NCBI GenBank assembly: GCA_028285315.1
Contig: JANQPU010000081.1
Coordinates: forward strand, 1-43,041
DNA: 43,041 nt
Source of the DNA: Acaryochloris sp. IP29b_bin.176
Lineage (GTDB): Bacteria; Cyanobacteriota; Cyanobacteriia; Thermosynechococcales; Thermosynechococcaceae
Reading direction: 5' to 3'
In this document: positions 1 through 43,041 of the stretch, in pieces
Position numbering within the stretch: the stretch's first letter is position 1
Layout: every line of letters begins with the position of its first letter
The notes under the pieces: model-generated
Seen by the model: the letters and a program-made list of their open reading frames with translations, nothing else
Told to the model about the DNA's origin: nothing
Database searches by the model: none
Position numbers and translations under genes: made by a program

Positions 1-1002
1 AGTCTCCAAGAGTGTAATTTTGATTAGTGACTAAAGTAGGCTAGGAGAGGATTTCACAGATTTGAAAATTACGCTTGCAGGCACAGTTTGGTATGACAAC
101 TGTCAGGGAGCCAAAGCTAGGGCAAGGAAGTGTTGACATTGCAGATTCTGCTAGATTAAACCACCTATATCCTTACATTTGGTGGACCATCAAATAACCA
201 TGGATAAACCTTATAGATCTTCAAGTACTTATTAATAATTGACAGAGAAATATCTACAAGATAATACCGCTTTATTTTAGAGTGATATTGTTGAACTAAA
301 TCCAGAAAAACAATTGTCAATTCATTATTATGGCCAATATAAAAATAACGATCGACTCAAAATCCTTACTTGGTTCTTACTAAATCAGACTTTATCTTAC
401 CGTTTTGTGTAATCTGAGATCCTAAAATAGGGACATACACATAATTATTAGTTTGTAGCAGATAATACTATTGGGTAATGAGTAAAGTTGCGCTTTTGAT
501 AATGCCAAGGAAATTCAACTAACGGCTATTGAGGCTTAGAGCCACCAGTTCATCAAATAATATCCGTATTGAAAGTAAGGCCAGTATCATCAAGATGTAA
601 GGAGCTATACTCTTAACTCTAAAGGCAATAATCATCGTTACTCCCATTACATTGCGATATTCAAATTTTATTCAAACTATAGGAAAATTAAACTCCTGAC
701 AATCCAGTCAATTCAAGCCAAACTCAGTCTTATTAGGTCCTTCATTCGCTTAATTTTTAACTTGTTCTCAATCTCTCATTCCCATCAAATGACTCGCGCA
801 CCCTATCATCAAGCTACTCAGCAAGTAGGGAATTTTAGGCTATGTGATCTGAGTCAATTACAATCCTTCACAAACAAGTTATTCTAGAGGCGTATAAATT
901 TCACTAATCCCTTACTCCTTGATATTGGCATCCTTAGCGACGACTCAAACTGCAATAAGGGTCAGCATTTAGTTTTAGTTATTTATTTACCCCAAAAAGG
1001 CG
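1..1002. other. Gene-free A+T-rich stretch
   Basis: No open frame of useful length or recognisable motif was found on either strand; stops are frequent in all frames. It precedes the Wzz/Wzc-type gene and must hold its promoter, which I cannot place with confidence. It could be decayed sequence at the edge of a polysaccharide locus, but no specific ancestor is recognisable. Confidence 0.5.
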
Positions 1003-3342
1003 ATGAAACCTAGCCCTAACTCAAAAATGGCGAGATTACAGCGACTGGAGACTATCAAGGAAACGCCCTCTCCAGCTTTAACGCTTCTTCCCCAATCCTT
1101 TCAAGCAGGTGCAGAAGATGAGGGAGGGTTGAATCTTGGACAACTGTTTGGAGCTATTCGTCGACGGTTCCCTGTTGTTGTTTTAGTCACTGCCACTGTC
1201 GCAGTTTCAACACTGTATTGGAGTCGTACCCGACCATCCTCTTATCAAGGTCAATTCCGCATCCTGATTGAGCCTGTCACTGCGGAAAGTGAAGTTGTGT
1301 CCGCTATTAGTGGCACAAGTACCCCTGTTCAGAACCAAGACTTAGGAGATACTCAGGCTTCACAAACCGTTCTCGATTACCCAACCCAGATTCAGATTCT
1401 CCTTAGCCCTCAGATTCTCCAACCTATTGCAGACAAACTGAACTCTCAGTATCCCGATCTAACCTATAAGAGGTTAGCGAAAAAATTAACCATCGAGCGT
1501 GTGACTGAGCAAAAAGCTCCAACAAAGATTTTGTCGATTACCCTCGACGCTAGCGATCCTGAGTCTGCAAAAAACATTTCGAAAGAAGTTGCTCAGCAAT
1601 ATAAAAACTACAGCGTTAATGAGCGACAAACCAATTTAAGACGAGCTATTCAGTTCGTTGATCGGGAATTGCCCAAGGCTGAGGGGCAAGTTCGCCAGTT
1701 TGAACAACTCTTGCAACGGTTTCGAGAACAATATCAACTGCTGGATCCTGCTACTTTCGGAGGTCAAGTTTCCTCCCAAGCCGGAGCCATTCAAGGTCAG
1801 TTGGCAGAAAATCAAATTCAGTTAATGGAGACTCGTCAGTTATACACGACTCTCCAACAGCAACTGCAGCTTTCACCTGCTGGCGCAGAAGCTGCAACGG
1901 TCTTAACAGAATCTCCGAGCTATCAGAAGTTGCGGACTCAGTTACAAGAAATAGAATCGCAACTAGCCATTCGGTCTGCAGAACTCACCAGTAATCATCC
2001 TGAAGTAGTTGATTTACGAGAACAACGAAATCAACTATTGCCCCTGATCAATCAAGCTGCCCGAAATAGTTTAGGCCAAAATCTATCCAGTACCATTCCT
2101 GATACTGCAGCTCTCCCCTACCAAAACTCTCTACGAAAGGGAATGAGTCAGCAATTTGTTGATGCAGCGGTGCAGCTTCAAGTTCTAGAGGCAAAGAGAC
2201 AGGGCATTTTGAGAGCCCAAAAATCTCTGCAGCAAAAAATGGGTCAGTTACCTGCCATTACCCGCCAATACGAAAACCTACAGCGGAAACTTCAGATTGC
2301 GAGTGATACCTATCGCAAATTTTTAGAAAAGCGAGAAGAGCTCTTAATTAATGCAGCCCGAAATGAAGTGCCCTGGGAGTTGTTAGGGGAACCTTCCGTA
2401 ACAACTGTTACTAACGCTAACCTATCGCGTGATTTGGCATTAGGAACAATGCTGGGGCTCCTATTGGGGATAGGTATTGCCATTCTTTTAGATAAAACAA
2501 ATGATGCCATCCATTCTTTACAGGATCTCCGGGCTGAATTGAAGCGTCCTATTCTAGGCATTATCCCTCAACAAAAGCAACTAGAAGAGACCCCCTTCTT
2601 GTCTTCGGAAAGTGATCTCTTGAGAAGCGAAGTCGGACTAGCTCTTCTGGAGCAAAAGGAGCAACCTTCACTGCTGAATAACGAGCAGTTCTCTTTTGCT
2701 AGCTTGAGTAACTTTGCAAACAACAAAAAGACTTCGGAATACTCCTACTCTCCATTCTTAGAAGCTTTTCGATCTCTTTACTCTCAGCTTCACTTGTTGA
2801 ATCCCGACTTGCCGATTTCTTCTCTTGTCATTTCATCCTGTTCACCCCAAGAGGGAAAAACCACGACTTCTATGCACCTTGCTCAGGCAGCAGCAGCAAT
2901 GGGAAGAAGAGTCTTGTTAGTGGATGCCGATTTACGGGCTCCCAGTCTCAGTCGTGTTCTGAATTTGCCCAACAGCCCTGGATTAAGTGATCTCATGGCA
3001 ACTGAAGGTAATCTTCAGTCCACAATTCATCCTCTTCCTGGCACGGAGAACCTCTTTATCCTTACCGCAGGGATGTTGCCATCGGATCCCACTCGCATAT
3101 TGGCTTCTCAAAAGATGCAAAAGCTGATGGGTGTTTTTGACGAGCAGTTTGATTTAGTCATCTACGATTGCCCTCCCTTAAACCTCGCAGATCCAACCAT
3201 TATTGCGCCTCAAACAGATGGATTAATGGTTGTTGCCCAGTTGGGGAGTGTTCCCAGAAGCCTCTTGAAGGAAAGCCTACGCATGTTGGAAATTGCTCAG
3301 ATTCCCATCTTAGGTGTAGTTGCTAATGGGATTAAGAACTAG
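1003..3342 (+). CDS. Wzz/Wzc-type polysaccharide co-polymerase with C-terminal BY-kinase-like ATPase domain
   Basis: This is probably an inner-membrane protein that controls chain length and export of exo- or capsular polysaccharide. The 779-residue chain has a Wzz-type N-terminal part: a first membrane segment at about residues 56-73, a long periplasmic stretch rich in coiled coil (about 210-450), and a second membrane segment at about 478-497. The cytoplasmic ATPase follows, with Walker A SCSPQEGKTT (612-621), Walker A' around RVLLVDADLRAP (636-647) and Walker B LVIYDCPP (718-725). These are hallmarks of bacterial tyrosine kinases of the Wzc/CapB type. The chain stops at GVVANGIKN, without the C-terminal tyrosine cluster usually autophosphorylated in Wzc, so kinase activity on itself is uncertain. 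The start ATG follows an AAAAGGCG stretch. The next gene is convergent. Confidence 0.88.
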   Translation: MKPSPNSKMARLQRLETIKETPSPALTLLPQSFQAGAEDEGGLNLGQLFGAIRRRFPVVVLVTATVAVSTLYWSRTRPSSYQGQFRILIEPVTAESEVVSAISGTSTPVQNQDLGDTQASQTVLDYPTQIQILLSPQILQPIADKLNSQYPDLTYKRLAKKLTIERVTEQKAPTKILSITLDASDPESAKNISKEVAQQYKNYSVNERQTNLRRAIQFVDRELPKAEGQVRQFEQLLQRFREQYQLLDPATFGGQVSSQAGAIQGQLAENQIQLMETRQLYTTLQQQLQLSPAGAEAATVLTESPSYQKLRTQLQEIESQLAIRSAELTSNHPEVVDLREQRNQLLPLINQAARNSLGQNLSSTIPDTAALPYQNSLRKGMSQQFVDAAVQLQVLEAKRQGILRAQKSLQQKMGQLPAITRQYENLQRKLQIASDTYRKFLEKREELLINAARNEVPWELLGEPSVTTVTNANLSRDLALGTMLGLLLGIGIAILLDKTNDAIHSLQDLRAELKRPILGIIPQQKQLEETPFLSSESDLLRSEVGLALLEQKEQPSLLNNEQFSFASLSNFANNKKTSEYSYSPFLEAFRSLYSQLHLLNPDLPISSLVISSCSPQEGKTTTSMHLAQAAAAMGRRVLLVDADLRAPSLSRVLNLPNSPGLSDLMATEGNLQSTIHPLPGTENLFILTAGMLPSDPTRILASQKMQKLMGVFDEQFDLVIYDCPPLNLADPTIIAPQTDGLMVVAQLGSVPRSLLKESLRMLEIAQIPILGVVANGIKN

Positions 3343-3403
3343 GCTTTATACCTGGCTATCAAGCCCTAACGACAGATAGGTTCTGAGCATTTGGTGAAGC
3401 TAC

Positions 3404-4348
3404 TTAGGTACATTGGACAGTGGCTCCTTTTCTATCCAAACTTAGGACCCGAGTTTCGACCGAGAGATTAGACGTTTGCCACTGATTGCGAATGGCATGT
3501 GCGATCGCATCTGCCGATTCAGGGCCGCTGAGCGCCAAAAGCGTAGGACCAGCCCCACTAATCACCAAACCGTAGGCTCCAGCTTCTAAGGCAGACTGAT
3601 AAGCCTCCACGAACCCAGGAATCAGTTTGAGACGATAGGGTTGATGCATTCTATCGTCTAATGCCGTTTTGAGCAGGTTTGCATTGGCTTGTTCTAGCCC
3701 TTTAATCAAAAAGCCGAGATGGGACATATTAAAAATCGCATCGTCATACCCACAGGTAGCAGGCAATGCATTGCGAGCTAGATCGGTTTTTAGCTCAAAG
3801 TCCGGGATAGCGACAATAGGGACCACCTCAGGGGACCAATCAATCGCACAGATCTGCCATTTGTCGCTTGTCAAGTCCTGGGTTGCCAAACAGCAGCCTC
3901 CAAGCATTGCAGGCACCACATTATCAGGATGGCCTTCCAGGTCAATAGCAAGTTGCAACAACTCTGATGAGTCTAAAGGACGGTTGGCAAGTTCATTGCC
4001 TCCTATCAAGCCCGCAACAATCGCCGTGGCTGAGCTGCCTAGCCCTCTTGCCTGGGGAATGTCTAAAGAGATATCGATCTTGATCGCAGGTGGCGTCTGG
4101 CCCAGATGTTGGTAGATTGCAGCAAAGGCCCGATAAACTAAGTTTTGTGCATTCGTAGGGAGTTGCTCAGCTCCATACCCCGTCACCTGAATGATTAACT
4201 GACTGGATTCAGAAGAAGCGGAAGACACCAGTGGTGTAAATTGAAAGCGATTGTAGAGGGAGAGGGCTGCCCCTAAACAGTCAAACCCCGGACCAATATT
4301 GGCCGTAGTAGCAGGGACCTGGATATCTAATGCTTGAGTGTTCAACAT
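3404..4348 (-). CDS. thrB: Homoserine kinase (GHMP kinase family)
   Basis: ThrB phosphorylates L-homoserine with ATP in the penultimate step of threonine synthesis, in the cytoplasm. The 314-residue protein has the family-normal length. It shows the N-terminal substrate motif VPATTANIGPGFDCLG (11-26), the GHMP ATP-binding loop PQARGLGSSATA (98-109), and a glycine-rich C-terminal motif ISGAGPTLLAL. The gene stands alone, convergent with the Wzc-like gene (61-base gap) and divergent from the M16 peptidase gene, with about 230 bases between the two starts for both promoters. Confidence 0.95.
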   Translation of the reverse strand: MLNTQALDIQVPATTANIGPGFDCLGAALSLYNRFQFTPLVSSASSESSQLIIQVTGYGAEQLPTNAQNLVYRAFAAIYQHLGQTPPAIKIDISLDIPQARGLGSSATAIVAGLIGGNELANRPLDSSELLQLAIDLEGHPDNVVPAMLGGCCLATQDLTSDKWQICAIDWSPEVVPIVAIPDFELKTDLARNALPATCGYDDAIFNMSHLGFLIKGLEQANANLLKTALDDRMHQPYRLKLIPGFVEAYQSALEAGAYGLVISGAGPTLLALSGPESADAIAHAIRNQWQTSNLSVETRVLSLDRKGATVQCT

Positions 4349-4579
4349 TAATGATGGCGTGCTGAGAGTATAAAGATACAGAGGGTTTGAACTAAGGTTT
4401 TTCAGCCATCTTGTAGACTGATGGTTTATAGTAACTTCTCACAAAACTGCACTAAAACAGGTAAGTTGATGTCAGGATTGATCAGCCTCAGTCCGGAGCA
4501 ATTCTTATACCCTTGATTCGTTAATCTTCAAAACAATACACAATCATTTTCTTGTTTCCAAAGGGACTAATCATCGTTG

Positions 4580-5893
4580 ATGTGGTTTAATCACAACCCT
4601 GCTGAGATCAGGCACCCTGCCCAAGCAATAGGGTCAGCTCAAGCCTATCCAGTCAATTGCACCTGTTTAGAGAACGGATTAACACTCCTGCATCAATACA
4701 TTCCATTAGCTCCAGTGGTTACCGTTGACATTTGGGTCAATGCAGGGGCAACCACAGAACCTGAGACAATACCAGGTTTAGCTCACGTCTTAGAGCACAT
4801 GATTTTCAAAGGCACTGAAACGGTTTCCCATCAAGAATTTGACAGATTACTGGAGCGACAGGGTGGTGTCGTTAACGCCGCCACAGGCTATGATTACGCT
4901 CATTTCTACATCGTGACCCTAGCCGATAGGTTAGAGCAGAGCTTCGTCCAGTTTGTGGAACTCTTGATGCATGCGGCAATTCCTGAATCAGAATTTATGC
5001 AGGAAAAGGAGATCATTCGCGCAGAAATTGATCAGGCCTACGATAATCCCGACTGGGTCGTCTATCAATCCGCTCGCCAACTTTTATTCCCTAATCATCC
5101 CTACGGTCGTCCTGTATTGGGTTTGCCTGAGTTTCCCCCCCTCCTCTCTGCTGCCCATACACGAGCCTTTCACCATCAGCTTTATCGGCCAGAAAATATG
5201 ACGATTGTCCTGGTCGGCGATCTGACTCAGGAACAAGCAATGGACCTCGTGTATAAGCACTGTCATTGGCCCTACGTTTCTTGCACAAAGGAACGGTTGA
5301 CGACGAAACTTCCCCCTGTGCCTCTGTACCAAAGAAGCCATCATGCCATGGAAACCACAGGAATCAGCCAAGCTCGGATGACCATGGCTTGGTTAGGACC
5401 AGGAGTGAGTGTGAAAGAGCAGGGGTATGGATTCGATCTGCTATCGGTTTTGTTAACAGGGGGACGAACCTCCCGTTTAGTAGCAGATTTATTGGAGCAG
5501 CGGGGTTGGATTCATGACATTCACAGTGAGTTTTTCCTCCAACGGGAAGGAGGATGCTTCACGCTCTCAGTCTGGCTCGACCCTGATTATCTAGAGGTTG
5601 TAGAAACAGTGATTTGTCAGCATTTATACCAGTTGAGGGAAACCTGCATTCCAGAGGAAGAATTACGACGATGCCAACAACTCGTGGTGAATGATTTTAT
5701 CTTTGGCACAGAAATGATTAACCAGTTGGCTGGACTGTATGGGTATTACAGTATATTGGGCGAATTGGAACAAGCCTTTACCTATCCCAAGTTGATTCAA
5801 TCCCTTGAGCCCAAAAACATACAGCAGCTTGCCCAAAGATACCTTTCTCCCAACTCCTATGCTGTCACCACATTGACCCCGCCTGCTACTTGA
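4580..5893 (+). CDS. M16 family zinc peptidase, catalytic member
   Basis: This is a processing-peptidase-like (pitrilysin/insulinase clan) metalloprotease, likely acting on small or unfolded peptides. The inverted zinc motif HVLEH lies at about residues 69-73 when counted from the ATG. It is followed 76 residues later by the third ligand Glu in the EKEIIRAEID stretch, so the active site looks complete. The ATG at 4580 is preferred to an in-frame TTG one codon earlier. The gene is followed after 22 bases by a second M16 gene lacking the zinc motif. Such active/inactive pairs usually form heterodimers, like mitochondrial processing peptidase beta and alpha. The natural substrate is unknown. Confidence 0.9.
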   Translation: MWFNHNPAEIRHPAQAIGSAQAYPVNCTCLENGLTLLHQYIPLAPVVTVDIWVNAGATTEPETIPGLAHVLEHMIFKGTETVSHQEFDRLLERQGGVVNAATGYDYAHFYIVTLADRLEQSFVQFVELLMHAAIPESEFMQEKEIIRAEIDQAYDNPDWVVYQSARQLLFPNHPYGRPVLGLPEFPPLLSAAHTRAFHHQLYRPENMTIVLVGDLTQEQAMDLVYKHCHWPYVSCTKERLTTKLPPVPLYQRSHHAMETTGISQARMTMAWLGPGVSVKEQGYGFDLLSVLLTGGRTSRLVADLLEQRGWIHDIHSEFFLQREGGCFTLSVWLDPDYLEVVETVICQHLYQLRETCIPEEELRRCQQLVVNDFIFGTEMINQLAGLYGYYSILGELEQAFTYPKLIQSLEPKNIQQLAQRYLSPNSYAVTTLTPPAT

Positions 5894-5915
5894 TCTGCTC
5901 CCCACCATTTGATGA

Positions 5916-7247
5916 ATGTCGTCTAGTCCCTCGCCTACCACCTCTGTGCCCGTTACCTCAGGTTTGCTCTGCCAGAAATTTGAGTTAGCAAATGGGCTAG
6001 TGGTGCTGATTACTGAAAACCAGATTGCTAATATCGTCGCAGCTCGAATTTTTGTGGGTGCTGGCAGTATTCGAGAGGTAACGGAACAAGCAGGGTTAGC
6101 CTATTTGATGGCCGCAACGCTGACGAAAGGAACGGTTCGTTTCTCTTCGGCTGAAATTGCTGAGCAGGTGGAATCAGTGGGAGCTAGCTTAGGGATAGAG
6201 CGGGCACCTGACTATTTTTTACTGAGTTTGAAAACCGTTGCCAATGACTTCTTAGACATCCTCACCCTGGCAGCAGAGTTGCTCCGATATCCCTCTTTCC
6301 CAGAGCCTGAGGTGGAGTTGGAAAAGAAGCTGGCGCTGCAATCTATTCGTTCTCAACAAGAGCAGCCCTTCACAATGGCCTTGAAAGGTCTGCGGCAGTC
6401 CCTTTATCCTCAAGGGCATCCCTATACCCAAATAGGTCCCGGCGATCCAGGCCCCATAGCGCAAATCCAGTCGGCTGATCTCCACCAGTACCATCAGACG
6501 TATTTTCGACCGGACAATGTGGTGATTAGCCTCTCGGGCAATCTGAAGGCGGCGGCGGCGGTGCAGTTTTGCCAAAAAGTGTTGGGGGATTGGCAAACTC
6601 CTGAACAACAATTGCCGCCACCTGAAGGTTTAGAGCAAGCAGCGAAAGGGCTCCTCTCGACTACCGCTGGATCTAATATTTCAGTTATGACTCAGCCCAC
6701 TCAGCAAAGTATTGTCATGCTGGGCCATCTGGCCCCTTCCGTGCAGGAGCCGGACTATGCCGCGCTGAAACTGCTGTACATCTACTTGTGTAGTGGCCTT
6801 TCTAGCCGTTTGTTTGTTGAACTACGAGAAAAACAGGGTCTAGCCTATGAAGTCTCGGGTTTTTATCCCACGCGTCTGGGACCATCACAGTTTGTCGTTT
6901 ACCTGGGAACTGCTACGGATAATACTGCGATCGCACTCTCCAAACTCCAAGCTGAAATCAATCGTCTTCGCCAGCAGCCACTCTCTAGCGAGGAGCTGGA
7001 AACTGCCAAGAGTAAGCTCCTGGGTCAATATGTTTTGGGCAAACAAAGCAATGCTCAATTGGCCCACCTGATGGGCTGGTACGAAGCCTTGGGATTAGGC
7101 ATCCACTACGATCAGACCTTCCCCAATCAAATTGCCAGTCTGGATGCTGAAAGAGTCTATCAAGCGGCTTGTCAACACCTGCAACAATCCCATATTTCCC
7201 TGGTCGGTTCGGAAGCGGCTGTGCAGCCTTGGCTGACTCCCTCCTAA
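5916..7247 (+). CDS. M16 family peptidase-like protein, non-catalytic partner
   Basis: The 443-residue protein aligns with the M16 fold. At the place of HxxEH it has GLAYLMAATLTKGT (60-73), so both zinc histidines and the catalytic glutamate are missing. The C-terminal half keeps the M16 arginine/tyrosine region (SSRLFVELREKQGLAYEV), which in paired enzymes helps substrate binding in the partner. It lies 22 bases after the catalytic member and is surely co-transcribed with it, so I infer a heterodimer. Its stop codon overlaps the stop of the convergent sipA gene by four bases. Confidence 0.88.
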   Translation: MSSSPSPTTSVPVTSGLLCQKFELANGLVVLITENQIANIVAARIFVGAGSIREVTEQAGLAYLMAATLTKGTVRFSSAEIAEQVESVGASLGIERAPDYFLLSLKTVANDFLDILTLAAELLRYPSFPEPEVELEKKLALQSIRSQQEQPFTMALKGLRQSLYPQGHPYTQIGPGDPGPIAQIQSADLHQYHQTYFRPDNVVISLSGNLKAAAAVQFCQKVLGDWQTPEQQLPPPEGLEQAAKGLLSTTAGSNISVMTQPTQQSIVMLGHLAPSVQEPDYAALKLLYIYLCSGLSSRLFVELREKQGLAYEVSGFYPTRLGPSQFVVYLGTATDNTAIALSKLQAEINRLRQQPLSSEELETAKSKLLGQYVLGKQSNAQLAHLMGWYEALGLGIHYDQTFPNQIASLDAERVYQAACQHLQQSHISLVGSEAAVQPWLTPS

Positions 7248-7480
7248 TCGGCGGAGTCTACTTTTTCTAAATATTGACTGCTGAGCAAATAAGCGCCATT
7301 CTCCATACGCACACTCCAGTAATCACCGGGTTCTCGGCTCAAGACCGTGCCTTCTTCGCCGACGCGAATCACATCCGGGGGTCGCAGCATGGACATCGGT
7401 TCTGCCGTTTTGACATAGGGTGGGAGCGCGACGATTCGAATGCGATCACCAACATCAATAGATTCAGGAGATTCAGACAT
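7244..7480 (-). CDS. sipA: SipA-like regulatory protein (DUF3148)
   Basis: The 78-residue protein has the conserved run IRIVALPPYVKTAEPMSMLR followed by PDVIRVGEEGTV and YWSVRMENGAYLLSSQYLE. This matches the SipA/DUF3148 family known from cyanobacteria. In Synechococcus, SipA binds the histidine kinase NblS (Hik33) and modulates stress and high-light signalling to RpaB. The SH3-like barrel expected for the family fits the length. The gene is convergent with the M16 pair, sharing the four bases CTAA, and divergent from folD (135 bases between starts). The assignment rests on recalled family similarity. Confidence 0.85.
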   Translation of the reverse strand: MSESPESIDVGDRIRIVALPPYVKTAEPMSMLRPPDVIRVGEEGTVLSREPGDYWSVRMENGAYLLSSQYLEKVDSAD

Positions 7481-7615
7481 AGTTGAGGACGACTTTCCGA
7501 GGGCAAAGGATCAACCGAAGCAAAACATTGACCCTTAGGTTAAGACTATCCCAAATTCTAAGGTAAGCCGATACAATCGAGAAGCACTTTTACCCCAGTC
7601 AGAAGGACGTTACCG

Positions 7616-8503
7616 ATGCCTGCTGAGTCTTCCAAGCTGCTTGATGGCAAAAGACTGGCTCTGCAAATTCAGGAAGAGCTGACCGCCCAAATCCAAACAC
7701 TGCAAGCAGAAATAGGTCGTCCACCAGGCTTGGCAGTGTTGATGGTGGGCGATAACCCGGCCAGTGCAGCCTATGTCCGCAATAAAGAGCGGGCCTGTAA
7801 ACGGGTCGGGATTGCATCCTTTGGTCACCATTTCCCTACAGAGGTGACCTTTGATGAAGTGAAGCAAACCATCCATGACTTAAACGCCAATCCTCAAGTG
7901 GATGGCATTCTAGTGCAGCTACCCTTGCCCCCCCATCTAGATGCCACGGCTTTACTCTACGAAATTGATCCTGATAAAGATGTCGATGGTCTGCATCCGC
8001 TCAATTTGGGACGCCTGGTCCGGGGAGAGCCTGGTTTGCGAAGCTGTACTCCTGCAGGGGTGATGCAATTGTTGGCTGCCTATGAGGTTGAGTTGTCCGG
8101 TAAGCATGCTGTTGTGATTGGTCGCAGTATTTTGGTGGGTAAACCCGTGTCTCTGATGCTGTTAGCAGCGAATGCCACGGTGACGATGGCCCATTCTCGC
8201 ACCCCTGACTTGGCAACCGTTACGCGCACGGCTGACGTGTTAGTTGCCGCAGTCGGGAAGCCAGGACTGATTACGACGGAGATGGTCAAGCCGGGCGCTG
8301 TGGTAATTGATGTGGGGATTAACCGACAAGAAGTCGAGGGGAAAGCGCGATTGGTGGGGGATGTGGATTTTGCCTCCGTTCAGCCTCACAGTTCAGGGAT
8401 TACGCCTGTACCCGGAGGCGTGGGTCCGATGACCGTATCTATGCTCTTAGAGAATACCGTGTGGAGTTATAGGCAACGGCACAAAGGATCATACAATAGT
8501 TGA
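7616..8503 (+). CDS. folD: Bifunctional methylene-THF dehydrogenase / methenyl-THF cyclohydrolase
   Basis: FolD interconverts 5,10-methylene-, methenyl- and 10-formyl-tetrahydrofolate, feeding purine and fMet-tRNA synthesis. The 295-residue protein carries the family's signatures: [14 protein letters not shown] with the catalytic lysine (Y53, K57), [14 protein letters not shown], the NADP-binding region [14 protein letters not shown], and the C-terminal [17 protein letters not shown]. The length is normal. It is followed by crtE (113-base gap) and a DUF212 gene in the same direction, an arrangement I recall from other cyanobacteria. Confidence 0.96.
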
Positions 8504-8616
8504 ACTGGCCTCATGGTTGAGATTGCACTGAATCACTGCTTTCGACAACTAGAGGGCTTTTTTTGCCCGACTTAGGGTGACCATGCCATCGTCAAAGATC
8601 ATGAAGGATCACTAGG

Positions 8617-9567
8617 ATGATATCCGCTGACAACCCTCAGAAAACCTCTTCTACTCAAGATTTGTCTGCTTCAATCCCCTCCAACTTTAACCTCGTAGAC
8701 TATCTCTCTCAGCGGCGAGCACTTGTGGAGGCCGCTTTGGATGCCTCGATTCCTGTGGTCTACCCCGAAAAAATTTATGAGGCCATGCGGTACTCCTTGA
8801 TGGCGGGAGGGAAACGCCTCCGACCGATTTTGTGCTTGGCAGCCTGTGAACTCGCCGGAGGCACCATCGAAATGGCGATGCCTACGGCCTGTGCTTTAGA
8901 AATGATCCATACCATGTCGCTGATTCATGACGATCTACCCGCCATGGATAATGATGACTTCCGACGCGGCAAGCCCACCAACCATAAGCAATATGGCGAA
9001 GACATCGCTATTCTGGCAGGAGATGGGTTACTCGCCTATGCCTATGAACATGTGGCGATTCAGACTCAGCAAGTCCCACCAGAGCGAGTCTTGAAAGTCG
9101 TTGCCCGTCTGGGTCATGCGGTGGCTGCCACGGGTTTAGTGGGCGGTCAAGTCGTGGATCTGGAATCAGAGGGAGCAGCAGATGTAACCCTCTCGACCTT
9201 GAATTTTATCCATGCTCATAAAACGGGTGCATTGCTGGAAGCGTCGGTCTTATCTGGAGCAGAGCTGGCAGGAGCTGATCAGGAGCTTCTGGATCGATGC
9301 TCTAAGTATGCGCGTAATATTGGTCTGGCCTTCCAAATTATTGATGATGTGTTGGATGTAACGGCCACTAGTGAAAAACTAGGTAAAACAGCAGGGAAAG
9401 ATGTGGATGCTCAAAAAGCCACTTATCCCAGCCTTTGGGGAATTCCAGAGTCGAAGCGGCAAGCCCAACACTTGATCGAGGAAGCGAAAGCAGAGTTAGC
9501 AATCTATGGTGAGCAGTCGGCACCTTTGAGAGCCCTGGCTGATTTCATTACCACTCGTCAATCCTAG
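8617..9567 (+). CDS. crtE: Geranylgeranyl diphosphate synthase
   Basis: This trans-isoprenyl diphosphate synthase condenses isopentenyl diphosphate with allylic primers to give the C20 precursor of carotenoids, the phytyl chain of chlorophyll, and quinones. The first aspartate-rich motif DDLPAMD is at residues 105-111 and the second, DDVLD, at 243-247. GGKRLRP near residue 64 binds isopentenyl diphosphate, and KTGALLEAS is also typical. The length of 316 suits cyanobacterial CrtE. The start ATG sits at the end of an 18-base element that recurs upstream of chlH (see findings). Confidence 0.93.
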
Positions 9568-9614
9568 ATTTTGTTTTAACCAACGAACTCCTGATCTCAG
9601 TTTCGAATATCAAC

Positions 9615-10079
9615 ATGCAGGATTTTGGCGATATTATTAACAACCAGGTCTTGCTGGTTTCCTTTGCGGCGAGTTTAATTGCTCAAAGTTTCAAGATTAT
9701 TATTGACTTCATTCAGAATGGCAAAATCAATTTCCGTGTTCTGGTGGAAACGGGAGGGATGCCAAGTTCCCATTCAGCCTTAGTGACAACTCTGGCCACC
9801 TGTGTGGGTCAAGTCCAAGGCTGGGGTAGTACTGAATTTGCGATCGCAACCATCTTTGCCATCATTGTCATGTACGATGCAGCAGGCGTCCGCCAAGCCG
9901 CAGGCAAGCAAGCTAAGGTCCTCAATCAGATTGTGGATGAGATGTTTCAGGAGCATCCCGAGTTTAATGAAGACCGCCTCAAAGAACTTCTCGGCCATAC
10001 TCCGGTACAAGTGATCGTCGGATCAATCCTGGGAGTTGGCATTGCTTGGCTGCTCGGTCCAACTGGTCTATTCTCCTAG
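9615..10079 (+). CDS. Divergent PAP2 (DUF212) family membrane protein
   Basis: The 154-residue protein has several hydrophobic segments and the family signature GGMPSSHSALVTTLAT followed by DAAGVRQAAGKQA and a C-terminal membrane helix. These correspond to the YuiD/DUF212 group, distant relatives of acid phosphatases of the PAP2 type. The PSSH histidine is retained, but no reaction has been assigned to this group that I can vouch for. It lies 47 bases after crtE in the same direction, which would suit handling of isoprenoid phosphates, although that is inference from position only. Confidence 0.85.
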   Translation: MQDFGDIINNQVLLVSFAASLIAQSFKIIIDFIQNGKINFRVLVETGGMPSSHSALVTTLATCVGQVQGWGSTEFAIATIFAIIVMYDAAGVRQAAGKQAKVLNQIVDEMFQEHPEFNEDRLKELLGHTPVQVIVGSILGVGIAWLLGPTGLFS

Positions 10080-10241
10080 GGTTGAAGTTGTCCCCACCTT
10101 GCACAGAATTAATCGTTTTACTCCCAATCAACAAGGAGATAGAGGTGCTGTTCTATTGAGCAGCCCAAAACTTCACTGCTAAAACTCATGAAAGATCATT
10201 AAGATTTAGAAAGAGACGTCAACCGATTTTAGGCTGCGAAG

Positions 10242-13200
10242 ATGGCACGGATTGTTCTAATTGCAGGATTCGAGTCCTTTAATATTGATTTGTATGTTAG
10301 AGCCGCTGAACTGGCCCAAGCCCGCTGCCCTGGTTTAGAGGTCCGTATCTTTAGCGATCGCGACATTAATGCCGACCCCGAGGCAGTAACGGCGGCATTG
10401 CAGGGAGCCGATGTTTTCTTTGGCAGCTTAGTCTTTGATTATGACCAAGTCCTGTGGCTGCGAGAGCGAGTTCAAGATATTCCCATTCGCTTGGTATTTG
10501 AGTCTGCTCTGGAACTGATGAGTCTCACCCAACTGGGCAAGTTTGTCATTGGCGAAAAACCCAAAGGCATGCCCAAGCCCGTCAAATTTATCCTTGATAA
10601 ATTTAGCAGTGGTAAGGAAGAAGATAAGCTAGCTGGTTATATCAGCTTCCTTAAAACAGGTCCAAAGCTCCTCAAATTTGTGCCTGTTCAGAAAGTTCAG
10701 GATTTACGCAACTGGCTGATTATCTACGGCTACTGGAATGCGGGTGGTCCTGAAAATGTGGCCGCCATGTGCTGGACCTTGGCAGAGAAATATCTGGACT
10801 TACCCCTTAACGCTGAAATTCCACCTCCCATCGAAACCCCCAATATTGGTCTGCTCCATCCCGACTATGAAAGCTTTTTTGAATCGCCTCAGGACTATCT
10901 AGACTGGTATCGGATTAATCGGTTGCCCTTTCTCTGGAAAGCAGGTGCCACCACCACCACTCGCCACATCCATTTTGAGCACCCCCCTGTGGTCGGGATT
11001 TTGTTGTATCGCAAGCATGTCATCACCAAACAACCCTATATCCCTCAGATGATTCGTAAGTTTGAGGAAGCAGGGTTAATTCCCTTACCCATTTTCATTA
11101 ACGGGGTAGAAGGCCATGTGGCGGTTCGGGATTTGATGACCACCCACCATGAACAGGCTCAACGCCAGCAGGGCACCAAGGAAATCCTGTCTTTGTCGGA
11201 AAAGGCGGCTGAGGTGGATGCCATCGTCTCTACAATTGGTTTCCCCCTCGTCGGTGGCCCCGCTGGATCGATGGAAGCGGGACGACAAGTCGCCGTAGCT
11301 AAACAAATTCTCAGTGCCAAAAATGTGCCCTATCTAGTGGCGGCCCCCTTGCTAATTCAGGATATTTATTCCTGGACTCGTCAGGGGATTGGCGGGCTGC
11401 AAAGCGTAGTTCTCTATGCCTTGCCGGAACTGGATGGGGCCATTGATACCATTCCCCTCGGAGGGCTGGTCGGCAATGACATTTATATTGTGCCGGAGCG
11501 GGTAGATCGTCTCACGGGGCGGCTAAAGCAGTGGATTGCCCTTCGTCAGAAACCGATGGCTGAACGGAAGTTGGCCATTCTCCTCTATGGATTTCCACCA
11601 GGATACGGGGCGACTGGAACTGCAGCTCTGCTGAATGTGCCTAAATCTCTCTTGAGTCTGCTCAGATCCCTCAAAGCCCAGGGCTATAACGTGGGGGATC
11701 TACCAGAGGATGGCGAAGAAATTGTTGATTGGGTGCGGGAAGCCGATAACGGGTTAGTAGATGCGGCCCAGATGAATGGTCATGCTGGGGCAACCACAGT
11801 CAATGTCCGTCAGCTAGAACGATGGTTGGGCTATTTGCTTACTCATCGGATCGAAAAGCAGTGGGACTCGCTGACGGGCACGGGGATTAAAACCAATGGC
11901 GAGGAATTCAGCGTTGGCGGCATTCAAATGGGGAATGTCTGGATCGGCGTCCAGCCTCCTTTGGGCTTATCTGGTGACCCAATGCGCCTTATGTTTGAGC
12001 GAGATCTGACGCCTCACCCTCAATATGCAGCCTTCTACAAATGGCTGCAAAATGGTTTTCAAGCCGATGGGGTGATCCATTTTGGCATGCATGGCACCGT
12101 CGAATGGCTGCCTGGTAGTCCGTTGGGGAATACGGGCTATTCCTGGCCAGATGTGCTGTTGGGGAATATTCCCAACCTCTATATTTACGCCGCCAATAAC
12201 CCCTCTGAATCAATTTTGGCCAAGCGTCGAGGGTATGGAGTTTTAATTTCCCACAACGTGCCTCCCTATGGTCGAGCCGAGCTATACAAAGAGCTGGCTG
12301 CCTTGCGGGATCTGATTCAGGAATACCGCGAAGATCCAGAAAAAAATGCCATGCTGCGGGAGGCCATCTGTAAAAAAATTATTGATGCCGGGATTGATGC
12401 AGACTGCCCGTTCCAGGAAGCCAAACAGCTAGGCATTGAATTCACTCCTGAAAATGCCCGCATGTTTAGTGCCGATGCATTTAACCATTATCTGGTGGAG
12501 CTGTATGAATATCTACAGGTTCTAGAAACTCGCTTATTCTCTTCGGGCCTGCATGTTCTGGGTGAATCCCCCAATGCTGAGAAACTGGAGAGTTACCTCC
12601 AGGCTTATTTTGGCGAGGAGTTACCTGAGGATGCGATCGCAGCCATCGCTACAGGCAAAGCAGCCGATCAGATCCGCCAACGGTTTGAACTCAATGGCAG
12701 CACCCCCAAACTAGAAGAAGCCCTGCAAATCCGTAGTCTACTTGCCCAAACCGAGGATGAACTCACCAATCTTCTGCGCGGCTTAAATGGAGAATACATC
12801 CCTCCTGCGCCCGGAGGTGACTTACTGCGGGACGGTCCCGGCGTCTTGCCAACAGGCCGCAATATCCATGCCCTCGATCCCTATCGGATGCCGTCACCAG
12901 CGGCCTATGAGCGGGGGCGCGAGATTGCCCGTAAGATTTTGGCCCAGAATCTAGAAGAAAAAGGCACCTACCCAGAAACCGTCGCCGTCATGCTGTGGGG
13001 CCTAGATGCGATTAAGACGCGGGGCGAATCCCTAGGCATTCTTCTTGAACTCGTCGGCGCAGAACCGATTAAAGAAGGCACAGGTCGGATTGTTCGCTAT
13101 GGTCTTACTCCCTTAGAGGAGCTAGACCACCCCCGCGTGGATGTCTTGGCCAATCTGTCCGGTATTTTCCGAGATAGCTTTGTCAATATTATTGAGCTGT

Positions 13201-14027
13201 TGGATGACCTATTCTTACGAGCGACAGAAGCCGATGAACCCGCAGAACAGAACTTTATTCGTAAACATGCCCTCGCCTTAAAAGAGCAGGGAGTCGAGAA
13301 TGTCTCTGCTCGTCTCTTCTCTAACCCTGCCGGAGATTTTGGTTCTCTGGTCAATGACCGGGTCACGGATTCCAACTGGGAATCCTCGGATGAGCTGGGG
13401 CAAACTTGGGGCGATCGCAATGCCTTTAGCTATGGTCGCAATGACAAAGGTCAAGCCCGTCCTGAAGTTCTCCAAACCCTACTCAAGAGCACAGAGCAGA
13501 TTGTCCAAGAAATTGACTCGGTAGAATATGGGCTCACCGATATTCAGGAATATTATGCCAACACGGGCGGCCTCAAGCTTGCCGCAGAGCAACAACGCGG
13601 TGAAAAGGTGAAAGCCAATTTTGTCGAAAGTTTTTCTAAAGACACGACCCCACGTGACTTAGATTCATTGTTGCGGATGGAGTACCGGACTAAACTCCTC
13701 AATCCTAAATGGGCAGACGCGATGGCTGACCAGGGATCTGGCGGAGCCTACGAAATTTCCCAGCGAATGACGGCGCTGATCGGCTGGGGAGGAACGGCAG
13801 ATTTTCAAGAAGGGTGGGTCTATGACCAGGCAGCAGATACCTATGCTCTAGATCCAGAAATGGCTGAGAAACTGCGTCAAGCCAATCCTGAAGCCTTTCG
13901 CAATATTGTAGGTAGAATGCTAGAAGCCCACGGTCGCGGGTTTTGGAGTCCAGATCAGGACAAATTGGATCAACTCCGAGCCTTGTACGAGCTAACGGAC
14001 GAAGAGTTGGAAGGGGTTAAAGTTTAG
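10242..14027 (+). CDS. chlH: Magnesium-chelatase subunit H, short form (ChlH/CobN family)
   Basis: The H subunit binds protoporphyrin IX and inserts magnesium with the ChlI-ChlD ATPase, the first committed step of chlorophyll synthesis. The 1261-residue chain is ChlH/BchH-like throughout: an N-terminal DUF3479-like part (LVFESALELMSL, then LIIYGYWNAGG), then PPVVGILLYRKHV, HFGMHGTVEWLPG, and a C-terminal MEYRTKLLNPKWADAM block. It is clearly shorter than the about 1330-residue plant-type ChlH, whose N-terminus differs. It therefore probably represents the second, shorter ChlH-type paralogue of cyanobacteria. A cobaltochelatase CobN role is possible but less likely. Its stop overlaps that of the convergent doc gene by four bases. 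Confidence 0.85.
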   Translation: MARIVLIAGFESFNIDLYVRAAELAQARCPGLEVRIFSDRDINADPEAVTAALQGADVFFGSLVFDYDQVLWLRERVQDIPIRLVFESALELMSLTQLGKFVIGEKPKGMPKPVKFILDKFSSGKEEDKLAGYISFLKTGPKLLKFVPVQKVQDLRNWLIIYGYWNAGGPENVAAMCWTLAEKYLDLPLNAEIPPPIETPNIGLLHPDYESFFESPQDYLDWYRINRLPFLWKAGATTTTRHIHFEHPPVVGILLYRKHVITKQPYIPQMIRKFEEAGLIPLPIFINGVEGHVAVRDLMTTHHEQAQRQQGTKEILSLSEKAAEVDAIVSTIGFPLVGGPAGSMEAGRQVAVAKQILSAKNVPYLVAAPLLIQDIYSWTRQGIGGLQSVVLYALPELDGAIDTIPLGGLVGNDIYIVPERVDRLTGRLKQWIALRQKPMAERKLAILLYGFPPGYGATGTAALLNVPKSLLSLLRSLKAQGYNVGDLPEDGEEIVDWVREADNGLVDAAQMNGHAGATTVNVRQLERWLGYLLTHRIEKQWDSLTGTGIKTNGEEFSVGGIQMGNVWIGVQPPLGLSGDPMRLMFERDLTPHPQYAAFYKWLQNGFQADGVIHFGMHGTVEWLPGSPLGNTGYSWPDVLLGNIPNLYIYAANNPSESILAKRRGYGVLISHNVPPYGRAELYKELAALRDLIQEYREDPEKNAMLREAICKKIIDAGIDADCPFQEAKQLGIEFTPENARMFSADAFNHYLVELYEYLQVLETRLFSSGLHVLGESPNAEKLESYLQAYFGEELPEDAIAAIATGKAADQIRQRFELNGSTPKLEEALQIRSLLAQTEDELTNLLRGLNGEYIPPAPGGDLLRDGPGVLPTGRNIHALDPYRMPSPAAYERGREIARKILAQNLEEKGTYPETVAVMLWGLDAIKTRGESLGILLELVGAEPIKEGTGRIVRYGLTPLEELDHPRVDVLANLSGIFRDSFVNIIELLDDLFLRATEADEPAEQNFIRKHALALKEQGVENVSARLFSNPAGDFGSLVNDRVTDSNWESSDELGQTWGDRNAFSYGRNDKGQARPEVLQTLLKSTEQIVQEIDSVEYGLTDIQEYYANTGGLKLAAEQQRGEKVKANFVESFSKDTTPRDLDSLLRMEYRTKLLNPKWADAMADQGSGGAYEISQRMTALIGWGGTADFQEGWVYDQAADTYALDPEMAEKLRQANPEAFRNIVGRMLEAHGRGFWSPDQDKLDQLRALYELTDEELEGVKV

Positions 14028-14446
14028 TTGTTAGGCTTAATGTTATCTCGTATTTTTATGGTTAAAGCTTCTTTACTCATCTCACTTTTAGCAACTTGCA
14101 GAACTATCTCATAGACCTCAGTATTCTCCAAAATCAACGAATACTTATTAAAGCGAATGAAAGTATCCATTGCTGCAAGAGCAGTACGTTTATTACCATC
14201 GACAAATGGATGGTTCATGATCAGATGATAGAGGTAGGCTGCTGCTTGGTCGTAAATTGTTGGGCGTAGAAGTTCGCCAAAGAAACTAGCCTGTGGTTGG
14301 GCGAGTGCTGATTCTAATAGACCTTGATCACGGATACCATAAGTTCCTCCAAATTTCTCAATTTGTCGGCTATGAATTTTTAATACTAATGCCTGATTTA
14401 AAAATTTAGGAGTTGGCAAGGCGACGATATACCTCTTCTCTCTCAT
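14024..14446 (-). CDS. Doc/Fic-family toxin (death-on-curing type)
   Basis: The 140-residue protein carries the Fic core HPFVDGNKRTA (about residues 79-89), with the GNKR variant typical of Doc, preceded by IHSRQIEKFGG and LLESALAQPQ, both usual for this family. Doc toxins are kinase-like Fic proteins that phosphorylate elongation factor Tu; that activity here is inferred from the family. The ATG start lies 41 bases inside the end of the upstream TPR gene, so the two are translationally linked. A TTG ten codons later would remove much of the overlap. The usual separate antitoxin gene is absent; the end of the TPR protein may supply it. Confidence 0.85.
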   Translation of the reverse strand: MREKRYIVALPTPKFLNQALVLKIHSRQIEKFGGTYGIRDQGLLESALAQPQASFFGELLRPTIYDQAAAYLYHLIMNHPFVDGNKRTALAAMDTFIRFNKYSLILENTEVYEIVLQVAKSEMSKEALTIKIRDNIKPNN

Positions 14447-15566
14447 TTTCAGAGTCTAGGTATGCTTGCCATACTTCTTGTTCAAAGTTCAATCCATCGC
14501 TAGCATCAGCAACTGTATTATCAGTGTTGGAACTCTGCTTCAGAGTAGATAAGGCTGCATTGTTGAGTAGCTGTTGAAATTTGTGGTTATTACGAACTAA
14601 ATCAAAATCTGGTTCAGTTTTTGCGTCTTCTCGCCAGTCAGGATAGAGATCGATCGCTTTGCCCAGATCCTGTATTGCCTTCTCAGCATCACCTTGCAGT
14701 CCGTAAGCACAAGCTCTGTTATACCAAGCCTTAGACAATTCCGGCTTAAGTTCAATCGCTTGAGAATAGGCAGAAATCGCATCATCGTAACGTTTCAGAT
14801 AAAGCAGTGGAAGCCCCTTGGCAGACCAAGCATCTGGACGGCTTGATTCTATGGCAATAGCTTTATCGAATGCATCTATAGCATCACTATACTGATTTAG
14901 GCAAACTTTCGCTGTTCCCAAATTGAGCCATGCATCATAATTGTGATCTTGCAATTGGATGGACCGCTCTGTCGCAGTGATGGAGTCAGCAAAACGCTTT
15001 AAATGTAGTAGCGAATAGCCTCTACTATACCAACATTCAGGATTGTCGGGTTGGTATTTGATAGCCTTGTCAAAAGCCAACAATGCTTTTTCATATTGAC
15101 CTTGTTGCTCAAAAACTGCACCTTTATTAAACCAAGCATCGGCATAATCAGGTTTAAGCTTAAGAGCTGACTCAAGATCTTCAAACGCCTTGGAATAATT
15201 ACCTAATCCTAGAAAAGACGCCCCTCTATTTAAATAAGCTTCAACAAAATCAGGCTTGAGCCCTAGAGCTACTTCAAAATCTTCAATAGCCTTGGAATAA
15301 TTACCTAGTGCTAAAAAAGACGCCCCTCTATTTAAATGTGCCTCAGCAAAATTTGGTGATAGCTTAAGTACCTTGTTAAACGTAGTAATAGCTTCTTTAT
15401 AATTTTTCTGAGTGTATAGTTCAGTTCCTCTAATGTAGAGAGAGACTGGATCTGAATTGATTTTTGATGCAATCGATTCCCCTTCCAGTAGCCTGTTAGG
15501 TGGAGCTAGACGTACAGATTGAGTTAGCTCTTGTTGGCCAGGGAAGGTTAGTGTAGAAGAAGCCAT
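14406..15566 (-). CDS. Eight-repeat TPR protein with antitoxin-like C-terminal tail
   Basis: After a 38-residue N-terminal stretch without signal peptide, eight consecutive 34-residue TPR units run from about residue 39 to 310, each with the W/Y-x-x-G-x-x-x-x-x-x-x-Y-x-x-A pattern. They are followed by a capping segment (WREDAKTEPDFDLVRNNHKF). The last about 40 residues are unlike TPR: an acidic, charged helix ending in EVWQAYLDSENEREEVYRRL then ANS. Tails of this kind are what I recall from small antitoxins paired with Doc toxins. The reading frame runs 41 bases into doc. Units 2 and 3 are near duplicates at DNA level. The gene is more A+T-rich than chlH next door. Confidence 0.8.
   Translation of the reverse strand: MASSTLTFPGQQELTQSVRLAPPNRLLEGESIASKINSDPVSLYIRGTELYTQKNYKEAITTFNKVLKLSPNFAEAHLNRGASFLALGNYSKAIEDFEVALGLKPDFVEAYLNRGASFLGLGNYSKAFEDLESALKLKPDYADAWFNKGAVFEQQGQYEKALLAFDKAIKYQPDNPECWYSRGYSLLHLKRFADSITATERSIQLQDHNYDAWLNLGTAKVCLNQYSDAIDAFDKAIAIESSRPDAWSAKGLPLLYLKRYDDAISAYSQAIELKPELSKAWYNRACAYGLQGDAEKAIQDLGKAIDLYPDWREDAKTEPDFDLVRNNHKFQQLLNNAALSTLKQSSNTDNTVADASDGLNFEQEVWQAYLDSENEREEVYRRLANS
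15190..15393 (-). repeat. Tandem 102-base duplication of a TPR unit
   Basis: Two adjacent 102-base units coding for TPR units 2 and 3 of the TPR protein are nearly identical over long stretches. For example, TGGAATAATTACCTAA at 15191 matches TGGAATAATTACCTAG at 15293, and both are followed by the same GACGCCCCTCTATTTAAAT run. The spacing is exactly 34 codons. The other six units have clearly diverged, so this looks like a recent internal duplication. The outer limits are approximate. Confidence 0.75.
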
Positions 15567-16606
15567 AACTTAGCTAAATAGCCGTTGGGAACAAGCTGTT
15601 TTGAAAATTTACTTAAATAAACTGATTTGATTCTCTAATCTATTCTTACTCAAGGTTTGATCCGAATGGTACCTCTCTATTGTGGCATGCTCACTTCTGA
15701 TTGCACTGGACTGTAGAGCAAAGTTTAGGGGTTAGCATATCGTTGAACAAATGCTGCTCGGGCTCCTTGGCGATCGTCGGAATGGATCTTTCCAGTGCCC
15801 AGCCTTTGTTAATCTTTGTGGTCTTTGCCCGCAATAAGGATGGTATCGCCTGGTTTAGCTGGCGCGATCGCACCGCTATCCCAACAGAACAGCAAAACTC
15901 ACCAGCGTTGCGATTTAACCTCAGTTTAAGGATGCACCCAGATTAAAGCATTCAGTTGTATGACCTCAGTAATAGCACCCACTGGGTCTGGCTCTTTTGA
16001 GACAATACAAATTTCAAGTCCTTGGCTAGGAGAATTTTGCTAACAAACAAGAGTTGCTAATTTTTCGGAGTAACGTAATCCATATACTAAAAAGCTCAGG
16101 TAATTGAAATCATTGGGATTTTTTGAAGCTATAGTTAGTTTTTTGAGGATTTAAGCGAAATTATTATGTGATGCAGTAACTAAATCTACTACAAAAGGAG
16201 AGTGAATGATTTATGCTACCTCGTTTAAGATAGCTATCTATCATCTCTAACAGTTGAGAATGATCAACGTCTTGAGTAAAGCAAAGTAATCTTGCCAATT
16301 CAATTCAGATTAGTCTGTATCTAGTTAGGAATGCCCCGATGGTGCACTAGAATTTCGCTTAATGTTAGTTGTGAGTTCATCAATAAGAAAAATTGGCTTT
16401 CACTAGTTTCAATACTTCTTATTGACCTGTCTTTATTTTTACTCCCTTCGATTTCTTTAGAGCTTTAAATTTTTTATCATGAATTCATGACAAGTATATT
16501 TGATGACTAGATAAAAATACTTCAGTGCTGTAGGGTAGCTTACAAAAATTCCATATTAGATGCTTTAAAATCGCAGCAACCAATTAACTAAGAAACTGTT
16601 TTACAT
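15567..16606. other. Gene-poor intergenic region (about 1 kb)
   Basis: No gene is convincing here. The only structure I can support is the left copy of a diverged repeat at 15753-15871 that reappears after the glycosyltransferase gene. The remainder is A+T-rich with frequent stops and must hold the promoters of the divergent TPR gene and glycosyltransferase gene. Confidence 0.5.
15753..15871. repeat. Diverged direct repeat, left copy
   Basis: This stretch can be aligned by eye with 17842-17963, in the same orientation. Shared blocks include CGATCGTCG, TTTG(T/G)TAATCTT(T/C)GTGG, GGAT(G/A)GTATCG and the terminal GCGATCGC. The minus strand is open for about 60 codons in both copies, with a weakly similar basic peptide. 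Its origin is unknown: a decayed gene fragment or a repeated non-coding element. Confidence 0.6.
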
Positions 16607-17761
16607 ATGGCTATTCATGTAATGCATGTCATGGATAAATTGAGCGTTTCTGGCTCAGGAATTCATGGTGTTTCTAAGGCAATTGAACGCTGGATTCCTT
16701 GTTTCAATTCTCAGGAAATTCGATTCAGTATTTGTAGCTTGCGAGCACCAGAGGAAGCAGCACAGATATTTGAACAGCAAGGTGTTCCCGTATTCTTTTT
16801 GGACCGAGGCAAGTTTGATCCCAGGACCTTTGGGGATCTACTGGCATTAATCAAACGAGAAAAGCCTGATATTTTGCATTTAAGCGGTTATGGGGCAACG
16901 ACGTTTGGTCGCTTAGTGGGTGCCATTAGAGGTCTTCCCAACATTGTTCACGAACATGTGGTTATTCCTAAACAACCTATTTATCAAACGATCGTAGATG
17001 CCTTACTATCGCCCTTGACGACAACGGCAATCGCCTGTTCAGAACCCGTACGTGACTTTATGGTGACGGAACGCAAAGTCAATCCGAAAAAAGTAGAAAC
17101 ATTATTTTATGGCCTCCCCCTAGCCGAGTTTCGAGCCCCCAATCCAGAGGTTATCGATCAAGAACGCTCGAAACTTGGAATTAAGCCGGGTGCAAAGGTG
17201 ATTTGTAACGTGGGTCGATTAGATACGCAAAAAGGTCAAATTTATCTTCTAAAAGCAGCAATATCGATTCTGAAAGTATTGCCAAATACCTATTTTCTAT
17301 TAGTCGGTGATGGGCCAGATTTCGAAATGCTCCAATCGTTTGCCCAACAACAGGGAATTGCAGAACAGGTGATTTTGACGGGATATCGAGAAGATATTCC
17401 AACTTTACTAGCACTTGCTGATGTTGTAGCGATGCCTTCCCTTTGGGAGGGATTACCGATCGCATTGGTTGAAGCTATGAATATGAGCAAGCCCGTCGTA
17501 GGGACAACAGCAGGGGGAATGGGATCTGCCATTGATAACGAGCAAACGGGCTTTATTGTCCCGTTTAAAGACTATGAACTGCTTGCAGAAAAACTTATTT
17601 TTTTGCTAAAGAACTCAGAATTAGCGCATGTAATGGGCAGCAAGGCAAAGGAAAAGTGTAAGAAATACGATATTACCCATTCCTATCAAAGATTGAGAGA
17701 AATATATGTGGAATTGAATGCCAGTAGAACTCAGTTGAAGGTCTCTGGCAGTTCGATTTGA
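16607..17761 (+). CDS. Family 4 glycosyltransferase
   Basis: This is a GT-B fold retaining glycosyltransferase. The N-terminal acceptor domain has a glycine-rich loop near residues 15-22 and HEH at 115-117. The C-terminal donor domain carries GRLDTQKGQ (203-211), LLVGDGPD (231-238) and the E-x7-E motif in PSLWEGLPIALVEAM (277-291), which binds the nucleotide-sugar. The length of 384 is normal for the family. The sugar and acceptor cannot be told from the sequence. It stands alone between two long intergenic stretches holding a matched pair of diverged repeats. With the Wzc-like gene and two GT2 genes nearby it suggests surface glycan synthesis. Confidence 0.9.
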   Translation: MAIHVMHVMDKLSVSGSGIHGVSKAIERWIPCFNSQEIRFSICSLRAPEEAAQIFEQQGVPVFFLDRGKFDPRTFGDLLALIKREKPDILHLSGYGATTFGRLVGAIRGLPNIVHEHVVIPKQPIYQTIVDALLSPLTTTAIACSEPVRDFMVTERKVNPKKVETLFYGLPLAEFRAPNPEVIDQERSKLGIKPGAKVICNVGRLDTQKGQIYLLKAAISILKVLPNTYFLLVGDGPDFEMLQSFAQQQGIAEQVILTGYREDIPTLLALADVVAMPSLWEGLPIALVEAMNMSKPVVGTTAGGMGSAIDNEQTGFIVPFKDYELLAEKLIFLLKNSELAHVMGSKAKEKCKKYDITHSYQRLREIYVELNASRTQLKVSGSSI

Positions 17762-18142
17762 ATTTGGCATCGTAACCATTTTTCATCGCAGATGATTTTC
17801 TAGTAATGGTCTAGTTCTCCGGCCAGACCATTTGGGTAGCACAGCTTGGGCTTTTTCACGATCGTCGAAACGGGTTTTTTGATGTCTAGACTTTGGTAAT
17901 CTTCGTGGCTCTTACCTACCCTGCGAACAGGATAGTATCGTTTGGTTTTGCTTGTGCGATCGCGGCTTGAGTGGCCACCCATTCACTCACCTCTACTACC
18001 TCTAATAGAAGACTGAGTCTATGTAGTGGTTTATATCAGAAGGCTGGCGTAAAACTGCTTGAATATCTGGAAAAGGATATGCATTGGTTTCCATTAACGA
18101 CTTACAATTTATTTAGCTAGATTACAAAATATTGAGGAACCG
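17762..18142. other. Intergenic region with repeat copy
   Basis: The 380 bases after the glycosyltransferase gene contain the right copy of the diverged repeat (17842-17963) and otherwise nothing recognisable. The short open frames on both strands look like by-products of the repeat rather than genes. A GAGGA run eight bases before the ATG at 18143 is a plausible ribosome binding site for the next gene. Confidence 0.5.
17842..17963. repeat. Diverged direct repeat, right copy
   Basis: This is the partner of 15753-15871, about 2.1 kb away and in the same orientation. The pair brackets one glycosyltransferase gene. It ends, like the left copy, in a HIP1 octamer GCGATCGC. The identity looks about 65-75 percent by eye, and no exact figure was computed. 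Confidence 0.6.
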
Positions 18143-18535
18143 ATGGAGTATACCCTGCCAGCAATCTATAACATCCCTGCCCCCCCTTACTTTCTCGTCC
18201 TGATTGCCGCTATATTTGGCGTAGCTTGTGGTAGGGCCTTTGAAGTGTCCTTAAAGCAAAAGGCAGATGAATGGTCGAAGCGAAAAACGACAAAGCCTTT
18301 GAGTGATGTTGCAGAACTCCGGTTGCTGATCCCATTAGCAGGGGTTTGCGTCTGTAGTTGGGTCTTTTTAGGGTCAGCCCTAACTATCTTTGCCGTATCC
18401 TGGGCTCAGGGTTTCACAACAGCATTTTTTGTGGTGACTTTTAGTGCTGTTCTCCTGTGGTCACAAATGATTCAAGTACTGAAAGCAATCGAAGAGGGTG
18501 GCTCAGAAGCGTTGGAAATCACCAGCATTTTCTAA
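18143..18535 (+). CDS. Small integral membrane protein of unknown function
   Basis: I do not recognise the family. The 130-residue protein has three hydrophobic segments: about residues 15-32 (PYFLVLIAAIFGVACGRAF), 61-82 (LIPLAGVCVCSWVFLGSAL) and 89-110. A charged loop (SLKQKADEWSKRKTTK) lies after the first. A good ribosome binding site (TGAGGA) precedes the ATG. It ends 34 bases before the start of the GT2-TPR glycosyltransferase, in the same direction, so the two are probably co-transcribed and it may belong to the same glycan pathway. Confidence 0.7.
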   Translation: MEYTLPAIYNIPAPPYFLVLIAAIFGVACGRAFEVSLKQKADEWSKRKTTKPLSDVAELRLLIPLAGVCVCSWVFLGSALTIFAVSWAQGFTTAFFVVTFSAVLLWSQMIQVLKAIEEGGSEALEITSIF

Positions 18536-18569
18536 TCGCAGTTGCTCTAACCACCGATTCGGCTTAATC

Positions 18570-19781
18570 ATGACACTTAGCTTGTGCATGATTGTCAAAA
18601 ATGAGGCAGCGAGCCTATCTCGCTGCCTTGAAAGTGTAGATGGCTTTGTCGATGAAATGATCATCGTCGATACTGGCTCCACAGATGATACCATCGCTAT
18701 CGCCCAATCTTTTGGTGCCCAAGTTTACTGCTATAACTGGGAAAATGACTTTGCTGCAGCCCGTAATTTTGGGTTGCAATATGTGCAATCGGGGTGGGTG
18801 CTAGTTCTAGATGCCGATGAAGTGTTGGTAAAGGATGTTATTCCTCAACTTCAAGCCATCCTGCAGCAGGACAACCTCCTGACGGTGACCTTACTGCGCC
18901 ATGAAGTGGGGGCTCAGCAGTCCCCTTATTCACTACTTTCTCGCTTATTTCGCAACCATCCTCAAATCCACTTTCAGCGTCCCTATCATGAACTGATTGA
19001 TGATAGTGTGTTGACCATTCAGGCAAAAGAACCGCATTGGCAGGTAGGGCATCTGCCAACAGTCGCTATTGAGCATTTTGGCTATCAGGTGGATGCGATC
19101 GCAACCCGCAAGAAACACGAACGGGCCTGCCAAATTATGGCCGCCGCCCTCACCAACGATCCGAACGATGCCTATCTCTGCAGCAAACTGGGAGCCCTGT
19201 ACGTCGATATGGGCCAAGTAGAGCAGGGGATAGAACTACTGCAACAAGGACTGAATCTGCATCCGACTGAAGCCTCTGTTCTCTACGAGCTGCATTATCA
19301 TCTGGGGCATACCTATGCCCAATGCCGACAGGCCGCACCGGCTCTTCAGCACTATCAGCAGGCGGTTCAGCAGGATTTACCTGGACTCTTAAAGCTGGGG
19401 GCATACAATAATTGGGCAAATTTACTTCAAGACGGTGGTCGGTACGAGCAGGCCAGCCGTCTCTATCAGCAGGTGATCAGCCTGCAACCGGAATGGGCTG
19501 TGGGCTATTACAACTTAGGGCTAACCCTAAGAGCCATGGGGAATTTAGCAGGTGCGATCGCAGCTTACCAACAAGCTATTCAAAAACAGCCTGACTATGC
19601 AGAAGCCTATCAAAATCTAGGGGTAGCGCTCTTCAAGCAGGGACAGCTCCAAGCCAGCCAACAAGCCTTTACTCAAGCCATTGCCCTGCATCAACAGCAC
19701 AACAATATGGTCGCTGCCGAGCAGTTACAGCAAGGGATGGCTGAGCTAGGATTGCCGGGTTTCCCTGCTGAAGGTACTTAG
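18570..19781 (+). CDS. Family 2 glycosyltransferase with C-terminal TPR repeats (SunS-like layout)
   Basis: The N-terminal GT-A domain starts with SLCMIVKNEAASLSRCLESV, has IIVDTGSTDDT, and a DADEVL motif that binds the metal-nucleotide-sugar. The C-terminal half consists of TPR-like units (for example AVGYYNLGLTLRAMGNLAGA and YAEAYQNLGVALFKQGQLQA). This architecture occurs in glycosyltransferases that act on proteins or peptides, the TPR part presenting the acceptor. The ATG at 18570 is preferred over an in-frame upstream start inside the preceding gene because the family motif begins right after it. That gives 403 residues. Its stop codon overlaps that of convergent kaiC by four bases. Confidence 0.88.
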   Translation: MTLSLCMIVKNEAASLSRCLESVDGFVDEMIIVDTGSTDDTIAIAQSFGAQVYCYNWENDFAAARNFGLQYVQSGWVLVLDADEVLVKDVIPQLQAILQQDNLLTVTLLRHEVGAQQSPYSLLSRLFRNHPQIHFQRPYHELIDDSVLTIQAKEPHWQVGHLPTVAIEHFGYQVDAIATRKKHERACQIMAAALTNDPNDAYLCSKLGALYVDMGQVEQGIELLQQGLNLHPTEASVLYELHYHLGHTYAQCRQAAPALQHYQQAVQQDLPGLLKLGAYNNWANLLQDGGRYEQASRLYQQVISLQPEWAVGYYNLGLTLRAMGNLAGAIAAYQQAIQKQPDYAEAYQNLGVALFKQGQLQASQQAFTQAIALHQQHNNMVAAEQLQQGMAELGLPGFPAEGT

Positions 19782-21346
19782 AGAATATCGTCGCCACCCA
19801 GGCTCTGAACGTCCTGCATAATGCGGCTTAAATCGCGTTTTTCATCCAGCGACACTCGGGTGGGTGTCCCGCTGATAATGCCCTCGAAGTTGTGGAATGA
19901 ATCCTTAATCTCGGGACCATGCTGACTGATGGAGTATTCGCGAATGCCTTTATCATGCCAAGAGCCCCGCATCTTAAAGACATTGAGCGCCCGAGACATC
20001 TCTCCCCGAATTTCCACATATTGGAGCATCAAAATCGTATCCGTAATCGTGGAAATATGGGATTCCGTAATGGAATGGGAGCCTAAGAAGTGATCGGTTG
20101 TATTGGTAAAGAACCCGGTGATTTCTTCCTGCTTGGCGAATCCTGTCACCCCAATCACAAACTGACGAAAGGCATTATTGCTGACGCCTCGGGCCAAGGC
20201 AGAGAGGGAGTCAATGGAAATTCGCGATGGCTTAAATTCGGCAATCTCGGATTTAATGCGCTGAAGATGGTCTTCTAAACCCGCTGATTCAGGATAGGTG
20301 CAGAGGATTTTTAACAACCCCCTCTTTTCCATCTCCTCAAAATCAATCCCCCAGGAATAAGCATTACGGGACAGCTGAGCCCGAGATTCTTCATAGGCAA
20401 ATAAGATAGCGCGATCGCCATTCCGACAAGCATCTTCTAAAAACTTGCTGACCAGTAACGTTTTGCCCGTTCCCGTGGCACCCGTCACCAAGATAATGGA
20501 ATCCTTGAAGAATCCCCCTCCGCACATTTCATCCAAGGTTTTAACCCCAGAAGAAACCCGAGCATTGGATGAACGCTGGGTGAGGCGCATGGCCCCGAGG
20601 GGAAAAATATTAATACCGTCATCCGTAATCGTGAAGGGATACTCGCCCTTCATATGGCTGGTGCCCCGCAATTTCAGAATTTCTAGGGTGCGCCGCCGTC
20701 GTTCACCCTCCAGGACATTTCGAACAATGACAACATTGTCAGAGACAAATTCTTCGACACCGTACCGGGCCACGGGACCATATTCATCCACCCGCTCTGT
20801 CGTCATCACGGTTGTCACCCCAATTTGCTTGAGACGAGCCGTTAACCGAAAAATCTCGCGTCGGACCACCGTTGCCGCATCATACTGCTGAAATATTGCA
20901 GTAACAGAGTCAATCCCTACCCGCTTAGCCTGATATTTACTAATGGCATACTGAATACGCTCGATTAAAGCAGATAAATCAAATTCACCTGCAATATCTT
21001 GCCCTTCTGGATCTGGAGACGCGTCTAGAATGAACAGCTTGCCGTCGTCAATGAGCTGTTGTAGATCCCAACCAAAACTCAAGGCATTTTGAATAATGTC
21101 AGTAGGCGATTCTTCAAACGTGACGAATACAGCCGGATCCTCAAAATGGATGATGCCGTGATAAAGGAACTGCATCGCAAATAGGGTTTTCCCTGTGCCC
21201 GAGGTTCCACTGACCAAAGTGGTTCGTCCCTGCGGTAATCCCCCATGACTGATATCATCAAAGCCTTCGATGCGAGTCAGGATCTTTTTTACTTCGACTT
21301 TGTTCTTATGATTGTTTTCATACTGGGATGAGTTGCTTTTTGTCAT
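19778..21346 (-). CDS. kaiC: Circadian clock ATPase/autokinase KaiC
   Basis: KaiC is the central oscillator protein. It is a hexamer of two RecA-like rings whose phosphorylation cycles daily under KaiA and KaiB control. The 522-residue protein has both domains: CI Walker A GTSGTGKT (47-54) with glutamate pair E78-E79, and CII Walker A GATGTGKT (289-296) with E319-E320. The phosphorylation sites are S432 and T433 in SHISTITDT, equal to S431/T432 of Synechococcus elongatus. The neighbouring threonine T427 (T426 there) is kept, but the next residue is Glu instead of Asp. The C-terminal A-loop and tail are present. It follows kaiB by 83 bases. Confidence 0.98.
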   Translation of the reverse strand: MTKSNSSQYENNHKNKVEVKKILTRIEGFDDISHGGLPQGRTTLVSGTSGTGKTLFAMQFLYHGIIHFEDPAVFVTFEESPTDIIQNALSFGWDLQQLIDDGKLFILDASPDPEGQDIAGEFDLSALIERIQYAISKYQAKRVGIDSVTAIFQQYDAATVVRREIFRLTARLKQIGVTTVMTTERVDEYGPVARYGVEEFVSDNVVIVRNVLEGERRRRTLEILKLRGTSHMKGEYPFTITDDGINIFPLGAMRLTQRSSNARVSSGVKTLDEMCGGGFFKDSIILVTGATGTGKTLLVSKFLEDACRNGDRAILFAYEESRAQLSRNAYSWGIDFEEMEKRGLLKILCTYPESAGLEDHLQRIKSEIAEFKPSRISIDSLSALARGVSNNAFRQFVIGVTGFAKQEEITGFFTNTTDHFLGSHSITESHISTITDTILMLQYVEIRGEMSRALNVFKMRGSWHDKGIREYSISQHGPEIKDSFHNFEGIISGTPTRVSLDEKRDLSRIMQDVQSLGGDDIL

Positions 21347-21429
21347 TGGTCATCTGAATTGTAATGAATAAGAATTTTCAAAGTCGAATAAAAAGGAAAT
21401 GATACAGAATTACTTTAGTACATGGTGGC

Positions 21430-21744
21430 TTAGAACTCCATGATGCCATCGGAAAGCTCTTCGTAGAGTAGATCTAGGCCAATTAAGACGCGCTCTCGAT
21501 CCGACAAATCGCCAATAATTTTGCGTACTGGGGGAGGTAAGACCTTGGCTAAGGTTGGCGTGGCCAAAATTTTGTCTTCTTCGGCAAGTTGTGGATTTTT
21601 TAATACGTCAATCACTTTTAAGGCATACACGCCCTGAAATTCAGTTTCTAGAATGTGATTAAGGGTTCTTAATGCTCTCACTGAGTTCGGTGTATTACCC
21701 GCAACATAGAGTTTAAGAACATAAGTTTTTCTGATAGAGCTCAT
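21430..21744 (-). CDS. kaiB: Circadian clock protein KaiB
   Basis: KaiB is a metamorphic thioredoxin-like protein. In its fold-switched form it binds the KaiC CI ring at night, sequesters KaiA and signals to SasA/CikA. The 104-residue sequence is strongly conserved: [18 protein letters not shown], then [40 protein letters not shown] and [16 protein letters not shown]. Residues G89 and D91, equal to the fold-switch positions G88/D90 of Synechococcus, are retained. The acidic tail is shorter and different (SDGIMEF). It lies 33 bases after kaiA and 83 before kaiC. Confidence 0.98.
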
Positions 21745-21777
21745 GGCAGGAAATTAGGGTTGATCTGTATTAAATGA

Positions 21778-22680
21778 CTAACGAGTTTTAGGGATTGAGC
21801 GACGATACATCTCACACAAATGGGCCATGATATCAATTAAGGTCAAGCGGTAGTCAAGCAAAATATCTTCATTGCGGCCTTCTAGTTTTAGTTTTTTAGC
21901 AAAAGCATCCATTAACTCCATATGAATTTCTAATATTTTCAAGATTGAGATATCCGCAAAGAAGATCTGAGTCACAAAGTCATCGATTTCTTGGTTGACA
22001 TGACTATCTCGTCGGAAATAGTTAAGAATGATATCTCGATAATCTCGCTTCAGTGTTGCTAAGTAGTCCGCTTGCTCTTCTTCAGAAAGTTGGTGGAAGA
22101 ACTGCTGAGGATTCCGCTTATAAAAAACGCCAAGATAACCCAGACGTTCTTTCAGTTTTTGGGACAGGCGCTGTTGCTGAGTTGTCAGATTGTCTCGGAT
22201 GGTTTCATCTGCAAGCTTTGTGGGTGTTGTAGTGGGTAAACGACAGGCTTTGGATAACTGTAGAAATTGTGCGATCGCCTGGTCGATACCAGCTAAAACG
22301 CCTTCTTGGGCGCTATCTTGAACTCTTACCTCGGCAATGTGATAGCAACTGTCATTTTGCGGCCCACTATCGTCCGTATCTGCTTCAACCCCATTCTCCG
22401 TGGATAGCCGTATCTGCAGTAGCACAGCAGGCAATAAAATAGCTTCACGGTGCAGATGGCTAACAATCTTTGGGAGTGCGGAATTCTCTTCCAGGATGAG
22501 ACAATCAATGCGATGTTTACCTTGCTCGACTATCTCCAAAAAATTGTCATAAGTTGCGTGGACTAAACTATAGCGATCGCCCTCCAAAATCTGGGTAAAA
22601 AGGTCAACTAAAGATTCTGAACTCAGTAGTGTGCAGATAAAGATCTGGGGGCGTGAGACCGCAGTTTGCGAAAGGGTCAT
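21778..22680 (-). CDS. kaiA: Circadian clock protein KaiA
   Basis: KaiA binds the C-terminal tail of KaiC and promotes its autophosphorylation. The full-length, 300-residue form is present: an N-terminal pseudo-receiver domain (about 1-145, with DCLILEENSALP), a linker, and the C-terminal four-helix dimer domain. That domain is best conserved, for example in KLKERLGYLGVFYKR and EIHMELMDAFAKKL, and ends in LLDYRLTLIDIMAHLCEMYR. It is the first gene of kaiA-kaiB-kaiC. The 211 bases between its start and the divergent amidotransferase gene should hold the promoter. Confidence 0.97.
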   Translation of the reverse strand: MTLSQTAVSRPQIFICTLLSSESLVDLFTQILEGDRYSLVHATYDNFLEIVEQGKHRIDCLILEENSALPKIVSHLHREAILLPAVLLQIRLSTENGVEADTDDSGPQNDSCYHIAEVRVQDSAQEGVLAGIDQAIAQFLQLSKACRLPTTTPTKLADETIRDNLTTQQQRLSQKLKERLGYLGVFYKRNPQQFFHQLSEEEQADYLATLKRDYRDIILNYFRRDSHVNQEIDDFVTQIFFADISILKILEIHMELMDAFAKKLKLEGRNEDILLDYRLTLIDIMAHLCEMYRRSIPKTR

Positions 22681-22891
22681 AACGCCAATTTTATCTAATT
22701 ATTAAGATTTAATTTAGCATTAAATGAGATCATTAAGGACTATTAAGTGTTTTATAGAGGTCGCTATCCGTTGCCTTTGGAGCGGAAACCCTTTATTCGT
22801 CTTCTCTAGAGGCAAGTGGTTGCTTTAGCCTTATGGCGGGCCTTAGCTTCTGCTTTTGATCTGTCCTTCCCAATTATCGATAAAAGTTTCT

Positions 22892-23638
22892 ATGACTACA
22901 GACCGGGCAAATCTCCGTATTCTATATCTGCAAATTCGGAATGATCCAGTGACACGAGTAGAAGAATTACAGGAATTTGCTCGACATAGTCAACTCAATG
23001 AGAAGCAGTTCACCATTCTCAACGTTTTTGATGAACCTATATTTTCCTCTGACTGTGCAGATGCCTATGATGCTGTATTTGTTGGCGGATCAAGTGATGC
23101 CTCAGTCCTTAAACCCGACCAGTATCCCTTCATCCATCCGGCCAAAAAATTATTAAAGCATTGCGCTGAGCAAAGCATTCCCGTGTTTGCGTCTTGTTTT
23201 GGTTTTCAATTGGGGGTCGAGGCATTGGGTGGGATAGTCATCCATGATCCTCAACGGATGGAAATGGGGATTTATCCCATGCAGCTGACGCCAGCAGCTA
23301 GCGAGGATCAGTTATTCGCAGATATTCCTGACCCATTTTTAGTCGTTTCCGGCCATAAAGAGCGAGCAATCAAACTGCCCCCTCACACACAATTATTAGC
23401 GTTCACTGAACGTTGTCCCTACCATGCCTTTAAAGTAATGGATAAACCTTTTTATGGCTTTCAGTTTCATCCTGAGGTGGATCATCATGATTTAGCTGCC
23501 CGCATTACCCGCTATCAAGATCGATATCTGGAATCAGATGGTGCACTGCAATCTATCCTGGATAACCTTCATCCTACGCCCGAGTCAAATCAACTGATTC
23601 AAAAATTCGTCGATCGGATTCTTCTCCAAAAAAGGTAA
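22892..23638 (+). CDS. Class I glutamine amidotransferase-like protein
   Basis: The protein has the triad-type glutaminase fold. The nucleophile lies in PVFASCFGFQLGVEAL (C102 from the ATG), and the His-Glu pair in YGFQFHPEVD (H193, E195). It resembles stand-alone GMP-synthase-like amidotransferases, for which partner and substrate are usually unknown; gamma-glutamyl hydrolase activity is another option. The ATG at 22892 is preferred to a TTG twelve codons earlier. It is 248 residues long, divergent from kaiA, and separated from glgB by 58 bases. A link with the clock is only positional. Confidence 0.82.
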   Translation: MTTDRANLRILYLQIRNDPVTRVEELQEFARHSQLNEKQFTILNVFDEPIFSSDCADAYDAVFVGGSSDASVLKPDQYPFIHPAKKLLKHCAEQSIPVFASCFGFQLGVEALGGIVIHDPQRMEMGIYPMQLTPAASEDQLFADIPDPFLVVSGHKERAIKLPPHTQLLAFTERCPYHAFKVMDKPFYGFQFHPEVDHHDLAARITRYQDRYLESDGALQSILDNLHPTPESNQLIQKFVDRILLQKR

Positions 23639-23696
23639 AATCGGCACTTGCCCGATCCCCAACTATTAGCCCCCTTATTCCCAGTTAGGTAACTTC

Positions 23697-25985
23697 ATGT
23701 CCATCTCCCTTACAGATGATCAAGTCAATCAAATTGTTTGGAATCATCACCATGATCCATTCGAGATCCTCGGTCCCCATCCCATTCAAATTGAGGGCAA
23801 ATCAGGGTGGGTTGTACGGGCTTATTGGCCAAAAGCAGATGCGGTTTCTGTGGTTTGTCCTGAGCAGAGGCAAGAATATCCCATGCAAAGCGTCCATAAT
23901 CCCCACTTCTTTGAATGTGAAGTTCCCATTTCTGGAGCACTGAATTACCAGCTTCGGGTTAAAGAGGGTAGTCACGAGCAAGTCCTATATGACCCCTATG
24001 CCTTCAAGTCTCCTCGAGTTACAGACTACGATCAACACCTCTTTGCCGAAGGGAATCACCACCGCATTTATGAAAAGCTAGGGGCGCATCTCACCACTCT
24101 TGACGGTATCGAGGGCGTGTACTTTGCAGTATGGGCTCCCAATGCTCGCAATGTTTCTCTCCTGGGAGATTTCAACGCTTGGGATGGACGCCAGCATCAA
24201 ATGCGCAAAGGCCCTTCAGGTATTTGGGAGTTATTTATCCCTGAACTCGGCGTAGGTGAACACTATAAATACGAAATCAAAAACTACGAAGGACATATTT
24301 ACGAAAAATCAGATCCCTATGGATTTCAACAAGAGGTTCGCCCTAAAACCGCCTCAATCGTTACGGATCTCAATGCCTACAGTTGGTCAGATGAGTCTTG
24401 GATGGAGCAGCGGCGCAACTGTGATGCTTTGGCACAACCCATCTCAATATACGAAGTCCATCTGGGGTCATGGATGCATGCGTCTTCTGACAAACCTCCT
24501 CTTTCAGAAGCAGGGCATCCTTTACCTTCCGTCATCGTCTCGGAGCTAAAGCCTGGGGCTCGATTCCTCACCTATCGAGAGTTAGCTGAGCAACTGATCC
24601 CTTATGTAAAGGACTTAGGCTTTACCCACATCGAGCTGCTTCCCGTTGCCGAACATCCCTTCGATGGCTCTTGGGGCTACCAAGTCACTGGCTACTATGC
24701 CTGTACATCACGTTACGGTACCCCCGAAGATTTTATGTACTTTGTCGACCAATGCCACCAACAAGGGATTGGGGTGATTGTCGATTGGGTGCCGGGGCAC
24801 TTCCCTAAGGATGGACATGGCTTAGCTTTTTTTGATGGCACCCATCTTTATGAACATGCAGATCCCCGTAAAGGCGAACATAAAGAATGGGGAACGCTGG
24901 TCTTCAACTACAGCCGCAATGAAGTCAAAAACTTCCTGATTGCCAATGCCCTCTTTTGGTTTGACAAGTACCACATTGATGGTATCCGAGTAGACGCAGT
25001 GGCATCCATGCTCTACCTCAACTACTGCCGTAAAGATGGAGAATGGGTGGCCAATGAATATGGCGGGGCAGAAAATATCGAAGCGGCTGATTTCCTGCGC
25101 CACCTCAATGATGTCCTGTTTAGCTATTTCCCCGGTATTCTTTCCATCGCCGAGGAATCAACCGCATGGCCAATGGTGTCATGGCCAACCTACGTGGGTG
25201 GATTAGGCTTTAACCTCAAGTGGAATATGGGGTGGATGCATGACATGTTGGACTATTTCCATATGGATCCCTGGTTCCGCCAATTTCACCAAAACAACGT
25301 CACGTTTAGCATCATGTATGCCTTTAGTGAGAACTTTATGTTAGCTCTTTCTCATGATGAAATTGTCCACGGTAAAAGCAACATGCTGGGCAAAATGCCG
25401 GGAGATGAATGGCAGAAGTTTGCCAACTTACGTTGCTTGTATACCTTTATGTTTACCCATCCCGGTAAAAAGACCTTATTCATGAGCATGGAGTTTGGTC
25501 AATGGAGTGAGTGGAATGTCTGGGGCGATCTGGAATGGCAGCTCCTGCAGTATGTTCCCCACCAAAACTTGAAGCAATTTGTTACTGACTTAAACCAGCT
25601 CTATCGACAACTGCCTGCCTTGTACACCAATGACTTCAGTTATGATGGGTTCGAGTGGGTAGACTGTAACGACAACCGCCACAGCGTCATCTCCTTTATC
25701 CGCAGGGCCAAAGAGTCTGATGAATTTGTCCTCACGGTCTGTAACTTCACGCCTCAACCCCATAGTCATTATCGAGTTGGGGTTCCTGAAGCGGGCTATT
25801 ATATTGAGCGCTTTAACAGTGATGGCCGTCAGTACGGTGGCAGCAATATGGGGAATTTAGGGGGCAAATGGACCGATGAATGGGCCTTTCATAATCATCC
25901 TTACTCTCTAGATTTATGCTTACCTCCCTTGGCAACTCTGGTATTTACCCTTGATCGCCAAAAGACGGCAAAGGCATACCAGTAA
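23697..25985 (+). CDS. glgB: 1,4-alpha-glucan branching enzyme
   Basis: GlgB introduces alpha-1,6 branches into glycogen. The 762-residue protein has the long N-terminal extension with two carbohydrate-binding CBM48-type segments (EILGPHPI near residue 24; [20 protein letters not shown] near residue 141), the GH13 barrel and a C-terminal beta domain. The catalytic residues read directly: nucleophile D433 in [12 protein letters not shown], acid/base E486 in SIAEEST, and D554 in SHDEIVHGK. The spacing equals that of the E. coli enzyme (405, 458, 526). The start is 58 bases after the amidotransferase gene, so co-transcription is possible. Confidence 0.97.
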
Positions 25986-26088
25986 TAATCTAGATCTCCT
26001 AATCTTAGGGTTTTGCCAATTTCAAGAAACCTGTCAAACTGGATCTGAGGACAATTGTCATCATCAATCTTAAGAAGAGGATGCCCGC

Positions 26089-26664
26089 ATGGGCGCTACG
26101 CTAGAGCAAATTTCTGGTTACTTGGATAATCAGGACCTGATCTATGAAGTCCAGCCTGAAAAGGCCCGGATCATTACTCAGGTCGAGGCTGAACATGTTG
26201 AAGACTTTTTGATTGTGATTCAGTTGGATGAAGAGGGAGAGTTTTTCAAGCTCTTTGTACCTGAAGTCCTGACTGGTGTCCAAAACCACCCCCACAAGGC
26301 CGCCATTTTGCAAACCATGCTAGTGATCTCTTGGGAAACCAAGATGTTGCAATGGGAATATGATGCGTCTGATGGTGAAATTCGGGCGATTATTGAATTT
26401 CCGCTGGAAGATGCCATTCTGACCGAGCGCCAATTCGATCGCTGCTTTAGTGGTTTAGTCGAGATGGTTGATAGTTGGGCGATGCCTCGTTTACGAGAGG
26501 TTATGGAAACAGGAGTAGATCCTGGAGATGTCGCCCTTGGGGAACGTCTCCTATTGACGATTGAACAGGAAGCACCTGGTTTACTCGTTCTCCTTGAAAA
26601 AGCGATGCAGGCCCGCAAACATCGGGGACAATTCCCTCCTCTACGAGATTCATGGCTGGATTAA
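26089..26664 (+). CDS. YbjN-like protein, cyanobacterial conserved
   Basis: The acidic, soluble 191-residue protein shows a pattern of alternating strands and helices compatible with the YbjN / type III chaperone-like fold (FLIVIQLDEEGEFFKLFVPE, then ILQTMLVISWETKMLQWEYD). No signal peptide or membrane segment is seen and no catalytic motif is visible. YbjN-type proteins are often small-molecule or protein-binding helpers; its role here is unknown. AAGAAGAGG precedes the start at good distance. It lies 103 bases after glgB. Its stop overlaps that of the convergent glycosidase-like gene by four bases. Confidence 0.7.
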   Translation: MGATLEQISGYLDNQDLIYEVQPEKARIITQVEAEHVEDFLIVIQLDEEGEFFKLFVPEVLTGVQNHPHKAAILQTMLVISWETKMLQWEYDASDGEIRAIIEFPLEDAILTERQFDRCFSGLVEMVDSWAMPRLREVMETGVDPGDVALGERLLLTIEQEAPGLLVLLEKAMQARKHRGQFPPLRDSWLD

Positions 26665-27509
26665 GGGTTCGGAAAAATCAGGGAAGTGACGGATTCGCTG
26701 GGTAAATTCAAGATCTGGGACGATTGCGGGTGCCAGGTCTGATTAAAGGGATCACTGAAGGATTGGTGCGTTCCATAATGGTGATAGGAAAACGCCTGAA
26801 AGTCGCTCTCTCTAGAAGCGTCTAGAAAAGATTGGATATCTCTTTTATCGTAAGGATGGGTCCAGGCACCTATAACGATCTTGATACTTGGGTTTACTGC
26901 TTTAATTGCCTTCACAGCCTGTTGGGTTAGCTTTGCGATCGCTTGGGAGTTGCCATTGTAAGCTGAATCTTTTGCGTTGAGTATTTCAAAATACTGGACA
27001 GGATGCTTTCGTTCTCGGGTAATCAAACGAATAAGTTGGGCACACCACTGGGCAAAATCCTTATATTTATGAGGTGGCAGTTGGCGTCCTTGATGAAGGG
27101 TTGGTGACCAGCTAGGGATTGAAATCATGATGTCCTCACAGTGAGGCGTAATGTTTCGCAGAATGGCATCAATCTTGGCTCGGTTCCATTCCCCATCCCT
27201 GTGAATCCATACTTTAGCATGACCAGCTTGGAGCATTTCAGCAGCATGAATTCGGCAGATAGCAGGACGTATCTCTCCGAGCTGTTGACCAAATTGGGGA
27301 TTAGCACCTACTTCCGGATCCGTAGCAGCCCAGAGATTTAAGCTGTAAATATTACGAGCATGGCCAATGGGTTGGTTCCAATTAACCGTAATAGGCAGAG
27401 GCGGCTTCACATGAACATGGGAACAACCAGAAGTTATGCCAGCACAGATACACAGGACCCTAGTGAAGACAGATTGGTATCCTTGCCGATGAGAAAATGT
27501 CAAGAACAT
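26661..27509 (-). CDS. Putative lipoprotein with degenerate glycosidase-like domain
   Basis: The N-terminus has a hydrophobic stretch ending in ITSGC (Cys29), a weak lipobox, so export as a lipoprotein is likely. The body resembles a clan GH-A beta/alpha barrel: ISIPSWSP, then QYFEILNAKDSAYNG, IVIGAWTHPY and FSYHHYG. In active members the fourth strand reads like W/Y-E-x-x-N-E-P; here NAKD (178-181) replaces it, so the acid/base glutamate is missing. The chain ends about 40 residues after YHHYG, before the strand that normally bears the nucleophile. It is therefore probably a non-catalytic or decaying relative. The family assignment is moderate. Confidence 0.55.
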   Translation of the reverse strand: MFLTFSHRQGYQSVFTRVLCICAGITSGCSHVHVKPPLPITVNWNQPIGHARNIYSLNLWAATDPEVGANPQFGQQLGEIRPAICRIHAAEMLQAGHAKVWIHRDGEWNRAKIDAILRNITPHCEDIMISIPSWSPTLHQGRQLPPHKYKDFAQWCAQLIRLITRERKHPVQYFEILNAKDSAYNGNSQAIAKLTQQAVKAIKAVNPSIKIVIGAWTHPYDKRDIQSFLDASRESDFQAFSYHHYGTHQSFSDPFNQTWHPQSSQILNLPSESVTSLIFPNP

Positions 27510-27759
27510 TGCAGGGTTTGTGTGGGAGGTCTGGGAAAAGATTTACTCAGGTCAAATGTGTGGATTAAAACTAGGGGCTGGAGTAATGGAAGTAGGCCAT
27601 AGCATTCCCTCCCACGTACAACTTGAAGGCATCATTTGGCAAGTCAGCTATGTTGGCAGTGAGCCGTCTACCGATCGTCAATATTCAGATTGCCGATCTG
27701 AGTCCTTCGTAAAGGCGTTAGGATAAAAAAGTCCTGTCTTACCTTCAAGGGCTAACTCT

Positions 27760-28500
27760 GTGCTGAAGACTCTAAGAACTGATTTCCAGATCATTTTTGA
27801 TCGAGATCCTGCAGCTCGCAACTGGCTAGAAGTTCTGGTCTGCTATCCGGGCTTACAAGCTATTCTTTTGCACCGCTTTGCCCATTGGTTGTTTGTCTTG
27901 GGTCTGCCCTTTATCCCCCGGCTAATCTCCCATATTTCCCGCTTCCTGACCGGGATTGAAATTCATCCTGGTGCCACTTTAGGGCAAGGTGTATTTATTG
28001 ATCATGGCATGGGGATCGTGATTGGGGAAACTGCAATTGTGGGTAATTTTAGCCTGATTTATCAGGGCGTAACCTTGGGGGGGACAGGTAAGGAAACTGG
28101 AAAGCGTCATCCGACTGTGGGTGAGAATGTCGTCATTGGTGCAGGTGCCAAAGTTCTGGGTAATATCTTACTAGGAAATAATGTTCGAGTCGGTGCAGGC
28201 TCAGTGGTGTTGCGGGATGTTCCATCTGATTGCACGATTGTTGGTGTTCCAGGACGCATTGTGTATCGAGGAGGGGCAAAAGTTGATCCGCTTGATCATG
28301 CTCGGCTGCCAGATTCGGAAGCTCAAGCCATTCGCTATCTCATGGATCGGATCGAAGATTTGGAGCAAGAAGTCGAAAGGTTAAGGCAAGCTGCGCCTCA
28401 TGCTTCTAGCACTGAGATTACTGCCTCAGACTGTTGCCATCTCCGAGATAAGGCGATTGAGCAGTTCTTAGACGGTGCAACGGTCTCTAAGAATGGCTAG
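27760..28500 (+). CDS. cysE: Serine O-acetyltransferase
   Basis: CysE makes O-acetylserine from serine and acetyl-CoA, the entry to cysteine synthesis. The 246-residue protein starts with FDRDPAARNWLEVLVCYPGL, followed by the left-handed beta-helix hexapeptide repeats (GIEIHPGATLGQGVFIDHGM with D81-H82, and GAGAKVLGNILLGNNVRVGA). It ends in a coiled-coil-like tail rather than the usual regulatory end. GTG is the start because it directly precedes the conserved LKTLRTDF. The downstream small gene overlaps its end by eight bases. Confidence 0.94.
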   Translation: MLKTLRTDFQIIFDRDPAARNWLEVLVCYPGLQAILLHRFAHWLFVLGLPFIPRLISHISRFLTGIEIHPGATLGQGVFIDHGMGIVIGETAIVGNFSLIYQGVTLGGTGKETGKRHPTVGENVVIGAGAKVLGNILLGNNVRVGAGSVVLRDVPSDCTIVGVPGRIVYRGGAKVDPLDHARLPDSEAQAIRYLMDRIEDLEQEVERLRQAAPHASSTEITASDCCHLRDKAIEQFLDGATVSKNG

Positions 28501-28864
28501 ATTGATTTTTATTTACAATGCTGATGCTGGTTTGGTGAACACCGCGCTGGACATTGCCCATAAGCTTTTGTCCCCGGACACCTATAGCTGCAATTTATGT
28601 ATGTTGACTCACGACACCTTTGCAGAGCGGTCAGCATGGAAAGCGTTTAGAGAATCCACTTCAATGCCAATGGTATTCCTCCATAAGGATGAGTATGAGC
28701 AGAGTGCAAACGACCAAGACTGCTCAAAAACTCAAAGCACTTACACATATCCAATTATTCTGAAAGAAGACCAAGGTCAGACTCATATTTTCTTGGACAC
28801 TGCTGAGCTGAACCAAATCAATGATGTCAACGTTCTGATTCATACAATTCAAGAGCGTTTATAA
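28493..28864 (+). CDS. Small conserved-looking protein of unknown function, coupled to cysE
   Basis: I do not recognise the family with confidence. The 123-residue protein begins ARLIFIYNADAGLVNTALDI, a strand-loop-helix pattern like a small alpha/beta fold. It contains cysteines at CNLCML and ends in a helical region (VNVLIHTIQERL). The start ATG lies inside the last codons of cysE (ATGGCTAG, 8-base overlap), a classic sign of translational coupling. That coupling, more than the sequence, suggests a role tied to cysteine synthesis or its use. An in-frame earlier ATG at 28475 would overlap more. Confidence 0.65.
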   Translation: MARLIFIYNADAGLVNTALDIAHKLLSPDTYSCNLCMLTHDTFAERSAWKAFRESTSMPMVFLHKDEYEQSANDQDCSKTQSTYTYPIILKEDQGQTHIFLDTAELNQINDVNVLIHTIQERL

Positions 28865-28891
28865 AAGAGACCTTGAGAAGCAGAATTTGTT

Positions 28892-29389
28892 TTAAGGGTT
28901 GGGATGCTGCCCTTTTTGCTGTTGTCTTCTGTGGGCAAACCAAGTTTGTAATTGTTGACGGCAGGCTAGCTCTTTGACACCCGCAATCACCGGGAGCTTG
29001 TGAAAAGAACAGGGACTATCAGGTAGGTTGAGGACAGTCCGAACTGCCCCTGTTTTCGGATCGTTAGCCCCATAGATTAACAGACCAACGCGCGCTTGGA
29101 TAATTGCCCCTGCGCACATTGGACAAGGTTCTAGGGTGACATAGAGGCTACACTCGTGCAGTCGCCAGGACTGGATAACTTGACTGGCTGCCCTAAGGGC
29201 TACAATTTCTGCATGGGCGGTGGGGTCGCGATCTCGTTCGCGTCTATTTTCTCCTTCTGCGATGCAGTTTCCTTCTGGGCCAACAATAACAGCACCGACA
29301 GGCACTTCTCCCGCAGCACCCGCTTGGGTAGCCAAAATAATCGCTTTTTCCATCCATTGGTGATGCTCAGGGTAGCTTAGGGGGTCCAC
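28892..29389 (-). CDS. tadA: tRNA-specific adenosine-34 deaminase
   Basis: TadA converts the wobble adenosine of tRNA-Arg(ACG) to inosine. The cytidine-deaminase-fold zinc motifs are complete: TAHAEIVAL with the catalytic Glu, and EPCPMCAGAI with two zinc cysteines. VPVGAVIV and the asparagine region ENRRERDRDPTAH also fit. I chose GTG at 29389, giving DPLSYPEHHQWMEKAI, because homologues begin just before that helix. An upstream TTG at 29452 would add 21 residues and overlap the divergent MIF-type gene. The length of 165 residues is normal. Confidence 0.9.
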   Translation of the reverse strand: MDPLSYPEHHQWMEKAIILATQAGAAGEVPVGAVIVGPEGNCIAEGENRRERDRDPTAHAEIVALRAASQVIQSWRLHECSLYVTLEPCPMCAGAIIQARVGLLIYGANDPKTGAVRTVLNLPDSPCSFHKLPVIAGVKELACRQQLQTWFAHRRQQQKGQHPNP

Positions 29390-29431
29390 TCTTGATTTAA
29401 TGAAACTATCCTTACATGCTAGCCAATCATT

Positions 29432-29785
29432 ATGCCTCTCATTAAAGTGCAATCGTCAGTAGAGACTCCTGATAAATCCGTTGTCGAAACCCTGCTAAAA
29501 CAACTCTCTGCCCAGCTAGCCCAGCATTTAGGCAAGCCAGAATCCTATGTGATGACCGCTTTTGAAGCCGAAACACCAATGACCTTTGCTGGCACCACCG
29601 AGCCTGTGTGTTATGTGGAGATCAAAAGTGTTGGGACTATGAGTAGTCCCCAAACAAAGGCGATGAGTCAGGCATTCTGCCAACAGCTTGAAACGTCCCT
29701 AGGGGTCCCTAAACAGCGGATATATATTGAATTTGCTGACGCTAAAGGCATGATGTGGGGATGGAATGGTTCGACCTTTGGCTAG
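29432..29785 (+). CDS. MIF / phenylpyruvate tautomerase family protein
   Basis: The 117-residue protein has the tautomerase-superfamily architecture. A proline directly follows the initiator methionine (MPLIKVQSSV), which becomes the N-terminal catalytic base after Met removal. It also has the conserved ESYVMTAFEAETPMTFAGTT and GVPKQRIYIEFADAKGMMWGW stretches known from MIF homologues. In cyanobacteria such proteins keep tautomerase but usually not the thiol oxidoreductase CxxC; no CxxC is present here. The physiological substrate is unknown. It is divergent from tadA and convergent with the ProA-like gene. Confidence 0.9.
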   Translation: MPLIKVQSSVETPDKSVVETLLKQLSAQLAQHLGKPESYVMTAFEAETPMTFAGTTEPVCYVEIKSVGTMSSPQTKAMSQAFCQQLETSLGVPKQRIYIEFADAKGMMWGWNGSTFG

Positions 29786-29807
29786 AGGATATTTGAACAA
29801 TGTGCCG

Positions 29808-31058
29808 TCACAGAGTTTGAATAATCTGTTTGGTCGTCATTAAGGTCTCAAGGCTAATGGCGCCAGGAGATAGGCTGTTAGCGGAACTCACTCCAATGGC
29901 GAGGGAGCCCCCTGGTCCACTGGATTGCCTCAAAAATTGGGGGCTGGTGTTGATAAAAACTTGGGCGCTGCGAACCCCCTGGATAAACTGCTGGCTGTCT
30001 TGATAGGAATCCGTGGCTAAACAGTCTGCATGATGACTACTATGACGGTTGATCCAGTTAAGGGCATCTGCTAAATCATCAACGACTCGAAAAGCCACAA
30101 TTTTTTGCAGATAAGGCTGTTGCCACTCTTCCTTAGTTGCCAGAATTAATTCTGGAAACTCAGCTGCGAGGGTGGCATCTCCACGCAGCTCGAACCCTTT
30201 TTCTTTGAGGGTACTCCATAACAGCGTGAGTCGAGATTGTTTGATATTGGGGGTCAGCAATACTTTTTCAATTGCATTGACGGCATCTGGACGACCCTGA
30301 TGACTATTAATAATCATAGAGCGGGCCACATCTGTACTGCCAGAGTCAGACCAAAAGAGATAGCAGTTCCCCATCGATGATTGCAGAGTGGGAGCGGTCG
30401 ACTGCTGAACAACTTGTTGGACTAAGCTAGGGCGACCATAGGGCACAATCAGATCGATCGGGAGGTCTTTAGCAACCAGATCTGAGATCGAAATGTTGCG
30501 ATCGCAAGGTATAGATTGTACGCAGGTTAAGGGTAAATCAGCTGTCGCCAGGGCAGCATGGAGCAATTCAGTGACCACCTGATTCGAATGCTTGGTTTCA
30601 GCCCCTCCCCTCAGTAAAAGAGTATTACCCGTTTTCCAACACATCCCTGCTAACAGCAATGCCAAATCAGGGAAGGCCTCATAAATAAACGCAATGACCC
30701 CACGAGGATGTAATTTCGCGTAGCCTGAGGCAACCATAAAGGCAGATTGAGGAAAGGCCGCCATGGCTAACGGATCGGTTGTCACTGCTAATTGGTCTAA
30801 CATGAACCCTAAGGTTTGGAGGCGCTCTGGTGCAAGCTTTAGCCAATTCAAAACCAGTGAGGGAATTGCTAAATCACGACTGACTTCCAAATCTATGGTG
30901 TTCGCTTCCAGCAAATCATCTTGGCGATCTTGCAAGATTTGAGCCAAGCAGCGCAGCAATTGATTGCGTTTTGGGTGAGACAGTAGCGCTAATTTCTGCG
31001 AGGCAATGTGAGCCTGATGCACCGTTGTATTCAGGTCAAATCTATGAGCAGCATCCAT
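29808..31058 (-). CDS. Gamma-glutamyl phosphate reductase paralogue lacking the catalytic cysteine
   Basis: The 416-residue protein is ProA-like along its length: N-terminal helices, HPRGVIAFIYEAFPD, LRGGAETKHSNQ, and a C-terminal ETLMTTKQII. At the active site, where functional enzymes read about PGVCNAxETLL, it has GRPDAVNAIEKVLL with Val in place of Cys. The nearby IIPRGG-type motif has become IVPYGRPSL. Reduction of glutamyl phosphate by the usual thiohemiacetal route therefore seems impossible, and I infer a second, diverged copy beside a normal proA elsewhere. The ATG at 31058 is chosen over a TTG two codons earlier. A small Cys-containing membrane protein gene lies directly upstream. 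Confidence 0.82.
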   Translation of the reverse strand: MDAAHRFDLNTTVHQAHIASQKLALLSHPKRNQLLRCLAQILQDRQDDLLEANTIDLEVSRDLAIPSLVLNWLKLAPERLQTLGFMLDQLAVTTDPLAMAAFPQSAFMVASGYAKLHPRGVIAFIYEAFPDLALLLAGMCWKTGNTLLLRGGAETKHSNQVVTELLHAALATADLPLTCVQSIPCDRNISISDLVAKDLPIDLIVPYGRPSLVQQVVQQSTAPTLQSSMGNCYLFWSDSGSTDVARSMIINSHQGRPDAVNAIEKVLLTPNIKQSRLTLLWSTLKEKGFELRGDATLAAEFPELILATKEEWQQPYLQKIVAFRVVDDLADALNWINRHSSHHADCLATDSYQDSQQFIQGVRSAQVFINTSPQFLRQSSGPGGSLAIGVSSANSLSPGAISLETLMTTKQIIQTL

Positions 31059-31073
31059 AGGCAAAACATATCC

Positions 31074-31478
31074 TTAACGTCGATACAGGTATGACCCAAG
31101 TTGAACAATTGGGACTGCCATGAATACAGCAATGCCGAGCCGCAACTCCCACCTTAGGAGAAAGGGGAAGAGGGTTGGGAAAAAGACTACAACAATTATG
31201 CCCACGCATAGTAGCCAGAACAGAAGCAGCTGCAAATAAAACAGAGGATTTCTCTGTCGAGACGGTTTCCATCGATGGCCCGTCCAGTACCAGGTTTTGG
31301 GTGGATATTCTGAGCACTGCTCAATCGTATACCCATCTGGCTTCACAACAAACACACGAGGACATTGCTCACAACCTAGAGCATCGGTGAGAATGATGGG
31401 GCTAAGGTGTCCATGCCGTCTACAGGGGCAAGGGTAAGGGCTACTTACGTCTATTTTGTTAACCTTCGTGGAAGACAC
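31074..31478 (-). CDS. Small membrane protein with N-terminal zinc-ribbon-like cysteines
   Basis: I do not recognise the family by name. The 134-residue protein begins with a soluble part holding CPC (about residues 17-19) and, further on, CEQC, spaced like a zinc ribbon. A WYWTGHRWKP stretch follows, then two membrane helices (about 79-101 and 110-128) and a basic end. GTG is the start. It precedes the ProA-like gene by 15 bases and is surely co-transcribed with it. No function can be claimed. Confidence 0.65.
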   Translation of the reverse strand: MSSTKVNKIDVSSPYPCPCRRHGHLSPIILTDALGCEQCPRVFVVKPDGYTIEQCSEYPPKTWYWTGHRWKPSRQRNPLFYLQLLLFWLLCVGIIVVVFFPTLFPFLLRWELRLGIAVFMAVPIVQLGSYLYRR

Positions 31479-31682
31479 GAACTAACAGATCCCTTCATAT
31501 TATCGAGCCCTTCGTATGGAAATGCCGATGATCAGAAACCATGGCTCCAGCTTTGGGGATTATTTACAGAATCAATGTTTCCTATCACCCTTAGCATTTT
31601 CAGAAGAAAAGGACAAACAGGTTATTGATGAAGATTACCCCATTTTACCTGAAGTCTATGAAAATGAGGTTGGCTTGTTGAA

Positions 31683-31754
31683 AGCGGGTAACGCGATTCG
31701 AACGCGCGACATTCACCTTGGCAAGGTGACGCTCTACCACTGAGCTATACCCGC
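31683..31754 (-). tRNA. tRNA-Gly (anticodon GCC)
   Basis: Read on the minus strand the cloverleaf is complete: acceptor GCGGGTA paired with TACCCGC, D arm GCTCAGTGGTAGAGC, anticodon stem TCACC/GGTGA around loop TTGCCAA (anticodon GCC), and a T arm with TTCGAAT loop. The discriminator is U, as expected for glycine. No CCA end is encoded. It lies upstream of the membrane protein gene and downstream of ribH, on the same strand. Confidence 0.96.
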
Positions 31755-31808
31755 AAATAAAACTTTTGCTTTTCTAGCTTCTCAAAAGTAGGCGAGTCTG
31801 TCAATGGA

Positions 31809-32396
31809 CTAGGAATTATTGGACTCAGACTTTAAAGATGCTTGATCACTGCCTAACCCAGGAGGTAAAGCGCTAGTTTCACCTAACTTTTGGTGATCAG
31901 CATCAGTCACCGTCAACTGGGGGCGAAGCTGATGCATCAGGCTTGCCATTTCCAGCGCATTCATGGCAAATTCCCAGCCTTTGTTGCTTTTAATTCCCGC
32001 CCTCTCAAGGGCTTGCTGCATGCTATCTACGGTTAGAATACCAAAAATGACAGGAACGCCAGTTTGCAAACTAGTGGCTGCAATTCCCTTAGAAACTTCA
32101 CCCGCAACATAATCAAAATGAGGCGTTTGTCCGCGAATAACGGCCCCAAGACAAATGATGGCATCGTAATATTGAGATAAAGCCAGTTGTCGAGCTACCA
32201 AGGGGATCTCAAATCCTCCCGGGACCCAGATGTAGTCCACTTGAGTTCCCGCTTCATTGGTGTCAACACCATGACGTTGCAGACAGTCTTGGCAACCTGC
32301 AAGCAGCTTGCTGGTGACTAGATCATTGAAGCGACCAATGATAATAGCAAACCGGAAGGATGCCGAATGCGTGAATTTGCCTTCAAAGACAGCCAT
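31809..32396 (-). CDS. ribH: 6,7-dimethyl-8-ribityllumazine synthase
   Basis: RibH forms lumazine, the penultimate intermediate of riboflavin, from the butanone phosphate and the ribitylaminouracil substrates. The 195-residue protein has ARFNDLVT-type [21 protein letters not shown], and the catalytic histidine H93 in [28 protein letters not shown] is also typical. About 35 residues of low-complexity tail beyond residue 160 go past the usual end. It follows psbZ on the same strand (119-base gap), an association I recall in other cyanobacteria. Confidence 0.95.
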
Positions 32397-32515
32397 TCCA
32401 GTTCGCCTTAACCTTTATGAATTTAGAGCCACAGCAAGAGCGCGAAACAAACGCACAGAGCATTTGGTTATAACGTTCAGAACATTAATCCTAATGCCTA
32501 GGTTTGGGAATTAAC

Positions 32516-32704
32516 CTAAACGACAACGATAGAGGCTAATGCAGCCACGAATAGTAAGACAACCCATGCAGCAGCGCCGCCCCAAATAAGCTTATTGGCG
32601 TCATCAGATGCATCGCCCGTTGAGAAAACCACAGGTACACCGATTACCATTGCAAAAGATAAGGCAACAAAAGCAGCAATTAAAAGTTGAAACAATACTG
32701 ACAT
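32516..32704 (-). CDS. psbZ: Photosystem II protein Z
   Basis: PsbZ is a two-helix subunit at the periphery of photosystem II that helps hold CP43 and PsbK. Started at the ATG at 32704 it is 62 residues, the standard length, with helices at about 3-25 (LFQLLIAAFVALSFAMVIGV) and 39-60, joined by the loop PVVFSTGDASDDANKLIW. An upstream in-frame start would add a soluble stretch not found in the family and is rejected. GGGAGAGA lies just before the ATG as a ribosome binding site. Confidence 0.95.
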   Translation of the reverse strand: MSVLFQLLIAAFVALSFAMVIGVPVVFSTGDASDDANKLIWGGAAAWVVLLFVAALASIVVV

Positions 32705-32857
32705 GATTCTCTCCCAATCCAGTCCTGAAAGAAATTTAAATATAAGCAAATTAACTAGGCATTTGAGAGTGCCTACGCCAGATAATCATACCCTAAAAGG
32801 GGGGACTTACTTGACTGAAATCGATGGGGCAGTAAGCGTTGAGATTAAATAGACGGG

Positions 32858-35575
32858 ATGGATGTTGTTTTATGTCATCAAACGGCAGACTTTGATACGT
32901 TAGGGGCTGCAGTCGGTATCACTTGTTTACAACCGGGAACGCGCATTGTACTGTGTGGTGGGGCTCACCCCACCGTTCGGGATTTTTTGGGCCTCTATCG
33001 CGATCAATTTCCCCTGATTGAGCGTCGTGCGGTCAATGTGGAGCAGCTGCGCTCGATTACGATCGTAGATGCACAACGGCGTGCGCTTTTAGGGGCTGCT
33101 GCTGATTGGCTAGATGCAGCCCATGTCCAGATCAAAGTTTACGATCACCATCTGCGAACAAAACGAGATATTGCGACCGATCAGGTGATGGTTGAAGCAG
33201 TAGGGGCAGCAACCACCCTTGTAGTAGAGGAGTTGCAACGACAGCATCTTCATCTGCCAGCGACGGTGGCAACGGTGATGGCCTTGGGAATTCATGTGGA
33301 TACGGGGTCACTCACCTACCCCAGCACAACGATTCGGGATGCTGCTGCCTTGACCTGGTTGATGGAACAAGGGGCAAACCAACGGGCGATCGCAGAGTAT
33401 ACCGGGCCTGTGTTTTCCTCCGATTTGCAGGATCTGCTAGGACAAGCCTTGGAGTTAACTCAAACTCAGTCTAGACATGGGTATTCTTTGTCCTGGGTGA
33501 TGTTAACAACAGCAGATTATGTGCCCGGTTTGGCCAGCCTGACCTCACAACTCATGCTCTTGCATGAGAGTGACTGTTTCTTGTTAGCGCATGTATATAG
33601 CAAGGCTGGATCGCAGAAACTGAGTGTGATTGGGCGTTCTCGCATGGATGGTGTTGATCTGAATGCGCTGTTACATCCCCTAGGCGGCGGGGGGCATGCC
33701 CGTGCGGCAGCAGTCACCCTGAGAACAGAAACGCCCGAAGCAGTAGTGGCGGAGTTAGTGACCACCCTCCTTAAGCAGATGCCCCTACCGCCAACAGCTT
33801 CAGACTTGATGTCTTCCCCAGTTAGAACGATTCGTCCGCACACCACCATTGACCAAGCTCGGCGAATTTTGTTGCGTTACGGCCATTCTGGACTATCTGT
33901 GGTCAATGATCAAGACCAATTAGTCGGGATTTTGTCTCGGCGAGATCTCGATATTGCTCTGCATCATGGATTTGGTCACGCACCTGTGAAAGGCTACATG
34001 ACTACCCCCGTGCGCACCATTGGCCCTGATACCACCTTGCCCAATATTGAATTGATGATGGTCACCTATGATATTGGTCGCTTACCAGTGGTGGATCAGG
34101 GCCAATTGGTTGGCATTGTCACGCGCACGGACATGCTGCGGCAATTGCACCAGCTCAAGCACCCTGTATTGCCTACCCATCGACAAGTGGTGTGCACGTC
34201 CATCCAGGCGCAATTGAGATCGCAACTGTCTCCCACCCTGCAAGCCCTGTTGAAGACTGCCGCTGCCGCTGCCACCGCTCAAGGTTGGCAGCTGTATTTG
34301 GTGGGAGGCGCAGTTCGCGATTTACTGCTGTCGAGCCCCGATCAGCACTTTGCGGTTAAGGAGTTCGATCTTGTTGTAGATGGGGTAGACACAACAACGA
34401 AGGCTGCAGGGGTCGCCCTAGCAAAAACCTTGCAGCAAGCCTATCCTGAAACCCAATTGCAGGTGTATGGCCAGTTCCAAACAGCAGCGCTCATTTGGCC
34501 CTCTGGCTCAGAACTAGCAGGCTTTTCCATAGACATCGCTACCGCTCGCAGTGAATTTTACCCCTACCCAGCTGCTAATCCAGAGGTAGAAGCCAGCTCC
34601 ATTCGGCAGGACCTCTATCGGCGAGATTTTACGATTAATGCATTGGCGGTCCGGTTGACGCGTCAGGGATTTCAGTCCCAGCCCAGCGGAGAGTTACTGG
34701 ACTTCTTTGGGGGCGTGGTGGATTTGCGAGATCGTCAGATTCGAGTGTTACATCCCAACAGCTTTATTGAGGATCCGACTCGAATTTTCCGGGCTGTGCG
34801 GTTTGCGACTCGGTTGGGGTTTGAGATTGGGGAGCATACTGAGGGGTATATTCGCCATGCGATCGCAAGCGGTATCTATACCCAAGTCCAGGCTGAAAAT
34901 AATAAAGCACCAGCATTACAATCCCGACTCAAGAATGAACTGAAGTACATTTTTAAGACCTCAAACTGGGCAAGAGCCTTGACCTTGCTGGCTCACTTAG
35001 ATGCATTGCAATGTATCCATCCCCAGCTACAGATTGATCAGCAGTGGTGGCGGCGAGTCTGGCTGGCCATTCGTTGGCACACCATTTTTGAGCGGGCTCA
35101 GTCAGACATCTCTATTTGGTTACTCATCCTAGAGGTTTTAATTGCTGCCTTACCTGCAACGGAACGCTGCCCAGTTGCAGCTAATTTACATTTATCGGAA
35201 TCCACTCAGCACAGACTCAAAAACCTAGATCTATTGTTGAGAACGCTAGAGGATCAACCCATGCATGCAGCTCCTAGCCAAATTGCAGCTCTTGTGCAAC
35301 CTCATTCTGTCTCAGGATTGATTTTGGCGGGAGCCTACAGTAACATCAGAATTCGTAGATGGTTGTGGCAATACCTATCTGAATGGCGGACTCAAAAACC
35401 ATGCCTCACAGGCAAGGACTTGATTCAGTTAGGGTATCAACCCGGTCAATCCTTCAAAGCAATGTTGGCGGCAATCTGGGCTGCTACGCTAGATGGTGAG
35501 CTACAAGATCTAGACCAGGCAAAAGGCTGGGTGAGGGAACATTTCCCACTCCCCCCTGACGACTCAGTTGGATAA
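32858..35575 (+). CDS. DHH - CBS - tRNA nucleotidyltransferase / poly(A) polymerase-like fusion
   Basis: The 905-residue protein joins three modules. The N-terminal DHH phosphoesterase domain has HQTADFDTLGA (7-17), VDAQ near 70, DHH (96-98), HVDTGSLTY (146-154) and the DHHA1 loop GGGGHARAA. Two CBS domains follow (about 312-430; MSSPVRTI and MTTPVRTIGPDTTLP). The class II nucleotidyltransferase head comes next, with LVGGAVRDLLL, FDLVVDG and YRRDFTINALAVRL, plus an RNA-binding C-terminal part. Fusions of this type occur in cyanobacteria and a few other bacteria. Likely roles are CCA addition or tail synthesis on RNA. The DHH part may degrade short oligonucleotides or act on a nucleotide ligand sensed by CBS, which is inference. 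Confidence 0.9.
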   Translation: MDVVLCHQTADFDTLGAAVGITCLQPGTRIVLCGGAHPTVRDFLGLYRDQFPLIERRAVNVEQLRSITIVDAQRRALLGAAADWLDAAHVQIKVYDHHLRTKRDIATDQVMVEAVGAATTLVVEELQRQHLHLPATVATVMALGIHVDTGSLTYPSTTIRDAAALTWLMEQGANQRAIAEYTGPVFSSDLQDLLGQALELTQTQSRHGYSLSWVMLTTADYVPGLASLTSQLMLLHESDCFLLAHVYSKAGSQKLSVIGRSRMDGVDLNALLHPLGGGGHARAAAVTLRTETPEAVVAELVTTLLKQMPLPPTASDLMSSPVRTIRPHTTIDQARRILLRYGHSGLSVVNDQDQLVGILSRRDLDIALHHGFGHAPVKGYMTTPVRTIGPDTTLPNIELMMVTYDIGRLPVVDQGQLVGIVTRTDMLRQLHQLKHPVLPTHRQVVCTSIQAQLRSQLSPTLQALLKTAAAAATAQGWQLYLVGGAVRDLLLSSPDQHFAVKEFDLVVDGVDTTTKAAGVALAKTLQQAYPETQLQVYGQFQTAALIWPSGSELAGFSIDIATARSEFYPYPAANPEVEASSIRQDLYRRDFTINALAVRLTRQGFQSQPSGELLDFFGGVVDLRDRQIRVLHPNSFIEDPTRIFRAVRFATRLGFEIGEHTEGYIRHAIASGIYTQVQAENNKAPALQSRLKNELKYIFKTSNWARALTLLAHLDALQCIHPQLQIDQQWWRRVWLAIRWHTIFERAQSDISIWLLILEVLIAALPATERCPVAANLHLSESTQHRLKNLDLLLRTLEDQPMHAAPSQIAALVQPHSVSGLILAGAYSNIRIRRWLWQYLSEWRTQKPCLTGKDLIQLGYQPGQSFKAMLAAIWAATLDGELQDLDQAKGWVREHFPLPPDDSVG

Positions 35576-35636
35576 TTATCCCTGTCATTACTGCTTGTGT
35601 CTGGTAAAGTCATCATACAAATTGCTGGAAAACTTC

Positions 35637-36806
35637 ATGCCCAAGCTTCGCCAGGGATCATGGTGGCGTCAACCCCGTGTTAGGAATGGGTTGGTGCAAG
35701 GATTGGTTCTACTTCTAGTTGGATTTGCTGTCATTTACTTTGGTGCCAATCTCATTCAAAATTTGCAGCGGCTGCGCCTACCCTTTGGTTTTGACTTTCT
35801 AGTCTCTAAATCTGGACCCAGTATCGGTGAAACCCTGATTGAATATTCGCCAACGGATAATATTGCTCGGGCCTTTGGGGTGGCACTTCTGAATACCTTG
35901 CGGGTTGTCATTCTGGGAATCCTGCTGGCGACCATTATCGGCATTGGGGTCGGCATTGCTCGCCTGTCTGATAACTGGTTAGTGCGTAAGCTGGCCACAG
36001 TGTATGTGGAAACCTTGCGGAATTTCCCCCTGCTGCTACAGCTATTGTTTTGGTATCTGGCTGTTTTTTTAAAGTTACCGACCTTCAAAAATCGAGTACA
36101 ACTGCCTGGGCCGATCATGCTGAGCAAAAATGGGGTGGCTTTTCCTTGGTTACAGGGGAATGCCGCCACCTTGACGTGGATGTTGGCCTTGGCCGTGGGA
36201 AGTGTACTGGCTTTGTTATTATGGCGCTACCTTATTCGCCTCCAAATTGAGCGGGGAAGCACTACCCAATCCTGGCTATGGCCATTATTATTGCTGATTG
36301 GGGTGGGGGGTGTGGTTGCGTTGATCACCCAGCGATTTCCTTTTGAGGTTAGCCGCCCCCAAGTGGATAACCTGGTCGTTACAGGTGGCCTACAGTTCAC
36401 TTCAGAATTTTCAGCCTTACTGTTAGGCCTCACCCTATATACAGCAGCGTTTATTGCGGAAATTGTGCGAGCCGGTATTCGCTCCGTTTCTCAGGGACAG
36501 TGGGAGGCTGCGCGAGCTTTGGGGCTAAAGCCAATTCTCATGATGCGGTTTGTGGTGTTCCCCCAGGCTTTACGAGTGATTGTGCCGCCTTTAACCAGCC
36601 AATATTTGAACTTAGCGAAAAATTCTAGCCTCGCGGTAGCAGTGGGCTACCCCGATATTTACTATGTAGCCTCTGCCTCTTTGGAGGAAACTGGGCGCTC
36701 CGTTGAAATTGTTCTACTGCTGATGGCCATTTATTTGACCATGAGTTTACTGATTTCCATTCTGATGAATCTCTACAACCGCAGTATTCAACTGGTGGAG
36801 CGATAG
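35637..36806 (+). CDS. Polar amino-acid ABC transporter permease (AapQ/NatG-like)
   Basis: This is the first of two membrane subunits of a HAAT/PAAT-type amino-acid importer. The 389-residue protein (ATG at 35637, chosen because the upstream extension lacks a family match) has about eight hydrophobic helices and the inner-membrane permease signature. The EAA-type loop near AARALGLKPILMMRFVVFPQ contacts the ATPase. Length and a long insertion between helices 3 and 5 match AapQ rather than short HisQ-type permeases. The second permease starts four bases after its stop. In Anabaena the equivalent NatG works with NatH, BgtA and binding protein NatF. Confidence 0.9.
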   Translation: MPKLRQGSWWRQPRVRNGLVQGLVLLLVGFAVIYFGANLIQNLQRLRLPFGFDFLVSKSGPSIGETLIEYSPTDNIARAFGVALLNTLRVVILGILLATIIGIGVGIARLSDNWLVRKLATVYVETLRNFPLLLQLLFWYLAVFLKLPTFKNRVQLPGPIMLSKNGVAFPWLQGNAATLTWMLALAVGSVLALLLWRYLIRLQIERGSTTQSWLWPLLLLIGVGGVVALITQRFPFEVSRPQVDNLVVTGGLQFTSEFSALLLGLTLYTAAFIAEIVRAGIRSVSQGQWEAARALGLKPILMMRFVVFPQALRVIVPPLTSQYLNLAKNSSLAVAVGYPDIYYVASASLEETGRSVEIVLLLMAIYLTMSLLISILMNLYNRSIQLVER

Positions 36807-36810
36807 AGGA

Positions 36811-38013
36811 ATGAGTCTATTGCTACCTAAATCCCCTACCCCGTTTTCCGCTTCCTCGATTGTAACCTGGTTACAGCGCAACCTGTTCAGCACTTGGTAC
36901 AACTGTTTGCTGACAATCGCCAGTCTCTGGATGATCTATCTGGGGGGACGAGGGTTGTTCCTATGGATGTTTAGTCAGGCCCAATGGACGGTCTTGCAAG
37001 CCAACTTGCGCTTGTTCTTCGTGGGTCGCTTCCCCATTGATCAAATTTGGCGAGTATGGTGCATTGTGCTGCTGCTTTGTGCAGTGGCCAGTTTAACGGT
37101 GGGCGTGATTCAGCGGAGCCGTATTTTACTGATCAGTGTGGGAGCATTGACTGCAATTGGCCTCGGTATAGTTCCTCTGGGAGGTGGGCAAGGTCCAGAG
37201 ATGATTTGGGTCACGGCGATGGGTGGCGTTTCACTGCTCAACCTTCTGCTAGGACCGTGGCTGAAAACCCATCTCCCCCAACGGTTGATCGTTAGGGGTT
37301 TACCCTGTATTTGGTTCCTAACGGTGTTTGTGGTGCTGTGGCTACTAACAGGAGGATTAGGGTTAAGCACCATCGGCACCAATGTTTGGCAAGGATTGTT
37401 ATTGACCGTACTAACCGCAGTAGTCAGTATTGCGCTGTCATTCCCGATTGGTGTGTTGTTGGCTTTGGGACGGCGCAGTCCCTTGCCGGTAATTCGTACC
37501 CTCAGCGTCCTGTATATTGAGGTGATTCGGGGGTTACCGTTGATTGGCGTTCTTTTTGTCGCTGGGGTAATGTTACCGCTGATATTACCAAGCCAGGTTC
37601 AGTTAGATGCAGTCTTACGGGCAGTTTGTGGTCTGACATTGTTTAGTGCGGCTTATTTAGCTGAGAATGTGCGGGGCGGATTACAGTCTATTCCTCAAGG
37701 CCAAATTGAAGCCGCTAAGGCTTTGGGGCTCAATCCAGTTTTGGTCCTAGGGTTAGTGGTGTTACCGCAAGCCTTGCGATCAGTAATTCCAGCAATCGTC
37801 GGGCAGTTCATTGGCTTATTTAAAAACACATCATTACTCTCGATTATTGGCCTCGTAGAACTGACTGGAATTTCACGGTCTATCCTTTCTCAGCCAAGAT
37901 TTATCGGTCGGCATGGTGAAGTGTATTTGTTTATTGGCTTGCTGTACTGGTTATTTTGTTATCTGATGTCTTTGGGAAGTCGGCGTTTAGAACGCCAGCT
38001 GAGTGTGAAATGA
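36811..38013 (+). CDS. Polar amino-acid ABC transporter permease (AapM/NatH-like)
   Basis: This is the second permease of the importer. The 400-residue protein has several membrane helices and an ATPase-coupling loop EAAKALGLNPVLVLGLVVLPQ near the C-terminus, followed by FKNTSLLSIIGLVELTG, which is typical of this family. AGAGGA precedes the ATG in a four-base gap after the first permease, so the two are tightly coupled in translation. The ATPase gene follows after 34 bases. Confidence 0.9.
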   Translation: MSLLLPKSPTPFSASSIVTWLQRNLFSTWYNCLLTIASLWMIYLGGRGLFLWMFSQAQWTVLQANLRLFFVGRFPIDQIWRVWCIVLLLCAVASLTVGVIQRSRILLISVGALTAIGLGIVPLGGGQGPEMIWVTAMGGVSLLNLLLGPWLKTHLPQRLIVRGLPCIWFLTVFVVLWLLTGGLGLSTIGTNVWQGLLLTVLTAVVSIALSFPIGVLLALGRRSPLPVIRTLSVLYIEVIRGLPLIGVLFVAGVMLPLILPSQVQLDAVLRAVCGLTLFSAAYLAENVRGGLQSIPQGQIEAAKALGLNPVLVLGLVVLPQALRSVIPAIVGQFIGLFKNTSLLSIIGLVELTGISRSILSQPRFIGRHGEVYLFIGLLYWLFCYLMSLGSRRLERQLSVK

Positions 38014-38047
38014 GGTTTGCCATGTCCCTATTCCGAAATGAACTGCA

Positions 38048-38788
38048 ATGACTGAAACGACCCCGATCATTGTGGCCACAGATGTTCACAAGTGGTATGA
38101 CGCTTTTCATGTTCTTCAGGGCGTAGATTTAACCGTTGATCGCCAAGAAGTAGTAGTGCTCATGGGGCCATCTGGGTCTGGCAAGTCTACGTTTATTCGT
38201 ACCCTTAATGCCTTAGAAGACTATCAGCAGGGGCAAATTATCATCGATGGCATGGAATTATCCCATGACCTGGGTAATATTGAGGCTATTCGCCGCGAAG
38301 TTGGAATGGTGTTTCAGCAGTTTAATTTGTTCCCTCACCTGACGGTGCTCCAAAATATTACCCTAGCACCCATTTGGGTCCGGCGTTGGCCGCGAGCGAA
38401 GGCTGAAGAAGTGGCCATGCAGCTTCTGGAGCAGGTGGATATTCTGGAACAGGCCCATAAGTATCCAGGGCAGTTGTCCGGAGGACAGCAGCAACGCGTT
38501 GCGATCGCACGTGCTCTCGCTATGCAACCCAAGATTATGCTGTTTGATGAGCCCACCTCTGCTCTCGATCCTGAAATGGTAAAAGAAGTGTTAGTGGTGA
38601 TGCGATCGCTCGCCGAATCAGGGATGACTATGGTAGTCGTTACCCACGAAGTTGGATTTGCCAGAGAAGTTGCTCACCGTATTCTACTGATGGACCAAGG
38701 CACTGTCGTGGAAGAGGCAACTCCAGAGCAATTTTTTCAAAACCCTCAAGAAGATCGAACTAAACTCTTTCTGTCACAAATCCTGTAG
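38048..38788 (+). CDS. Polar amino-acid ABC transporter ATP-binding protein (GlnQ/AapP/BgtA-like)
   Basis: This ATPase subunit drives the importer. All motifs are intact: Walker [10 protein letters not shown] (40-48), Q-loop in [10 protein letters not shown], signature LSGGQQQR, Walker [13 protein letters not shown] and the switch histidine in VVTHEVG. The length of 246 is standard. It closes the three-gene operon. No gene for a periplasmic binding protein is within the window, so that subunit must be encoded elsewhere, as in the Nat system of Anabaena. Confidence 0.94.
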
Positions 38789-38877
38789 TCTGTCAGCCAA
38801 CATGGAGATTCGCCTGTAGCGCAATTATGAGAGGGCTAGATGACGTTGCCGTTTTGGCAATCGCCTTGTTGAGTCAG

Positions 38878-39936
38878 TTACAAGCCTGCATGACCAATTG
38901 CTAAACCAGCCACAAGTGTACCTAGTACTAAGAAAGGCTGGGCACTAGCCTGATATTTAACATCATTCTTGACTGGATCACGTAGAAAGTACATGTCTTG
39001 GAGGGTAATTTGGGGAATCACCAGCAAGAACAGAATAACGGCATACAAGTTCTCGTGAATACTGACTAAGAATAGAGCCATGCCAATCTGGAAGACATCA
39101 ATCATTAGCACACAGATCCAGGCGGCCTTTTCAATCCCAAACACAACCGGTAGCGATTTGAGCCCTAATTCACGATCGCCTTCCACGGCTTTGAAGTCAT
39201 TAACGATGGCAATTCCCAATCCTGCCAAGCTATAGGCCAAGGTCACAGCCATCACTTTCGGGGTGAGGGTGCCAAATAGTGCCTGGCCTGCCCACCAGGG
39301 CAGCGCAATATAGCTGGCTCCCAAGGCAAAATTACCAAGCCAACCATTTTGTTTGAGCTTGATCGGAGGAGCGGAGTAAATAAACGAAATAAAAGAACCG
39401 AAAATTGCCAGTGCAGTCAGTGTCGGAAATTCATGACCGGCCCAGCGATCTAAGCCATAGGCCACGCCAATCCCACCCGCCAGCAAGACGATAATTTGAG
39501 CTACAACCTCGGGAATGGAAATTGCACCAGAAGGGATGGGGCGGTAAGGTTCATTAATGGCATCAATCTCGCGATCGTAGAAATCGTTGATGGTTTGGGT
39601 ATATCCCGTCAACAGGGGACCAGACATCACCATACAAACAGCTGACATCAAGACATGCTCAAAGGTCCAAGTAAAGTGACCTGACGCAGCAGCCCCACAG
39701 ATTACCCCCCAAACGAGAGGCACCCAGGTAATGGGCTTCATCAGTTGTAAGCGTATCTTCCAAATATTGGTATCGCCCGTGTCAGCCCCTTTCATGCCTA
39801 ACAATTGGCGGGCCGCACTGCCTTGCTCAGTAGCCTCGGTTGTATCTACGGCTGATGTATCGGGTGTTGAAGATGTTGCTGCGGCCTCAGTATTATCAGT
39901 AGAGGCAGGTATCTGGGAGGGATCCGGATTAGCCAT
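38878..39936 (-). CDS. chlG: Chlorophyll synthase (chlorophyllide geranylgeranyl/phytyl transferase)
   Basis: ChlG esterifies chlorophyllide with phytyl or geranylgeranyl diphosphate in the thylakoid membrane, the last step of chlorophyll synthesis. The UbiA-type prenyltransferase motifs are NDFYDREIDAINEPYRPIP and NDFKAVEGDRELGLKSLPV, with nine or so membrane helices. The core starts at ARQLLGMKGA. Before it lies a low-complexity Ser/Thr/Ala/Glu-rich stretch, making the protein about 30 residues longer than Synechocystis ChlG. The ATG at 39936 (MANPDPSQ) is my choice. An ATG at 39987 and a TTG at 40017 are alternatives. Confidence 0.94.
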   Translation of the reverse strand: MANPDPSQIPASTDNTEAAATSSTPDTSAVDTTEATEQGSAARQLLGMKGADTGDTNIWKIRLQLMKPITWVPLVWGVICGAAASGHFTWTFEHVLMSAVCMVMSGPLLTGYTQTINDFYDREIDAINEPYRPIPSGAISIPEVVAQIIVLLAGGIGVAYGLDRWAGHEFPTLTALAIFGSFISFIYSAPPIKLKQNGWLGNFALGASYIALPWWAGQALFGTLTPKVMAVTLAYSLAGLGIAIVNDFKAVEGDRELGLKSLPVVFGIEKAAWICVLMIDVFQIGMALFLVSIHENLYAVILFLLVIPQITLQDMYFLRDPVKNDVKYQASAQPFLVLGTLVAGLAIGHAGL

Positions 39937-40026
39937 AGGTTTCGAGAAAAGATGGAGTACAGATTGAGGTTGAGAAACACTGATCATGGTACCGCCTGAT
40001 CGTGTTTCTTCGCCCAAACAATGGCT

Positions 40027-40497
40027 TTATAGGAGCTTACGAATACGTCGAATATTGATGGCTCGACTAGAAATAGTGGCAGAGCGATCTGACATCACCA
40101 CATATACGCCTCCCGCGAACCATCCGGCTAAGCCTGATCGAAAATAGCTGAGATATACTTCCTCCCCTTCAGGATTTGGAGAGTCATCTGTCGTTTCTTC
40201 TGCAAACTCTTCTAGTTCGAACCCAATTTCTGCCAGTTTTTGATTAAAGCGAGTCTGAAATTGGTTGCGATTTTCAAACGCAACATCAATCGTCACATTG
40301 CGATTGACAATGCTACCCACTATGCCAGCAACAAGCCCTGCCATAATGCTGTACTGGCGAAGCTCAGGAGAGGCAAAGGTGAGCGCAGCAGAACGGGACC
40401 CGACAAACATGACAATCATCACCGTCATGCTGAAGTAATACAAGAAGGTCAGTCCAATGCCAGGCCCCGTTAACGGAATATTCTCTTGTTGAACCAT
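40027..40497 (-). CDS. Conserved-looking membrane protein of unknown function
   Basis: I do not recognise a named family. The 156-residue protein has two membrane segments in the first half (about residues 16-37 and 48-66), an acidic middle (FELEEFAEETTDDSPNPEGE) and a possible third, weaker hydrophobic stretch (RSGLAGWFAGGVYVVM). It ends in a basic tail (INIRRIRKLL). It lies directly upstream of chlG in the same direction, with room for a shared transcript, and downstream of smtA. Confidence 0.7.
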   Translation of the reverse strand: MVQQENIPLTGPGIGLTFLYYFSMTVMIVMFVGSRSAALTFASPELRQYSIMAGLVAGIVGSIVNRNVTIDVAFENRNQFQTRFNQKLAEIGFELEEFAEETTDDSPNPEGEEVYLSYFRSGLAGWFAGGVYVVMSDRSATISSRAINIRRIRKLL

Positions 40498-40525
40498 AGG
40501 CAGTAATCAAGTCTAGCAAAGGGAG

Positions 40526-40690
40526 TTAGTGACAGCCACAGCCTGAGTGACCACACCCTTGGCCTTGAGGATGGCCTTGAGCACATGCATCACTACAATA
40601 GGGCTGATCTTGCACCATAATCGCACCTTTGAGATTCACAATGCACAAGCAATTGGGACAGGCACATTTCATTTGCGAAATCGTTGTCAT
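40526..40690 (-). CDS. smtA: Bacterial metallothionein SmtA/BmtA
   Basis: SmtA sequesters zinc and cadmium in a metal-thiolate cluster. From the ATG at 40690 the protein has 54 residues with nine cysteines (9, 11, 14, 16, 32, 36, 46, 51, 53) and histidines at 40, 48 and 54. H40 and H48 match the two metal-binding histidines of Synechococcus SmtA. The motifs KCACPNCLC, YCSDACAQGH and CGHSGCGC are diagnostic. The ATG at 40690 is preferred to an upstream in-frame start that would add seven residues not found in the family. It is transcribed divergently from smtB. Confidence 0.94.
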   Translation of the reverse strand: MTTISQMKCACPNCLCIVNLKGAIMVQDQPYCSDACAQGHPQGQGCGHSGCGCH

Positions 40691-40738
40691 GGAATTCTCC
40701 TTAGGACTCAATCGGTTAGACTATGTTACCAGTATATC

Positions 40739-40752
40739 TGAATATATGTTCA
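40739..40752. promoter_or_regulatory. SmtB-type operator between smtA and smtB
   Basis: TGAATATATGTTCA is an inverted-repeat-like site. Read on the other strand it is TGAACATATATTCA, matching the TGAACA-NN-TATTCA core of the Synechococcus smt operator with only the two spacer bases different. It lies in the 119-base region between the divergent smtA and smtB starts, where SmtB would repress both until metal binds. Confidence 0.8.
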
Positions 40753-40809
40753 TCTGTTACTTATTCTAGTTTGATGGGTGTGTAATGTCAGGGGATTTAC
40801 AATAGCCAT

Positions 40810-41199
40810 ATGAACCCATCACTGAATCAATCCGTAGAACTAGCAGATGAGCCCATCTGTGAGCCGAGATGCACTATTCCCGCAGAGCAGACGGAACAAT
40901 TACAGAGTCAACTGTTAGATCCTCTGAAAGCGCAACGCATGGCTGAGTTTTTTAGCTTGTTAGGAGATGCCAATCGATTGCGGATATTGTCGCTGTTAGC
41001 TGAAAAAGAACTCTGTGTTGGAGATTTAGCCGCAGCCGTAGATATGAGCGAATCAGCCGTGTCTCATCAGTTGCGAACACTCAAATCAATTCGTCTGGTA
41101 AGTTATCGCAAGCAGGGTAGGCATGTGTTTTATCGGCTGCAGGATCATCATGTTTTCAACCTCTACCAAGCAGTTGCTGAGCATTTAGATGAGACGTAG
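40810..41199 (+). CDS. smtB: ArsR/SmtB family metal-sensing repressor
   Basis: The 129-residue winged-helix repressor matches Synechococcus SmtB in LADPNRLRLLSLL-like [20 protein letters not shown] and in the DNA-recognition helix [20 protein letters not shown]. The alpha-5 zinc ligands are kept: D112, H114, H125 and E128. The other site (alpha-3N) has C69 and D72 plus N-terminal C17 and C21. In SmtB the pair is Cys14 and His18 with the same spacing. The replacement of His by Cys suggests a more thiol-rich site. It is divergent from smtA, with its operator in between. Confidence 0.93.
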
Positions 41200-41885
41200 A
41201 ACCTCCACTACCGTAACTGGCCTTAGTACACTAAGTGGAGGAATTAAAAAGCTACCTGTCGGTGTTTTGAGGATAAATAGCCCCCTAACTTGCCCAAGTA
41301 CTGAATTTCCTGCAAGACTTGGATGCGATCGCAGTGGTCAACCAATCGCAATACTCAACAGAGTCAATTCCGTGAGAGTTGAACAGAATAAAATCAAACG
41401 CGTTGTCGGGGAAATGGCTCATATCCCGAGCACCACACACCGCAAAAGTTCTGGAACCATAGAACCTGCAAAGCGTTGCTGGCAATTGTCAACCATACCT
41501 GCCGAGTAGTCTATACCGATGTAATCCGCAATAACCTTGGTGCAGTGTTAGGTTGTTCGTTCGCCACCTACCCCCATGTCCACCATGTTCATCTGGAGTC
41601 ATTGATCTTTCAGTTGGAGAAGAACCGCCGCTTCAACTACCTATGAATTGCTGGAGTTGAGCGCAGTGCTGGATGGTTCCACAAGATTCATAGATTCTCA
41701 GAATCTGAAAATCAGCCATTGCCTAACTCATCCAATTGGAAGATAGGGTTGAGGCATTCTTCATAGCTTTGTTCTCTCTCCATTTCAAGGGCAAAAGCTG
41801 AGCCAGTTTCTGCTCAGACCATCGGAAAACACTTCATTTAGATGCATATCGTTTATACACAATCCCAAATAATAATTAACCCCAT
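41200..41885. other. Gene-free region with a decayed methyltransferase
   Basis: This holds no intact gene. A frameshifted methyltransferase remnant occupies 41244-41592 on the minus strand. The rest, up to the end of the glycosyltransferase gene at 41886, shows only short open frames without recognisable motifs. Confidence 0.55.
41244..41592 (-). pseudogene. Class I SAM-dependent methyltransferase remnant
   Basis: Fragments in different minus-strand frames can be joined into a familiar pattern. VDMGVGGERTT is the glycine-rich SAM loop, followed by an in-frame TAA. Then come VIADYIGIDYSAGMVDNCQQ with the acidic ribose-binding residue, ARDMSHFPDNAFDFILF and HGIDSV in a shifted frame, and finally VLQEIQYLGKLGGYLSSKH in yet another frame. 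At least one stop and two frameshifts separate them, so no functional protein can be made. The true start may lie a little further upstream. Substrate unknown. Confidence 0.75.
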
Positions 41886-42902
41886 CTATTGTTGGAGACT
41901 ATACAAGAAAGAAGCTTTTTTTAGGATCGAGCTAATAGTTGATCGAAAGCGATTCTCGACTCGAATTGAAGAAGCATAAAATACACTTCCACAACAAGCA
42001 GTCAAATAATTTATCCATAAATAAAAATTAAAGGCATTGACTGACGCGGCAAGATACAAATATTTCTTGCCTATATTGATAGCATCTAATTGAGATATTG
42101 CATGCCCATGACACAGCAAACGTCTACCAATTTGAAATAAATATATTGATTTATCTTTAATAGCCAAATTACTCGGCTGTCGATAAAAATCCTTAATGTT
42201 TTGATGGTTTTTATTTAAAAAAACGAGATGTCCCTCAGTCACCATCGCATGATTAGTTGAGCCTCTAATATCATCATTGTGATCCCGATAAAGAGCCAAG
42301 GGTTCAGAGATAACCTCAAATTTAAATTTTTTGGAGATCTGTAGCCACATATCCCAATCGCCACAACATTGAAGATTAGTGTCAAACTGCAGATCTGACT
42401 CGATACAGTCTTTTTTGATCATGACCGTTGACGGTGTACCAACGAGGTTTTTATACATTAGACAATCCTTCACATCACCGCGAATATTGGGTTTTCGCAT
42501 CCGAATCATGCTTCCCTGATCATTAATGACCTGCAGCCATGAGTAAATCACACCGACATCTTCAGGAGCAGTCTTAAATAAATTGAGCTGCTTTTCTAAT
42601 TTTTGTGACAGCCATTCATCATCAGAATCTAAAAAAGCAATATATTGGCCTTGAGCAGCTCTCAAGCCTGTATTGCGAGTGCCACACTCACCGAGATTTT
42701 TTTGATGCAAAATATACCGAATTCGTGAGTCATTAATCCTCTCAACTTTGTGTTGTGTGTCATCTGTAGACGCATCATCTACTACAATCAGCTCAAACTC
42801 TGAGAAGGTTTGATTTAAAACACTTTGAATCGCAGACATCAACAAGTTAGCTCTATTAAAAGTTGGAATAATGACGCTAACAGTAGGTTTATGACTGGTC
42901 AT
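41886..42902 (-). CDS. Family 2 glycosyltransferase
   Basis: This GT-A fold transferase starts with SVIIPTFNRANLLMSAIQSV, has LIVVDDASTDDT, GECGTRNTGLRAAQGQYIAF and the metal-binding LDSDDEW. Its C-terminal part of about 130 residues is more variable and its acceptor cannot be told. The ATG at 42902 is preferred to an upstream TTG. The gene is markedly A+T-rich, with many AAA, ATA and TTA codons, unlike the housekeeping genes to the left. Together with the adjacent methyltransferase remnant this suggests horizontal acquisition of a polysaccharide locus extending past the right end. Confidence 0.88.
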   Translation of the reverse strand: MTSHKPTVSVIIPTFNRANLLMSAIQSVLNQTFSEFELIVVDDASTDDTQHKVERINDSRIRYILHQKNLGECGTRNTGLRAAQGQYIAFLDSDDEWLSQKLEKQLNLFKTAPEDVGVIYSWLQVINDQGSMIRMRKPNIRGDVKDCLMYKNLVGTPSTVMIKKDCIESDLQFDTNLQCCGDWDMWLQISKKFKFEVISEPLALYRDHNDDIRGSTNHAMVTEGHLVFLNKNHQNIKDFYRQPSNLAIKDKSIYLFQIGRRLLCHGHAISQLDAINIGKKYLYLAASVNAFNFYLWINYLTACCGSVFYASSIRVENRFRSTISSILKKASFLYSLQQ

Positions 42903-43041
42903 AATCAAATTTTACCCCCGCGATAAAGACTAAAAAAACATAGGCTCAATCGGTGTTTCAGGGAGTTAGCTAAGCAAGGTGCCTAATAGGCTACTCATCA
43001 AGGCTTTCCCCCTTTTTCTAGCATTATGCACAAATTCAAAA

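What the first reader, a model, noticed from the sequence alone, without database searches (positions are those of the whole stretch)
14024..15566. TPR protein with a fused antitoxin-like tail, overlapping a Doc toxin
Sequence shows: eight TPR units end in a non-TPR acidic tail (EVWQAYLDSENEREEVYRRL then ANS), and a Doc-type Fic gene begins 41 bases inside the TPR gene. Knowledge: Doc toxins are normally preceded by a small antitoxin whose end inhibits the toxin. Inference: the antitoxin has been fused to a TPR sensor or scaffold, so toxin release might depend on a TPR-bound partner rather than on antitoxin proteolysis alone.
Basis: partly seen in the sequence, partly recalled or inferred. Interest (0 to 1): 0.62.

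Follow-up and report, generated by a model that had tools for sequence, protein, structure and literature searches.

The report
TPR protein carrying a Doc-antitoxin tail
A cyanobacterium makes a long repeat (TPR) protein whose last 25 residues look like the inhibitor tail that normally ends the tiny antitoxin of the Doc toxin, so a familiar toxin lock seems to have been moved onto a partner-binding scaffold.

Summary
The 386-aa TPR protein (14406-15566, minus) ends in a 25-residue segment that matches the C-terminus of small stand-alone antitoxins directly 5' of Doc in many cyanobacteria (up to 83% over 23 aa). A profile built only from Doc-antitoxin tails under 45% identical picks out this tail alone in the whole window. 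The Doc gene is an intact DOC_P1-type Fic protein. Its real start is probably TTG 14419, a 14-nt overlap, not the 41 nt first proposed. The fusion recurs in frame in a second Acaryochloris species (74% overall; linker 31%, tail 92% identical). It was not seen elsewhere in about 390 Cyanobacteriia genomes, where the other 72 tail-bearing frames are 46-180 aa. A portable C-terminal Doc-neutralising element ("Phd-C") is already published: a Panacea-Phd-C antitoxin and a working SUMO-Phd-C graft (PMC10440598). This is therefore a new variant of a known kind: a natural TPR-Phd-C-like antitoxin. Neutralisation by the tail is well supported by homology but untested here. That the TPR part senses a ligand that releases Doc is inference.

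The parts
14406..15566 (-). TPR-antitoxin gene, 386 aa, ATG to TAA
   Evidence: same frame in G003 (L138:5966-7129), 74% identical
14562..15437 (-). TPR solenoid, residues 44-335, eight TPR units and a TPR end-of-group domain
   Evidence: Pfam and NCBIfam; AlphaFold2; 76% identity, dN/dS 0.27 between species
14484..14561 (-). Variable linker, residues 336-361
   Evidence: 31% identity between the two species; pLDDT under 50
14409..14483 (-). Doc-antitoxin (Phd-C-like) tail, residues 362-386, EQEVWQAYLDSENEREEVYRRLANS
   Evidence: homologous to C-termini of stand-alone Doc antitoxins; 92% identity between species
14432..14442 (-). GAGAGAAGAGG inside the tail codons, possible ribosome site of doc, 12 nt before TTG 14419
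   Evidence: by inspection; SD-like tetramers in 39 of 39 loci, AGGAGG in 14; function inferred
14024..14419 (-). doc, 131 aa from TTG 14419 (longest ORF starts at ATG 14446)
   Evidence: PF02661 and TIGR01550; start
14186..14212 (-). Fic/Doc catalytic motif HPFVDGNKR
   Evidence: invariant H-P-F-x-D-G-N-K-R in alignment A2
15567..15721 (-). Upstream region conserved with G003, presumed promoter region
   Evidence: no sigma-70-like site or inverted repeat above chance

Best explanation
This is a type II toxin-antitoxin operon in which the antitoxin is a TPR protein. The last 25 residues are the Doc-neutralising element (Phd-C-like). They are probably disordered until they meet Doc, then fold as a helix into Doc's groove and cover the Fic active site, keeping Doc from modifying its target (EF-Tu in the P1 system). 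The TPR solenoid holds and stabilises this tail through a fast-evolving linker, in the place where related antitoxins carry a RHH, MazE, DUF2281-like or Panacea domain. Shown here: homology of tail and Doc, operon order and overlap, conservation in two species, and the TPR/linker/tail architecture. Taken from the literature: that a Phd-C tail on a foreign scaffold suffices to neutralise a Doc. Inferred: that this tail does so here, that autoregulation by DNA binding is lost, and how Doc is set free (a TPR ligand, or cleavage of the linker).
For: Tail matches C-termini of small ORFs in other families, E down to 1e-7 and 83% over 23 aa, each of those inspected next to a Doc with the same overlap and frame offset. 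74 tail places in 390 genomes, 72 in frames of 46-180 aa. Profile of dissimilar tails finds only this tail in the window. In-frame fusion in two species with conserved ends and a loose linker. Doc intact. PDB 3dd7 holds Doc with a 23-residue Phd C-terminal peptide. PMC10440598: Phd-C contacts the Doc active site, its truncation abolishes neutralisation, and SUMO-Phd-C neutralises.
Against: No interaction or toxicity was tested. P1 Phd itself resembles this tail family only marginally (best register p = 0.011, five tried). Conservation of the last codons may be partly for the overlapping start and ribosome site of doc. The two fusions come from draft assemblies of one genus.
Confidence: 0.8

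Rival explanations
1. The TPR part is a sensor: binding of a phage, host or stress-derived ligand pulls the tail off Doc, so release is ligand-triggered rather than set by antitoxin turnover.
For: TPR solenoid is under purifying selection, dN/dS 0.27. The Panacea domain in the same position of another Doc antitoxin was proposed to be a sensor (PMC10440598), and a Panacea-tail-Doc operon exists in a cyanobacterium (L021).
Against: No ligand, no phage association and no experiment; the linker is so variable that mechanical coupling is not obvious.
Confidence: 0.28
2. The fusion is incidental: a Doc module with its tail landed in frame behind a TPR gene. The TPR part is an inert but stabilising handle, or keeps an unrelated job, and the tail works as before.
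For: SUMO, an inert scaffold, is enough for Phd-C to work (PMC10440598). Only one clade has the fusion. The tail codons overlap the doc start, so tail and doc would travel together.
Against: TPR kept open and under constraint along with tail and Doc in two species; no tail-less orthologue of this TPR gene found in the genus, next best hits 39% or less.
Confidence: 0.35
3. The tail is also made as a separate short antitoxin from an internal start, and the long protein is a by-product.
For: A TTG at residue 359 (360 in G003) just before the tail is kept in both species.
Against: No clear ribosome site there by inspection; the product would be about 28 aa, and isolated Phd-C did not neutralise in the published case (PMC10440598).
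Confidence: 0.08
4. Chance or artefact: the tail is an ordinary charged helix, or the fusion is an assembly or frameshift error.
For: Charged helical tails are common; the window lies in a draft genome of 438 contigs.
Against: Same in-frame fusion in another species' assembly; specificity of the profile.
Confidence: 0.02

Closest known systems
PanA-Phd-C / Doc of Corynebacterium doosanense (Panacea antitoxin with C-terminal Phd-C, PMC10440598)
   Same: Modular antitoxin: N-terminal non-Phd domain plus a C-terminal Doc-neutralising element, paired with a Doc
   Different: N-terminal domain there is Panacea, here an eight-unit TPR solenoid; that system is tested, this one is not
Stand-alone cyanobacterial Doc antitoxins (55-100 aa; L003-L008, L015-L020 and others)
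   Same: Same C-terminal 25 residues, same 14-nt overlap and frame, same Doc subfamily
   Different: Small N-terminal part (DUF2281-like, weak Pfam match) in place of TPR
Phd-Doc of phage P1
   Same: Doc fold and motif; C-terminal Phd peptide binds Doc (3dd7)
   Different: No Phd DNA-binding domain here; tail similarity to P1 Phd marginal
Composite mazE-doc systems such as TasA-TasB (PMC1626090)
   Same: Doc paired with an antitoxin of another N-terminal family
   Different: MazE DNA-binding domain there, TPR here
FICD/HYPE (from knowledge)
   Same: TPR repeats joined to control of a Fic enzyme
   Different: There TPR and inhibitory helix are in cis with an AMPylating Fic domain; here they are in trans to a Doc. 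Analogy only

Membership tests
Doc toxin (TIGR01550 DOC_P1) | Score above the curated cutoff and HxFx[D/N]xNKR motif | tested here: met
   66.7 bits vs 38.65; HPFVDGNKR
Doc toxin (TIGR01550 DOC_P1) | Growth arrest by modification of EF-Tu | not testable with these tools
   No experiment
Modular Phd-C (linear-neutralisation) antitoxin | C-terminal element homologous to other Doc-antitoxin tails, next to doc | tested here: met
Modular Phd-C (linear-neutralisation) antitoxin | Element contacts the Doc active site | tested here: inconclusive
   Only single chains could be folded; a stand-in MazE-Doc read-through model was confident but contacts were not available
Modular Phd-C (linear-neutralisation) antitoxin | Element is needed and sufficient on a scaffold for neutralisation | not testable with these tools
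   Shown for C. doosanense only (PMC10440598)
Phd/YefM antitoxin family | N-terminal Phd DNA-binding fold | tested here: not met
   N-terminal part is TPR; no Phd model among the matches shown
Class I Fic antitoxin (VbhA/FicA type) | [S/T]xxxE[G/N] inhibitory motif in a small antitoxin | tested here: not met
   Tail reads DSENEREEVYRR; no such motif (by inspection)

The most novel reading that the evidence does not exclude
A ligand-gated toxin-antitoxin switch: the TPR solenoid replaces the DNA-binding or Panacea domain as a sensor, and binding of a specific phage or host partner frees Doc without the usual operon autoregulation. This would be a TPR class of trigger-sensing antitoxin.
Probability: 0.28. 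Interest if true: 0.72.

Novelty: new variant of a known kind. Interest (0 to 1): 0.52.

Why it matters
It looks like a natural counterpart of the engineered SUMO-Phd-C graft: a portable Doc-blocking tail placed by evolution on a partner-binding scaffold. That makes the open question of what the N-terminal domain of modular antitoxins senses testable with a domain class whose ligands can be pulled down. It also suggests why the tail travels with doc: its codons overlap the toxin's start and may carry its ribosome site, so an upstream gene can be recruited as antitoxin scaffold.

Tried and rejected
Tail alone against Pfam and NCBIfam: nothing usable; genome neighbours were needed. Tail against PDB sequences: no significant match. 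Direct similarity of the tail family to P1 Phd: marginal, not relied on. Operator-like inverted repeat or sigma-70 promoter upstream: none above chance. Structure of the actual pair: the tool folds single chains and the two genes lie in different frames, so an in-frame MazE-Doc pair from another locus (stop read as Q) was modelled as a stand-in; contacts could not be read, so it is not used as proof. dN/dS of the tail: too few changes to be informative. Literature search for TPR-antitoxin fusions with Doc: none found in the held library, which lacks most subscription papers.

Full report
What is there. The window belongs to an Acaryochloris-like cyanobacterium (G000). On the minus strand lie a 386-aa TPR gene (14406-15566) and a doc gene (14024 to 14419 or 14446), converging on bchH, whose end overlaps that of doc by four bases (bchH named by me from its sequence). 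Pfam finds eight TPR_1 stretches. NCBIfam places a TPR end-of-group domain at 280-335. AlphaFold2 gives a confident solenoid and a C-terminal part below pLDDT 50 with a lone helix at 356-385. Doc passes the DOC_P1 cutoff and has an intact HPFVDGNKR.

Is the tail an antitoxin tail? A search with the last 28 residues in 97 related genomes found, besides the same fusion in G003, C-termini of small open frames in other families, with up to 83% identity over 23 residues and E down to 1e-7. In most of those inspected a Doc follows with the same overlap and frame offset; in some the contig or the motif search gave none. A profile of 15 tails found 74 places at E of at most 1e-4 in 390 Cyanobacteriia genomes. 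Of these, 72 are in frames of 46-180 aa and only the two Acaryochloris frames are long (387/388 codons). In the 29 held genomes of the order only these two carry the tail. Two further order-level searches, largely of the same genomes, gave no other long frame.

A scoring matrix made from 91 Doc-antitoxin tails under 45% identical to this one scores the window tail at 18.1. The next best of 20,391 peptides in the window scores 11.5, and shuffles that keep the LA anchor reach the tail's score with p = 6e-5.

Conservation. Between G000 and G003 the TPR part is 76% identical (dN/dS 0.27), the linker 31%, the tail 92% and Doc 85% (dN/dS 0.18). A loose linker between two conserved ends is what a tethered inhibitor needs. 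For the 25 tail codons dN/dS carries no information (dS 0.067), and their last bases overlap doc, so part of the conservation may be for the nucleotides.

The overlap. G003 lacks that ATG and starts at a TTG that gives a 14-nt overlap. At this position 38 of 39 distinct cyanobacterial loci have TTG, and every one has an SD-like tetramer upstream inside the tail codons, 14 of them AGGAGG. I take 14419 as the likely start; the 12-nt spacing from the purine run is rather long, so this is inference.

Modularity. Doc genes across phyla are preceded by antitoxins with different N-terminal parts: DUF2281-like, RHH-like, MazE, and one SocA_Panacea domain (L021). Most end in a predicted helix with L-A plus up to two residues. 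Among 125 distinct Doc antitoxins collected with that ending, lengths run from 55 to 203 aa and then jump to 386/387, the two TPR fusions.

Literature. A Doc-neutralising Phd-C element attached to Panacea was shown by others: it contacts the active site in the model, its loss abolishes neutralisation, and SUMO-Phd-C works while Phd-C alone does not. The Panacea domain was proposed to be a sensor (PMC10440598). Composite mazE-doc systems are known too (PMC1626090). PDB 3dd7 holds Doc with a 23-residue Phd peptide. I found no report of a TPR version in the held library.

Origin. In relative G001, bchH is followed within about 30 nt by the convergent 3' end of an ORF that I recognise as murE. In the window a 120-nt piece of that 3' end (82% identity) lies at 15753-15872, beyond the TPR-doc operon, and no full copy was found in G000 (the genome is 87% complete). 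The operon therefore looks like an insertion between bchH and murE, or the result of a rearrangement there. The other genus members have other genes next to bchH.

Mechanism and confidence. I am fairly sure (0.8) that this is a TPR-scaffolded Phd-C-like antitoxin paired with Doc. Whether the TPR part senses something (0.28) or merely holds the tail (0.35) cannot be decided here. No DNA-binding domain was seen among the matches, so loss of autoregulation is likely but inferred. A model of an in-frame MazE-Doc homologue from another locus was confident (mean pLDDT 91, Doc half TM 0.89 to 3dd7_A), but contacts were not available.

Noticed in passing
window 15753-15872: A 120-nt remnant (82% identity) of the 3' end of a gene I recognise as murE, which directly follows bchH in relative G001; suggests the TPR-doc operon was inserted here.
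   Followed up: partly
L021:2400-3029: Xenococcaceae: SocA_Panacea domain (1.1e-17) joined to the same Doc tail and followed by Doc, a second natural scaffold for the element.
   Followed up: partly
L134 (158 aa from ATG), L136 (145-aa frame): Further Doc-tail antitoxins with N-terminal parts that no Pfam model explains.
   Followed up: no
39 distinct cyanobacterial loci; window 14417-14442: Doc start is TTG in 38 of 39, 14 nt inside the antitoxin gene, with SD-like sequence inside the tail codons.
   Followed up: partly
L025-L086 and L143-L221: Doc antitoxins of unrelated N-terminal families mostly end in a helix with L-A near the C-terminus; looks like a general Doc-binding signature.
   Followed up: partly
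window 18498-19781 and 19778-21346: Glycosyltransferase with C-terminal TPR-like repeats, converging (4-nt overlap) on a KaiC-like double-ATPase gene; recognised by eye only.
   Followed up: no
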